From Corallium rubrum (taxonomy: Eukaryota; Cnidaria; Anthozoa; Scleralcyonacea; Coralliidae): 64,000 nucleotides of DNA. The notes under the pieces are model-generated. The model did no database searches and was not told the DNA's origin. It saw only the letters and a program-made list of their open reading frames with translations. This document shows, piece by piece, positions 1 through 64,000 of this stretch (the first letter of the stretch is position 1; the number at the start of each line of letters is the position of its first letter). The position numbers and the translations under genes are program-made. The stretch is from assembly GCA_964035015.1 (NCBI GenBank), contig OZ036005.1, forward strand, positions 6,438,188 to 6,502,187, written 5' to 3'.

Positions 1-57
1 TAAAAGCTAAAATGAACAAAGTTGGTTTAAATAGTTTACTTTGGTTTCCTCCTGCAG

Positions 58-158
58 TATTACACTGGACAAATGAGGAATCAGGAATGGCCCTTAGCAT
101 GACAGTTGACTACAGCATCATTCACTCATGCATTGTTAAAATTTTGCTACAATCTTAG
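58..158 (+). CDS. Possible last coding exon of an upstream gene (partial)
   Basis: A pyrimidine-rich tract ending in CAG at 55-57 looks like a good acceptor. One of the three frames after it stays open for about 32 codons (starting LHWTNEESG) up to a TAG at 156-158. I do not recognise the peptide. It may be the terminal exon of a gene that starts left of the window, or chance: the open stretch is short and no poly(A) signal is obvious. Confidence 0.3.
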
Positions 159-177
159 AACTTTTGACCATGTGCCA

Positions 178-367
178 TAAAGTCTGGTTCTCATATGTCG
201 CCGATCGTCGGCGATTTGTGATTTAGATGCATGTTAAAACGGGAAATGCAGCAGCATGTTAAGTAATAAAGAACAATGCAGAAAAGCAGTGCTTTTATTC
301 TTTTACTTAACATGCATCTAAATCACAAATCGCCGACGATCGGCGACATATGAAAACCAGGCTTAAA
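178..367. repeat. Foldback (MITE-like) element
   Basis: The left arm (178-236) and right arm (307-367) are near-perfect reverse complements. Both contain the self-complementary core CGCCGA-TCGTCGGCG. They surround a spacer of about 70 bp. The element has no coding capacity, and no clear target-site duplication was identified. Confidence 0.8.
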
Positions 368-599
368 GAGCATGCTGATATATAAAAAACAAACAAATAT
401 ATACACATTTTATCGAATATACAGTATATATTAAATAGTTGTAAGCAAACTCACTGCGTCCCGCTCAAAAGCTTCATCACTCTTAAAATTGTGTCGCGAG
501 AAGCGATAGACTTGCTCATCTTTTTGCTGTTCTCGCTAAATTGTGTAACGACTCGAATAATTTGAAAAGAACAACTTGCGAGGTTTTGGTTACATTTTA

Positions 600-932
600 C
601 AATATTACGTGACTTCACGATCGTAATCCGAACCTTCCCCGACGCGTTCCTTCTCCGAACCTTCTCCTTCTCCTAATCTCCTTCTTTCTTGCATTTCCAA
701 CAAAAGAAAATGGTCATTAGAAATCCCTCGAGATTCGATTTCGGTTTGTTTGTCTGAGTTTTGGTCTATAATTAGTAAATGTCAAATTGCGCTTCGCTGT
801 GATTAACGTTACGCGAGTTCACGATCGTGCCGAATACAGTTGCCTGCAGCTCACATAGCGCGTCAAGTTGGGCTACCTTGTTGGGGGTGACGTGACGTCA
901 TCGTCATCTTTCAGTCTTTCACTTTGCCCAAA
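600..932 (+). promoter_or_regulatory. Putative ADRM1 promoter and 5' UTR with a CRE palindrome
   Basis: The stretch between the foldback element and the ADRM1 ATG is richer in CpG than its surroundings. It holds a full TGACGTCA (CREB/ATF) palindrome at 893-900, about 33 bp before the start codon. A pyrimidine-rich stretch (TCTTTCAGTCTTTC) follows and could be the initiator and 5' UTR. No TATA box is evident, as expected for a housekeeping proteasome gene. The promoter role is inferred from position. Confidence 0.45.
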
Positions 933-1136
933 ATGGCGTCCACTGGTACTGCGTTGTTCGGTTCAAATGTTGGCTCTTCTTCAAAGAATTTGGTAGAATT
1001 TCGTGCTGGAAAGATGAAACTAAACGGTACCACTGTTACAGCTGATAATCGTAAAGGTTTGGTGTATGTTTTTCAAGGAGAAGACTCGTTAATGCATTTT
1101 TGCTGGAAGGACAGGACAACGGGAACGGTTGAAGAT
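933..1136 (+). CDS. ADRM1: ADRM1 coding exon 1 (start of Pru domain)
   Basis: Codons 1-68. The exon ends GTTGAAGAT before the donor GTAAAA, phase 0, in the same place as the VED/D junction of vertebrate Pru. It carries the first Pru strands, with LVEFRAGKM and HFCWKDRT. Confidence 0.95.
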
Positions 1137-4100
1137 GTAAAATATTAATTCTATTTCTTCTTATCTTATAAAACTAATGTTTTATTTTACTTTGTATATG
1201 AAGAAGGGGCATTTTGAGCTCTCTGAAAGCGTCTATATTTTCCTTCTTGTTAAAAGCAAATTGTTTAAATTTTTAAAAAGTTACATGTAAATCAGCACCC
1301 CCCTGAATTTTTGAGAAATGTTGAATCAGTTCAAGTGGCCTTCGCTCGAAACGTTAGACTCCTACGTTCTCTGTTTCAGCAGTATATCTAACCTTACTAT
1401 ATTCCAATTGTTGTATCAACACTGCCTACGCAGCACACTACTTTTATTTCTTTAAGTATCCTGGTAATAGCTATCTATTACCAGCAACCTGTTTTAAACC
1501 AGAGAAAAGTAGTCTGCTAATACCACTGATCTTGAAAGAAGGCTGGATCAAGCAACTATCACCTGTATTCTAAAAGCTCATTCACACTCAATGAGTGCAA
1601 CTCAACACTCAATGAGTCTCCACTCAGTCCCAGTGCTGTATTTGGGCACACTGATCAGTAGTGAGTTTGTCACAATATTCGAGTGGAAATTGAAATTTGG
1701 AGTCTTGGAAATGCTAAATATTCCCTGCATCCTGAGGGGTGATTTTGTAATTTTTTGGGAACCTAGTTTGGACACTCAAACTCTTATAGGTACATGTACC
1801 TCATGGCCTTGCCCAAAACCATCCACTTTCAATTGTTATTTTACTTTGTCTAATGCCATACAATTTTACTTGTCATGTAGGAACCCCTAGGAGGGAAAGG
1901 GTTAAATAGGAAATGTTGTTTGCTCAAGGCCACAATAGGTTTGACTAACTGATAAAGGGCTTCATTTGAAACATCAGTATTTCATTATCAAAACTGATAT
2001 TACTGCAGTAATTTACCACCTCCTATGCAGCCCTCTATTTTTTACATGCTTGTTTGTCTAACTGACTCTTCTATTAGTTAGTTTCAGAAATTGCAGCTTG
2101 ATATTAGTAATAATTGTCAGTTGTTTGCTGTACAAGCTGTATTATTTAGTAATACCCAAGTTAGTAATACTCGAGTAATACTGTTACAATGTGACTTGTA
2201 GACCAACAAGTACTTGTAACCGAGCGGTTAAGACTCATTCCTGGAGGACTGGGCACAGTCTAAGGTATAAATACCTTAATTAACCTTGCTCCACTATCTG
2301 AGTTCTAGTGGCTCAATGGTTAGAGTGTCTGGCTAGCATTCAGAAGGTTGTGGGTTCAAGTCCCGCTTAGAACTCAGAGTTTTTCTGAGTATTACTAACT
2401 AACACAGCTTGTACAGCAAACAACTGACAATTATTGACTCTTCTATTACCAGGATTTAATCATCTTTCCAGATGATGTGGAGTACAAAGCAGTAAAGCAG
2501 TGCAAAACTGGCCGTGTCTTCATCCTCAAGTTTAAGAACTCCTCTCGTAAACTATTCTTCTGGATGCAAGAACCCAAATCAGATAAAGATGAAGAATGCA
2601 GCAAGAAAGTGAATGAATTCTTGAACAATCCACCAGCACAAGGCTCATCAGCGGGAGGATTGAGGCATCTGAATGACCAGATGATAGGTAGTGTAACACA
2701 GGAGTCTAGGAGATCAGGCATAGTTTAATGCTATTTTGGCTTAAAAGTTTTTTTAAACATAGCTTAAAAACATACTGTTCATGACCCAACATTTCAACAC
2801 TCCAATCTAGTGTCTCCATCAGGGGTGATCATTGGGTCATTCCAGAAAAGATCCATACCTCCCCCACAGAGGAAATTTGTGCCATCTGGGGAGGGGAGGG
2901 GAGGGGGGTAAATCTGCTTCTGATAATAGTAAAATGTACTAGGACATCTGAAGGGGGGAGGGGGTCAACTTCACATTTCCTCCGTGGGGGAAGTGTGGAT
3001 GTTTTCTGGAATGACCCATTGTGAAGACAGTTCCCATATTTATACTTCCATAGAACCACTGATGATATTACCTATTAACAAGATGCAAATAGTTAATCAT
3101 CAATGGTTCTATGGAAGTATAAATGGAAGTACAGGGGCTGTGGAGGAGGGGGGGGGCAGAAAAAATAAATAGGCAAAAAAATAAAAGCTTTGAAAAATTG
3201 AAACTGTCATAAACTGTCATGTCCACTGCATGTTAACCCTAGTCAGAAATCTGGTTTACTGCTTAACTTTTGGGAAAAAATATATTTGACAACATATATT
3301 GGAAAAGCTGTCAGCTCTTGTATAAAAACAAATGCTATGCTGATAAGGCAAGCATCTTAAATACTTATTTCATTAACGTCGGTCATGATCTGGCTGAGAA
3401 GCGACCTCAAAATGATGATAATCCTACCAAATATAGGTGAATCCTACCTGATCAGTCAAATGCTTTGGAAAAAAATTTTGGTTTATATTTATAGAGGAAG
3501 CCCAGCCTTCCTTGGTGAGTTTTGCTGTACTGTTGTATTGAACACTCAAGGTCTTACCTAGGAGGGATGGAAGTTTTCCATTACTGTAAACAGTTATCAA
3601 GAGGGCTGTCCCTTTGTGAAGAGTTATTGCATGTAATGAACATGAAGGGCCCTCCTAGAGGACTAGAAAATTTTCACTGAAATACAAGGTGAAATCCAGT
3701 CCTCGTACTTAGAAATGCAGCCCTCCTACTTAGAAATGCAAGTATCAGTGCTGTATTTTTGGGCAATCAAATGAACCATGTGGTTTTCTGTAGAATTTCG
3801 TATAAATTTTTGAATAATATTAGGATGCTGTACTAGTACTGTACATTGGTTACAGAATTCTTCAATTTCTAATTGAAGTTAATTATTTTCTTACTGTGTT
3901 TTGTAGGTGACACCAGTCTTCAAGGTTTGATTGGTAACATGGATCAACAGCAGCTTCTCCAGTTACTCGGGAGTGGTCAAGGTCTGGCTGGTCTCACTGG
4001 GTTGAGTGGTTTGACATCACGAGGATCAAGTGCTGGGACTACACCTAGGAGTAGACCAAGTGACAGTGAACCTCCGGCCTCAGCTGCTTCACAGTATGTG

Positions 4101-7100
4101 CTTAAAGTGCCTATGAAACGAAAATTAAATTTGTCTTATTTGAAAGAACACTTAAAATGATAGAGTAACATATTTTGCAGTTTTTCGTTTCCTTGCTTCG
4201 TTCTTGAGATATTTCAGTTTGTTTGAAATGTAAATTAAACATTTTAACGTCACATGTGCATAATGAGTTATTGAAAAAAGTTATATATCTTTGCTATTAT
4301 CAAACCAAAATAATTCGAGGGAAGTATGTGCATGTGTTTCGCCCAGAACACTAAGCATGTAGATATTCAAGTGATTATATTTGACAATAGCAAAGATATA
4401 TAACGTTTTTCGAGAACTCATTATGCACGTGTGACGTCACAACATGTGACATTTACATCAAACAAACTGAAATATCTCAAGAACGAAGCACGGAAACAAA
4501 AAACTGCAAAAGATGTTACTCTATCATTTTAAGTATTCTTTCAAATAAGACAAACTTAATTTTCGTTTCATAGGCACATTAACCTTATTGATTGCAACCA
4601 GGGCTGAATCCAGGGGGGTTGAGACACTGGTACAGGGTTTCAGCACCCAAACTACTGTAGGTGCCACAAAGTTATAACTTACAGTACCCAAGAACTTTTA
4701 AAAACACCCCTCAAAATGCATGAATTGAAATGGCATTTCCAAGACTCTGCATTCAAAGTTTTGAACCCCTCCCCTAGAGGGTTTTTGTGTAATTGGTGCT
4801 TTGAATATTGTCACAAATTTTCCACTGACCAGTGTGTGTGTGCCCAAATTATCTCTGCATACAGCACTGGCAATAGTAGTACATTTTGGCGTCATGCCCC
4901 AGGCCAATGAAATAAATTCTATATACAGTAAATGTAACCCATTCATGTTCGAGCTGGTCAAAAATGGTCCCTTTATTGTGTTACTCTGTCTAACACCAGA
5001 CAATTTTACTCATCAACAGGAGAACCCTCGAACATTCTAGATAGCAATGGCTTAAGGACATTTTTCAAATAATCCTGCCCATGGTAAACTGCTGAGAATA
5101 GTTTGGACGACAAAATAGTGACGTTTTGAACAGAGCACTTGTCAGTATTTTGTAACTTACCAAAACTATTTTCAGCAGTTTACCACCTTTTCACTTTGCT
5201 CTAGATATCTAAAGCGCTGCTTATATGCACCACTCTACTTTTACACATTTTCTATTAAATATAATTACCTGTTCTGGTACTTACAGGCCTTCTGAAAGTC
5301 AGTCTTCTTCAGTGAGTCAAAGCCAGACAGCACCATCTAGCGATGCAACAGCTGCAAGAGAAACATCAACTCCTGCTCCAAGCACACCTGGAGTTCAATT
5401 GAGTGACCTGCAAAGTATTTTGTCAAACATGGAAAGTAAGTCTTAATCACTCACAAAACAATCTTGTCCATTACTTGTGAATGACCAAAACATACAAGTT
5501 AGACATGGACATAGACATAGACATTTATTTGCAACCAAGAAAAAAATAAATAAATATGTAGTAGTTAGCGGCGAGGATGCTCAAACAGAAACCCTAAGGC
5601 TTATCACGTTTTGAGCTACCTCATTCACCATAGCTTAATTGAACAATATTGTGTGAGTGGCGTGAAAAGATCATAATCGAATACAAGTCAAATACAAAAA
5701 CAAAAAGGTCATACATGGAAAAAATAATATTAAGACAAAAGTGCATTTTAAGTGCATTTTAAGTTCTAAGTGTTATGTGGAGTTTGTACAATGTATATGG
5801 AAGACACAGACTAATGCCCTGTCCTGGGGAATGAACCCAAGAAAAACTCATATAAAATTTTTCATCATTTCTTACACTGCTAAAGTCAAGTGAAAAATTT
5901 CGGCTGACTCGAACGGGATTTGAACTCGCACCTTCGGGATTCCGGCCCACCGCTCAACCTGGGATTGGAGTTTCATGTTTCTCTGAGGATCCTCGCGGAA
6001 AAGCGTTAAGTTGTCGCGAGAATATCTCGTGCACTTAAGTTGGATAAAACTCGGTTGAAAATATAGTATATAACAGGGGGGGAAATATGTTGAAGGGAAA
6101 TCAACTCTTGTTTGAGATAGCGTTGGACATATACTGGTTTTACTGTTGTTTATACGACTTTTCTGCAATTTGATCAGTGCCGGATTAACCTTCCCAGGGC
6201 CGGAGACAAAAATATTTTAGGGCCGGTCACAAAATGAGAGCCATCCCCGGAGTACGGTGAACTGAAAGTCTGAAAGCGTAGGTTGATCGGATCATCGGAA
6301 GTTCGTACTTTCAAAGAGAAACTGCATAATTTTTTTATTCACTCATTTTTTTTGGGCCGGTCAGAATCTGGGGCTGGGGGCAAATACCCCCTTTGCCCCA
6401 TAGGTAATCCGCCACTGAATTTGATTGGTTCTTGAGTGGTCTTTACAAACCGGTAAAGACTGGTCATTACAGAAAATAAATTGAAAAACAAAATCAGAAA
6501 ACAAGTCAAGCTAAAATAGTGTTCAAATATCGTAAGAATGAATTTCCTGCTAAAAATTAAATACGACAATGTTTACCGTGAATGAAAGTGTTTTTGTTGT
6601 TTACAGTTTTCGTTGAAAGTCGGTTTCTTCGGTCTTTGGTCCTTGTACTCTTGACATAGTTGAAATAAAATTATAAAAACCCTGGCCCATATAATAAAAA
6701 CCTTATTAACCTCGTTTGGTCGGTCTTTACGGCAAAATTATCCTGCCCTTCGTCTTTATGTACAGACCACGTTCTTTCGTCGCTCGGTTTGTACTGAAAG
6801 ATCGCAGCCAGGATAATTTTACCGTAAAGACCTCCCGCTCGGTCAGTACGTTTTTAATAAAACTAATTTTTCAAACCTTTATTTTGTTTAGTCCCTAATC
6901 CTGAGCAAGCACCAGAAGGTAATGACGCCTACTTAACTTTTAGGGCCAATTGCAAAAACGGTGATTTAGTTAGTCAGCGTTTAAGCCATCGCTGCCTGGG
7001 CCGACCCAGGTATATACTGTAGGTCAGTGGTCCACACTGATCCGTTTTCGAACGAAAACGGAGCCTTTTTGATACGGTTAGGCCTTTTGTCCACACTAGT

Positions 7101-10100
7101 CCGGCGTCTTCGGTGACCGAAAACGGAACTTTTCGAAAGCGCTCTCCAGAGTGGAGATATTCGAAGACGCCGTGTTTTTTTTTTGCATCAGTGTGGACGG
7201 CAAAAACGAAGCTTTTGGAAAACGATGATGTCACGATTTATGTTATCTTGGTTTCAGTCACCTAGAAGTATTCACTCATACCCCATTCTGTAGATCTTTT
7301 TAGCGTTTTACTAAACGATTCGAAAACGATAGTGTGGACGAAAAACGTTTGATTACGTTTTCGATACGCGGTCTCCGTTTTCGTTTGAAAACGGATTAGT
7401 GTGGATATGTCCCCCAAATGACCCCTTTATTGTTTTCCTCGTCAAAGAGAGAACCCTCAGACATCCTAGGCAGCATAAGTGGATTAAGGATTAAGCAGTG
7501 GTTAGCTAAACAAGATTTAACCATCGCCAACGCATAAAAGCACTAGAGGCGTAACTAGAACATACTTCTTACATATTGTTTAATTATTGATTAAAGGCCC
7601 TGTTACACGGTGCAATTTTTCATACAACTTGTCTCGCAATGATGACTCATGTAGCATTGCAGTTGCAAGACAGGGAGTGTTACACGCTGCAACGCATAAA
7701 CGCGTTTTTCCAATGATTTGGATTCCGATAAAAGCGGGTAGAGTGGGAAGAGGCTCGATTGAGTGTGTCAAATCATAACAAAATATTGCAAGACAAGTTG
7801 CTGAATTAAAGGGTGCTACACGGTGCAACACTGAAACAAATTGCTGCAATCGTTGCAGAAAGTAGAACCTGATTCTATTTTGTACAACGATTGTTGCAAC
7901 TTGTCTCGCAACGATTTTGACCATTGCACAGCATGTTACACACTGCAATGGTTAATGCAACTTGTCTCGCAACGATTTTGACCATTGCACAGCATGTTAT
8001 ACGGTGCAATGGTTCATGCAACTTGTCTCGCAACGATTTTGACCATTGCACAGCATGTTACATGGTGCAAATGGTTCATGCAACTTGTTTCGCAACGATT
8101 TTGACCATTGCACAGCATGTTACATGGTGCAATGGTTCATGCAACTTGTTTCGCAACGATTTTCACCATTGCACAGCTTGTTACACGCTGCAGTGGTTCA
8201 TGCAACTTGTCTCACAATGATTTTGACCATTGCACAGCATGTTACACGGTGCAATGGTTCATGCAACTTGTTTCGCAACGATTTTGACCATTGCACAGCA
8301 TGTTACACGCTGCAATGGTTCATGCAACTTGTCTCACAATGATCTTGACCATTGCACAGCATGTTACACGATGCAATGGTTCATGCAACTTGTCTCGCAA
8401 TAATTTTGACCATTGCACAGCATGTTACACCGTGCAATGGTTCATGCAACTTGTCTCGCAATAATTTTGACCATTGCACAGCATGTTACACCGTGCAATG
8501 GTTCATGCAACTTGTCTTACAATGATTTTGGCCATTGCACAGCATGTTACACGGTGCAATGGTTCATGCAACTTGTGTCACAATGATCTTGGCCATTGCA
8601 CAGCATGTTACACGGTGCAATGGTTCATGCAACTTGTCTCGCAATGATCTTGACCATTGCACAGCATGTTACACGGTGCAATGGTTCATGCAACTTGTCT
8701 CGCAATGATCTTGACCATTGTGCAGCATGTTACACGGTGTAATGGTTCGTGCAACCATTGCAGACCAGTTGCATGAAAATTTTTTTATTTTAAAACACGT
8801 TTAAATACTGCAAGTGTGGCGTAAACAAGGTTAAGCAGCGTTTCCGCAATTCAATTAGATTCTGAAATTAATTATAGAGTTTAATATTTTTATCACTTTA
8901 TAATATGGTGAACAGATCATCCCCAACACACTCAATTGTCAGGAGATCTGAGCCAGCTGTGCATGCCACATAGATAAAGCGTTCAACAATTTCTTAGCTA
9001 TGCCTGAGTTTGAATTTTTTCCAGAGGGAGGAACGGCGAACCAAGAGAAAACCCTCAAAGTGCAACTAGTTCGTCACTCGGAGTAGCACTTGATATCATC
9101 ATCAATATGTTCTTTTTTTCTTACATTGCAGCTGTTGATCTAAACCTGGTTATCACACCAGAAAACTTAGCCCCAATGTTAAGTAATCCAGAAATAAGGA
9201 ACCAACTCATTCCATTCTTGCCTGCTGGTGAAGATCTTCCACAGGATGAAGAACAACTGTTACTGACACTGCAGTCACCTCATTTTCAACAAGTAAGTAC
9301 AGAGGAGTTGAGATTAGATTGAGTTGTATCAATTAGAGAGTGCTCTTTATCATGGTCAGGGCTGCATTAAGCTTGTGGAATACCCGAAGCAAACATCATG
9401 TGAGAGGCCCCTATGCTTCAGATTAATTGATACCGAATAACGCCGGATACATATTCACAAATCAATTTACAGTTAAATAATAGAGTATATAAATAAAAAG
9501 AACACAATATGGATATAATTCTAAACTGAACTAGTAAGTTCATGCTGAAATAGCTAAGTTGTAATAGCCTACGTCATAGTCGTTGTGAATTTCAAACATA
9601 GCCGCCTTTTGCACCGGGAGCGTCTGTGACGCAGATTAAGCGGCTGTTTATATGGAAGGCGGGACGGGGCGTTTTTCATCCCGGATTTATATGAGAATGT
9701 TTCAGGCGGGACAATTGCGACCAGTACATTTCACAACACAGTTAGAAAGTTGTAAAAACCACAGAATAACAGAGAAATAAATAGAATTTGACGTATTATA
9801 AAGAGCTGCTGTCCTCCTACTAGCCGCTATCACTCACTTGTATCGAATAAACAGCTTAAAAATCAAAATAGATACTCGGAACGGTATCCGTCATAACGTC
9901 CCGGTTAGGCTGGACAGACCATTTATATGGCGAAAATTATCCCGGCAGGCCGGTTGAGGAAACCGGGATCCCGCTTTGCCGGGACGGGACGAAAAACGTC
10001 CCAGCAAACATCTTTCCATATAAACTGAACGGGATAAATAAGAGAGATATACATGCATGGCGAGATCCCGTTTAACGTCCCGCCCGCCTCCCATGTAAAC

Positions 10101-12830
10101 AGCTCCTAGGTTATGCAGCATATGACAGCTTGCAGCTATTTGTGGATACAGAGCACTAATAAGTATTTTGAAATACTCCTTAACAATTACACAAACCGTA
10201 ACAGAATTTCTCAAACTGTGAGTAACTTTTGTGCGAGAAAAGTGAGTTGAAACGTTGTGTACTGACTAGTAGTGGTTAAGTTTTCAAATTTGTTTTTATC
10301 TCATGATCTACTAGTACTAAAATCAAGAGTGCTCGTCACGCCCAAAATAACGACGCGTCAATAACATGCCAAACACCATCGGAAATGATGGCTGTCGAGG
10401 CTCGCGAAATACGGGCTGACCCATTTTAGCTACGCGTGCGTAGAACGAATATCTTGCGTGTAAACGTCATCAATACACTGGCGACAACTCACTTGAGCCA
10501 GCACGCACGTGGATTGCGAACTCCCCCATGAAAGTGGCCGATTTTCTATGCGGTTTCTGATCGTGCGTAAAAGAATGTAATCACGTGAGTGAAAGAATGC
10601 AGTCTTTATAGACCTTATTCAAAAATGGCCGCCGAATTAGAATTCTTTTATGTGCATATAAATTAGCCCTTATGACCTCGTTTTAAAGTAAAAATTCTTT
10701 TGAATTTCACACATGAAAACGAGTTCATAAGGGCTAATTTATATGCATATAAAAGAATTCTAATTCGGCGGCCATTTTTGAATAAGGTCTATAGCAAGAT
10801 TATTTCATATGGTGCTTTAGTTCTTTATTATGGCAGCATTTGACGTTACATCTAAAGGACGCAAATACTACTGTGGGAAGTCCACGGCATATTTACATCG
10901 TATACATTATTATATAAGGCGTTGACGTCTTGGTTTACCGCTCTCACGTGATCACATTCCTTTGCGTTAGGCTTGTCATTATTTTAGGCGCGACGAGCAC
11001 TCCTGATTTTGGCAGTAAAATTGAAAATCTAATACATGTTTTGCTAACATCAGTTTGTTTTCTACAGAGCTTACAAGCTTTCAGCAGTGCTCTGCAATCT
11101 GGTCAACTAGGACCACTAATGAGCCAGTTTCAACTACCGGAAGGAGCAGTCCAAGCATTTGCACATGGAAGTAAGAAGTTTTAACTTCTTGAATTAAAAT
11201 TCACCATCATTGTGTAAAATACTGGTTAATTAGGACACGGTTAATTAGGATAAATGCCCAGATATTTTAGATAAATTTTAACCCATCCCTACACGACAAC
11301 AATAGTAAACATTAACTGAAAATCATCATATTGTAATTTAATAAAAACAAGACGCCTGTGTCAGGCTTTCACTGGGAAAGTGCGGAGGGATTATATATAA
11401 GCGCACTATACCCCTGCTCTATACCGTGCGATATAAGGCATTCTCGTCCCCAGAGCCTCTCCGTGCTGGCGCGCGGAAAAGGCTCTGGGGGAATCCATAT
11501 ATCATCGCGATCTGATTGGTTGTTCAAATTCAAAGGCCTATATATAACGGAGCTTAATAAATAAACAGTATTTGAAACACGAAAACTGACAACGAAGCAC
11601 AATTCTAATCATAATTCTAATCCGAACAATTTAATCGAACGTTTATCAAAGCAATCAACCTGTTTCCCCCTTATATAATTAGATCAAACACAGAAGACAG
11701 ACAGCATTTGAAACCGATAGACGATCGACCGCACACTGCAGGCTGTTCGTGCATGGTACATTTTAAGAATCTCATTGAAATATGCAAGTCAAATATAAAC
11801 GAACAGTTCAACAAATTAAAAAGAACTACCGCTCCATTGCCAAGCTGTGAAGCGAACTCATATTAAAATTTTAATGTCTTCTGTCCGGCTGTCCCGCCGA
11901 GTAAACACGGCGATGAGCCACACTTGACAAATACCTTCTTCGAACGGAATGTACCACAATCACAACTGTTCTAAAGTCAAACGAGTTAATACGAGGCAAC
12001 CAAACCGCCAGAATCGAAAACGAAAGGAAAATTTATATAATTATATTCCAAACAACTGTCGATCATCTCGTGTCCAAGTCCCAAACCGGCGAATTTAAAC
12101 GCATGCGCTTTTGAAAGAACACCAAAGGATCTTGGTGTTCCGGTTTGGATTCCCCCAGAGCCTTTTCCGCGCGCCAGCACGGGAGAGGCTCTGGGGACGA
12201 GAATGAGATCGAACCAACAATGTGCAAGAACACTTTGATCAAAACGCAAAACTGTTCAACTTTTGTCCAACAACTCACCGGAAGTATGAATAGTAGCGGA
12301 AATAAAAAGTGGTAATAAACGGTTTGTTTGTTTGTTTGTTTGTTTGTTTGTTTGTTTGTTTGTTTGTTTGTTTGTTTGTTTGTTTGTTTGTTTGTTTGTT
12401 TGTTTGTTTGTTTGTTTGTTTGTTTGTTTGTTTGTTTGTTTGTTTGTTTGTTTGTTTGTACCATTTATTATCTGATTTCTAATTATAAATTCAGTTTACG
12501 TGACCTTTACCGGGTTTCAAAACTCATACACATGACCAAATATTTTTCTATGATTGGCTAAGTCGCTCATGAATTATTGAGTTTGAGAACGGTTTGTAAA
12601 GACCGCTCAGGATCCAATCAAATTGCAGGAAAGTCGCGTTAAGACTGCTCACGTGACAGAGCCATATAATGGCAAAGACCGTTACTTTGTTAATTTGCAA
12701 TTTCCTTTAAATTTGCAACATTTTAGGTGTGACAGAACTTGCCCAAGCCATTCAAGGTAATTCCACGGAAGATGCAACATCAGATTCCAAGACAGAATCC
12801 AAGGATGATGAAGATATGGCCTTAGACTAA
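933..12830 (+). CDS. ADRM1: ADRM1 / Rpn13, proteasomal ubiquitin receptor (complete, 8 exons)
   Basis: Rpn13 sits on the 19S proteasome cap. It binds ubiquitin through an N-terminal Pru domain and recruits the deubiquitinase UCH37 (UCHL5) through a C-terminal DEUBAD domain. I reconstruct coding exons 933-1136, 2453-2687, 3907-4093, 5287-5435, 6892-6918, 9132-9292, 11068-11170 and 12727-12830. All have GT-AG borders, phases agree at every junction, and the sum is 1170 nt (389 residues; vertebrate ADRM1 is about 407). Pru spans about residues 18-127 with the hallmark [17 protein letters not shown] and LFFWMQEPK strings. A Ser/Thr-rich linker follows, with QLSDLQSIL. The DEUBAD region is about 265-365 ([26 protein letters not shown]). 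The acidic tail ends EDMALD, like the vertebrate EDMSLD. The start is the ATG at 933; an in-frame TTG at 924 is not needed. Introns of 1-2 kb are full of mobile elements. Confidence 0.96.
2063..2448 (+). mobile_element. tRNA-Ala-derived SINE in a foldback, with 14-bp target-site duplication
   Basis: The insert at 2077-2434 is bounded by exact copies of TGACTCTTCTATTA (2063-2076 and 2435-2448). Inside, 2300-2375 folds as a tRNA-like head with anticodon AGC and recognisable A and B boxes. The outer about 35-70 bp (2078-2150 and 2401-2434) are inverted copies of the SINE tail (the part containing CAACTGACAATTA). A related copy lies at 55.73-55.99 kb. The right target copy doubles as the pyrimidine tract of ADRM1 exon 2. 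Confidence 0.8.
2453..2687 (+). CDS. ADRM1: ADRM1 coding exon 2 (rest of Pru domain)
   Basis: Codons 69-147, opening DLIIFPDD and containing GRVFILKF and LFFWMQEPK, which line the ubiquitin/Rpn2-binding face of Pru in the family. It ends ATGATAG before GTAGTG, phase 1. Confidence 0.95.
2831..3020. repeat. Foldback MITE in ADRM1 intron 2
   Basis: The termini TGGGTCATTCCAGAAAA and its reverse complement bound a G/C-strand-biased interior with two GGGGAGGGG-type runs. A second, separate inverted repeat (3034-3129; arms around CTTCCATAGAACCA) follows immediately. The rest of this intron shows no gene-like feature. Confidence 0.7.
3907..4093 (+). CDS. ADRM1: ADRM1 coding exon 3 (linker)
   Basis: Codons 147-209. 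The acceptor TTTTGTAG joins phase 1 to give ...[14 protein letters not shown], matching the LQSLLGNM segment of vertebrate ADRM1. The exon is Gly/Ser-rich and ends at the strong donor GTATGTG, phase 2. Confidence 0.93.
4101..4584. repeat. Large foldback element directly after ADRM1 exon 3
   Basis: Arms of about 200 bp (4101-4300 and 4385-4584) are inverted copies with scattered mismatches and enclose about 85 bp. The element begins only about 8 bp past the exon-3 donor dinucleotide, so a long RNA stem would form right beside the splice site. The remainder of intron 3, up to 5286, shows only low-complexity AT-rich sequence. Confidence 0.85.
5287..5435 (+). CDS. ADRM1: ADRM1 coding exon 4 (Ser/Thr/Pro linker and QLSDLQSIL)
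   Basis: Codons 209-259. A low-complexity SSSVSQSQ-type linker leads into [10 protein letters not shown], a conserved stretch just before the DEUBAD in vertebrate ADRM1. Donor GTAAGT, phase 1. Confidence 0.93.
6167..6425. mobile_element. hAT-type MITE with 8-bp target-site duplication
   Basis: The element at 6175-6417 starts CAGTGCCGGATTA and ends TAATCCGCCACTG. It is flanked by perfect 8-bp copies of AATTTGAT (6167-6174, 6418-6425), diagnostic of hAT-superfamily insertion. The interior of about 240 bp includes GGGCCGGTCA near both ends and has no coding capacity. It lies in ADRM1 intron 4. Confidence 0.88.
6892..6918 (+). CDS. ADRM1: ADRM1 coding exon 5 (27-nt microexon)
   Basis: A 27-nt exon between TTTGTTTAG and GTAATG, phase 1 on both sides, encoding the linker IPNPEQAPE. 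It is required by neither flanking phase: skipping it keeps the frame. Inclusion is inferred from good splice signals and from the P/A/G-rich residues at this point in other ADRM1 proteins. Confidence 0.65.
7024..7417. repeat. Foldback MITE (GTCCACACT termini)
   Basis: The terminal region with TCCACACTGATCCGTTTTC is matched in inverted orientation at 7375-7417. The interior repeats the motif GTGTGGACG several times (7190-7340). It sits in ADRM1 intron 5. No target duplication is clear. Confidence 0.7.
7594..8790. repeat. 61-bp minisatellite inside a terminal-inverted-repeat element
   Basis: About 14 head-to-tail units share GCACAGCATGTTACACG at 7931, 7992, 8053, 8115, 8176, 8237, 8298, 8359, 8420, 8481, 8542, 8603, 8664 and 8725: spacing 61 bp, one at 62. 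The left end (GGTGCAATTTTTCAT) reappears inverted near 8760-8785, so the array is probably carried by a MITE. Open frames here are by-products of the repeat. The same family occurs inverted at 47.8-48.24 kb and as a fragment at 32.87-33.0 kb. Confidence 0.9.
9132..9292 (+). CDS. ADRM1: ADRM1 coding exon 6 (DEUBAD, first part)
   Basis: Codons 268-321: [16 protein letters not shown] and [15 protein letters not shown] match the UCH37-binding helices of vertebrate ADRM1. Acceptor CATTGCAG, donor GTAAGT, ending in phase 0. Confidence 0.95.
9640..10106. repeat. Foldback element with GGCGGGACG-rich arms
   Basis: The left arm (AGCGGCTGTTTATATGG...) and right arm (...CCATGTAAACAGCTCCT) are inverted. 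Inner GGGACG/CGTCCC blocks form further hairpins at 9940-10010. Intron 6 of ADRM1, non-coding. Confidence 0.7.
10608..10793. repeat. MITE with ~75-bp terminal inverted repeats
   Basis: The two ends (TAGACCTTATTCAAAAATGG and complement) are near-perfect inverted arms of about 75 bp around a short centre. A diverged relative with the same layout sits at 49178-49364, next to the OATP exon 1A donor. Confidence 0.85.
11068..11170 (+). CDS. ADRM1: ADRM1 coding exon 7 (DEUBAD, second part)
   Basis: Codons 322-356: [20 protein letters not shown] is the signature second half of the DEUBAD. Acceptor TTTCTACAG, donor GTAAGA, phase 1. Confidence 0.95.
11439..12205. mobile_element. Non-autonomous TIR transposon, copy 1 (767 bp)
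   Basis: The left end (CATTCTCGTCCCCAGAGCC...) reappears inverted at the right end, about 55 bp of terminal inverted repeat. The interior is nearly the same as the 782-bp copy at 39773-40554. It encodes nothing recognisable. Its flanks show no target duplication, unlike the other copy. Confidence 0.85.
12322..12459. repeat. (TTTG)n microsatellite, ~34 units
   Basis: An uninterrupted tetranucleotide run in ADRM1 intron 7, about 270 bp before the last exon's acceptor. Cys/Leu/Phe-Val and Asn-Lys-Gln open frames over it are artefacts. Confidence 0.97.
12727..12830 (+). CDS. ADRM1: ADRM1 last coding exon
   Basis: Codons 356-389 and TAA at 12828-12830. VTELAQAIQ closes the DEUBAD helix, then an acidic Lys/Asp/Glu tail ends MALD. 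Acceptor ACATTTTAG. Confidence 0.95.
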
Positions 12831-12912
12831 TTTCATTTCCCAATAATGCTTTCTTGTGTTTTCTGTAAGCCAACATTGGGAAAAATCCATCTATTACTGG
12901 CTTGGTTGTAAA

Positions 12913-12918
12913 AATAAA
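12913..12918 (+). terminator. ADRM1 poly(A) signal AATAAA
   Basis: A canonical hexamer 83 bp after the ADRM1 stop codon, followed by a T/G-rich stretch (12937-12970) of the kind that binds cleavage factor. Confidence 0.6.
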
Positions 12919-13269
12919 ATGGTTAACGTTTTCATGCACATTGTTGTGGGTGAACTTTATTTTTTTTTGCTCTGTCTAACATCAAGTGGATGTTTGTGTA
13001 TGGGAAAACTATGCAACAAAGCGTTAAAACGTATATCCTGAAATTGTATCGTGTCCACCTAGCGTTGTATTTGAAAACAGAAAAGGTTTCCAGAGCCAAT
13101 CAATCTCCGGTTGCTTTTGTGTTTTCTATATTGCAAAGTACCATGACATGCATTCTCGTTTGGGAGGCATGGGTGGCACAAGTTAAGCCCCGCACAGACG
13201 ACCTCGTTTGTACGATGAACAATTTTTTCCGAAACATTTTCCTTGACAATTTATAATTGCTCGTGCATG

Positions 13270-13445
13270 TGTACGGTTGGACAAGTTTTCTCCTTGACGA
13301 TCTTGTCAAGTTTTCCTTGACGACTATACACACGAACAATTTTCCTCGTTCAAAAGCTGGCATGACCAGCTTTTGAACAAGGCTCCTTGTCAAGGAAAAA
13401 CATGTCAATTTGTGTCGTACACACGAACAAATAAAACTTGTCAAG
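13270..13445. repeat. Short foldback with CTTGTCAAGG/TTGACAAG motifs
   Basis: Several inverted copies of the CTTGTCAAGGAAAA type and a central hairpin (CAAAAGCTGG-CATGA-CCAGCTTTTG at about 13350). Otherwise 12919-13500 shows nothing gene-like. Confidence 0.5.
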
Positions 13446-13505
13446 GAAAAACTTGGAGCCCATCTCGGCAATTCGTCATGCTAAAAAGCGCGTGGGCACC
13501 CCAGC

Positions 13506-14154
13506 GGAACACTGCTGCCAAACGTTTTGCGCATGTGCGACGTCCGGGCTCGTCCTCGGAAAAAGAGCGGGAAAACACTGAAATATTTGGACTGGTACGA
13601 GAGTCCGACACAAAAGTTAAAATTATAAGCATACTACCAAAAAGATAAGGTATGTAATTTGTGCATGGCTTCCTTCTCAATATTTAACAATTATTCGCCG
13701 AAGGCGAGGTGAATAACCGAGACGAAGTCGAGGTTATTATCCACTGATATTCACTGAGCCTGAGGCGAATAATTGTTTAGTATAAATACACATTTTCGTA
13801 CTTTTAGGATCGGCATTTTCTTTAAAATTGTTCATTTCTCGTCTGTCGCATTGACAACTTGGCTGGCGGCCATTTTGGATAAACGCTGTAGGTGATTATC
13901 GAGAATTAATCCGAAGTAGCTCGACCAATCAGCGCGCGCGATTTTCTATAATCACCTGTGTATTTATACTAATGTAACATATTCTGAATTTACCCTTCGT
14001 AATTTTCTTTACCCTTTTTTTAAAACACAAATGAATAGTCGTGTCTTACTTAGACGTCACTGTCTGGCTGTTGTCGCCACGGCTAGTTCCCACTTATCTT
14101 GCAATGTTTACTCAGCGAATTCACGCATGCGCAAACGTTTGGCAACGGTGTTCC
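13506..14154. mobile_element. TIR element interrupted by a second element
   Basis: The ends are (A)CACTGCTGCCAAACGTTT and AAACGTTTGGCAACGGTGT. The two halves (13506-13682 and 13976-14154) match, in inverse orientation, the uninterrupted element at 15878-16235. The roughly 290-bp block between them, starting near ACAATTATTCGCCGAAGGCG, is absent from that copy and is therefore a later insertion. Confidence 0.8.
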
Positions 14155-14972
14155 CTGGCACACTCGGGTACAGTCCCACGCGCGTCTTTCGAGTCCGCCA
14201 CAGATGCCCCCTCGCTTTTTGTCATATGCATGACGAATTTGGTTCTCTCCTGTGCCCCGGGGTTTTTTTACCGGGTTCTCCGGTTTTCCTCCCCCTGCAA
14301 AATCAATACTGAGATCTCACGACCATCATCGTTTACTGCAGTGGTTAGATCGTAATATTTATCGTGGTTAAATGAAGTTGAATTTATTCTTGACCAGCAA
14401 GATTCTTCCCAGATTAACCAACCAGTAGTTAATTTATACATTTCTTCTAAATTCTTGATTATGATTGGTCAAAAAGTTGGTGAGAATTCTCGGTATCTGC
14501 ACTTTTAGCTATAGTCGTATTTGAGTCCACAATGCTATTCTTGGTTTTCATGACGTCACGGCGGCCATATTGGTGCACAAATTGGTGCACAATCTTTATC
14601 CTATGGGAAGTTAACTCAGCTATGCTCATTCAAACATTTCGCATTGTTTCACCACCCCAATTCAACGAGGCCACCGATCCATTATCTGTAGGAAAAAGGA
14701 CTTATCGTGCATCTGCTGACGGGACCTGTCCATGCCCAGCTAAGCAAACCAAAAAAGGGCTTAGCTAGAATTTCGTTTTTTTAACTTTTTTCGGTCTGAG
14801 GGAGTGAGTTTCTTTACATTTTCAGTTGAAAATGTATAATAAAACAATTACTGAATTCGACTTTTTTTTATAATTAAGAATTATCAAGGTCTCTGACCGC
14901 ATTATCAGCCTCAGTCTTCGGCAGATAACAAATTTCGATCTTGATAATTCTTGATATCAAAGTCTCATTCAA

Positions 14973-15116
14973 TAAAGGCGGTTTTCCACTTTTGGCGAAA
15001 AATGTCGCGCGAAGCGACATTTTCTTTTGTCTCGCAAGCTCTCGACTGGAACTAATTAGCCAAGACAAAAGAAAAATGTCGAGTCGACAAATGTCGCCTA
15101 GTGGAAAACCGCCTTA
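14973..15116. repeat. MITE with GGCGGTTTTCCAC termini
   Basis: The arms TAAAGGCGGTTTTCCAC and GTGGAAAACCGCCTTA enclose inverted GTCGCGCGAAGCGAC and AAGAAAA blocks. The same family occurs at 50139-50293 (intact) and 28106-29255 (split by another insertion). Confidence 0.85.
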
Positions 15117-15319
15117 ATGGTTTATCTGAAGAGTGTTTCGGATACCAGTACCACACCAAATCAACTTTGCTCCTCAAGATTGATGGTTCTGCACACCAAA
15201 AGGTGTGGGATTCACATATGGACATTATTTCGCACGTATATGTCATTTGTTTTTTTAACCAGGAACTTTTTTTGCAGCTAAAAAGATAAACTCTCAGCCC
15301 CTCTGTCAATTTACTCCAA

Positions 15320-15475
15320 ACCACCACACATGATATTAGGTGTTTCTCCAAGTGACGAACCATGCCGGACAAGTAGAGAAAATTCTACTTTGCCCAGCTG
15401 GGATTCGACCCACGACCTTCGGTTTACTATAGTACCACGCTCTACCGACTGGGCTACAGGTCAAGTTGGGAGCTG
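15320..15475 (-). mobile_element. tRNA-Thr-derived SINE
   Basis: Read on the minus strand, a tRNA-like head (TAGCCCAGTCGGTAGAGCG ... GGGTCGAATCCC) is followed by the tail block TTCTCTACTTG.CC..., shared with the copies at 27527-27720 and 61715-61850. Stem mismatches and shared 3' tails argue against a functional tRNA gene. Confidence 0.7.
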
Positions 15476-15579
15476 GCGGTCGAATGATAGCCTGCGTGCA
15501 GACTCCACCTGAATTTAATAATTATTATTAAATTCAGGTGGAGTCTGCACGCAGGCTAGTCGAATGATGGTACCTTGGG

Positions 15580-16520
15580 TTATTTGACAGTTCGAAACCG
15601 ATACTAGTTTCTTCAATATCGAGACATTAGTCTTTATATTACTCAGTTCACCAGTGATGGATTTACAGGGGGTGCGCACCCCCTGGCCTTGGCCAAGGGG
15701 GGTGCAGGGGGGGTGTCAATTGCCTTGTCAAATCCAAGTACATTGAAGGACGCATTCATTCAATGTCCGTGTAAACTTCATAGGACCTAGGTATTAGGTA
15801 TCATAGCTATCTGCTATCATATGATTCATAGATATATGCTTCATGTATTAGCTATCATATGATTCATAGGTATGAATAACACCGCTGCCAAACGTTTGCG
15901 CGTGCGTGAATTCGCTTGAGTAAACATTGCAAGAGAAGTGGGAACTAGCCTTGGCGACAACAACCAGACAGTGAAGACTAAGTAAGACTCGACTATTAAT
16001 TTGTGTTTTAAAAAAAGGGTAAAGAAAATTACGAAGGGGTAAATTCAGAAGATGTTACAATATTGACAAGGAAGCCATGTACAAATTACCTACCTTATCT
16101 TTTTGGTAGTAGGCTTATAATTTTAACTTCTGTGTCGGACTCTCGGACCAGTCCAAATATTTCAGTGTTTTCCCGCTCTTTTTCCGAGGACGAGCTCGGA
16201 CGTCGCACATGCGCAAAACGTTTGGCAGCGGTATTGGTATTCATAGGTATAAAAAAATATTTCTGACAGGCTTCGCCCCCCCCTCCCCTACCCCCCAACC
16301 CCACCAGCTCAGACCCCTGCCGTAGCTCCCTCTGCGGCGCTCTACCCTGCCTCGGTCGCACCCCACGTCGCAGGTCTGATCTCACTCAGCACCCCCTTAC
16401 CAGATCAAGCTGGATCATCACTGAAGTTCAGTCCCATACAGTAATAATTTTTCTAAATCTACATTTATAAAGGCTAATGTCTCGATATTGAACTAAATGA
16501 ATCTGTTTTGAAATATCAAA
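15580..16520. mobile_element. Nested set of three terminal-inverted-repeat elements
   Basis: The outer arms (AATATCGAGACATTAG at about 15614, inverted at about 16472) enclose a hAT-like element at 15652-16423 with CAGTGATGG and ATCATCACTG ends. Its imperfect 8-bp flanks are CAGTTCAC and AAGTTCAG. That element in turn contains the 15878-16235 element with ACACCGCTGCCAAACGTTT-type ends. The innermost is bounded by ATTCATAGGTAT on both sides (15862-15873, 16239-16250), though the left flank is itself locally repetitive. Confidence 0.7.
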
Positions 16521-16717
16521 CAAGACGTCTGTGCAGGCGTTCACTCGGGCTACTGATTTCTGAAAGCTTCCCGTAGCCTGTGCGTACCTCTAACAAGACT
16601 ACATGGCAATGGCAATCTATGTGAACTGCTGCGGTGCATGAAGAGCCGAAGGTTTGCTAATGTAGTATAAATGTAAACAAGGCTGTTTTTCTGAATCTAA
16701 TATATTATTTATTATTA

Positions 16718-18306
16718 CTCGGGCTACCTGTGGTAGCCGAGTCTAGGTTTCGGCTCTGTTATTATTTTTATTATTATTATTTTTTGGGGGGGGGGGGGTC
16801 GTGATCATTAGTCTCCCAGCCGCGCGTTATTACCCCAACAGGCTTTGCGAGTTGTCTCTATTAGAAATCACCATTTAATCGAAAAATTACGTCTATGGCA
16901 CCTTTGTCTGACTACGTGTTCTTCGAAAGAAACAACAAGGAATCAATCTTTCGGCGATATTAGACATTGTATGGCCGTTTTTAATAGCGAAACAGAATAG
17001 CCAATTTAGAAACCCACCAGGATCTGTTGAAGTATTTATAAAAGGTAAGCTGTCTTGGTAATATTTCCAATGTCATTGATTGTCAATGTTTACAGTTTAG
17101 TTTATAGAACAGAAGTTTTTATACCATGTTCAAACCATTTTGTTTGAGCAGTTTACCACTGAGAAGTTTACCCTGCGTGTTTATAAATAGATCCGTTGTT
17201 TTCTTAATTTGCAGTAATAACTGTGGTGTATAAATTGAACTGATGATTGATGAACTCAAGCTCATGGAATAACCATAGTGACATAGACGTGAATACATGT
17301 AGCCTCAAATAAAACAAATCTCTTAAAAATTGACATTATGATTTAATACTATACTGTATAGCTAATAGCTTGGATTGATATTTGTTCATGTAATAATCAG
17401 TACTAATCACTCAAGATTTTGAGCCTTAGACCCTGGGGTTGTCTTAGACCAAAAGCATTTACTCATCAATACAGTGTACAAAATCAAAGACAAAACTTAT
17501 TGGCATAATTCACTGGCTTTTTTATTTTATGGCCATTATCAATAGTCTATAAATAAATAGACAATCGTGATTACAAATTTAGTGGACTTTCAAGTCACCA
17601 CTCAGCCAAAGAAATCAATGTTCACCATAATAACTTTATTTTAACCACTTGCTTGAATTCATGAAGTGCAATTTTCGTTGTGTCAATAAACCCAAGGCAA
17701 AGCAGCGAAGTTGATTACTGCGTATGTGTCTCTCTTTTATAAGGAATGATCATGTGGAGTGGTTAATCATTGGCTTGCCATCAATGGTCTGAATTATATC
17801 CATACATTAACCCTGTAAGACAGCATGAGCGTGCTATGATGCCATGGCAATCATCTGATTTATGTCATAAATAAATCATCATTTATATCCTGATCCATAT
17901 ATCCAGTGACGAATGAAAACTCAGAACACTTGAAAACAATATATGAACAGTAACCAAAAGAAGTCTAATCATATTAGTCTAATATGTTCATAAAATGTTA
18001 CAACACTGTACATGTACTTCAATATACCGAAGCAATGTCATGGTGACTGATAGCAAAATACCATTGTACAGTATAGGAATTCTACCTTGTCCCAATCTAA
18101 GATTGTCCGTGCATGTATAATATTAGTCAATAAAAAATTGGAAAATTGTGCTTTGTAAAACAAGCGAGTGGGCTCTCTAACTAACTTTCCAACAGGCCCT
18201 TCGCCGCAGTCAACACCAATTACGCCATACGCAATTGCCCATGGCAGTAATTACCCACTAAATAATGGAAAGTAGCCCGAGTTAACGCCTAGCGGGCGTC
18301 TTGTAT
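16718..18306. mobile_element. Long TIR element (CTCGGGCTACC ends), about 1.6 kb
   Basis: The left end ACTCGGGCTACCTGTGGTAG and the right end GTAGCCCGAGTTAACGCC resemble the ends of a 0.28-kb copy at 26640-26926, which also shares the CTAGGTTT...GCTCTGTTATT start and GGGCGTCTTGT finish. An inverted end fragment lies at 16518-16556. No intact transposase frame is visible inside, so it is probably non-autonomous or decayed. Confidence 0.6.
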
Positions 18307-20480
18307 TACCCTTGGACTATATAAGCATCTCTCAGTTACAACAATGTATGATGAAATCAGCCCACTTTGAATTAAGTTATCACTGTGTAGTACAGCCAGG
18401 CCTGTTTCGCAGACTTTTCACCGTACGTGCAAGCAAAATATACACACAACAGGGAGGGGTGCAACTCGGGGTTGGTGGGGTTCCAACCCCTGCCCTTTTT
18501 AACCCCTGCCCTTTTTAACCCCTGCCCTTTTTGTGAGACCTCTAATACTAGGTTAGACATTAGATAAACAAATAAGTAATCGTCTGTTGTAGTACGCAAT
18601 ACAATTCTCCACAAATCTGGCGAGACTCAGAGGCTTCTAGTTCGGCTTCAGTCTCGTACCCAGTTTGTAATTTGCTACACCAAGTGTTTCCTAAAAACAA
18701 CCGCTTTTCTGAATTTGTGGGCTCAGCTTTTGAATATAGAGCTGGATTTTGGCACCCTGTAGGGTATGTTGGTGTGATAATTTCTTCGTTTTTACAGTAA
18801 AATTTCAACCATACTCGCTGTAGAATTAGATGAAAAAGTTCGCTCAAATTGCTGCAAATGGTGTTTCCGAGGTTCTAGATTTCAAAAATTTCCGGGGGAG
18901 GACCCCTGGACCCCCTACAAATGTGGTCACTAATTGCCACTCACTGCCCCCCCCCCCCCCCCAAAAAAAAACAACCCAACTTTTTGACACGTTGGTACGG
19001 CACTGATTGTTGTTGTGGTTGTCGAGTGTTCTCGAAGCAGCATAACGAGGCTATCTAGTATCTCAAATTGTTTAGAATACTGAACGACTTTGCCCTTTTT
19101 TTGCGTTCAACCCCTGCCCTCGAAATGTTCTAGTTGCCCCCCTGCACAAAGTTGTTTGCCGTCATTTTGAAAGCAAGGAGTGAAGGCTCTGCGTGAGTAC
19201 AAGGGTCAATACATGTATTTTTTTCATCAGTAAAAATACAAATTAGATCTAAACCACAACAATTTATAACAAGAGGATACTGGCGTCACATGAGTGAATG
19301 TGCATTGGACTGTATACTATTATATCGTGATTGCTGTCTGTCTGTTTTAAATTCTCATAGTTACTGACCGATTTCGCGATCTGTCTAAAAAGAGTTTGAA
19401 TGGGAATGACCTGGTTAATTGTATCATTGTCGGCTTATTTAGAAGCCTGGTTATTTACCTTTCGGCTTAGTTTATATATTGTTTGTTTTTTTATGTAGAT
19501 CTAATTTATTATCTGCGAACGAGACGAGAGTAATGGCGGCGAGAAAGAAAGGGAAGGCGGGCAAGCTTTTTAGTGTGAAGTGATGTTTTCAAGAAAGGAC
19601 AGGAGAGCTTCATTGTTGTTATACAATCACTAGCTTCAACATAAAACTCACAAGACAACGAAAACTTTTTTCTCTTTCAATATATGTTCTCGGAGACACT
19701 CTGAGTGAAAACTAGCTTTAAACGTTTTTTACTCTGATCAAAAGGACTCTATATATTGACGTTTAGAATACTATAATATTCTAAACGTCACGGTATTTCG
19801 TAATCAAAATTTCCACGAACTTTACCACCTTTCACTGACTTAGCTCTAGCTAAGACACTGCCTACAGCCTACGCAGCACTTTACTTACTAAGGCACTTGC
19901 ACTAGAATCGCAAGGTCGTGGGTTCAATTCCTGCCGGAAGGCCTGTGTAGTTGCATTTTTCGCAACTGGTCCCGGTTTGGTCTTAAAATGTATATATTCT
20001 ACACTCGAATTTTCCTTCACCCAAAATCCTTAGAATATGCTATGTAATCGAGTGAAATGCCCAATATTACTTTACTTACTAGTTAAGCATTGCAGTTACC
20101 TAAAGTTAGTCAGAAGATTTTGTATTAAAGTTAATAACGTGCATTAATTTAAGATATTTACACAAACACTTGAAGTTCCGTTGTTATTGGAATATACCAC
20201 CCACCACACTGTTTATGACCACGGCATCTTATACCTATACTTTCTGATCAGAGAGTGCAAAAATTAGCCATTACTGATTAGGTAAAGTGGCTCTGCACTA
20301 CCAAGAACAATAGAGTTTGATTTCAACTTTGGATTTTGCAGTGTAAAAAACTCTGATCTGGCTAGCGTGCGTGTTCATATAGTCCAGTGACAAAGTGCAT
20401 CAAGACTTTTAAAATGAAACCACTTCACCTTGGCAGTTGACTAATATTTCACAATCAACTGCTTGGCAAGCTCGTTTTAT
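18307..20480. other. Intergenic, no recognised gene
   Basis: It contains a triple repeat of AACCCCTGCCCTTTTT (about 18480-18535), C- and A-homopolymers at 18945-18975, a perfect 20-bp hairpin half (TTTAGAATACTATAATATTC at about 19764), and a tRNA-derived SINE (19884-20078). I see no coding exon I can support. Confidence 0.5.
19884..20078 (+). mobile_element. tRNA-derived SINE, 5'-truncated
   Basis: Starts within the anticodon arm (CACTAGAATCGC) and continues with GGTTCAATTCC (B box) and the tail TGTAGTTGCATTTTTCGCAA. The tail is shared with the full copy at 43083-43287 and, inverted, 47170-47330. Confidence 0.75.
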
Positions 20481-20489
20481 CGCGGCGAT

Positions 20490-21937
20490 CCCTTCTTTTA
20501 TAAAACGCGATTCCTTCTTTTATAAAACGCGATTCCTTCTTTATAAAACGTTTTATTGCGATTCCTTCTTTATAAAACGATTTATTGCGATCCCTTCTTT
20601 TATAAAACGCGATTCCTTATTTATAAAACGTTTTATTGCGATCCCTTCTTTATAAAACGCGATTCCTTCTTTATAAAACGTTTTATTGCGAACCCTTCTT
20701 TTATAAAACGCGATTCCTTATTTATAAAACGTTTTATTGCGATCCCTTCTTTATAAAACGCGATTCCTTCTTTATAAAACGTTTTATTGCGATCCCTTCT
20801 TTTATAAAACGCGATTCCTTATTTATAAAACGTTTTATTGCGATCCCTTCTTTATAAAACGCGATTCCTTCTTTATAAAACGTTTTATTGCGATCCTTTC
20901 TTTTATAAAACGCGATTCCTTATTTATAAAACGTTTTATTGCGATCCCTTCTTTTATAAAACGCGATTCCTTATTTATAAAACGTTTTATTGCGATTCCT
21001 TATTTATAAAACGTTTTATTGCGATTCCTTCTTTTATAAAACGCGATTCCTTATTTCTAAAACGTTTTATTGCGATTCCTTCTTTTATAAAACGCGATTC
21101 CTTATTTGTAAAACGTTTTATTGCGATTCCTTCTTTTATAAAACGTTTTATTGCGATCCCTTCTTTCATAAAACGCGATTCCTTATTTATAAAACGTTTT
21201 ATTGCGATCCCTTCTTTATAAAACGCGATTCCTTCTTTATAAAACGTTTTATTGCGATCCCTTCTTTTATAAAACGCGATTCCTTATTTATAAAACGTTT
21301 TATTGCGATCCCTTCTTTATAAAACGCGATTCCTTCTTTATAAAACGTTTTATTGCGAACCCTTCTTTTATAAAACGCGATTCCTTATTTATAAAACGTT
21401 TTATTGCGATCCCTTCTTTATAAAACGCGATTCCTTCTTTATAAAACGTTTTATTGCGATCCCTTCTTTTATAAAACGCGATTCCTTATTTATAAAACGT
21501 TTTATTGCGATCCCTTCTTTTATAAAACGCGATTCCTTATTTATAAAACGTTTTATTGCGATTCCTTATTTATAAAACGTTTTATTGCGATTCCTTCTTT
21601 TATAAAACGCGATTCCTTATTTCTAAAACGTTTTATTGCGATTCCTTCTTTTATAAAACGCGATTCCTTATTTGTAAAACGTTTTATTGCGATTCCTTCT
21701 TTTATAAAACGTTTTATTGCGATCCCTTCTTTCATAAAACGCGATTCCTTATTTATAAAACGTTTTATTGCGATCCCTTCTTTTATAAAACGCGATTCCT
21801 TATTTATAAAACGTTTTATTGCGATCCCTTCTTTTATAAAACGCGAACCCTTTTTTATAAAACGTTTTATTGCGATTCCTTCTTTATAAAACGCGAACCC
21901 TTCTTTATAAAACGTTTTATCGCGATTCCTTCTTTAT
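20490..21937. repeat. AT-rich minisatellite with 566-bp higher-order repeat
   Basis: Alternating about 50-51-bp units (CGATCCCTTCTTTATAAAACG and variants) form 101-bp dimers. A block containing several dimers recurs exactly 566 bp downstream: for example 20636-20857 reappears at 21202-21423, and 20987-21169 at 21553-21735. Each unit carries the perfect palindrome ATAAAACGTTTTAT. Frames stay open on both strands only because the unit lacks stops in those frames; I do not call a protein. Confidence 0.95.
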
Positions 21938-22214
21938 ATGCTGAAATACAAGGTTATACTAAGTAAAACATTTTGACTGACTAAAAATACTTGAACTTAG
22001 CAATAAAAATATCGGACAAAACATGTTGTTCTAGATATATATGCGCTTTTGATTTCAACGGGAGTGGCTCCTGCAATACTTAGATTGCGTTCTCATACTT
22101 TTGGGGTTTGCTATTTTTCAAGCTAAAAGAAGAACTGGTTTAGTTTAGATGCAAACAAATTCCAACACTGAATCAATTTTTTTTGTGACCGAGGAAAGAA
22201 TCTCGTGACACCAG

Positions 22215-22345
22215 TTAGTCCTGCGCTGTTTATATAAAAGAAATAAGGCAAGTAATTGTTTATGCGCAGTCGAGATGCGTATTAGACTGCTCTTGAATTC
22301 AAGTGTGTATTCATTGCCACGCCTTGTAACAATATTTATTCAAAG
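22215..22345 (+). promoter_or_regulatory. Diverged duplicate of the UDG-like gene's promoter/5' region
   Basis: A TATATAAAAG box is followed by GCGCAGTCGAGATGCG-TATTAGAC and TTGCCACGCCTTGTAAC. The same order (TATATAAAAG, GCGCAATTAAGACG, TATTAGACCG, TTGCCACGCCTTCTAAC) recurs at 22630-22800, immediately upstream of the UDG-like gene. No coding exon follows this first copy. Confidence 0.5.
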
Positions 22346-22635
22346 ATCTTAAAAAGGTATTTTGGTCCGATTTTAAATTAAAAGCTTTTAGTCGGGAGAC
22401 TTTAGTTAGGAGACTTTAGCAATGAGTCTTTGTAATTTGAAGTAACGATTCTTTATTACAATGCATACTTTTTTATGAGATAATGATTTTTTGAATTGTA
22501 AAGATTATTTGTAACGGTGTTATCAGTCTAAATATATTACTCAGTTAGTTCAGGAGGGATGAGGAAGAACTTTCACTCACGACGTGCATGCGGCCCAACT
22601 TTAATTTCGTGACATGAGTTAATTATATCAGGTCA

Positions 22636-22644
22636 TATATAAAA
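22636..22644 (+). promoter_or_regulatory. TATA box of the UDG-like gene
   Basis: TATATAAAA lies about 260 bp upstream of the first 5' splice donor and heads a plausible non-coding first exon (about 22665-22902). Confidence 0.5.
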
Positions 22645-22664
22645 GCTGAGCATCCCAGGCTCAT

Positions 22665-22902
22665 GTACAAGAAGCAACTCTATATCTGCGCAATTAAGAC
22701 GTATGCATATTAGACCGCGAGACCGCGCGCTCTTCAATAAATCAAATGCATGTGCATTAGCCTGTAACATTGCCACGCCTTCTAACTTTATTAAAGAGCG
22801 TGACTCTTACTCGTCTGTACATTGTTGTTCAACCATCGAAGTACAGTGTTTGCGCCAAAGGTCTTTTCAGAGAAATTTACTTTTGCCAAAGAATTAAAAA
22901 CG
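22665..22902 (+). other. Putative non-coding first exon of the UDG-like gene
   Basis: Bounded on the right by the donor CG|GTAAGTGA at 22903. The matching acceptor is CATTTATAG at 23461, 29 bp before the ATG of the signal-peptide exon. The 5' limit is estimated from the TATA box. The intron between holds a foldback element (23250-23410). Confidence 0.45.
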
Positions 22903-23249
22903 GTAAGTGAATAGTAGTTATGTTTTACAATATTAATAACTAGACAATGCACTCACTACGACCGAAATGCATTATTTCGGGCAACTTCAATTTTCAGATT
23001 TAATATGTAATATACGAACATGCATATACAGTCAGGTTTTTTGGAGATAGTTTTTATCATCTCTTGCAAAAATATACTTTTGTCTAGTCTATGAAAAGTT
23101 GTTTATAGATTCTAGTCACTATCTAATTGAAAGATGGTCTTTGCACTCCGTTGCTCTTCGATCCGATAACCTTCTAGATTTCTGACTTGAAAATTAGTAT
23201 GTATTTACAGAACGACAAGTAAAGTCACAACCAATGTTAGCTTTATTAT

Positions 23250-23410
23250 TATAAGTAATAGCATGGCATTGAGGTTGATTAGTGATTAAACTGTACCCGA
23301 AAGCCGAGGGAGGTTTAGTAAAAGTTCCAAGGGCGAAGCCCGAGGGTCTTTTACTAAACCTCCCGAGGCTTGAGGGACATTTAATCACTAATCAACCGAA
23401 ATGCCATGGG
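23250..23410. repeat. Foldback element (TAATAGCATGGCAT ends)
   Basis: The arms run ATAAGTAATAGCATGGCAT...GGGAGGTTTAGTAAAAG and the inverse. A relative with the same layout (CATGACTTGAGGGAAATTAG arms) lies at 33025-33165 in the Staufen gene. Both read as outer arm, AGCGATTAA-type block, then CCGAGGG hairpin. Confidence 0.75.
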
Positions 23411-23490
23411 AAAAAGCTTAATACTTCAAAAGTAAAGTTATGATTTTTTACTCATTTATAGATCTTAAACTGTAATTGCTGATCACAATA

Positions 23491-23536
23491 ATGCAGCTGT
23501 ATACTAGAATTGTACTGGTTCTTTTCGTGCAAGCAG
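23491..23536 (+). CDS. Signal-peptide exon of the UDG-like gene
   Basis: Fifteen codons plus one base, from an ATG 29 bp after acceptor CATTTATAG to donor CAG|GTAGGT. Phase 1 fits the next exon exactly (G|GA TGG). Assignment to this gene is by phase and peptide character, not by transcript evidence. Confidence 0.55.
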
Positions 23537-25979
23537 GTAGGTGCACTTTCAAAAACGCATTCCAATTAATGAGCAGTTTAAAAGCACATTGCAGTAACTA
23601 AGGGGCTAGAAAGTTTTATTATGTTTATATAAACTCAACACGTTTTTTGTATTGTTAGTTGGTAAGATTTAGAAAGAACAAAGAGTCGAAGGTAGCTACT
23701 CTCACAATGGGCGAGAATAGTCAGAATAGAAAAACACTCATGCAGGCATAGATATAGCCTGCGAGGATAGGAAACTTACGAAACCGGAAACGATGTTTGC
23801 AACAACTTGCTATGGTAATTATACGCTTATAAGCGGGCAATGCACCTAACGGGTGGTCCCACATGGCTAAAATCAGACACTGCTGAACTTAAGTGATATT
23901 ACACTTTTGTCTGATTTCAGCAATAGGTGCATTAGCTGCTTTTAAGTGTGTAATTACCATAGCAAGTTGTGCAAACAACGTTTCCGGTTCTTTAACCTCG
24001 TTTGAAGTTTCCTATCCAGTTCCCCTTCCATTATCTATGATGCAGGGGAGGGCGTTGGCTACGGAATCATCACTTATAGCCATGTACTATAAAGAAAGTT
24101 TCTGATTGGTTTAAATTCAAACAAAATCCCTAATTAATCAGTAACGAGTGGTCAACATCGATATCAGGAACAATTTAGATTAGAACCTGAGAGAGCCTCC
24201 TGCTCAAAACCTTTAAGGTATCACTTGAGGAACATTTGCTCCCTTTGGGAAGCCCCCAATGCTTCAATTTGGACTTATTTTAGACTTTGTAGTAACCAGT
24301 AGGTTTAGAAATACATTTTATATTTAACTAGCATATATTTTACTTATAATTTGTAAATAATTGTAAATGATTGTAAATAGTTTCTTGAAAAGCCCTTTGG
24401 GCAGTTAACTATTAAAGTACTATCTATCTATCTATCCATCTAACGAGCATGCCGGGAACGAATCTATAATTAACAATGTCATTGGTTACTTATAGCCAAT
24501 GAGAAACCACATTTATATTAGGCGCGACTTATACCGCAGCTGAAATTTCACATGCATCAACATACTTTATTGAGCAATTCCCAACTGGGCTTTTCAATGC
24601 CCATTACAGTTTAAAATTTTGTAATAAAAATATGAATAACTATATAAAGTTTTTATAAATTATATAAATATATGTACGGTTAATGTTCAAATGTAGATTA
24701 CTAAATATTAATAAAATTATCTAACAAATAGCTCTTCATTAAGTTCTTAAATTTACTAATAGACGTTTCATGTTTAATGTTATCTTCTAAATTATTCCAA
24801 AGCGTTACAGCTCTGTAGTGGAATGATCGTGAGAAGCAGTTCGGTAAAAAGGAATTTGTACGTCATTTCTGTTACGTGTGGCACGGTTGTGTATGGAAGA
24901 GCGTTTATTAAATTTGCTGCATAGATATGGTGGAGCGAGCGAGTTCATACATTTATACTTCATGATCGAGTCGCGTAGCAGCAGTTGTTCACGGATAGGC
25001 AGCCAACCAATTTGGCGTAGCGCAGGAGTGATATGCTCATACTTTCTTATGTTTGTAATTATCCTGCATGCGAAGTTCTGTACAGCTTGGAGTTTATTAA
25101 TGTTTTTGGCAGAAGTATTTGACCACACTGACGAACAATAGATGCATTTTTTTTTATACAACACATGCATTTTTTTTATTATTATTTTAGGATGGGTGTG
25201 CCATGCCAGAGTGCAGCTCCTTCGTTCAGATATGGCAAGGCCTGCAAACGAGGGATGCGAGTACTTACTAGAGGAATCAACTTACCATACAACAACACTG
25301 TATAATTTGTATTTTAAAGATAACTGCTTGCCAAAGGGTTGGGAAGATTTCTTTATTGCTCACAAAGACATGATTAAAGAGATTTCTGATCAATTAGACT
25401 TAGATAAAGAACACGGACTGAATCCAAAAATAGGTTGGGTATTTCGAGCATTTCATATGGTTTCTCCCGACCAGACTAAGGTAATAGTGTTAGGTCAAGA
25501 TCCTGCACCTCAACCAGGTCTAGCTACTGGTCTTTCATTCAGTCTTGATCCTAGTGTACCATCTTACAAAGTACCCAGTGTACAAAGAGTAATTCTTGAA
25601 GCAATGAATGAAGGTTATTGTGTAAGTCTAACCAATGGCGAGCTCATTCATTGGGGCCAATCAGGGTGTGTTACTGCTTAATACGGCATTAACCCTCATT
25701 TCGGGACAAATAGGTTCTCATATTAAGCTTTGGAGAGAGTTTACTAAAGCCATTTTAAAATATATCAATGACGAAGCAAAACCTTCAGTTTGGATTTTGT
25801 GGGGAAGTAAAGCGAAATATTTTGAAAAGTATGTTAGTGAAAACAAGCATTACGTCATCAAAGGAGGACACCCTTCTCCTAGAGCTGACCCGTTAAAGTT
25901 TTTCTGCAAAAATTATTTTTATTGCGCTAACGAGTTTCTTTGCTCTGAAGGGCGCGGTAATGTAGACTGGAACCTATAA
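23491..25979 (+). CDS. Uracil-DNA glycosylase family-1-like protein with predicted signal peptide; one frameshift
   Basis: Family-1 UDGs remove uracil from DNA. Here exon 23491-23536 encodes MQLYTRIVLVLFVQA and splices in phase 1 to 25191-25979, giving ...GWVCHA then ARPANEG. The short basic start, hydrophobic core and Cys-His-Ala site look like a secretory signal peptide. The mature part aligns along its length with the fold: VFRAFH; LGQDPAP with the catalytic Asp (about residue 119); GLSFS; LLLNTALTL with the pocket Asn; ILWGS; GGHPSPRAD with the catalytic His (about 241); WNL at the end. Changes from the canonical form: GQDPYH is GQDPAP (Tyr and His lost) and HPSPLS is HPSPRA (intercalating Leu to Arg). 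At 25664-25666 a GGG run shifts the frame by one; upstream and downstream halves are otherwise intact. It is either a young pseudogene, a polymorphism or a sequence error. There is no nuclear or mitochondrial leader as in standard UNG. Confidence 0.75.
23763..24017. repeat. Foldback element in the UDG-like gene's intron
   Basis: GGATAGGAAACTT...AACTTGCTATGGTAATTA at the left is matched, inverted, by TAATTACCATAGCAAGTTG...GAAGTTTCCTATCC at the right. Non-coding. Confidence 0.8.
24230..24440 (+). mobile_element. LINE 3' end (tail only), plus strand
   Basis: TTGTAAATAATTGTAAATGATTG, then GAAAAGCCCTTTGGGC and a (CTAT)n run at 24418-24440, typical of a CR1/L2-type LINE tail. It resembles the tail of the minus-strand LINE just to the right. 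Confidence 0.55.
24555..25170 (-). mobile_element. Truncated non-LTR retrotransposon (CR1/L2-like), 3' portion
   Basis: On the minus strand, 25170-24805 encodes the C-terminal end of a LINE reverse transcriptase: CSSVWSNTS, KLQAVQNFACRII and the GWLPIREQLLLRDS block typical of this class. After a frameshift it continues with AVTLWNNLED and KNLMKSYL down to about 24725. An untranslated tail follows to about 24555, with GAAAAGCCCAGTTGGG. It is 5'-truncated and lies antisense in the UDG-like intron, ending about 20 bp before the catalytic exon. Confidence 0.85.
25191..25979 (+). CDS. Catalytic exon of the UDG-like gene (contains the frameshift)
   Basis: Acceptor ATTATTTTAG. The first frame is open to the TAA at 25679-25681. 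From about 25667 the family sequence continues in the next frame (VLLLNTALTL) to the TAA at 25977-25979. The whole glycosylase domain lies in this single exon, whereas vertebrate UNG is split by several introns. That would fit a retrocopy or horizontally acquired ancestor, but is not proof. Confidence 0.85.
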
Positions 25980-27530
25980 GAACGCCAGTCAGATTTTTGG
26001 TCGCAGATTTAATTACCCTGGATTTTATGTAAAGGGGGGTTTGTATGATGCAACCATGCCCTAAACGAGTGGTCACTATAATTGCTTAAACTGCAGGGGA
26101 TCAGTATTAATTCTATTGTCTAATTTGAAGGGTTTAAATTTTAAAAGCATTTTGATTTTCGGTGTGTAATTTTAAATTAAGAGGTTTTAGTTGGGAGATT
26201 TTAAATAATTCTTTGCATTGTAATAACTAGTGGTTTTTGTAATAATGATTCTTTGTAATAATTAGGACTTTGTAATAACGATTCTTTATATAATAATATT
26301 TCTTTGTGATAAGAATTCTTTGTAATCAGAATAATTTTTTGCAACATAATTGATTTTCTATCAATAATGCATGATTTTTTGTAACGCTGATTTTTATGTC
26401 TAATTCATATCGTCTTTGCTAATCAGAAGATAAAAAGATGATATTAATAAAAAGATTGCTTTTAGGAGCCCAATAGATTGGTGTTCCCACTACATCAAGT
26501 TGCTGCTGTTGTGCTGCTGTTAGCAACAAATGATAGCCGACTTTCTCCCGCGCTGTGTTCGACCAATAAATACCCAGATCTCCCAGATAGCTAGTGTGGT
26601 AACCATTGGATCACAGATCACTACGGCTGGTTAGATTCTTACTCGAGCTACCTGTGGTAGCCGAGTCTAGGTTTTGCATGGCTCTGTTATTTTTTTTTTG
26701 TGTCGACAAATTGCAATTCTTGCACAACATTTTCCAAAAGCCTTTGCGAATGGCTGCCAAATCAATGTTTTGGTACGCCAGTATACCCGCCATGATTTTC
26801 TCTATGATAGAGAAAGTTGCATCAAATTCAACCATTAACTCCAAACAGCACTGCTCTTGTTATATTATTTTGCAAGGCACCAACCCACAGTAGCCCGAGT
26901 TCACGCCTAGTGGGCGTCTTGTTTATCTATTATTTCCGAATGTAATACGACATGCGATATGTAGACATGCACTAACAGTTCAACATATTGATATCCTACC
27001 GGTTGTTGCTCTATTCGGTGCTTATTATTATACTTGCATTTTGTAATTGTCGTGAAATGTCCTTCAAATATTCAAAAACATCGATAAAATGGCAATAAAA
27101 GCTTCGTTCAAAAGAGACAACCACTGATCATCCGGAGACAACTCGGCCAAACCTCGGTTTCGCAATTATTAAACATGGCTGTTCTCTGACGTCCTTCACT
27201 CCTTCAGTTTAAAGTTTCCAATTATTCTTAATACACCTTGATTCGCTGACAGTCCAACTACTTTGACATCTTTGTTTGAGACGACTACTGTGTAGTGCGC
27301 CAAGAAATGTCGTTGAAATATTCAAAAACATCGGTAAAATGGCAACAAAAGCTTCGTTAAAGAGACAACTCGCCATGAAAGTCATATCTCGGTTTCGCAA
27401 AGCCTCTTGGGGCAATATCTCGACCCCAAAAAACAAAAAAAACCCACTAACAACGGGACCGAAACCTAGACTCGTCTACCTGCGGTAGCCCGAGTAATAA
27501 CGCAAGTACCATCATTCGACCTTCAGCTCC
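25980..27530. other. Intergenic between UDG-like gene and Staufen 3' end
   Basis: 26140-26420 is an AT-rich, TTTGTAATAA-repeating stretch that resembles 22350-22560 on the other side of the UDG-like gene. 26640-26926 is a short TIR element (CTCGAGCTACC and GTAGCCCGAG ends). 27060-27110 and 27300-27360 are diverged duplicates (AATATTCAAAAACATCG.TAAAATGGCAA). No coding exon was recognised. Confidence 0.6.
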
Positions 27531-27720
27531 CAACTTGACCTGTAGCTCAGTTGGTAGAGCATCGGACTAGTAAACCGAAGGTCGCAGGTTCGGATCCCAG
27601 CCGAACCAAGTAGAGTTTTCTCTACTTGTCCAGTACGGTTCATCACTCGGGGTATTATTCTCCACCCGAGTTCATTGTCCCATAATAATTGTTCCAAATC
27701 TACACCACACTAGAACAAAA
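27527..27720 (+). mobile_element. tRNA-Thr-derived SINE
   Basis: The head at about 27536-27606 has A box TAGCTCAGTTGG, an anticodon loop reading AGT, and B box GGTTCGGATCC. Acceptor-stem pairing is poor. The tail (TCTCTACTTGTCC, ATCACTCGGGGTA, ACCCGAGTTCATTGT) is shared with 61715-61850 and 62630-62665. Confidence 0.75.
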
Positions 27721-27740
27721 ACAAATGCACGTTAGTAATA

Positions 27741-27746
27741 TTTATT
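27741..27746 (-). terminator. Staufen poly(A) signal (AATAAA on minus strand)
   Basis: The nearest canonical hexamer downstream of the Staufen stop, about 230 bp beyond it on the minus strand. Supported by position only. Confidence 0.4.
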
Positions 27747-27972
27747 ATTCTTGCTAAAAACACCCAGCTGAATATTTCCTACAATTCTGTATGGTCAACA
27801 CTTTGTTTTTACTTCACTCTAGTTTCAGAAATGCCGAATGTGATGTATCTAGTGAACATTCTGTAAAAATTTCCCAATATTTTAGGAAATTTGGCAGCTT
27901 AAAATTACTACTACAAGCACACACACAAGTTGAAATAACACAAAAAAGACACCAGCTAGTCAAAATGAAAGG

Positions 27973-28043
27973 TTACACGATAGGTTTGCCACTAGTTGGC
28001 TCTTCTTTGACAGCTGAAGCTCCCACAAGGATGTTTCTTGCAC
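27973..28043 (-). CDS. STAU: Staufen last coding exon
   Basis: Minus-strand acceptor TTTTTCAAG, phase 1, then ARNILVGASAVKEEPTSGKPIV and TAA at 27975-27973. The assignment rests on phase and splice signal; the tail itself is poorly conserved in the family. Confidence 0.75.
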
Positions 28044-31000
28044 CTTGAAAAATAAAAAGTTTTCAAAACGTTAATCCTTTAATATGCGAGTAAAGTCGTC
28101 TAGCGTTAAGGCGGTTTCCCATCAATTTGCACATACAAATCAACTTGTGCACTAGGCGACTTTTCTCGCGCGAAGCGACTTTTTCTTTTGTCTCATGAGC
28201 TCTGAGCCGGAACCATAGAAATAATATGCCTAGAATGCGGGCTTCTACTCTTGTCAGTCAAAAAATTGTCGCCACAAAATGGCGGATTTATAAGGGCAAA
28301 AGGAACTCGCCCTAGGACTTTTTTACAGTTTTTGACACGGCCGCGGTTGACTGGTGTGGAGTGGACGATGGATGTTTTTTTAGCACTGAATTTCTTTGTT
28401 TTTTACGCCGGGAAAATTACTGAATTTAACGATAAAGGCATGTGAAGTGCAATAACCTTCGCCAAAACATTTCGAACATCAAACTCTGGATGTAGAAATG
28501 GCGACGATAACGGACTTTTAATACGAATGGTTTTAGTGTTTTTAATGTTTTACATTATATTAGAATGATTCCACTTGCCCATCTGTATGTGATTTATACT
28601 GAATGTGGGTGCAGGATTAATCCAGGAGACAGTAAGTGTTTTGTTCTTTTTTTATCCAATCTAATAGGGATTTCTAGCGTGTGATTTTTGAAATATAAAA
28701 TATGTTTATGCACCTGTCATACGTTTTATACATCAGTCTTTTCGACATCTATTTATATTTTCATTTTAAATCCTTGTTTTTCTTAAGATTTTCTCCTAGT
28801 TTCCATTACGTATTTCATTAGTTTCTTTTCTTTTTCGTTTTTCTGAGTTTCAAGTTTAGCATGAGCCTATCTTTTTGTTGCTTTTTGTAATTATGGTGAA
28901 TTGATCGAAATATGATTTTGAACTTATAGTTTTTAGTACGTTTAATAAAGCAAGTGTCTTGCAAATTGTTTTATTTTATGCTGTGTATGTGGCTGATTTG
29001 TTGTCATGCATGTATCCAATTTATCCCTATGAAACGTCCTCCAATTCTTTATTTTGAGAGGCGATCATTGTTGTATATTTATCCCACCCCTTTGCAAAAT
29101 TCAAAATGGCGGATCTATAAGGGCAAAATAAAATTTAATTTGGACACCTGTCACGTGACAGAGCACGCATTCTAGGTCTATTATTTCTATGGCCGGAAGT
29201 AATCAGAAATCTATTGAATTCGAGCAAAGGAAAGTCGCTTCGCGCGAAACTATTTTTTTACTGGCGGCAAGTACTCGCAGTAAATAAACCAATCAAAACA
29301 AATTACGTCAACATTTCAAACTCATTAGTACTTCACGAGGGAAACTGCACAAAGGAAATCAATACCGTGTCCATAGTTAATTTGCATGGAACAACTGAAT
29401 CCAGTTGGTTTCTGCTAACATCAAGTTCTCGCACTTACCCGGTGCCTTACTTGAGCCTTTCTCGCCAAGATGGTCCATGACTGATCCATTTGGTGGACCA
29501 GGTGGTTGAAGCAACGGCACCAAAGCATTGGCTGCTGCATGTTCAAAAGCCTGATCCAAGGTTGGACCATATCCACGACAGATTAACGGTGGAACAGTTG
29601 AGATTGTTACTACCGCTAAGCATTGCTCATTGTTTTCCTAAAGCAACAGAAAACTTATGGTATTATAATTTTTTGAATACTTTCATAATCATACTACCCC
29701 GGGGGGATACAGTTATGTGCTGCCCACTGTGGTGCCCTATAGAGTATGGTTTTCCTGCCGCTTCCGCCAGGCCCTCGTTGCATCATGGACAGGTCACACA
29801 TGCCGAATGTAGGGCCTGCAAGATCCTGTAAAAAATTTGGCAAAACTTGGCACGGAATAAATTTGCATAATTAACTAACATTCTTAATAGCCATAGCTTG
29901 AAGACTTATAACATTAGCTTTAAAATGAAGGAATTATTGAAAAAAGCAATTACGCTCGAACTTTGTCAACTTTCGGGCGGAATAATCAACGAAAATGCAC
30001 TTTAGTCTACCCGAAGACTCTTTGGTTTATACTTTTTCGGTTTGCACAACAACTTTAACTTGAATTACGCTACACCGATAGCGTACAATTTAACAAAATT
30101 AAATCTCGTTAACTCTTGGACAGTTGACAGTCTTCGATAGCTAAATAAACCAAAAAACAATAAGAAAAACCTGTACTTTCCTGACCGTCGAATTTGCTTT
30201 TGTTCGGCAGATATTTTTTCCTTCAATTCCTTTTTGTCGCTAAAAATACTATTGTCAGAATGTCGGTAATTCTAAAACATACTGGTTTCTTCATTGTCAT
30301 GATCTGTAAGAAAGTTTAGACCGAATTTCCTGGTGGGTCTGTGTTAAAAGAACTTGGACGTGCGTTTGTCGAACAGCGGCCGGAAAGATTTTCCAGGCCC
30401 TCTCAAAACTATCGCCTCTCGGGCCTAGTGTCGCTGTGCATAATGGGATAAGTCCCCATTTTGTTTACAGGATCTGGCAGGCCCCCTCAAAAGTGTAACC
30501 TGTCCATGATGCAATGAGGGTCTGCGGAGGAGGCCGATGGTTTTCAAGCTCTGGGATCTGGTATACAAATTGTCTATTTTGGTCTGGAATAGGGTGCCTG
30601 TTTTGGTCTGAGCATGGATTGTAAAAGGACTGGATAGGAAACAAATAGTCATGTGGGATGTTTTGAGCCTTTTGATTGGCTAAATCGCATTCACTCAGTT
30701 TGCAAAATGGTTGAAACCGAGTTGAAAATTGTGATGTCACGAATGGCGTGAGTATGTTTGTTTTAGAGGTTTTTAATTGAACGTTTCTTCAAATTCTTCA
30801 TGTTCACACATTCAGATGACTATGTTGACGTTTCAAATGATTTCATCGCCTTACAAACCTGCCTAAGCCACAATCGAGTGTTCGAGGTAAACGTTGCTGA
30901 TCTTTGTTTTGATGTTTTCTGCGTTGTTTCAAAGAAACTGGCGTCCCAAAATAGTACTTTGTTTTGCTCAGAATTTGGGATGCATATTTTAACAAGTAAA

Positions 31001-34000
31001 CCTTGATATTTTCTTTTAAAATGAGTAAAAATAGACGGGCATTTTATCGTATTGTGGCTTTGTTGTATTTACAGGCAGTTCGATTTTCATTTTAAGTTGT
31101 ATTAATCCTAAACTTTGAATATACAAGGGGGTTTTTAAGCTTGTCAATTTCAACCAAGGTTGTTATGCTCACGTCATCAAGTTTCCTATCCAGTCTTTTT
31201 ATATCCATGGTCTGAGATAGGGTATGGATGCCGATCACGCTCGCGCCAATCCACGACAGGACAGACTACGACTTTTCCAATCCATGTGTCGTCAAGCGGA
31301 GACTATTAAATAACTGCAACGACTCGGGTCGGGATAGGGTATTGATTTTTTGAGCTTTACGTCTGGGATAGGGTATTATAAAATAACATGTATACTACGC
31401 GAGCCCTGATTGGTCAATTGTCGTGTTTGGATCAGACACGGAAAATTCCCGCCAAAACGATTTTTTGAAAATGTCGGACACTATATCATATTCACTTGTG
31501 CTTATTTTATAAAAGAAATACCAAATGGTTTTTCCGTGTTTGGAGACTCTTATCCAAACACTTGGGAAATTGCTCGACTTTCGAAAAGTTAAAAACACTC
31601 GCCTACGGCTCGTGTTTTGTTACACTTTTCTCCAGTCTCGCAATTTCCCGCGTGTTTGGATCAGAGTATCCAAACACGGAAAAACATTTGGTATTTCTTT
31701 ATGGAAAATCACCTTTTCAAGTCTGGGATAGGGTCAGGATTTTGAGGTCACTGCAAGTCCCCCCCCCCCGGCATATTACTACCAAAGTCAGTCACGCCCA
31801 AAATTACGGCGCACCAATGGCAAGCCTAAAGTAAACAAATGTGATCACGTGAGAGGGGTAAACAAAGACGTTTTGGTCGGGGCAAAAAATATCTAGGTTT
31901 CCGGTTTCCCGTTTCCTACTTATTTTGCTCCCTAGCAAAATGCCGACCCTAATCTTTTTATTGAATTTTTGAAAAGCATGGGCCGGAGTTACAGAATGAT
32001 TTGCATCTTGGGATAGCGAGCATAGCGGCAGAACCTAGTAATGTGCTCAAAATTAGCTTTAATAGATGTGCTACCGTAATTGATATTTGGTTTTGGAAAG
32101 ATTGTCATGCCTGAGCACTAAATAAAAAAAAAATAAAAAATCCGATCTACGCTACCTAAGTTTTTGTGAAACCCAAGCATTTTCGTTTTTTGGCCTGGTT
32201 AAAAGATCTCGCAAGTCAACGCCTCGGTCTTATATATACACGATGTAAATTGTAAACCATGTCGTCGATAATGCAGTCTCGTAGTTCAGGCGACAGAGAC
32301 ATCCCACGGTAATATTTGCGTCCTTTAGATGTAACATCGAACGCTGCCATAATAAAGAACTAAAGATCCATATGACATAAACTTGCCGTAAAGACAGCAT
32401 TCTTTTACTCACGTGATCACATTCGTTACAGGTAGGCTTGCCAATAGCGCGTTGTTATTCTGGGCGCGACCAACACTCTACTGATTTTGGAAGTATACTA
32501 TAATTTGAAAAAGATTAGAGCTGCGCCTATGGACCATTTTCATAATCCACTAATCATTGTCAACAATCGATTAACAATCAATTAATCGTATTACGCGAAT
32601 CGCGTAGCATTAGCCCTAATGTTTCGTCTTATTCTGTGGTTTCGTGTACCACAATTGAAGTATACATGTAGAAATGTTAAGGTTATATTTCAAAGAAGAC
32701 AAGTACTTTTTATTTAAACTGAAAAGCTTACGACGATAATCAAGAACAATATAAACAGTACGCTTAGCAGTCGTCGATGATTCGATTGTTTGTAGCAGTA
32801 ATCGCTTGCCAGGGAAAAGGAAACATAGGTACGCACTGCGGACATGCGTCTACATGTTTAAAAGGTGCTGCGTGTTACACGGTGCAGCTTTTTGGGAAAT
32901 TGCAATGATTTGTGAACCAAAGGAACCGAGACAAGTTTCACGAAGAGTGTTACACAGTGCAGATTTGTATGGTTCGTGAAATTTGTCACGCAACGACGTT
33001 CAGTGTATGAGGCTGACATAATTATAAGTAATAACATGACTTGAGGGAAATTAGCGATTAAATTTCCCCGCCGCCGAGGGAAGATTTGTGAAAGACTTTC
33101 ACAAATCTTCCCGAGGCAAAGGGGAAATTTAATCGCTAATTTCCCTCAAGTCATGTTATTAGTTTGTAATATTATGATCGTCGAGGAAAACTTTGAGAAT
33201 CTTACCGACAGGAAATTTACACGGTTGATGTTGATCAGAGAAGTTGCATCTAATTTTCCCGTGCATGTTGATGAGGGAAAATATATGCAAGCGGGAAATT
33301 ACTTTGTCTTCTAATTTTCCCTCATCAACATGCACGGGAAAATTAGAAGACAAAGGATAAATTTCCCTCTTGCATGAGCGATGAGGGAAATACGAGGTTT
33401 ACATTCCCTCGGAGAACAAAAGAATCCGAGGCGATCATGGTATTAGCTTAATTGTTATATAGCTAGAGTTTCACTGGATACAACGATGACTGTCATTGGT
33501 TGGTTTGTGGTCACATGACCTTAGCTAAATTTCAACGTCTAGCGAGTGGGCAATAATTGAAACTTATTGCCCGCTCGGTCAATAAGTTTTCAATCGTTGC
33601 CCGCTAGAACTTTGAACTCTTCACGGCATCCTATAAACAAAAGCTTGTTTGGTACGAAAAAAAGAATATTTATAGGTCTTCAAAGCATGTGTGAAGATTA
33701 ACTGGAGAAATGTATTGCTGTTCTTTTGTTCTGAGACTCATATTTATTTGGTTGAAGTGAAATTACGGAGCCAGGCGAAATGTTTTGGTAAGTCTTTCAG
33801 TTTGTCTTTTGTGTACTTTCCCTTGATAAACGTCGTAATTATTCAGTGAAACTCTAGCTATATAACAAAACACTTAATGTCTGATCCCTCGGGAAACAGT
33901 TTATTATGCTCTTCGGCCGACGCGCAACCTGTGGTTTGCCGAAACAGAGTCATAGTAGAAACATCCATGCTGCTGATATAGCGCTACATGGTTGCGTAAA

Positions 34001-37000
34001 CACAAAAAGAATCGCTTGATGCACCGGGCCGAGCTCTAAAAAATGTAGGGATACACAATGTTTATTTCTAGTTTGTTGAACTTTTGGCCTGTTTATCTTT
34101 AGAAGTTGAATTTTACATACCCTGGTCCCAAAGGTTCGCCGCCTGCTACCCCAAAAATGCTGAAAGCGGCGAGAGAACCTCTGGTCGAAGACGCCGTTTC
34201 TTTGATCGCTCCAAGTCATTAAAGTCGCTAAGGTCAGATTATGACCCCATTTTCTGATTGGCTCAGAAATCTGTTGGCAAGTGTTTTTATTGGTCGAGCT
34301 TTGAATAAATTACTGCAACATGAAAGCGAGATTGGTGGCGTCTTCGGCCAAAAGTTCTCTTGCCGCTTTCAGCATTTCGGGGATAGCAGGCGGCGTAAAA
34401 ACTCTGAGAACAGGGTAAAGTTTACAATGACTGGAAAAAATAAATTTGGGGGAGGATTTTTTCACAAAACTATTATCTTTTCAGTACAAAAAATTAAAAA
34501 CCTTTGTGGTATCTTGATATTGAACTTGGAATCCTCCTGACTCAGCAAGTTGTTGAAGCTTTTTCATCGATGGAGTGCTGCCATTCTGCAAGATCTCATC
34601 TGAGATTGGCTTACCGACTGGAGCACCTGGGGCACGATTTAAAACAGTGACAGTTGGACCAATCTAAATGCAAAAAAAAAAAGAAAAGGATTGTGTATCG
34701 TTCCAGGAAACAGTCATTTTCAGCCATCGGTGCCATTTGGCACTTTATTTTTGAATCTGTCTATAAATGTGGTTAAATGTAATTTAAGCAAAGTTAACTG
34801 CCGATGTAGTTAGCCAGCGGACTACCCCTTACGATCTTGGGGAGTTCCAAGATCTTGAGGAGGCCCAGGGGCGCACACGCACGGTTCCCATTTGGCGGGG
34901 CTTGTGTCTGTAGCGTTGCTGCTATCTTTGCTGGCTTTGCTTGCTAGCCTGTTGCTCAGCTCTCGTGTCTTTTGCATTTGGATTGTCGCTTGTTCCCCCA
35001 CCCTTCCCCCACCCCCCTTTCAGGTAAGTAAGTTAGACTTGTGTTATACGTAATACATATTCCACTGATTACTCAGTGTGACAGGTGCCGGGAGGTCTGC
35101 CTTGGCAGAGTTGTCATGGTGACCTCTTACTGCTTACAATCTTGTCCCGAAGTCGGGATTGCTCAATTGCTTGCCCCGAAGTCGGGATTGCTCAATTGCT
35201 TGCTATGTTGCATTGCTCATTGCTTACGGCTAGATTGCTTAGCCTTGGCCACCTATGGCACCTACCTCCAACCAACAACGAAGATCTGGCAGTTAACGCC
35301 AGACGATTTTACTCATCAAGGGAAGACCTCCTGACATGGGGGAGTTAAAGGGTTAATAAACTATCTCCTTAACCTTGTCATTCCCATCTGTGCCATTTAG
35401 CGGTTTCTATTTTTTACAGAAAATTTTACTCATCAAGGGAAGCTGATCTCCTGACATGGTGGAGTTGAAGGGGGTTAACACATTCCTGTCTGCAGCAGCC
35501 ATAAACAGTCTCTTTATTGAAATAAAAGAAACGTTCTCTGACCAAATGATTTTATCACAAGCTTTCGGCTACCAGTCTGTAGCCTTCGACGGGTGAAATA
35601 AAAGTGGGGTAGTGACAAAACAGCGCGAATACCCCACTTTTTCACCATCCCACTTTTATGGCTGTGCCTCCTCTATATTTTTAAGTCTCTTTATTGTTTT
35701 ATTCGGTGTAACACAAGACACTTTTAATCGTCAAAAAGATGATTCTTAGACAATCATCCTTGGCAACAATAGCATACCTGTCAAGTCTTACACATTGTTT
35801 GGGAGGCTCCCGGATTTTGGCCATTTCGCCAAGAAAAGGCTTGTTGTATCTCCCAAAATTGATAAAAAAAAAACGTTTAATGCCAATGGTAAAAGACCAA
35901 TTAGCTTTTTGTCTAGTCTAAAGTTCTCTGAAAATTGAAGAACCTTTTCCTCCTTTCAAGAAAATCTTACATCAGCATGTGCGTAGCCTGTGCACATCCG
36001 GAAAACCCGCCGGTAATCCGTCTGCGAACAATGGGCCTTAATCTTGCCCAATGACGTCAGTATTAGTGGAGATTTTGATAATAGACTGTCACTGGTTCAC
36101 ACTGTCGGCGTTTATTGTCAAGCGTTTTGATTGGCTCGCGGACCTTTAGTGTAACCAATTAAAATGGTCTGTTTGACATTAATTGATATGTTTACGCCAG
36201 GTCATATCAGTTTAACATAATTATGCAAATTAGCTCCTGCAAGCATTCTGTCGATTGTTCACAGACAGATTACCGGCGGATTTTCTGGGTATGCACAGGC
36301 TACAAGTGCGCGATAGCCAGTAGTTGAATCAGAATTTTTTGAGTGATAGTGTACACATACTGTATGAGCCCAGTCATGGAAGACAGTCATCTTTTGGTGA
36401 GTTGACGTCGTCTTGAAGACGTGAAAATGGTCTAAGTGGCGTTGTACAAAGAACGCAATCTCGTTACCTGAGTCCACGTTCCCCACTGGGAAACGAAAGA
36501 CTCTGGGATAATCCGTTTCACATCGATATTTCATTGGCTGATGAACACAGTGAACTCAATATAACTCTTCTTCCGGATAACAAGAATCCTGTGATGGCGT
36601 GAACGGATTATCCCAGAGCCTCTCGTTTCCCGGGTGGGGAAGGTGGGCTCTGGGAACCAGATTGAAAAGAACGAGGACAGTGTTGGGATTTCTCCTTGGG
36701 ATTACAAATTATTCATTCTCGTTGTTTTACAACTAGAATTCTTTTATTTGGAGGACGCTGTCGTTGAAGTCGGAGAATCTTAAGGTCCCTGGTACTAACT
36801 CAATCACCTCACTCTAATAGTAAATACTCCACAAACTTTTGACTGCACCGCAAAAATTCTACTGACCTGTTGAGAATGATTGGTTAGATGTTTGGTTTGA
36901 GGTTGGTTTGTCATAGGTCTGCTGGCCATCTCAGGCAGTATGGGAAGCAAACCAGGGGGGAGCTGTCTACCCTCAGAGCCATGCTCCTTGGCACCAGTCT

Positions 37001-40000
37001 TCTCCTCATCTTGGTTTTGTTTCTAAAAGGTTTTAATGGAATATAAAGTTATTCTTTTTTTTTCAGTAACAAATTGAATAAAATCTGGATTTTTTAATTA
37101 AATAGTTTGAACTAAATCCTTATCTACAGTATTATTCTTCACTTCTTGCTACTACTATAAGACTAGGTTACCTACAAGGAAGTGAATGCCGCCTTATCAA
37201 TTTGTTGGTATATATTATAACATAGATGTAATACAACGGCGTTTCTGATTGGCTACCGTGCGTGCTCCATAACTCGATGAAAATTTCAAACGTAAGTATG
37301 AGCACTCAAACGTACTGGCTAGAGTTGAGGATACGTTTGTATGCAAAGTGTATGAAAGAGCAGGTGATGGGGAGGATAGTGACGTAGATGAGAGCATGGA
37401 TCTGGGAAATGCGGTACAGTTAGAGATTATTAGAAAGTTTTGTTACCTAGGGGATATGCTGAATGGAGGGTGCGTTGTGCGTGGGGGAAGTTTAAAGAGT
37501 TGTCTGTGATCTTGACAAGGAAGAAAGTGTCATTAAAGCTAAAGGGGAAGCTGTATGTGACGTGTGTGAGGAGTGCTATGGTGTATGGAAGTGGGACATG
37601 GGCCATGATGACTGCAGAGCAGAGGGGGAGATTGGAGCGGACAGAGATGAGGATGGTGCGATGGATGTGTGGTGTATCGCTAAAGGATAGAGTGCCGAGT
37701 GTGGAGGTGAGGGAAAGAATGGGGATTGAGTTGGTGTCTGATGTTTGGTGTCTGATGTGATAAAGCGGAACCGGTTGAGATGGTTGGGACATGTGCTGCG
37801 GAAAGACGATGGTGACTGGGTGAAGAAGAGAGCATGTCGCTCGAGGTGGAAGGTACAAGAGGACGAGGAAGACCGAGGATGACATGGAGTCAGGTGGTGG
37901 AAAGGGATATGCGAGATTGTGGGTTGAAAAGGGAGGATGCTCCGAAGAGAGAGAGAAGTGGAGGGAACTGCTGTGGGGAGCCGCCGGCCAACACCCGCGT
38001 AAGCGGGGAAAACGGCCGTAAAACGATTGTTGTTTTGTTGTTATGCTAATACCGGTAAATTAAAAATAATAACGCCTTCATAACAAGAGTTTGATAATAC
38101 TAAATTAACCACAGGATAAATCAACATTCATCGATAATAGTCTCACGTGCTTGCACTGATTACAGATAACGTGCTCTAGGAATTTCTTTTTATTAAAACA
38201 CTTGTTATTTGTAATAAGTAATATAATAACTGACAAGCGGCTAAAGAATGTATGAAGAAACCACTATTAAAAGGAGCGGGATTGCAGAATAGACAATTGT
38301 CTAAAGACAGTGTAGAACCGATCACTGTATAGACCAACTAGTCAGACAAACTATTATATTATATTATAGAAACAAACCTCGGCAAAATGCAAGTTTTCTA
38401 CCACTGTTTCGCATTTAAAACTTGATTCTTGCTACTAATGCCTAATGGTCTATCACCAATAGACATCGAGTAGCTCAGAATACAGCATTTGCCATAGTCC
38501 ACCAGTTGGGTTAAACTAAATTGTGATATTGCAGTATACACCAAAAATTGGCCCGTTTTATTGCCCAGTGCCTTACTGGTACTCACTATCATGCACGTAT
38601 ATCACTAACCTGGCCTTGAAACAAAGAATAGAAATGATGTTTCTTGCCGCGTAACGCAGGCCTAGATCTCTGTCTAATCTCTTCTGCTCTATCCTTAGTC
38701 GTGCCTTCATCTTCACTACTACTGTTACTCAAGAACTCACTAAAGAACTGGTTCTTGACCAAATCTTCTGACATACAGCCCATCTCTTCTTCGCTCGAAC
38801 ACTGGCTACTAGCTGACTGGCTGTCAATCTGAGTACTAGATTCAGCTATGTGTTCATCACTAGATGATGGAATAAGCTGAAAACATTTCTGCTAAAACAA
38901 AATAAAATTAACTGTTACTCTAACTGGTCTGGAAGATTATTCTCAAAAATAATTCAGTAGTTCTAAGCTAAATACAGATTAGAAGCCTGGGCACTGGCAC
39001 TAAATGCCATAGAGATCATATAAATACTAGAGGGGGCATTGGTGGAAAAATTTGGTAACCACATGGGGGCTGCCATTACCTATGATATTTCAGTCAATTG
39101 GTTGGCAAATGTACTAGACCCAGTCCTTTGCCAACCAACGCGCCTAATGTTTGCCTCTAAAAATATCCAAGATGACGGCGTTCAATTGGTTACCCGTGGT
39201 TGGCTGAAATTGGGATTGGATGTCCCCTCTAGTATTTATATGATCTCTATGCTAAATGCACTGGTGTTCAGATCACTGATCTGAAAAATAGGACTGGATC
39301 AAGTGTTGGATGAGCTGATTTTGAAGCCAGCATATCTGCATTGACCAGAGATCATTAGAAACTGCGATTGTGCAAGCAAATCAAACTGAGACACTTGCGA
39401 AATGGGTTTAGAGTCTGGCCAATATATTTACTTTGCTAACCATAAATACACAAAAATCTGAACTTAATTTGACGCTTCACAGTTGGCTTTTCTCACCAGA
39501 TAATTAGAACCAATGGCGGCCATATTGGAGTGACCTCATTACAAATTCAATGGCTAATCTGAGAGGAAAAGAAAAACTGACCGACATCAAATAACTGTCC
39601 AACCAATACGTCCCTTCACTAACATTAATTAGTAGAAACTTACTAGTATTCTATTACAAATGCTGCAATCTGATTGGCTACTCTACTCGATATCTATTCG
39701 TCAATAGATAGCGAGTAGCAAATTGAGTACCAGTACTCGCGCGGCCATGCAGTAAAACAACATGGAGGACACCATTCTCGTCCCCAGAGCCTCTCTCGTG
39801 CTGGCGCGCGGAAAAGGCTCTGGGGGAATCCATATATCAACGCGATTTGATTGGTTGTTAAAATTCAAAGGCCTATAACGGAGCTTAGTGAATACGTTTA
39901 TAAATAAACAGTATTTGAAACACGAAAACTGACAACGAAGCACAATTCTAATCATAATTCTAATCCGAACAATTTAATCGAACGTTTACCAACGCAAACA

Positions 40001-43000
40001 ACCCGTTTCCCCTTATATAATTACATCAAACACAGAAGACAGACAGCAATTTGAAACCGATAGACGATACAATAATATTAAAATCTCATTGAAATATACA
40101 AGTCAAATGTAAACGAACAGTGCAACAAATTAAAGAGAACTACCTTCACTAAAAGAGGCCGTAAATACGAAGAAATTCCGACGGGGCTCTATTGCCAAGC
40201 TCTGAAGCGAACTCGTATTAAAATTTTAATGTCTTCTGTCCCGCCGAGTAAACGCGGAGATGAGCCACACTTGACAAATACCTTCTTTGAAGTTCGAACG
40301 GAATGTACTACAATCACAACTGTTCTAAAGTCAAACGAGTTAATACGAGGCAGCCAAACCGCCAGAATCGAAAACGAAAGGAAAATTTATATTCCAAAAC
40401 AACTGTCGATGATCTCGTGTCTTAATTAAAACCGCGAACTTAATTAAACGCATGCGCTTTTGAAAGAACACCAAAGAATCTTGGTGTTCCGGTTTGGATT
40501 CTCCCAGAGCCTTTTCCGCGCGCCAGCACGGGAGAGGCTCTGGGGACGAGAATGGGAGGACACGAGGAGTGAAAGATTGTTTTGCCTTGGTTTTCGCACA
40601 GAAACAATGGTTCTGCTCCGTTTTTTGAAATAATTTGGAAGAACTAAGGTACACGAGTTAGTTTCTACTAAAACAATTAGATTATTCGCTCTCAATTTCT
40701 ATGATCACTCATAGAAATTTCGAGCTCATAATATAATTGTTAAATAGAAAATGTCAGAATACCTTCCAACATGGCTGCAACGCCACAGTAGCTGTTAGGT
40801 GGTCACTCCAACATGGCCGCCGTTGGCTTCATTTTCAGTAATAGATCCAGTCCTATTTTTCAGATCAGTGGTTCAGACACGTTCCCAAACCCTAGATACA
40901 GTTGGCACTTATTGGCCCCATATTATAGTTTGGCAATGATTTTTGGATAAGTTAGGGTATTTGGGAAAAAGTGCTAGGCACTGTGGAAATCCTGTTCAGA
41001 TTGGTGCCCGTGCCAGCATGGTGCCTGGGTACTACCTCTCAAGGTAGTGCCCTAGCCTGGTTACCTGGCCCAATTTCAAAAGAAATAAGGGCCAGGTAAA
41101 CACTAATTACAATCTCGTGTCATTCAGGGCTAAATCCACTTGTACGTCTGCGCATGCTTTGAAGGCGAAAAAGTTTCAACCAATAGGAAAGCAAGAAACT
41201 TTAGTGGTCTACCCGTGAGAAACTTTAGGTAGTGCCCGTGCTACGGTGTTCAAACTAGAGCCCGTGCCCAGGCATGGGCATTCAGTCTGAACACCACCTT
41301 AGACAAGCCTGAAAATCATTTTTCTTGCCCTTTCTGTCACAATGACAAGGATCAATCAAATTGTACCTGCTGCACTGACTCAGCACTGCAAAGCCAAGCT
41401 TCATCTGTACTTGAGCAGTTGACTAATGCCAGACTTATATGTTGGCAAGGGCAGTATCACGTTGGCCATACTGCAGAGTTGCCTCTGGAGTTGGCTAAAT
41501 GTTTCCATCTCATTTGAGGCAGCACTTCACTTGCAATAGTAACTTCTAGTTAACATTGTACTCAACTGTAATATACATGTATTAAGACATTGTGCCATGT
41601 TGTAGGCGTTCTGCTATGCTATGCTATAAGATGTTTTGCAGGGTCCAAATTAGCGCTTCAGATCAGCTTCACTTTGCTCCTTTAATTACTCCTCTAATTA
41701 ATTAAATATTGCCTTTCAATTAAACATTACTCTTCTCTCTGAGACGGTCTTTTCATTCATTTTACACACTTTTATTTTCTTTGTACAGTCTATGTTACAT
41801 GTTCGTTGTTAGACGATATGCCACGTTGAAAAAATCACACAATGTTCTGAACAATTACGCCACATTGCCGTCACACTGCGTTCTTGCTTTTACTTTACAT
41901 TCTGAGAAGTTATGCTACATTCTGAAAATACGTTTCGTTCTGAATAGTTACTGTTTGGTATAAGTCACGCTATGTTCAGAAAAGTCACGTTACTTTTTGC
42001 AAGTTACGTTATACGTTACGCTACATACGTGCTGAAAAAATTATGCTTCATTCTAAGAAGTTACAGTGTTACACTGCTGTCAGAAAAGTTGCGCTACGTT
42101 CTAAGTTATATGCTACGTTCAGAAAAGTTTTCACTACATTTAAAGAGGTTATATGTCACATTCTTGATACTACGTTAGTCGTTATGCTACATTTTTCAAA
42201 AATGAGCTTCGCAATTTTTTTGTAGAACTGCTTCAAATTTTTTTCCAAATTTTCATAATTGCTTTGCAATTTGCAATTGCGATGCGTTAACTCAGACCTT
42301 GCAAATTTTGCACGTTATAACACATTCACTATGTTTTAGTGTTTTACACTTATTTTACACCATAAGATGTTCTGCTAAAATTCTAGAAATAAAAAAATTG
42401 TACTGGTCAATGTATGGGATGCTATGTTTGGGAGAGTAACCCATTACCCAATCAGAATACTCATATCTATGATATTTTTCACTAGTGAAAAAATCATTTC
42501 AACAATCAGAAAACATAAACACTAATTGTTTAGCTAATGAGAAGTTTTATTTTCTATTAATTACTTCAGTTTTAATTTTGGATAATGGGCATCATAAGCT
42601 CAGTATCCCATGGTGATACCTAGACTTGCTCCAAGTCCACCTCTTAGTGCTAGTTTTTGCGGGTGAGTGGAAAGGTGGGAGAGCAGAAAGGCAGGTTTTT
42701 GAAGTCCAATTAAATATTCTGGCGGGAAATCGCTGAAATGTACAGTACATCGCCCTGTTTTGATGTGTTTTGGGTTGTCGTACATGCAATGGAAAGTGGT
42801 TCTACCCTACTAAAACGTTTTCAAGAGTTTGTTTAACTCCACCTTCCAAAGATATCACTTGCATAGCAATTTAGCCTGTGCACCGCAGGTGGGAAAAGTG
42901 CTTTTCAAAGAGGAACCGAAAGGAAAGGTCAAAAATGTTCAAAAACAACTTTGACAAAGTCTAGGTGATGTACCATGAAATTTTTTGAATTGGGATGAAC

Positions 43001-45006
43001 AATTCTTGAGCAGCTATCCTAATTAACTGTTGGCATTACCACCTTATTATATATACAGAACTCGCGATCGAGCTCTCGGCAACGGCCTCCGTGGCTCAGT
43101 GGTCAGAGCATTGCACTAGAATCGCAAGGTCGTGGGTTCAATTCCTGCCGGAGGGCCTGTGTAGTTGCATTTTTCGCAACTGCTCCCGGTTTGGTCTTAA
43201 AATGTATATATTCTACACTCGAATTTTCCTTCACCCTAAATCCTTAGAACATGCTGTGTGATCGAGTGAAATGCCCAATATCATTTATAATATACCCAAT
43301 TCTCTCCTGGCATTTCCTTAGAATATCCTAATTAACTGTTGTCATTCTTCGCATTTTGCAGACGCTTAGCAACTAGCTTGCAATGGTGCCATGTTTTCAG
43401 TTTTTGAATGTTGGTGGAAAATTCAACAAAATAGTGATGTTTCAGGCACATTACATTTGGAAATGTGTTCAGTATTCAATGGATCTTTCCCAGAGCCTGC
43501 AGTTGGTCCTTTTGTGCAGCAACAAGAACCATTACTGCACAAAAGGACCACAGGCTCTAGGAACAATACCTATATCATTCACCTTGTTTGAGTACTGCTG
43601 ATAGGAATATCTACTATCCAAATGTGGATACTAAATTTCAAGGAGGCATACCAGATTCTAAGTGCCTATCCCACTTTGTGATTGCAGAAAACTACAAATC
43701 CCATGCTGTGATAAAAATACATAATTATTCAAATGATTTAAAAAATTACCTGATTTTTCTCATGGACATCAGAGTTTCCACTGTCAGCCATTGCTCCTGA
43801 GTTAGGTCTAATACCTAACAACTGCAACATGGCTTCAGCAGCATTCATCTTGGCCTCTTTCTTGTTTGCTCCAGACCCTCTGGCAGTGTGTGAATCAACT
43901 TCCACTTGCATAGTGAACTCTTTATTTCTGATGCCTTCCTCTCCGACCAAGGTGTACACAGGTAGTGACTCCTTGCGACGCTGACGAAGTTGACCAAGTA
44001 GGCTGATGGGATTTAAGCTGGGATCCAATTCCTTCAGCGATTTCTTTCCATAACCACCATGATTATAGAGGCGGCCTTTGGGATTATAAGTTGACTTTAC
44101 AGGAAGAGGTGGTAATTTGTTTAGCTCTTCAAGAATTTTCATCGACGCGGCATGTTTAGAAGCCTTCTTTCCAGACCCCTCTCCCATAGCATTCAAATTG
44201 TCAACCGTAACTGATGTTACAAACAAACGATTATGAGGAGGACCACTGGACGAAACCACTTCAAAAACAAGCTTCATCTTACGCTTACTGGCTATTTCAT
44301 ACACCAGACTGATTGCAGATTTAATTGGATTGGCACTTGGTTTTACGACACTTTCCGTTTTCACTTGTGGCTCACCAACAGCATCCATTTTGACACCACC
44401 AACCGGATTCTCATTCAAGGGGTCGTTTTCCAGCTTCATATCCATGTTGAGCTCTGCACGAAGATCAGGTAAGGCATTTTGAGCTGCATTGTGTCGAGCA
44501 TCTTTTATTCGATTGCCTTCACCAAAATATTCTTTATCACCGATTTTAAGGGAGACAGTAACTTTGGTAGGAGAGTTGCTGTAGGATTGAAAGCCGGATG
44601 GGTATGGCTTATTTAACTGGCCACCATATTGAGGATAAGCATTGCTTGGTGCTGGAGTTGGACCAGGATGTTGCCTAGTGTCCAAAGCGAAATCAGTGTA
44701 GATCACTTGCTTGCCTAACTTCATAGCAAGGTTGTTGAGCTCGACGGACGGTGCGATGTTCATTGGCTTCACTTTTCGCTCTGGTTTGGTTAAACCACAA
44801 GAATCCAAACCAGACTGTGCAGCTTCGTGCTTGGCGTTCTTGATAGTCTGACCAACGCCAAAGTATGAACCATTTGGAAGGCTTAATTCTACTTTAAACG
44901 ACCTCTGATGCGGCGGTCCTGCTTCTTCAACCAGTTGGTAATCAGGGACGATATTATTCGACTTACACAGCTCGTTCATCGAACTAATCGGTGTCTTTTG
45001 TGTCAT
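27973..45006 (-). CDS. STAU: Staufen, dsRNA-binding protein (complete, 6 coding exons)
   Basis: Staufen binds double-stranded stems in mRNAs, drives mRNA localisation on microtubules and, in vertebrates, Staufen-mediated decay. Minus-strand coding exons: 45006-43750, 38891-38610, 37022-36867, 34663-34502, 29637-29439, 28043-27973. All borders are GT-AG, phases agree, total 2127 nt (708 residues). Domains: dsRBD1 about 9-72; dsRBD2 about 88-180 with an insert of about 45 residues (105-147), a Drosophila-Staufen-like feature; dsRBD3 about 226-296 (GSGKKASKHAA); dsRBD4 about 332-398 (NKKEAKMNAA); dsRBD5 about 600-665, ending the core with AFEHAAANALVPLL. LPPGLLPILPE before dsRBD5 matches the LPPGILPMVPE-type stretch of vertebrate STAU. 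The start ATG has context ACC-ATG-A. Its introns, 1.4 to 4.9 kb, are loaded with foldback elements. Confidence 0.96.
28106..29255. mobile_element. MITE split by a nested 980-bp element
   Basis: The halves (28106-28212 and 29193-29255) carry the AGGCGAC...CGCGAAGCGAC and inverse blocks of the family seen intact at 50139-50293. Between them, 28213-29192 starts CCATAGAAATAAT and ends ATTATTTCTATGG, and is bounded by CCGGAA duplicates (28207-28212, 29193-29198). The nested element has no recognisable gene; GCGGAT-TATAAGGGCAAA occurs near both of its ends. Lies in the last Staufen intron. Confidence 0.85.
29439..29637 (-). CDS. STAU: Staufen coding exon 5 (second half of dsRBD5)
   Basis: ENNEQCLAVVTISTVPPLI through AFEHAAANALVPLL. 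Two in-phase donors are visible: GTAAGT after 29439 and GTAAGG after 29451, 12 nt apart. Either keeps the last exon in frame, giving isoforms that differ by four residues. Confidence 0.92.
29700..31755. repeat. Inverted-repeat-rich block in Staufen intron 4
   Basis: Blocks around 29755-29830 and 30462-30540 are inverted copies (CAGGTTACAC / TCCATGATGCAA). GGGATAGGGT-type words recur at 31210-31380 and 31725. 31378-31705 is a distinct element (CGCGAGCC-TGATTGGTCAATTG to TTTGGTATTTCTTTAT) with an inverted copy at 59970-60325. No coding exon. Confidence 0.55.
32860..33000. repeat. Fragment of the 61-bp minisatellite family
   Basis: Two diverged units with TGTTACACGGTGCAG and TGTTACACAGTGCAG spacing, and the GAGACAAGTTTCACG word. 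Not expanded here. Confidence 0.55.
33025..33400. repeat. Two adjacent foldback elements
   Basis: 33025-33165 has CATGACTTGAGGGAAATTAG arms around a CCGAGGGAAGATTTGTGAAAG hairpin. 33235-33365 has TAATTTTCCCGTGCATGTTG arms. Both lie in Staufen intron 4. Confidence 0.75.
33452..33868. mobile_element. MITE with TTGTTATATAGCTAGAGTTTC ends
   Basis: The 24-25-bp termini are perfect inverted copies. The interior has inverted GCCCGCT blocks at 33566-33606. Non-coding. Confidence 0.85.
34118..34417. mobile_element. MITE with TACCCTGG...CAGGGTA ends
   Basis: The inverted ends TACCCTGGTCCCAAAGG and the complement-like right end both include GCCGCCTGCTA.CCC in opposite orientation. An inner GCTGAAAGCGGC block is also inverted. 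Located 85 bp downstream of the Staufen exon 4 donor. Confidence 0.75.
34502..34663 (-). CDS. STAU: Staufen coding exon 4 (first half of dsRBD5)
   Basis: IGPTVTVLNRAP... then QQLAESGGFQVQYQDTTK, matching the LDYLSRVQGFQVEYKD start of vertebrate dsRBD5. It splits the domain in phase 0 before the next exon's ENNEQC. Confidence 0.94.
35984..36302. mobile_element. MITE with TAGCCTGTGCA ends
   Basis: The ends TAGCCTGTGCACATCCGG and its inverse are followed by a second inverted pair, GCCGGTAATC. The element is about 320 bp. A foldback with CTCTGGGATAATCCG arms follows at 36478-36645. Confidence 0.75.
36867..37022 (-). CDS. STAU: Staufen coding exon 3
   Basis: Contains QLPPGLLPILPEMA, a conserved Staufen linker motif between dsRBD4 and dsRBD5. 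Acceptor CCTTTTAG, donor GTCAGT, phase 0 on both sides. Confidence 0.9.
37290..38040 (+). mobile_element. Decayed LINE fragment (reverse-transcriptase C-terminal end)
   Basis: On the plus strand, antisense to Staufen, pieces in different frames read LKGKLYVTCVRSAMVYGSGTW, ERTEMRMVRWMCGVSLKDR, RNRLRWLGHVLRKDDGDW and EGTRGRGRPRMTW. These are the standard C-terminal blocks of non-LTR elements after the RT domain. Multiple frameshifts; truncated at the 5' side. Confidence 0.88.
38610..38891 (-). CDS. STAU: Staufen coding exon 2 (Ser/Glu-rich linker) with NAGNAG acceptor
   Basis: 94 codons rich in Ser, Glu and Gln (SSEDEG, SSQCSSEEE), an acidic linker that follows dsRBD4. The acceptor reads TTTTAGCAG, so the exon may begin at 38891 or 38888, adding or removing one Gln. 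Confidence 0.88.
39006..39258. repeat. Foldback element (CATAGAGATCATATAAATAC arms)
   Basis: About 30-bp perfect arms at 39006-39040 and 39227-39258; an inner ACC/GGTTGGCAAA pair is also inverted. In Staufen intron 1. Confidence 0.8.
39262..40880. mobile_element. TIR element carrying a nested 782-bp transposon
   Basis: The outer arms (CTGAAAAATAGGACTGGATC at about 39281, inverted at about 40845) and an inner pair (CCATATTGGAGTGACC / GGTCACTCCAACATGG) enclose the 39773-40554 transposon. Confidence 0.65.
39764..40563. mobile_element. Non-autonomous TIR transposon, copy 2 (782 bp) with 9-bp target duplication
   Basis: The element spans 39773-40554 and its ends match copy 1 at 11439-12205. It is bounded by exact GGAGGACAC duplicates (39764-39772 and 40555-40563). 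A 9-bp duplication suggests the Mutator-like group, but the ends alone do not prove it. No transposase. Confidence 0.9.
41800..42210. repeat. Degenerate minisatellite (GTTA-GCTAC-TTCTGAAAA)
   Basis: More than ten imperfect copies of an about 22-25-bp unit such as AAGTTATGCTACATTCTGAA. Small open frames here are by-products. Confidence 0.65.
43083..43287 (+). mobile_element. tRNA-derived SINE, full head
   Basis: 43084-43157 folds as a near-complete cloverleaf: GGCCTCC acceptor strand, A box TGGCTCAGTGG, anticodon loop reading AGA, B box GGTTCAATTCC. It lacks the long variable arm of a true tRNA-Ser. It continues into the SINE tail shared with 19884-20078 and the inverse of 47170-47330. Confidence 0.8.
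43750..45006 (-). CDS. STAU: Staufen coding exon 1 (dsRBD1-4)
   Basis: A single 419-codon exon with four dsRNA-binding domains. It ends HEKNQ before the donor GTAATT, phase 0. The 5' UTR upstream on the minus strand contains GGCGGCCATTTTA shortly before ATG, resembling a YY1-type element. Confidence 0.97.
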
Positions 45007-45309
45007 GGTTTTTCCTTTCCAAATAAAATGGCCGCCGAGTTCGTTTCGAATGTCAGAACGAATTTTGTCAAAATACCACTTCTTTCTCGTCCAAACCGAG
45101 AAAAATCAAAAAAACAAAGTGAGAACACGTTGGAAGTGTTCTAGGGACTTTAAAAAACGGGACGGAGACCCCACACTTTTGTAAATTGCTTTCTCAAAAG
45201 TGGACACAAACTGTCGAACATGAGGTCTGCTCCTGTTTTCTGCTGAGCCTACTGCGCACGCGCGAGTTTATAGGCATCGCGCGGATACAAGTGATTGGAA
45301 GTCTGGAAC

Positions 45310-45965
45310 TAGGAAAGAAATTATCACTTGTACTGATCACAAAATTAGTTAATTATTATTACATAATTATTTTAGTATGGCATAATTAATTATGACTAAA
45401 TTAATTAATTATTGCAAAATTAATTATTACAAAATTAGTTGATTATTACAAAGTTAGTTAATTATTACATAATTTATTATTACAAAATTAGGTGATTACC
45501 AAATTAGTTAATTATTACATAATAATTTATTATTACAACATTAATTAATTTTCCATATTTATCACAAAATTGGTTTAATTAGTACAAAATTAATTAATTA
45601 TTACAAATTAGTTAATCATTAAAAAAATAGTTAAATACTATAAAATTAATTAATTATTACAAAATTAGTTATTACATAATTAGTTAATTATTACAAAGTT
45701 AAATAATTATATAGTTGATTATTGCAAAATTAATTACAAAATTAGTTAATTATTACGAAATTAATTGACTATTAATTACAAAATTAGTTAATTATTACAA
45801 GATTAGTTGATTACTACATAAATAGTAATTTTTTACAAAATTAATTAATTATTACAAAATTAGTTAATTTTCACATAATTAGTTAGTTATTAGAAAATTA
45901 GTTAGTTATTAAAAAATATCCAATTATTACATAACTACTTAATTTTAACAAAAATAGTTTTGAAA
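45310..45965. repeat. Degenerate TTAATTATTACAAAA tandem array
   Basis: About 650 bp of an imperfect 17-20-bp unit (ATTAGTTAATTATTACAAA). It is almost pure A+T, immediately upstream of Staufen on the other side of its promoter. Confidence 0.85.
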
Positions 45966-46282
45966 CAAGGACAACAACAAAATTTCGTTTTAGTTCTTTA
46001 ATTTGGCCTGACCAAAACAGATAAACAGATAAAATCAAAATAAAAAGATAAACGGAAGAGAAGAGATAGAGACCGCGATATCCGAGCTAGCATATCTGTC
46101 TCTTCTATTTTCTTTTCAATTTTTCTTTTGAATTCTTTTCAATTTCGTTTATTGTCTTAGCTTTTGTATATTTTCAATAGAATTCAAAAGGCTGAAAATG
46201 ACGTCAAGTGCGGCAAATGACGTACTTTGCACTTATTAAAAGGGTCTACAGAATGTCATACATCGAATTCAAGCTATGTTCA

Positions 46283-46377
46283 AATCATCTGAGTTCCAGT
46301 AGCTCAAAGGATAGTGCAACTCACCGGGGATCAGAAGATTGTGGGTTTGAGTTCCACTTGGGAACTCAGAAAATTTT
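46283..46377 (+). mobile_element. tRNA-derived SINE (diverged)
   Basis: GAGTTCCAGTAGCTCAAAGG, then GGGTTTGAGTTCC and GGAACTCAGAAAATTTTCTGA, the same layout as the 2300-2375 and 55.8-kb copies. The rest of 45966-47160 shows no gene. Confidence 0.55.
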
Positions 46378-47169
46378 CTGAAATAGTTCAACATTATTTA
46401 CACTCAATAAACTCTTTTAGTATAAATACACAATAGTATAATATAAAGCCCTCGGACGCGCGTCCTCGAGTCTTTATATAGCATAAATCCCTCGTTCTCG
46501 GGATTTATCTATTACATAAACTTTATGTAAATCAAGAGGAATCTATGTCACATATATAGACCCCCATTAAACATGGATTTTCTTTGTATTTTCCTCATGA
46601 ATTATTAATGAGTTTTAGAAGTAGATTTACACATGGTTTCACATTAATTTAAAATTTTTTACAACAACTTGACAGCCTAATTTTTTATTTTATAGTGATA
46701 TCAAATAAATAAATCCCCCTGTAAAAAAATAATAATGTTCATCCCTACTGGCCTACTTACAATCTAACCGCAAGGTAAACAGGATTAGTTGGACATTAAA
46801 ATTTTAATGAGAAATATATTGGTTTCTGGAATCTAAAAGAGTCACGTTATTAGCCAAAATTTGTTTGAACGATTGGTAACAAAGTAGTACATTGCTCACT
46901 TCCATTTCGTTTACTAATCAACAAATCTAAACAACTATCAGGTTTACGTTATAATGTCTTTAGGAATTAGCAGTATCCGAAAAATAGTTTGGAGAAGAAA
47001 TTGTTCAGTCGTGTGTCGCGACAATGTTTGAGATAAGTAAATACTTTTGATATTATGAACAGGAAAATAGACAGTTGGAAAAACTGTTGCCGTGAATGTT
47101 CTAGATTGTAACATTGCTCCCAAAACGTTAAACTTTACTTGTTTGTCTAGATCAATGTATATATAGTCT

Positions 47170-47330
47170 TAAAAAAGTACTTAGAATATATACATTATAA
47201 GACCAAACCGGGACCAGTTGTGAAAAATGCAACATCAAGGCCTTCAGGCTAGGAATTGAACCCGCGACCCTGCGATGCTAGTGCAGTGCTCTGACCACTG
47301 AGCTACGGAAGCCGTTGCCAAGAACTTGGC
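47170..47330 (-). mobile_element. tRNA-derived SINE
   Basis: On the minus strand: GGCTTCCGTAGCTCAGTGG, an anticodon loop reading AGC, GGGTTCAATTCC, then the GATGTTGCATTTTTCACAAC tail and CCCGGTTTGGTCTTA. Confidence 0.75.
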
Positions 47331-47789
47331 CACGAGTTCTGTATATATAATGTGGTAATTCCGAGAGTAGAATTGGGTATATTACAAGTAACATTTGGCA
47401 TATCACTCAATTAAACTGGATGCACTAGGTAATTTAAGTGAAGGAAAATTTTGAGTGTGGAATACCAGTACATCCAGTTTAATCGAGTGAAATGCCAAAT
47501 TTTTCTAGTCTTAAGAAAGACTGGTGACGGTAGTGACTGACGTTTCGTTTCGAAGGCAGCCCAACCCACACAATATGACGTTCTAAAATATTACCAGTAC
47601 TTATTGTTTGCAAAGCTATTTTAAGGCTTTAATTATTTAAGGTAGATTTATGAAGTATAAAACAGTCTTAGCTGAATCCTTATAAAATATTATCCTATTA
47701 CTTTGCGTATCATGGCTCAGTGCTGCTTACAAAAGCTCTGTTATTTTTCATGCTGTCTCGCAACTACGCCAACACCTGACGTAATTGTT

Positions 47790-48240
47790 GCAAGATAAGT
47801 TGTACGAACCATTGCAGTGTGTAACATGCTGTGCAATAATCAAGATCATTGTGAGACAAGTTACACGAACCATTGCAGTGTGTAACATGCTGTGCAATGG
47901 TCAATATTGTTGTGAGACAAGTTACACAAACCATTGCAGTGTGTAACATGCTGTGCAATAATCAAGATCATTGTGAGACAAGTTACACGAACCATTGCAG
48001 TGTGTGACATGTTCTGCAATGGCCAAGATCGTTGTGAAACAAGTTGCACTAGGAACCATTGCAGTGTGTAACATATACTGTACAATAATCAAGATCGTTG
48101 TGAGACGCTATGCAATGATAATTAAAGATCATTGTGCGACAAGTTGCACAAACCATTGCAGTGTGTAACATGCTGTACAATGATCAAGATCATTGTGAGA
48201 CAAATTGTACAAACCATTCCAGTGTGTAACGACACTGCTG
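47790..48240. repeat. 61-bp minisatellite, second locus (inverted)
   Basis: The units share ACATGCTGTGCAAT, spaced 61 bp at 47824, 47885, 47946 and 48007, then become irregular. This is the reverse complement of the 7.6-8.79 kb array. It ends about 180 bp before the start codon of OATP exon 1A, in the position of a promoter or 5' UTR. Confidence 0.88.
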
Positions 48241-48421
48241 TGCAATATAGTTTTGCATAGTGCTAATCGTTACTATATTTCGAACTTACTATTCACAAAT
48301 ATGTGCTTGGGCCACCCACGGTTTGCCAAGTAATCACGTGTTTGCCCATTTTGCAATCTCATTAAATGAAAAAGTTCAACAAAAGCAAATTCCATACTGA
48401 TGAACAACCCCTCCATATCAT

Positions 48422-49153
48422 ATGGCGAAAGACAACACTGAGTCGAAATCGGATCTTGATCTACCAACTGACAAAGCCACCATTACGGCAGATGACTACA
48501 ATGGTTATGGTTGGTTTGCTTACAGACCAACTTGCCTCCAGAAATGTCTATCTTCAAAATGGATTCTCTCAAGTTGCAGTTTTCTAATTTTCTGTCAAGC
48601 GTTTATTGTCTCGGGTCTCTCAGCCCTTGTTGTAACATCGATTGAAAAACGATATTTCCTGCGAAGTACCCAGGTCGGGGTTATCTTCTCGTTCTACGAT
48701 GTTGGTAGCACCATTCTGACTGTAGTCGTCAGTTATTTTGGCCACTACCACAAACCGAAATGGCTTGGTACTGGATCGCTTTTTCTAGGCGCCGGATGCC
48801 TAATCTTCGCGCTACCTCAACTATTTGTCGGCGAATACCAACCAACTATTTCTCAAGATTCTGACCTTTGTCAAACTAACCAAACCGCGTTCTGGAACGC
48901 TACAACCACCACCGAGGCAAGCTGCAGAGATTTTAAGTGGTACACGGTATTTGCGTTTATCGCAGGGCAGTTAGTTATCGGAGCGGGTTGTTCGCCAATT
49001 TTCAATCTCGGTGCAGCTTATTTAGACGAGAATGTGTCACTCAAGAATTCGGGTTTGTATCTTGGGATTTACTATTCTGTGGCAGCAGCTGGCTCCGGAC
49101 TTGGGTTTCTGCTTGGAGGATATTTTCTGGCAATCTACGTTGATATTGTATTG
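48422..49153 (+). CDS. OATP/SLCO transporter first exon, copy 1A
   Basis: 244 codons from an ATG to TTG|GTATGT, phase 0. It encodes the N-terminal third of an organic anion transporting polypeptide (sodium-independent uptake of bulky organic anions): cytosolic start, FRP-like YRPTCLQKC, then about five membrane segments (about residues 50-75, 88-108, 116-137, 178-205, 213-240). A lumenal loop carries NQT and NAT sequons between two Cys. The family-type DENVSLKNSGLYLG stretch precedes the last helix. Well over half of its residues are identical by eye to exon 1B at 59141. No second exon is visible between the two. It is either an alternative first exon sharing the downstream exons of 1B, or a truncated tandem paralogue. 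Confidence 0.85.
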
Positions 49154-49177
49154 GTATGTATATTTTGAAATATACTT

Positions 49178-49364
49178 TATAGACCACTTTCATAATGGCC
49201 ACCAGTTAAATATTCTTTTATGGGCATCTAAATGAGCTTTTCTGGCCTCGTTATGAAGCAAAGATTCTTTTGAATTGCAAACACACAAACGAGGCCAGAA
49301 AAGGCTTATTAAGATGCACATAAAAGAATATTCAAATTAGTCGCTATTATGAAAGTGGTGTATA
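49178..49364. repeat. MITE beside the OATP exon 1A donor
   Basis: The arms TATAGACCACTTTCATAATGG and the inverse surround inverted GAGGCCAGAAAAG blocks. A relative lies at 10608-10793. It starts 24 bp past the exon's last base. Confidence 0.85.
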
Positions 49365-50138
49365 TGTAATTCTTTGTTTACGGATTATCTGAACACAAAT
49401 CAAATATACTCAGTGTAGCAACTGAGGAAAACCGCGCGTGGGGAAACTGGGGTGAAGTTTTGATTTATCACATTTTACTCTCATGATGAAGGGCTCCGCT
49501 TGAAACGTCAGTATTTCGTTATCAAAACTACACCCGGCAGTTTACTACCTTTTCACTCCGGGTGTATCAATATCTGTAATCGGCTTTATGAGCAGAATAA
49601 TCAAACTCTTTGCCATGAAATGACTGATTTATGAACACTGCCTAAATAAAATCGAATACTTGAGATGAATAATCACAGTCTTAATGCAAAAAATATGAAA
49701 TCCACTCGTGAAATAGAATGCATGACGAAAGTTTCGGACGTTAACTAACTGATTAAGATGTCTTGTATCGATCATTCACACTGAATTATTAAATATATCC
49801 AGAGTTTAGATTAACAATAATTTTGGTTGATAAATATGTATACAGCAGGAATATGCGATCATCCCGTGATGACAAACGGCAGTTTGTTCCAGTTCATATG
49901 CCATTCATCGCATTCGTTGTTCAGATTTCTTGAAAAGCCCCTATTGTAATATGTTGCACGTGACAAATTCACAACCACTAGCAAAGTGCACAAAGATTTT
50001 GAATTTTGTACTATAAGGAGTTTTCATCAATAAACCATTTGAAGGCAAAAAGTTTGAATGTTTTCAACGTCAAACATTTGATAACACAAATCGATACACA
50101 ATCTCAGCACGGTGACAATTTCAGACCGCCACAGCGGT
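49365..50138. other. Intron or intergenic, nothing recognised
   Basis: AT-rich sequence between the exon 1A MITE and the 50.14-kb MITE. It contains the TGAAACGTCAGTATTTCGTTATCAA word also seen near 1.97 kb (a dispersed repeat tail) but no exon or RNA gene I can support. Confidence 0.5.
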
Positions 50139-50293
50139 TAAGCCGGTTTTCCACTAGGCGACTTTTTTCGCGCGAAGCGACTTTTTCTTTTGTCTCATGA
50201 GCTCTGAGCTGGAGCTAATCAGAAATCTATTGAATTCGAACAAAAGAAAGTCGCTTCGCGCGAAAAAAGTCGCCTAGTGGAAAACCGGCTTTA
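50139..50293. mobile_element. Intact MITE (AAGCCGGTTTTCCAC ends)
   Basis: Near-perfect palindrome-like element of about 155 bp: AAGCCGGTTTTCCACTAGG and inverse, with inverted CGCGCGAAGCGAC blocks. It is the reference copy for the split element at 28.1-29.26 kb, and abuts a 5S rRNA-like fragment. Confidence 0.9.
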
Positions 50294-50337
50294 GACGGGA
50301 TTAATATTCGGATGGGTGACCGCTTGGGAATGACCCC
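50292..50337 (+). other. 5S rRNA-derived fragment
   Basis: GGATGGGTGACCGCTTGGGAA matches the 3' half of eukaryotic 5S rRNA (internal control region C and after). Only about 45 bp is present, so it is not a functional gene. A longer inverse match is at 60765-60813. Confidence 0.65.
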
Positions 50338-50459
50338 GCTGCCCCCCCCTTGAGCCCCCCACGAATTAATTGATTTTGGCTCCCTCCCCAGGAAAAGTTC
50401 TTTTTTGCTGTGCGTATACATGCATCGCGAATGTCGACTGCGCATCAGAATGATGCGTT

Positions 50460-50645
50460 CTGAGTCGGGATAAAACTTATTTCAATTTATAACATTAGGC
50501 TGAGGAATTCAGTACAATGAGTTCAGAAATGTAAATGAAAATGCAAATGAAAACTGCAGCTTTAGCCTGATGTTATAAAATTAATTAAGTTTTATCCCGA
50601 CTCAGAACGCGTTATTCTGATGCGCAGTCGAGATTCGCGATCCAT
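50460..50645. repeat. Foldback with GATGCGTTCTGAGTCGGGAT arms
   Basis: 50435-50500 and 50580-50640 are inverted copies (CTGCGCATCAGAATGATGCG, GGGATAAAACTTA). A fragment with CGACGCGTTCAGCGTCGGGATA at 52388-52415 is related. Confidence 0.7.
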
Positions 50646-51248
50646 GTATTTAGGACCATAATAATGGAGATTCTCAACAGTAAATAATAAGGAGAGCACA
50701 TAATAATTCAAAACAAAATTTGCTTAAACGGTGACATATTTCTTCTTTGCCCGACTCCATCTGACTTCAGCATGGACTAAGGAACAGTTATAACTTAAAA
50801 ACACTTGCTTACTTCGACGACAAAGTACTTCCCTAGCTCGTCTTATTTTTGCTAGTAATCTTTGTAAACAGGTGCTAGAAATTGGCCAAATTGACCAACA
50901 ACGTTACGGGCGATGCGAAATGCCCGACTTGCTGTGCATTCGGCATGAGTCAGTCTACCCTAGCATAGTACTTCCAAAAGCGTTTGAACTTGCTTGATTT
51001 CAGTCCTTGTGGTCGTTTACGGGTTAACGTAGTTTATATATACACACATGCACGATTTAGGCAAATTCTAAAGAACTCAATGACCTGAATAATGAGAAAC
51101 ACTAGAATACAATAAAATCACGCGCCTTAGAAGCCGCTTAGAATACATAATTATATTACTAGGCGAATAGCGCCAAATTTCTGGTGATGAGGAAAATGTC
51201 GGACTCAGGCCTTTCTTAGCTCTGTAATTCATACGCGACTTTATTACC

Positions 51249-51291
51249 ATAGATATAGATATAGATATAGATATAGATATAGATATAGATA
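51249..51291. repeat. (ATAGAT)n microsatellite
   Basis: About seven perfect hexanucleotide units. Confidence 0.95.
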
Positions 51292-51449
51292 AACAGGTAT
51301 AGATAAATCTTTATATTAGTTAAATAGTTTTTACTTTGATAAGATTATGTGGTGACTAAAAATCTTTTTATAGTTCCTCACAAAATTTTCCATATTATGT
51401 TTGAAAGTGAACAAGCTGATGAGTTCTGACACAAAGCAAAACAGTCAAA

Positions 51450-52100
51450 AATGTGCATGTGTAGGCTAGCATTGCTGCGTAGGATTAAACCTTTTTTAAC
51501 TCAAGAATGTGCTCTTCGTTTATATAAACTCTTGCATCCATGCTGATATTGTTTGCTGCTAGCTGTTACCTGGGGTAATTGTTCAAACTCACTTCTGCTA
51601 CGAATTCTTCGTCTTCAAAAGCGTGCAGCTCGTATTATTTTAGAAGTCGATTATTTCACTTCTTCTGTTCTTCTTTTCTCCAAGCTAAAATGGATACCAG
51701 TTTTTGACCTAATTAAGTTAGGGAAGCTTTTTCTACTATTCGACATATTACTTAACCCTGATGCTCCACCTTCCTTCGTTTATTTTTTTATCTGCCAATA
51801 AACAACATGCTCGTACTAGAGCCTGTTGATCTTAAGCTGCCTTACACAAGTACTAATTTTGGTAAGCGCACATTTCTCTACAGTGCTTCAATTCTTTTTA
51901 ACTCATTAGACAATAAATAGAAGCAACTCGCCATATCATCAGCAAGTACTACTGATGCTCCTACAATATTAAGAATAACTACCACTAAAAACAAACTCCG
52001 TTATTACTTTCTTGATAAACTTACTTGTATTGACCATCTAGAAGATTTGTTTTGTTTAAACTGTAAATTTCTATTGAATTGTGAATGTATTTAACTATAG
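51450..52100 (+). mobile_element. LINE 3' fragment (non-LTR retrotransposon)
   Basis: Broken frames read LALLRRIKPFLTQECALRLYK, RILRLQKRAARIIL and SKLKWIPVFDLIKLGKL, the conserved C-terminal run of CR1/L2-like reverse transcriptase proteins, followed by LRNYYFLDKL-type tail codons. In-frame stops and frameshifts show it is dead. Confidence 0.85.
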
Positions 52101-53560
52101 TCTACTTAATATTCTTTTTTTCTTTGGCAACTCTCCGCCATTCTTTTTTCTTTAGCAACTCTCCGCCATTTTATTAGCGGCCTGGATCCACTAAACCTTT
52201 ATTGTCTGGCGTTGTCTAAACTTTTATTAAGCATTAATCGCGTTTAAATAAAACGCAGCATTACGAGAAGCGCCGCCATAATAAAAAAACCAAAACATTA
52301 CCGGAAGAAAAATACACAAACAAACACAAATCATGATCAAGCGTCGTAGTTAGGCTCCCTGTGGTTCGTAGTCTCGACCGCGCATGAAAACGACGCGTTC
52401 AGCGTCGGGATAACTTATATCAATTCATAACATAGGCGTACGGGCATTTTTTCCAGGGGGGGGGGGGGTGTGTGGCGTTGAACCATTAGCCAAAAAAAAT
52501 CTCGCAAGTTGCCCAAATTTTTACGAAACAATCGAAAACAAACGATGCTCATAAGATGCACTAGCATGCTGAAAAACATGTTGCCTAGCACGCGACTCAA
52601 ATATACTGATTTTATTCTCAAGTGCGACCTTTCGTTTTTCGGTACAACTCATACACGTTTTAATTTAATAACTTTTAAAAGGTCATTAAGTGCTGTGCAT
52701 GTTGCATTTTAGACACTTTTAATTTTCAACTCACTAAGCACTAACTCTTTGTAATTCATTACATTTTGGTCAACAGCATAAGAGGAAGGAAGAAAATAGG
52801 TACGCAGTGCGTACATGTGTCTACTGCATGCTGAGAACTTCAAAATTCCTTGACTGCAAGTAATACAATATGCACGAAAGACAAAGAGAACATAATTTTA
52901 TTAGTAAGAAAACTGAAAACAAGAAATACTTACTGCAGTAGCAGTACTTAATGTGCAGAGCTGGAAAAAAGCTGTGGGTTTGCGGGTACCACCCGGAGGA
53001 AGGTTTACTTTAGTGAGGAAGGTTTAAAGTGAAAACACGTGAAACAACACATTCGGTAATCTGAGAAAGTTACAACTGACCAAGCAAGGTGTCGAGACGA
53101 AAAGCGATTTCCAGCAAAACATTGGCTAACCAACAATTATGCAGCACTGGCAGTGGCAGCAGTTACATGTGTGAGACATGTACTCTGATGTCTGCTGTGA
53201 TGTCTGTATCTTCGCAGCAGTCGAGGGTAGTTAGTAGGTTGTCCGTCAGCAGCGGTCAGTTATTAGTAGCTATTGTAGTATGCCAAAGCTTACCTATATA
53301 GGAAAATCTAGAAAACCAAAGTACTGTAAAAGACACGCAGTATTTATGAACGTTGCAAAACACAAAATTCACGCTATATATCTTGAGGAAGGTTATCTAA
53401 ACTTAAACACCCATCTGGAGGAAGGTTGAATACTTTTTTCCAACTCTGTTAATGTGTTCAATCATAAAACACGAGTGCTTTAGGAGTAACTGTAAATGTG
53501 CTTAATGTAAAATGTTCTTCTCAATACTTCTGAAATAAATATCTAATTATAGTTCACTTT
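52101..53560. other. Intergenic or intronic, no gene recognised
   Basis: A duplicated TTTTTTCTTT.GCAACTCTCCGCCATT (52113-52170), a G-homopolymer at 52457-52468 and GAGGAAGGTT words repeated at 52994-53430. No exon was supported. Confidence 0.45.
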
Positions 53561-53563
53561 AGT

Positions 53564-54854
53564 CCTGTTTACACGGCCAACTGAAATTTAAGCACGCTTA
53601 AGTTAAGCGTGCTTAAAATGCACCACCTTGGTGCGTTTACACGGTCATTTAATAATCCCTTACTAAAACACGTACACCATTATTCAACATGGCGTTTTGG
53701 TTTTGGAAGCTTCGTATGGGTAGCGTGCGTCAAAGAACAGCGGAAGACATCGCGGCACACGAGAAAGAGTAATAGCTAAAAGAAACAAACAAACAAAGAA
53801 ACAAACAAACAAACAAACAAACAAACAAACAAACAAACAAACAAACAAACAAACAAACAAACAAACAAACAAACAAAGAAACAAACAAAGGAACAAAGAA
53901 TAACGAGATGGAAGCTTCTACAGCAGGGGGAAAAAATGCATTTTATCGTATTAATAACAACGTATTACTAGCAAGCGTTTTCCAATCCCGTTGTGTTTAC
54001 ACGGCCAAGTTAAACGCGATTAACTGATCGTGCTCAGTTTAATCAATATATCCTCAGTCTTAGATTACCAATAATAGGAAATTGTCAAATGCTCTTGAAT
54101 TACCCATAATGGGTAATTCAAGAGGATTTATTAATGAAACCCTTCCCTCCCCGAACCCCCTAACCCTAACCCTAAAAAATGTGAATTTCCCGGGGGAAAC
54201 CCTAACCCTAACTGACAAAGATTGTGGGATGCGCAGTGAGTTTTAATCCGTTAATTGGCGCATCATTGGGTCCTAAAATAATAAATCCTCTTGAATTACC
54301 CATTATGGCATTTGACAATTTCCTATTATTGGTAATCTAAGACTGAGGATATGTTGGTTTAATCCACCTCCTTGCAAACTAATCGCGATTAATTAACGCC
54401 GATCTGTTTACACAGACATTTTAAGCCCGCTTATTAGTCAGATGTGTAATGGAAAGCCATAGCTGTCTTAAGTGGTCAGACTTCATTTCATTCGGTGCTT
54501 TTGTCATTATACGCGGTGCTTCGAACATTATACGCGGTTCTTTCAACATTATACGCGGTGCTTCGAACATTATACGCGGTGCTTCGAACATTATACGCGG
54601 TGCCTTCAACATTATACGCGGTGCTTCGAACATTATACACAGTCCCTTCAACATTATACCGCGTATAATGTTGAAAGCACCGCGTATAATGTTCGAAGCA
54701 CCGCGTATAATGTTGAAAGCACCGCGTATAATGTTGAAAGCACCGCGTATAATGACAAAAGCACCGAATGAAATGAAGTTTGACCACTTAAGACAGCTAT
54801 GGCTTTCCATAGATGTGGCTCAGATCCCGCTTAAATTTTGACAGTGTAAACAGG
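53564..54854. mobile_element. 1.3-kb TIR element holding two foldbacks, (CAAA)n and telomere-like repeats
   Basis: The ends CCTGTTTACACGGCC and GTGTAAACAGG are inverted; GTTTACACGG also recurs inside (53633, 53995). Within: (CAAA)n at 53782-53891, a foldback at 54049-54352 whose arms start ATCCTCAGTCTTAGATTACC, CCCTAA repeats at 54150-54210, and the 21-bp-unit foldback at 54449-54810. No transposase frame. Confidence 0.75.
54449..54810. repeat. Foldback built from inverted 21-bp tandem repeats
   Basis: The left half has seven to eight units of CATTATACGCGGTGCTTCGAA. The right half has five inverted units (CCGCGTATAATGTTGAAAGCA). They meet at about 54659. The outer 60 bp (GGAAAGCCATAGCTGTCTTA...) are inverted as well. 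Open frames on both strands (repeating IIRGA) are a by-product of the 21-nt period. Confidence 0.92.
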
Positions 54855-55020
54855 GCTTTTGTTTGGTACTTTGACAATCCATATTGCACATTCGTGCACA
54901 GTATTTGTGTTAATAAAATGTCAGACAAAATAGTAATTGATTAAAAAATGTCATGCATAAGATATTGTATACACTGCTAACATGACTTCTGTTGATGGTT
55001 GAGCTTCCTGTTCTTGTGTT

Positions 55021-55347
55021 GTCACTCTCCTCCGCAGAGGCTTTTTTTAGTATTCCGTAATGTCCGTAACGAGAGTTCTCGAGAGCCATTTTGATTAGTA
55101 ATATGACATTTTCACTCATTCTTACCACATGCTCCCTAACCCCTAACGTAAAACTTCATGTAAGAATGAGTGAAAATGTCATATTACTAATCAAAATAGC
55201 TCTCGAGAACTCTCGTTACGGACATTAAGAAATATTAAATAAGAATGAGTGAAAATGCTCATATTACTAATCAAAATAACTCTCGAGAACTCTCGTTACG
55301 GACATTATGGAATATTAAAAAAAAAGCCTCTACGGAGGCGAGTGACG
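55021..55347. repeat. Foldback with a duplicated right arm
   Basis: The left arm (GTCACTCTCC...CATTTTCACTCATTCTTA) is matched inverted twice at the right: 55160-55230 and 55240-55347, each with CTCGAGAACTCTCGTTACGG. Confidence 0.8.
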
Positions 55348-55729
55348 TTTTTCTGTATAGGTGAGACATGCTTTATTTGTAACTTCCCGCGATGATTCAT
55401 GACAGTAAATGCTCGATTTTAATAAGTTGACAAAATGCTCATACCGTAAAAATACTTAAAAATCAATGTTTACGAATTACGACTTATTTACCGTACTTTT
55501 GATACTTTCCCAAATTAAATTGATTACTATAGAGTATAGAGTTCAGAGTTCTTCCATTAATAGTTAAATATGTTTTGCCAACATTTTGCCCTAAAAACAG
55601 GTGTTAAGAATTCTTGACGATGATTATCGGTAACTACCGATATATCGGCCGATAAGCCCGCAAATTATATCAGTATTTATCGTATCGGTAAATTGGATGT
55701 TTCGTTATCGGCTCATCCCTAGTACGTAT

Positions 55730-55990
55730 TAATTGTCAGTTGTTTGCTGTACAAGATGTGTTAGACTGTTAGTTGGTAATACTCAGAAAAACTCTGAGCT
55801 CTAAGCGGGACTCGAACCCGCAACCTTCTGAATGCTAGCCAGACGCTCTAAGCCTCTAACCATTGGGCCACTAGAACTCAGATGGCAGAGCTTAGAGCTC
55901 AGAGTTTTTCTGAGTATTACTAACTAACACAGCTTGTACAGCAAACAACTGACAATTACTACTAACATCAAGCTGCAATTTCTGAAACTA
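55730..55990 (-). mobile_element. tRNA-Ala-derived SINE in foldback arrangement
   Basis: The tRNA-like head lies on the minus strand (B box GGTTCGAGTCCC, anticodon loop AGC), between inverted copies of the TGTACAGCAAACAACTGACA tail. Same family and layout as 2077-2434. Confidence 0.75.
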
Positions 55991-56540
55991 ACTACTATAC
56001 GTATGTTAGCAGATGTTGAATAAGCTTTCATTCGATGTGTAGTTCAAGTTTCTCCGTTATGTGAAACTTGTTGAAATGTCAAAAATGTGCGAACCGTTGC
56101 TCGAAATAATATTACAGAATTTAAGATTTTTTCTTAAATACTTCACGCACATCATCGAGATATACATGGTAGAAATTTCTAGTTTTTAGCTATAATTAAT
56201 AAATACTATATGTATACATAAAATGAAAGCTTATTCAACATCTGATAACATACACAATATATCTTATTAAACAATGAGTAGTTCTGAAATTGTTATACGC
56301 CATCATGTTCCACAACTGACAAGATGCCGCGCGGAAATATTTGCCATGCCAATCGATACTCACCGTCTTATAAGCTCTCGTATAACCTTCCTTAATAGTT
56401 TCCTCCCTTAAAAGTCTATATATCAATAGCCGTGTTAATTAATTTTCCTGTAAATTTTGCCCCCCTCTAAGTTAATATATATCTCTCATCTCACTGACGT
56501 TACATATATAACGACGAACCATGTGGCAAGTGATAAACTT

Positions 56541-57467
56541 AAGGCTCTTTTCCAGTCATCGCAAAAACCGAGTGTTTGCATGTATTTAAAAACAACTCGC
56601 AGACTCGCAGTGCTCGTTTTCTGTCGTGAGTTCTTTTTAGAGACTTTAAGATTCAGACAACGGACTGCGGCTACGCATAGTCAATCGAGATATGGTCTGG
56701 AAACTCGGCAAACTTCAAAGCGCCTATAATGAGCTGTGATTTTATGTTGAACCGTACCTTACACCGTGCACATCCTTTGTTTTAGGTTTATTAATATTTA
56801 AATAGCACGGTTGAGTGATTGAACTGAAACGTTGCTACTGGACCATTCGTTCATTATACTAAAATACAATGTGTTCAGTGACCGTGCACCGTGCACAAAA
56901 ATGCATAAAGGCGAACAAAAAGATAGACCAAAGACTTTAGCTGAGTTTCCAGACCATATCTCGATTGACTATGGGCTACGGTAGAAAGTTTAACAGTGAT
57001 ATTAAATGGTGGTGTATTTATACATTCAAATTTCAAGATACATTATCGCACGGACTCGCCTTGTTCTTAAATTCTTGAAGAGATACACTTGTTCAATCTA
57101 TGTTAGTCGCGAGAGTAAGGCTAAGCTTCCCAAGGCTTCTGGTGATTCAGGTTCCGCGTTGTCTTTACAACGTAAAAATGCTTTTTCTACGTTGTCAACA
57201 GAGTCGACCACGACGGCATGGAAATTACGCTTGGGACCGTCGTTTGCAAAAGCTCTTTGTATATGACATAAAATTCTATTGTTCAAACACGTTGTCGTAG
57301 TCGAAGTCGTTGTGTTTTCTTAAAGTCCCTTTTAATAATGTTGCTGCGACTGTACTTGTATCTCATTAAAAATAACTCACAACGAGAAAACAAGCACTGT
57401 GAGTTGTTTTTAAGTATATGCAAACACTCGCTGAGAGATCGTTTTTGCGATGACTGTTAAAGAGCCT
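56541..57467. mobile_element. 0.93-kb TIR element
   Basis: The ends AAGGCTCTTTTCCAGTCATC and inverse continue with inverted TTTGCATGTATTTAAAAACA. A second inverted pair (TCAATCGAGATATGGTCTGG at about 56682 and about 56951) lies inside. No transposase. Confidence 0.75.
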
Positions 57468-57551
57468 GGCTTTAATTCAACAAAACAGATGTTAGAAGGG
57501 CTATATGCATTCACGCTATTTTAAGCCTTAAATTGTCTTATGCTGGAAATT

Positions 57552-58329
57552 CAGAGGTGGACTGGCCCACCGGAAATTTCCCGGTGCGCCCCCTTGTTTT
57601 GCGTTTCAGGCGCCCCCACAAAGACAGTTAACAAAATACAGCTCATCACATGAATATTATGAAATGCAGTTGTTACTAGTTACATTGCTAGGCTACTAGT
57701 CATAAACTCCAAACACAATAATACAATTTGAATTTTCTAAACTACTGACTCTGCGTGTAATTGTGTTATCTTTTCTTTGTTATTCAATCTTCATAAGATG
57801 TAACCTTATGTAGTTTTTCTGGTATATGCATGTATAAGACTAAGAGTATATAGTTGAGTCGTGGAACACTAATCCACTTGCGACTTAAATATATACTCAT
57901 ACATAGTATATGATATCTTATTGTCTATTAAATATTGCATAGTCACAAAAAAATATGGTATACACAATACATAAAATTGTGCTTAAAATTATTAATGTCA
58001 CTATCAAAATCGAGGAAATACGATTTCAGAGGCTCAAACATTTCCTAGAGGGCGCATGCAGAGGCGCACATCCCAGCCGGACCCTTAAGGCTGATTTCCA
58101 GTCAGTGGAATATTGCGAGCGGGCGGAATTTTTCTTTGTCTTGTGAGCACTCGAGCGGAACTAATCTAATTCAGGGCACAAAAGACAAAGAAAAATTCCG
58201 CCCGCTCGCAAAATTCCACTGACTGGAAATCAGCCTTTAGGGCATCCAGGCAGACCAGGCTTTGCACTCAGCGCGGCGCCCCTTACATATAATTTCTCGG
58301 TAACTTTTCTGCCGCCAGTCCGCCCCTGG
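57552..58329. mobile_element. hAT-like element with a nested MITE
   Basis: The ends CAGAGGTGGACTGG and CCAGTCCGCCCCTG are hAT-like, but no 8-bp duplication was found. Nested at 58085-58240 is a 155-bp palindromic MITE (TAAGGCTGATTTCCAGTCAG arms; inverted GCGAGCGGGCGGAA). Confidence 0.7.
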
Positions 58330-59140
58330 TTGGGATTCTGAATAGTGCTAAAGAATGGCACCCGGTTTGGCGTAAAAATCTCGTTCCCAGAAATTCTCGT
58401 TCCCGGCTGCGCAGTGCCAGATGTTAGCAATAAAAGAAACAACTAGACGTCCAGACGTCAATCTCAATGTTTCTAATAATCAACGTCTTGAATCTCTTGG
58501 TTTTGGCTTCCAATCCCAACCCAGAATCAAATACTAATCTTTATCCGATCCACAACCCTAACCTTAAAAAAGCAAAGATCCACTCAAACGATGTTGTGCA
58601 GTTTGGCTTGGGGGTATATACATTGTCCATAGTTGAATTATTAATGTATATCTATTACCTATATTTTCTATAGAAGGGATTTATGCTAAACAAGCAAATT
58701 TTGCTTTCTTGTAGATTCCTCATCACTGTAAAATTATTATTTTCTTCTTTCATACCTATTTGTAATATGTATGTTATTCTTGTGAAATAAATTATTAAGC
58801 CGGGCGTAATTATTTTTCTTCTACCCCGGGAAGTATAATAACCGAGGTAACGTGCTCCACAACATGCCACCTGTGTTTTGTTATCGATTGTGTGATTGCA
58901 TAAATGTCGCGTGTTAGCAGTTAGACTCCAGCTAGCCTATTGTGTATTACATAATTTTGCATATATAATAAGTGCCCATATTATGTTTCTTCAAGTACAT
59001 AAAGTATCAAGACCGCAAACAGTAGGCGGTCACGACATTTAGCACCGCCGCTATCGCCACTGTATCGCCGTATTTAAACTAAAAGAACAGAACGGAATGA
59101 GTCATAACTTGTACAACTGCCAAATGAATCACACGCTTCA

Positions 59141-59857
59141 ATGGACGACATGAATAGATCAGCGCTAGAGCAGCAATCTGTTGGAGACTTCCCCATTGAA
59201 AAAGGTCCAGTTTATGGCTGGCGTTCATTCCGACCACATTTTTTACAATCTTGTCTATCCTCGAGATGGATTCTCTTCTTTTGTTGTGTTCTGGTCTGCA
59301 CTCAAGGTTTAATAGTGACTGGTCTTTCCGGGGTCGTTATCACCTCGATTGAGAAGAGATATTTCTTGCGAAGCAAACAAGTTGGAAGCATCTTTGCTTG
59401 TTATGACATCGGGAATACAATTTTAACCCTAGTTGTGAGCTATGTCGGTCATTCTCATAAATCGAAGTGGCTTGGTCTGGGTTCACTGGTTCTTGGCTTA
59501 GGATGTCTAGTTTTTGCCTTACCGCAAGTTATGGTCGACGAGTACGAGCCCATTGTAGCCCAAACAAGCGACTTGTGTCAGACAAACCAAACATTACTCG
59601 ATATTACGAATGATAGTGATACGAACTGTAGGAGTTCCCATTGGTATCACTTACTTGTGTTTGTTTTGGGACAGTTATTGATAGGAGCCGGTGCTTCTCC
59701 TGTTTATAATCTCGGTTCGGCGTATCTCGACGAGAACGTTACGCGGAAGAACTCCGGTCTTTACTTGGGGGTCTTTTATGCCGTGTCGACACTTGGTCCC
59801 GGAGCTGGGTTCCTCCTTGGCGGATATTTTCTCACTATTTACGTCGATGTTACGCGG
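59141..59857 (+). CDS. OATP first exon, copy 1B
   Basis: 239 codons, phase 0, with the same helix layout as 1A: SIEKRYFLRS between helices 1 and 2, CQTNQT sequon loop, YLDENVTRKNSGLYLG. It ends DVTR before GTATGA. Confidence 0.92.
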
Positions 59858-62800
59858 GTATGACCGGATATTTCTTAACTGTGTGGTGTGTTGTCATAGT
59901 AACGTAGTTAAAATTATTGGCTCAGTTGATGACATATTGACGTGTATAGGTTATGATGTGGTGTGGTCTAGTATTAAAGAAATACCAAATGGGTTTCAGT
60001 GTTTGGATACTCTGATCCAAACACGCGGGAAATTGCGAGACTGGAGAAAAGCGTAACAAAACACGAGCCGTAGGCGAGTGTTTTTAGCTTTTCAAAAGTC
60101 GAGAAAAAACCATTTGGTATTTCTTTTTTTTCCTTTTTTTTCTAACCAAACACGGAAAAAACCATTTGGTATTTCTTTTATAAAATAATCACAAGCAAAT
60201 ATGATATACTGTCCGACATTTTCAAAAAATCGTTTTGGCGGGAATTTTCCGTGTTTGGATACTCTGATCCAAACACTGCAATTGACCAATCAGGACTCGC
60301 GTAGTATTGTACATGTTATTTTATAAAGTGTAATCTCATGTTGTGTGATCTGGTATGATATACTGGTATAGTATGGTCTAATGTGGTGTGGTCTGGTTTG
60401 GTTCAGTATGGTATGGTGTGGTCTGATGTGGTGCATGTGGTCTGGTATAGTATGGTATTGTATGATATGTGGTATGGTATGGTCTAGTATGGTGTGATCT
60501 CAAGTTGTGTTGTGTGATCTGGTCTGGTTTGGTTTAGAATGGTCTAGCTGGGTGGTCTGATGTGATGTGATGTGATGCGGTCTGATGTGATGTGATGTGA
60601 TGTGATGTGATGTGATGTGATGTGATGTGATGTGATGTGATGTGATGTGATGTGATGTGATGTGATGTGATGTGATGTGATGTGATGTGATGTGGTGTGG
60701 TGTGCACAACTAAACTGTGGAGAGATCAACTAAACTATACTCACATGAGTCCAAAGCTCGAGAACGGGATTGTTCCCAGACGGTCACCCATCCAAGTACT
60801 AACCCCGTCTACACACGTAAAAACGCACAGTCTGAACAACTCTGATATCAGATCTGTTCAGAGAAATGTAGCGACCCTTGGTACAGCCTGACAGCTACAG
60901 AATGTACCAGCGCTGATGTATAAACATTTAGTTAGAATTTCTAACAGACTACGACAGCTCCGTAGACATGGCCTGTTCAGTCTGTTATATCAAACTGATA
61001 CAACACTGACCGTGTCAGGCTGATACAGTTTTGACAGAATCTGTTCTGAACAGTCTGTTGTAGCTGCAGGTATGATACATATGTCATAGGTGTATCATAG
61101 CTGATTAGCGTGCTGCGTAGGCAGTGTTGAAACAACAATCGAAATATAGTAAGGTTAGATATACTGCCAAAACAAAGAACGTAGGAGTCTAACGTTTCCA
61201 GCGAAGGCCCTTCATCAGAGAGAAACGAAGGCCCTTCGTCAGAGACAAATGAAGGGCCTTCGCTCGAAACGTTAGACTACTATGTTCTCTCTTTCGGCAG
61301 TATACATGTATCTAACCTTACTATATTCCGATATATATATAGGTCAGTTACCGAAACCGAGGTAAATAACTGACTTAGTTCATCATCACAGAGGTTGCTT
61401 AATAAGAAAACTGAGATGCTGAGTTCGTTATCACAGAGGTTGTCTAAAAAAACACTTCAGTCGCGATAATAAATCCTTTATCACATTCGTGACCATTGAC
61501 TAACCCTTATTTTTTCAATCACGCATAAATCAAGTTAATTGCCCCGGGCTAATATATATTAGCTAATATATATTAGCCCGGGGCAATTAACTTGATTTAA
61601 GCGTGGTTGGGAGTAATTCTTTCTCCAACATGAACACAATAACATGACCATTGCATAATCTTGAAAGACAATGGAGCTTCCAAACCATCCCCCTCCACTA
61701 ACTATGTCCCAACTTGACCATGTAGCTCAGTCGGTAGGGTGTCGGACTAGTAAACAGAAGGTCGCGGGTTTGAATCCCAGCCACGATCGAATAGAGTTTT
61801 TCTCTACTTACCCGGTATGGTTCGTCACTCGGAGTACCACTTAATATCATTATTAAGGACTTTAAGATCTACGACGTCAACGACGACGTCCTTTAGACAA
61901 AAGAATTATTTTTGCAAAACAAAGAGAATGAATAATTTTAGACCCAAGAGTAATCTTAACACCGTCCTCGTTTTTTATAGACACTTAGAGCATTTTCACG
62001 TCTTCACGACGACGTCAACTCACCAAACGATGAGAACTGTTGCTTGAGATTGACTTCAATACAGACACTACAATCATTTTAGCTGGTGGCGTTATGGAAG
62101 TCATTAAACTAGCTTCAAATATCAAATATAATAGTCAGTTAACCGCGACTTCTTTAAATTGTAAAACTTATCTTGCGTTTTAAGTAACCGTCGTGGTCGT
62201 CCTAGCATCTTAGACCCCATTTACACGATCCTGGTACAATTTGAAAACGGAACAAAATCGTGCCAGTGTGTAAATACAGGCCAAAAAGTCTTGCGTTTAC
62301 ACGGTGCCGGTATAATATAATGACGGATTAGCATGTGACTATTCTCTTTCTATGAGAATTGAGAAAACTTTGTGAATACTGTTGACCCGAATACTGTGGT
62401 CGTATATATTGTGATTACCGTCATCAGACTGTTACGACACGGGCGTTTACACGATACCGGTTAGTTTTCCGTTTTCATTTCATGCCGTCAAGGAACCCGT
62501 CTTCATTTTGTGCCGTTTTCATGTCATTTTTGTGCCGCGGTATCGTGTAAACGCAAGGCCTAAACGGCATGATTTTGTTCCGTTTTCAAATTGTACCGGC
62601 ATCGTGTAAACGGGGTCTTAAAGTCCCTATTCTCCACCTGAGTTCATTGTTCCCCAATAATTCTTCTAGATATGTCCCACAACAACGATGTGAGTGAAAT
62701 GGTTAAAACATTACTTTCTTTATTTTAATAGCCTGAAGGTGTTGATCTAAACCAAGATGACAACAGCTGGATTGGTGCGTGGTGGTTAGGTTACCTTGTT

Positions 62801-63300
62801 GGTGGAATCTGTGCTTTGGTGGCCAGCGTACCTCTTCTTGGTTTCCCCAGAGAGATACCTCGTGTTAAAAATCTAAACGATCAAAAAATGAAAGCGCGGG
62901 ATTCAGTACCCGATGACCAGAAACCTCACACAGCAGGCCAGTTCTTGCCCGCCCTGAAATCATTATTCACCAACAAGGTTTTTCTTTTCACGTCAATGGC
63001 TGGAACAGCTGAAGGTTTTGCAGTGTCTGGGACTTCAACCTTCTTTCCAAAATTCTTGCAATCTCAATTTCACCTCACGTCTAGCAATGCAAGTTTTTAC
63101 GCTGGGGTAGTGATCATTCCTGGAGGTATCTTGGGAATGCTTTTGGGAGGTTTCCTCATTCGCAAGTTTGAATGGACGTGCGGTCAGTGTATAAAAGCAT
63201 GCACGGTCGTTGCTTTACTGGCTATATTCCCGATTTTAATTTTTACAATTCACTGTCCAAATCAGAAAGTTGCAGGAGTGACAACACCATACTTTAACAG
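59141..63300 (+). CDS. OATP/SLCO organic anion transporter (5' part; continues beyond window)
   Basis: Exon 1B (59141-59857) joins in phase 0 to exon 2 (62732-63300), giving 429 codons before the next donor AACAG|GTATAAG, phase 2. Later exons lie off the window. OATPs are 12-helix plasma-membrane carriers of the MFS fold that take up amphipathic organic anions such as hormone conjugates and toxins. Exon 2 carries the superfamily signature as NSWIGAWWLGYLVGG at helix 6, then RVKNLNDQKMK in the central cytosolic loop and helices 7-9. The large extracellular Kazal-like loop should follow in unseen exons. Subfamily (1-6) cannot be set from this part. Confidence 0.9.
59970..60325. mobile_element. 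Dispersed repeat with AAAGAAATACCAAATGG end
   Basis: Inverted copy of the element at 31378-31705: TTTCCGTGTTTGGATACTCTG blocks, TTGGCGGGAATTTTCC, and the CTGATTGGTCAATTG-type end on the right. Internal inverted GTGTTTGGAT words. Confidence 0.8.
60340..60702. repeat. Pentanucleotide array (TGTGA/TATGG), first block
   Basis: Degenerate GGT(A/C)TGGTATG-type pentamers run into a perfect (TGATG)n block at 60585-60690. The same kind of array restarts after exon 2 at 63385. Confidence 0.93.
60765..60813 (-). other. 5S rRNA-derived fragment
   Basis: On the minus strand, GGGGTTAGTACTTGGATGGG then TGACCGTCTGGGAACA, the 3' half of 5S rRNA. It starts at the same point (TAGACGGGG) as the fragment at 50292, suggesting both come from one 5S-derived repeat family. 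Confidence 0.7.
61110..61330. repeat. Inverted repeat with GAAGGGCCTTCG core
   Basis: The AAGGTTAGATATACTGCC and GGCAGTATACATGTATCTAACC arms surround three copies of CGAAGGCCCTTC. A half-copy at 1330-1440 (GCCTTCGCTCGAAACGTTAG, ATATCTAACCTTACTATATT) is the same family. Confidence 0.75.
61715..61850 (+). mobile_element. tRNA-Thr-derived SINE
   Basis: TAGCTCAGTCGGTAGGG, an anticodon loop reading AGT, GGTTTGAATCC, then TTTCTCTACTTACCCGGTATG. Same family as 15320-15475 and 27527-27720. Confidence 0.72.
62209..62622. mobile_element. MITE with TTAGACCCCATTTACACGAT ends
   Basis: The left arm (GTACAATTTGAAAACGGAAC) and its inverse at 62570-62600, plus inverted CTTGCGTTTACACGGT / CGTGTAAACGCAAGG blocks. 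It lies 110 bp before OATP exon 2. Confidence 0.82.
62732..63300 (+). CDS. OATP second exon (helices 6-9, superfamily signature)
   Basis: Acceptor TTTATTTTAATAG. Opens PEGVDLNQDDNSWIGAWWLG; helix 7 reads FTSMAGTAEGFAVSG, helix 8 GVVIIPGGILGMLLGGF. Donor GTATAAG at 63301. Confidence 0.93.
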
Positions 63301-63384
63301 GTATAAGTATATAGAGCACGGTTAGCTAATTCCAATTTCAAAAGGGAAAACGTTTGGACAGACATCACATAGTTTAACACTACT

Positions 63385-64000
63385 CTGGTCTGATGTGGTG
63401 TGGTCTCGTATAGTATATGATGGGGTATGATCTGATATGGTATGGTATGGTATGGTATGGTATGGTATGGTGTGGTATGGTGTGGTATGGTCTGATGTGA
63501 TGTGATGTGATGTGGTATGGTTAATATGTGGTCTGGTCTGGTATGCTATAGTGTGATGTGGTATGGTATAGCGTGATGTGGTATGGTATAGTATGATGTG
63601 GTGTGGTTTGGTATAGTAGGACATGGTATGGCATGGTATGGTCTGATGTGATGTGATGTGATGTGGTATGGTATGATGTGATGTGATGTGATGTGATGTG
63701 GTATGCATATAGTATGATGTGATGTGGTATGCATATAGTATGATGTGATGGTATGGTAAGTTATGGTGTGATGTGATATGGTATGGTATGGTATAGTATG
63801 ATGTGGTGTGGTCTGGTATAGTATGATATGGTGTGGTCTGGTATGGTATGATGCGGTGTGGTGTGGTCTGGTATAGTATGATATGGTGTGGTCTGGTATG
63901 GTATGATGCGGTGTGGTCTGGTATAGTATGATATGGTGTGGTGTGGTCTGGTATAGTATGATATGGTGTGATCTGGTATAGTATGATACGGTGTGGTCTG
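63385..64000. repeat. Pentanucleotide array (TATGG/TGTGG), second block, runs off window
   Basis: Degenerate GTATGGTATGGTCTGATGTG-type pentamers begin about 80 bp after the exon 2 donor, with longer repeats of about 35-60 bp (GTCTGGTATAGTATGATATG) towards the right edge. Confidence 0.93.

Follow-up and report, generated by a model that had tools for sequence, protein, structure and literature searches.

A frameshifted relative of uracil-DNA glycosylase in red coral belongs to a coral and bacterial clade with an altered motif A and predicted export signals

A stretch of 64,000 nucleotides from the red coral Corallium rubrum (here the window) encodes a relative of the family-1 uracil-DNA glycosylases (UDGs) in which both signature motifs depart from the canonical form, raising the question of whether the locus marks a glycosylase with altered base selectivity or a repair gene in decay. 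The features on which the answer turns are the following, in window positions.

25142 to 25681, + strand: upstream reading frame of a broken UNG-like gene, with a hydrophobic start, the N-terminal domain and GQDPAP; it meets a stop just past the frameshift
25493 to 25510, + strand: motif A, GQDPAP (canonical family 1: GQDPYH), within the upstream frame
25653 to 25656 (about), + strand: run of G, the site of a one-base shift relative to the intact copy on contig C15
25635 to 25979, + strand: downstream reading frame, carrying LLLN (25671 to 25682) and HPSPRA
25869 to 25886, + strand: motif B, HPSPRA (canonical: HPSPLS), within the downstream frame
25974 to 25975, + strand: 17-base gap relative to the intact copy, giving a premature end and leaving the Cys-containing C-terminal tail out of frame
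19430 to 26923, strand not assigned: duplicated segment present on contigs C23 and C15, aligning as a series of blocks with about 88–98% identity

The preliminary description had treated 25191–25979 as a single gene in one frame. That reading fails, as GQDPAP lies in the upstream of two frames and LLLN and HPSPRA in the downstream one; the motifs themselves, including the pocket Asn of LLLN, are encoded on the + strand. Read through the shift, the two halves yield 248 residues containing GQDPAP, LLLN and HPSPRA, and the homology of this protein to UDG is far above chance. It matches the Pfam UDG family PF03167 (E 1.2e-8) and, by sequence search, the UDG chain 3zoq (E 1.5e-37), and it passes the NCBIfam uracil-DNA glycosylase equivalog NF003592 (171 bits, cut-off 162) while missing the cut-offs of the four other uracil-DNA glycosylase equivalogs listed there.

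A search of the same genome (474 Mb, 312 contigs) found two matching places, the window itself, on C23, and C15:8507900–8508643. The C15 copy shares 98% protein identity with the window and stays open for 333 residues without a stop; its ORF of 327 residues ends in the Cys-containing tail. At the DNA level the two are 96.5% identical over 2300 bases, with indels, and because the homology runs in blocks from 19430 to 26923 it is a segmental duplication that takes in more than this one gene. Both copies sit in large contigs (C15, 16.9 Mb; C23, 15.9 Mb) within a repeat-carrying duplicated segment, which rules out bacterial contamination. The one-base frameshift and the loss of the C-terminal end likewise rule out a functional UNG-like gene in the window, whose copy is a duplicated, frameshifted pseudogene of a UNG-relative gene. 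P0037, a record of separate origin, matches 43% of the query (the downstream half) with 100% identity. It starts in the downstream frame, before the point of the shift, and retains the C-terminal end; from this we infer that P0037 is allelic to the window locus and carries that frameshift too. Because P0037 appears to share it, the frameshift is unlikely to be purely an assembly error of the window, unless the window and P0037 rest on the same reads.

What the intact gene represents is best seen from its relatives. A protein search returned 527 matches at E up to 1e-3, and the figures that follow are drawn from the best 120 of these, from a set of 89 matches and from the best 120 of 7901 matches. 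Among the query and the best 120 of 527, the pattern GQDP[ATV]P was present in 115 of 121 proteins (86 with A, 25 with T, 4 with V), the remaining six comprising four without a motif and two pattern mis-hits. Across 235 proteins, the residue after GQDP is A in 106, T in 96, V in 16, S in one and Y in 11, with five unread; ten of the Tyr-bearing proteins look canonical and the eleventh is P0224. The family has the UNG fold, and in 69 aligned rows the Asp that acts as general base and the Asn, Phe, Gln and His of the active site are invariant, while the Tyr position holds A (54), T (13) or V (2) and the canonical motif GQDPY(H) does not occur. The wedge Leu after HPS[PA] persists in only 16 of 103 readable motifs (from the query and the best 120 of 527) and in 6 of the 69 aligned rows; both the window and the intact C15 copy carry Arg there, in place of the Leu of HPSPLS.

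The search for GQDPAP relatives that the preliminary description had proposed thus led to a small-residue motif in stony corals and in scattered bacteria. Named coral records come from Desmophyllum, Oculina, Orbicella, Montipora, Stylophora and Acropora, and named bacterial ones from Endozoicomonas, Thalassotalea, Fluviicola, Nitrospirota, Saccharibacteria and other bacterial MAGs. Five Oculina models (G044476, G044479, G044480, G044481 and G044483) have neighbouring numbers and contigs of equal size, which suggests a tandem array. Two coral-type sequences, P0125 and P0126, have two UNG-like domains in tandem, and the first domain of P0125 reads GQNPSP and GGSPSP and may be inactive. In bacteria the variant appears rare and scattered, judging from a two-pattern peptide scan of genome contigs that confirmed 144 relatives; among the best 80 of these, six have the variant motif and 74 have GQDPYH or GQDPYF. 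The same two patterns applied to viral contigs gave four distant matches among 18 candidates (GQDPYH in one, GQDPYI in one, motif not found in two), and a viral origin was rejected. Plasmid and phage records matched in 74 and 94 cases, none over more than 80% of the query and all below 60% identity.

The tree that had also been proposed places the small-residue family in one clade (support 100/97), with canonical UNGs as outgroup and the Tyr-bearing P0224 as its sister, and the switch between Tyr and a small residue maps as one change. The window gene falls in a coral clade, here coral A (99/93), which groups with the bacteria (95/97); a further coral group, coral B, branches first with weak support of its own (85/62). 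Assignment to coral A, coral B or the bacterial group is based on a few named records and the trees, and for the dibasic-site count below coral B is the remainder after the coral A and bacterial lists. The careful tree of 64 rows and a quick first tree of 101 rows, all hand-chosen, agree. A tree that unites all animal members was not rejected (p-AU 0.21), so the number, direction and order of transfers between corals and bacteria are unsettled.

These results bear directly on the idea that an ordinary repair gene is decaying here and acquired its odd motif by accident in the process. The preliminary description had named, as what would overturn its reading, a lone decaying pseudogene whose close relatives all have GQDPYH. 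The decay is real, the window copy being frameshifted and truncated; the relatives are another matter, forming an A/T/V clade. With the small residue present in the intact C15 copy and in more than 200 relatives, and with one origin on the tree, the decay explanation is judged refuted and we give it almost no credence. The altered base selectivity that had been proposed is, for its part, partly supported: because the small residue is fixed clade-wide, the catalytic residues are kept and the wedge Leu is mostly lost, the pattern fits such a change.

Where the proteins act is a separate matter, on which their N-termini offer a hint. Under a simple hydrophobicity rule (an uncharged hydrophobic stretch of 10 residues close to the start; not SignalP), a signal-like start occurs in 53 of 78 members whose N-terminus is long versus 0 of 68 canonical UNGs. 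The 25 that fail include many single-exon ORFs or odd starts that may miss the true first residues, and 49 members with short N-termini and no signal-like start may be truncated, lack a first exon or be leaderless; the count covers 136 rows, nine of which have very long N-termini and fall in neither class, with three motif-less proteins left out. The rule is passed by 48 of 68 bacterial-type rows, by 12 of 16 named coral models and by 39 of 45 hand-picked bacterial rows, with a lipobox in 22 of those 39. The 20 bacterial-type failures comprise nine that form one leaderless group and 11 others, several apparently cut at the start (six of the hand-picked 45, plus P0129, P0070, P0089, P0090 and P0079). 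The intact C15 copy passes from a candidate MHFF start, at which a splice acceptor may lie, and four other members have a membrane-spanning-like start.

Cysteines follow the same divide. The long-N-terminus members (78) have a median of 11 Cys, the canonical ORFs (76) a median of 2. In the coral A, coral B, bacterial and membrane-anchored groups, model positions 30 and 53 are Cys wherever a row has a letter, and Cys 252 and Cys 302 are found in nearly all rows apart from two of the four membrane-anchored members, the two in the alignment, which lack both. None of the nine leaderless proteins has a Cys at 53, 252 or 302, and nothing in them aligns at position 30; they are presumably cytosolic, and because these leaderless, Cys-less bacterial-type members exist, export is not universal in the family. 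Taken as a whole the clade nonetheless looks exported. Pro-regions with a dibasic site, often LEKR, number 27 of 65 in coral B (mean 13.9 and maximum 22 over 200 shuffles), compared with 4 of 22 in coral A (shuffles: mean 1.6, maximum 5) and 11 of 58 in bacteria (mean 10.0, maximum 16), a pattern that fits a cleaved propeptide in coral B but not in coral A, the window's own group. Propeptides ending in Lys-Arg occur in nematocyst and venom proteins.

Domain fusions and gene neighbours provide further context. Three full-length proteins, P0122, P0123 and P0124, combine an export-type start, a PF01223 nuclease (E 1.9e-46, 1.6e-49 and 3.3e-50) and the UNG domain, and P0124 also matches SH3 weakly; the nuclease of all three carries DRGH, which we take to be the catalytic motif of this NucA-type family. 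This fusion recurs in P0070 and P0089, both of them partial sequences. In P0132 and P0136 the UNG-like domain is joined to a common second domain (22% identity, E 1e-10), which in P0132 resembles the ribosome-inactivating family PF00161 below threshold (E 0.006, 16.6 versus 21 bits) and in P0136 had no PF00161 match in the Pfam comparison. Among six bacterial loci with the variant motif, one (L004) adjoins Septu PtuA, Lamassu LmuB and caspase models, another (L003) adjoins E1-E2/JAB genes and a third (L001) adjoins conjugation and ArdC-like genes; inspection of the neighbours of the other three (L002, L005 and L006) recognised no defence genes. Defence-type surroundings at two of six loci are suggestive, no more. 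The PADLOC 2023 models, a library older than the Brig1 paper (2024), matched none of five members. Beside a leaderless UNG-like gene, L005:8866–9789 looks by eye like a nuclease toxin domain, with no Pfam match. Three of five variant-bearing bacterial genomes also carry a clearly canonical UNG (51–61% identity to a Halomonas UNG), two of these three frames holding one stop; in the other two the variant was seen alone, and there it might serve repair.

Several known systems resemble the family in part. Relative to family-1 UNGs (human, E. coli, and D. radiodurans 2boo/4uqm), the clade has Ala, Thr or Val followed by Pro in place of the Tyr-His of GQDPYH, seldom keeps the Leu of HPSPLS, has mostly export-type starts by prediction, is Cys-rich and forms a clade of its own. 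SMUG1 also has a small residue at the Tyr position and takes 5-hydroxymethyluracil (5hmU), but it has Asn where UNG and the present clade have Asp, and none of the 45 sequence matches in the structure-chain search that returned 3zoq was named SMUG1. BdiUng of Bradyrhizobium, which we take to be the protein of PDB entries 5x3g and 5x3h, shares the motif GQDPA, yet it lacks the classical motif B, where the present clade has HPS[PA]; we know of no export of BdiUng. Its sequence match to the window protein is weak (E 7e-8, query 130–202), and 5x3g/5x3h do not appear among the 50 structural matches listed. A wider substrate range is described for BdiUng-like enzymes (PMC8307549). A parallel in mechanism is offered by Brig1 and Brig3, UDG-superfamily enzymes turned against modified-base phage DNA (PMC11078745, PMC13160076). 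Predicted room at C5 is described for Brig1, and defence-gene neighbours for these systems (PMC11078745, PMC13160076), much as two of the bacterial variant loci lie among defence-type genes; the best structural match of Brig1 is a family-4 UDG (PMC11078745); the words 'signal peptide' occur in the main text of neither paper (PMC11078745, PMC13160076). Brig1 and Brig3 thus serve as models of mechanism rather than as demonstrated relatives.

The reading we favour, with a confidence slightly better than even, is that the intact relatives are exported glycosylases of widened selectivity that act on foreign or extracellular DNA. Intact members would leave the cell via a signal peptide, which in bacteria would often direct them to a lipoprotein site, and would fold outside, probably held by disulfides. 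Foreign or extracellular DNA would be bound and a base flipped into the UNG pocket with its intact Asp, Asn, Phe, Gln and His. With the Tyr that bars C5 substituents exchanged for Ala, Thr or Val, the pocket would have no gate at C5, and uracil as well as C5-substituted uracils (5hmU, perhaps thymine or a phage-type modified thymine) may be hydrolysed at the glycosidic bond. The abasic DNA left behind would break or be cut by a partner nuclease, and the activity may serve digestion, antagonism or defence. In corals the role may instead lie in digesting extracellular DNA or in defence through venom or mucus.

Two further explanations compete with an exported glycosylase. The proteins may be intracellular repair glycosylases (nuclear, mitochondrial or cytosolic) with selectivity broadened as in SMUG1 or BdiUng, their hydrophobic starts being mispredicted or serving mitochondrial targeting. 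A UNG fold and active site, the nine-member leaderless clade and the two of five bacterial genomes in which no other UNG was seen are all in keeping with this, as is the mitochondrial form of human UNG. Against it stand the lipobox in the export-type start of 22 bacterial-clade members, cysteines that covary with the leader, nuclease fusions that begin with a hydrophobic, signal-like segment, and the canonical UNG present alongside in three of the five genomes; we consider this explanation unlikely. Less probable still is a secreted protein that binds DNA without catalysis, for instance coating or trapping it. Such a protein would sit well with a wedge Leu that is mostly gone and a Tyr lost clade-wide, but all 69 aligned rows keep Asp, Asn, Phe, Gln and His, which would be unexpected had catalysis been lost.

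Building on the exported-glycosylase reading, it is tempting to speculate, though we hold it doubtful in this full form, that an ancient gene transfer gave corals and bacteria a common secreted protein for attack or protection by base removal, a UNG with a gate that opened a single time, able to take thymine or its modified forms out of foreign DNA beyond the cell. Bacteria would deploy it at the cell surface or fused to a nuclease against phages or rivals, and stony corals would have expanded it into many copies, one group with a propeptide ending in Lys-Arg. DNA glycosylases are usually seen as guardians of their own genome or, since Brig1, as agents of intracellular phage defence; base removal from DNA outside the cell, if true, would be a third use. 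The clade also offers natural Tyr-to-Ala, Thr or Val UNGs relevant to the pocket model, a possible activity against extracellular DNA or the modified DNA of phages, and genes that corals and bacteria have in common. A literature search, with most subscription journals outside its coverage, recognised no paper on an exported UDG among the matches listed and found none on the GQDPA motif, which is weak evidence of novelty.

One published protein may belong here. In a whole crude extract of Stylophora, an annotated uracil-DNA glycosylase ranked third by peak area among the proteins of one haemolytic fraction (PMC5762905). The protein, which the paper does not tie to venom, had 38% identity to its own best match (PMC5762905). 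Because a canonical UNG from an animal would be expected to exceed 38% identity to known animal sequences, the Stylophora protein is likely a member of the present family.

Several minor features of the locus may be recorded. A tandem array at 20558–21935 has a period of 51 bases and about 27 copies, and a version of this array is also found in the C15 duplicate. An ORF on the minus strand (24805–25170), which lies immediately upstream of the gene at both places, looks by eye like the end of a LINE-type reverse transcriptase; Pfam gave it no match. The window also contains four tRNA genes, three for Ala (AGC) and one for Ser (AGA), at 2302–2375, 43085–43157, 47239–47311 and 55796–55869.
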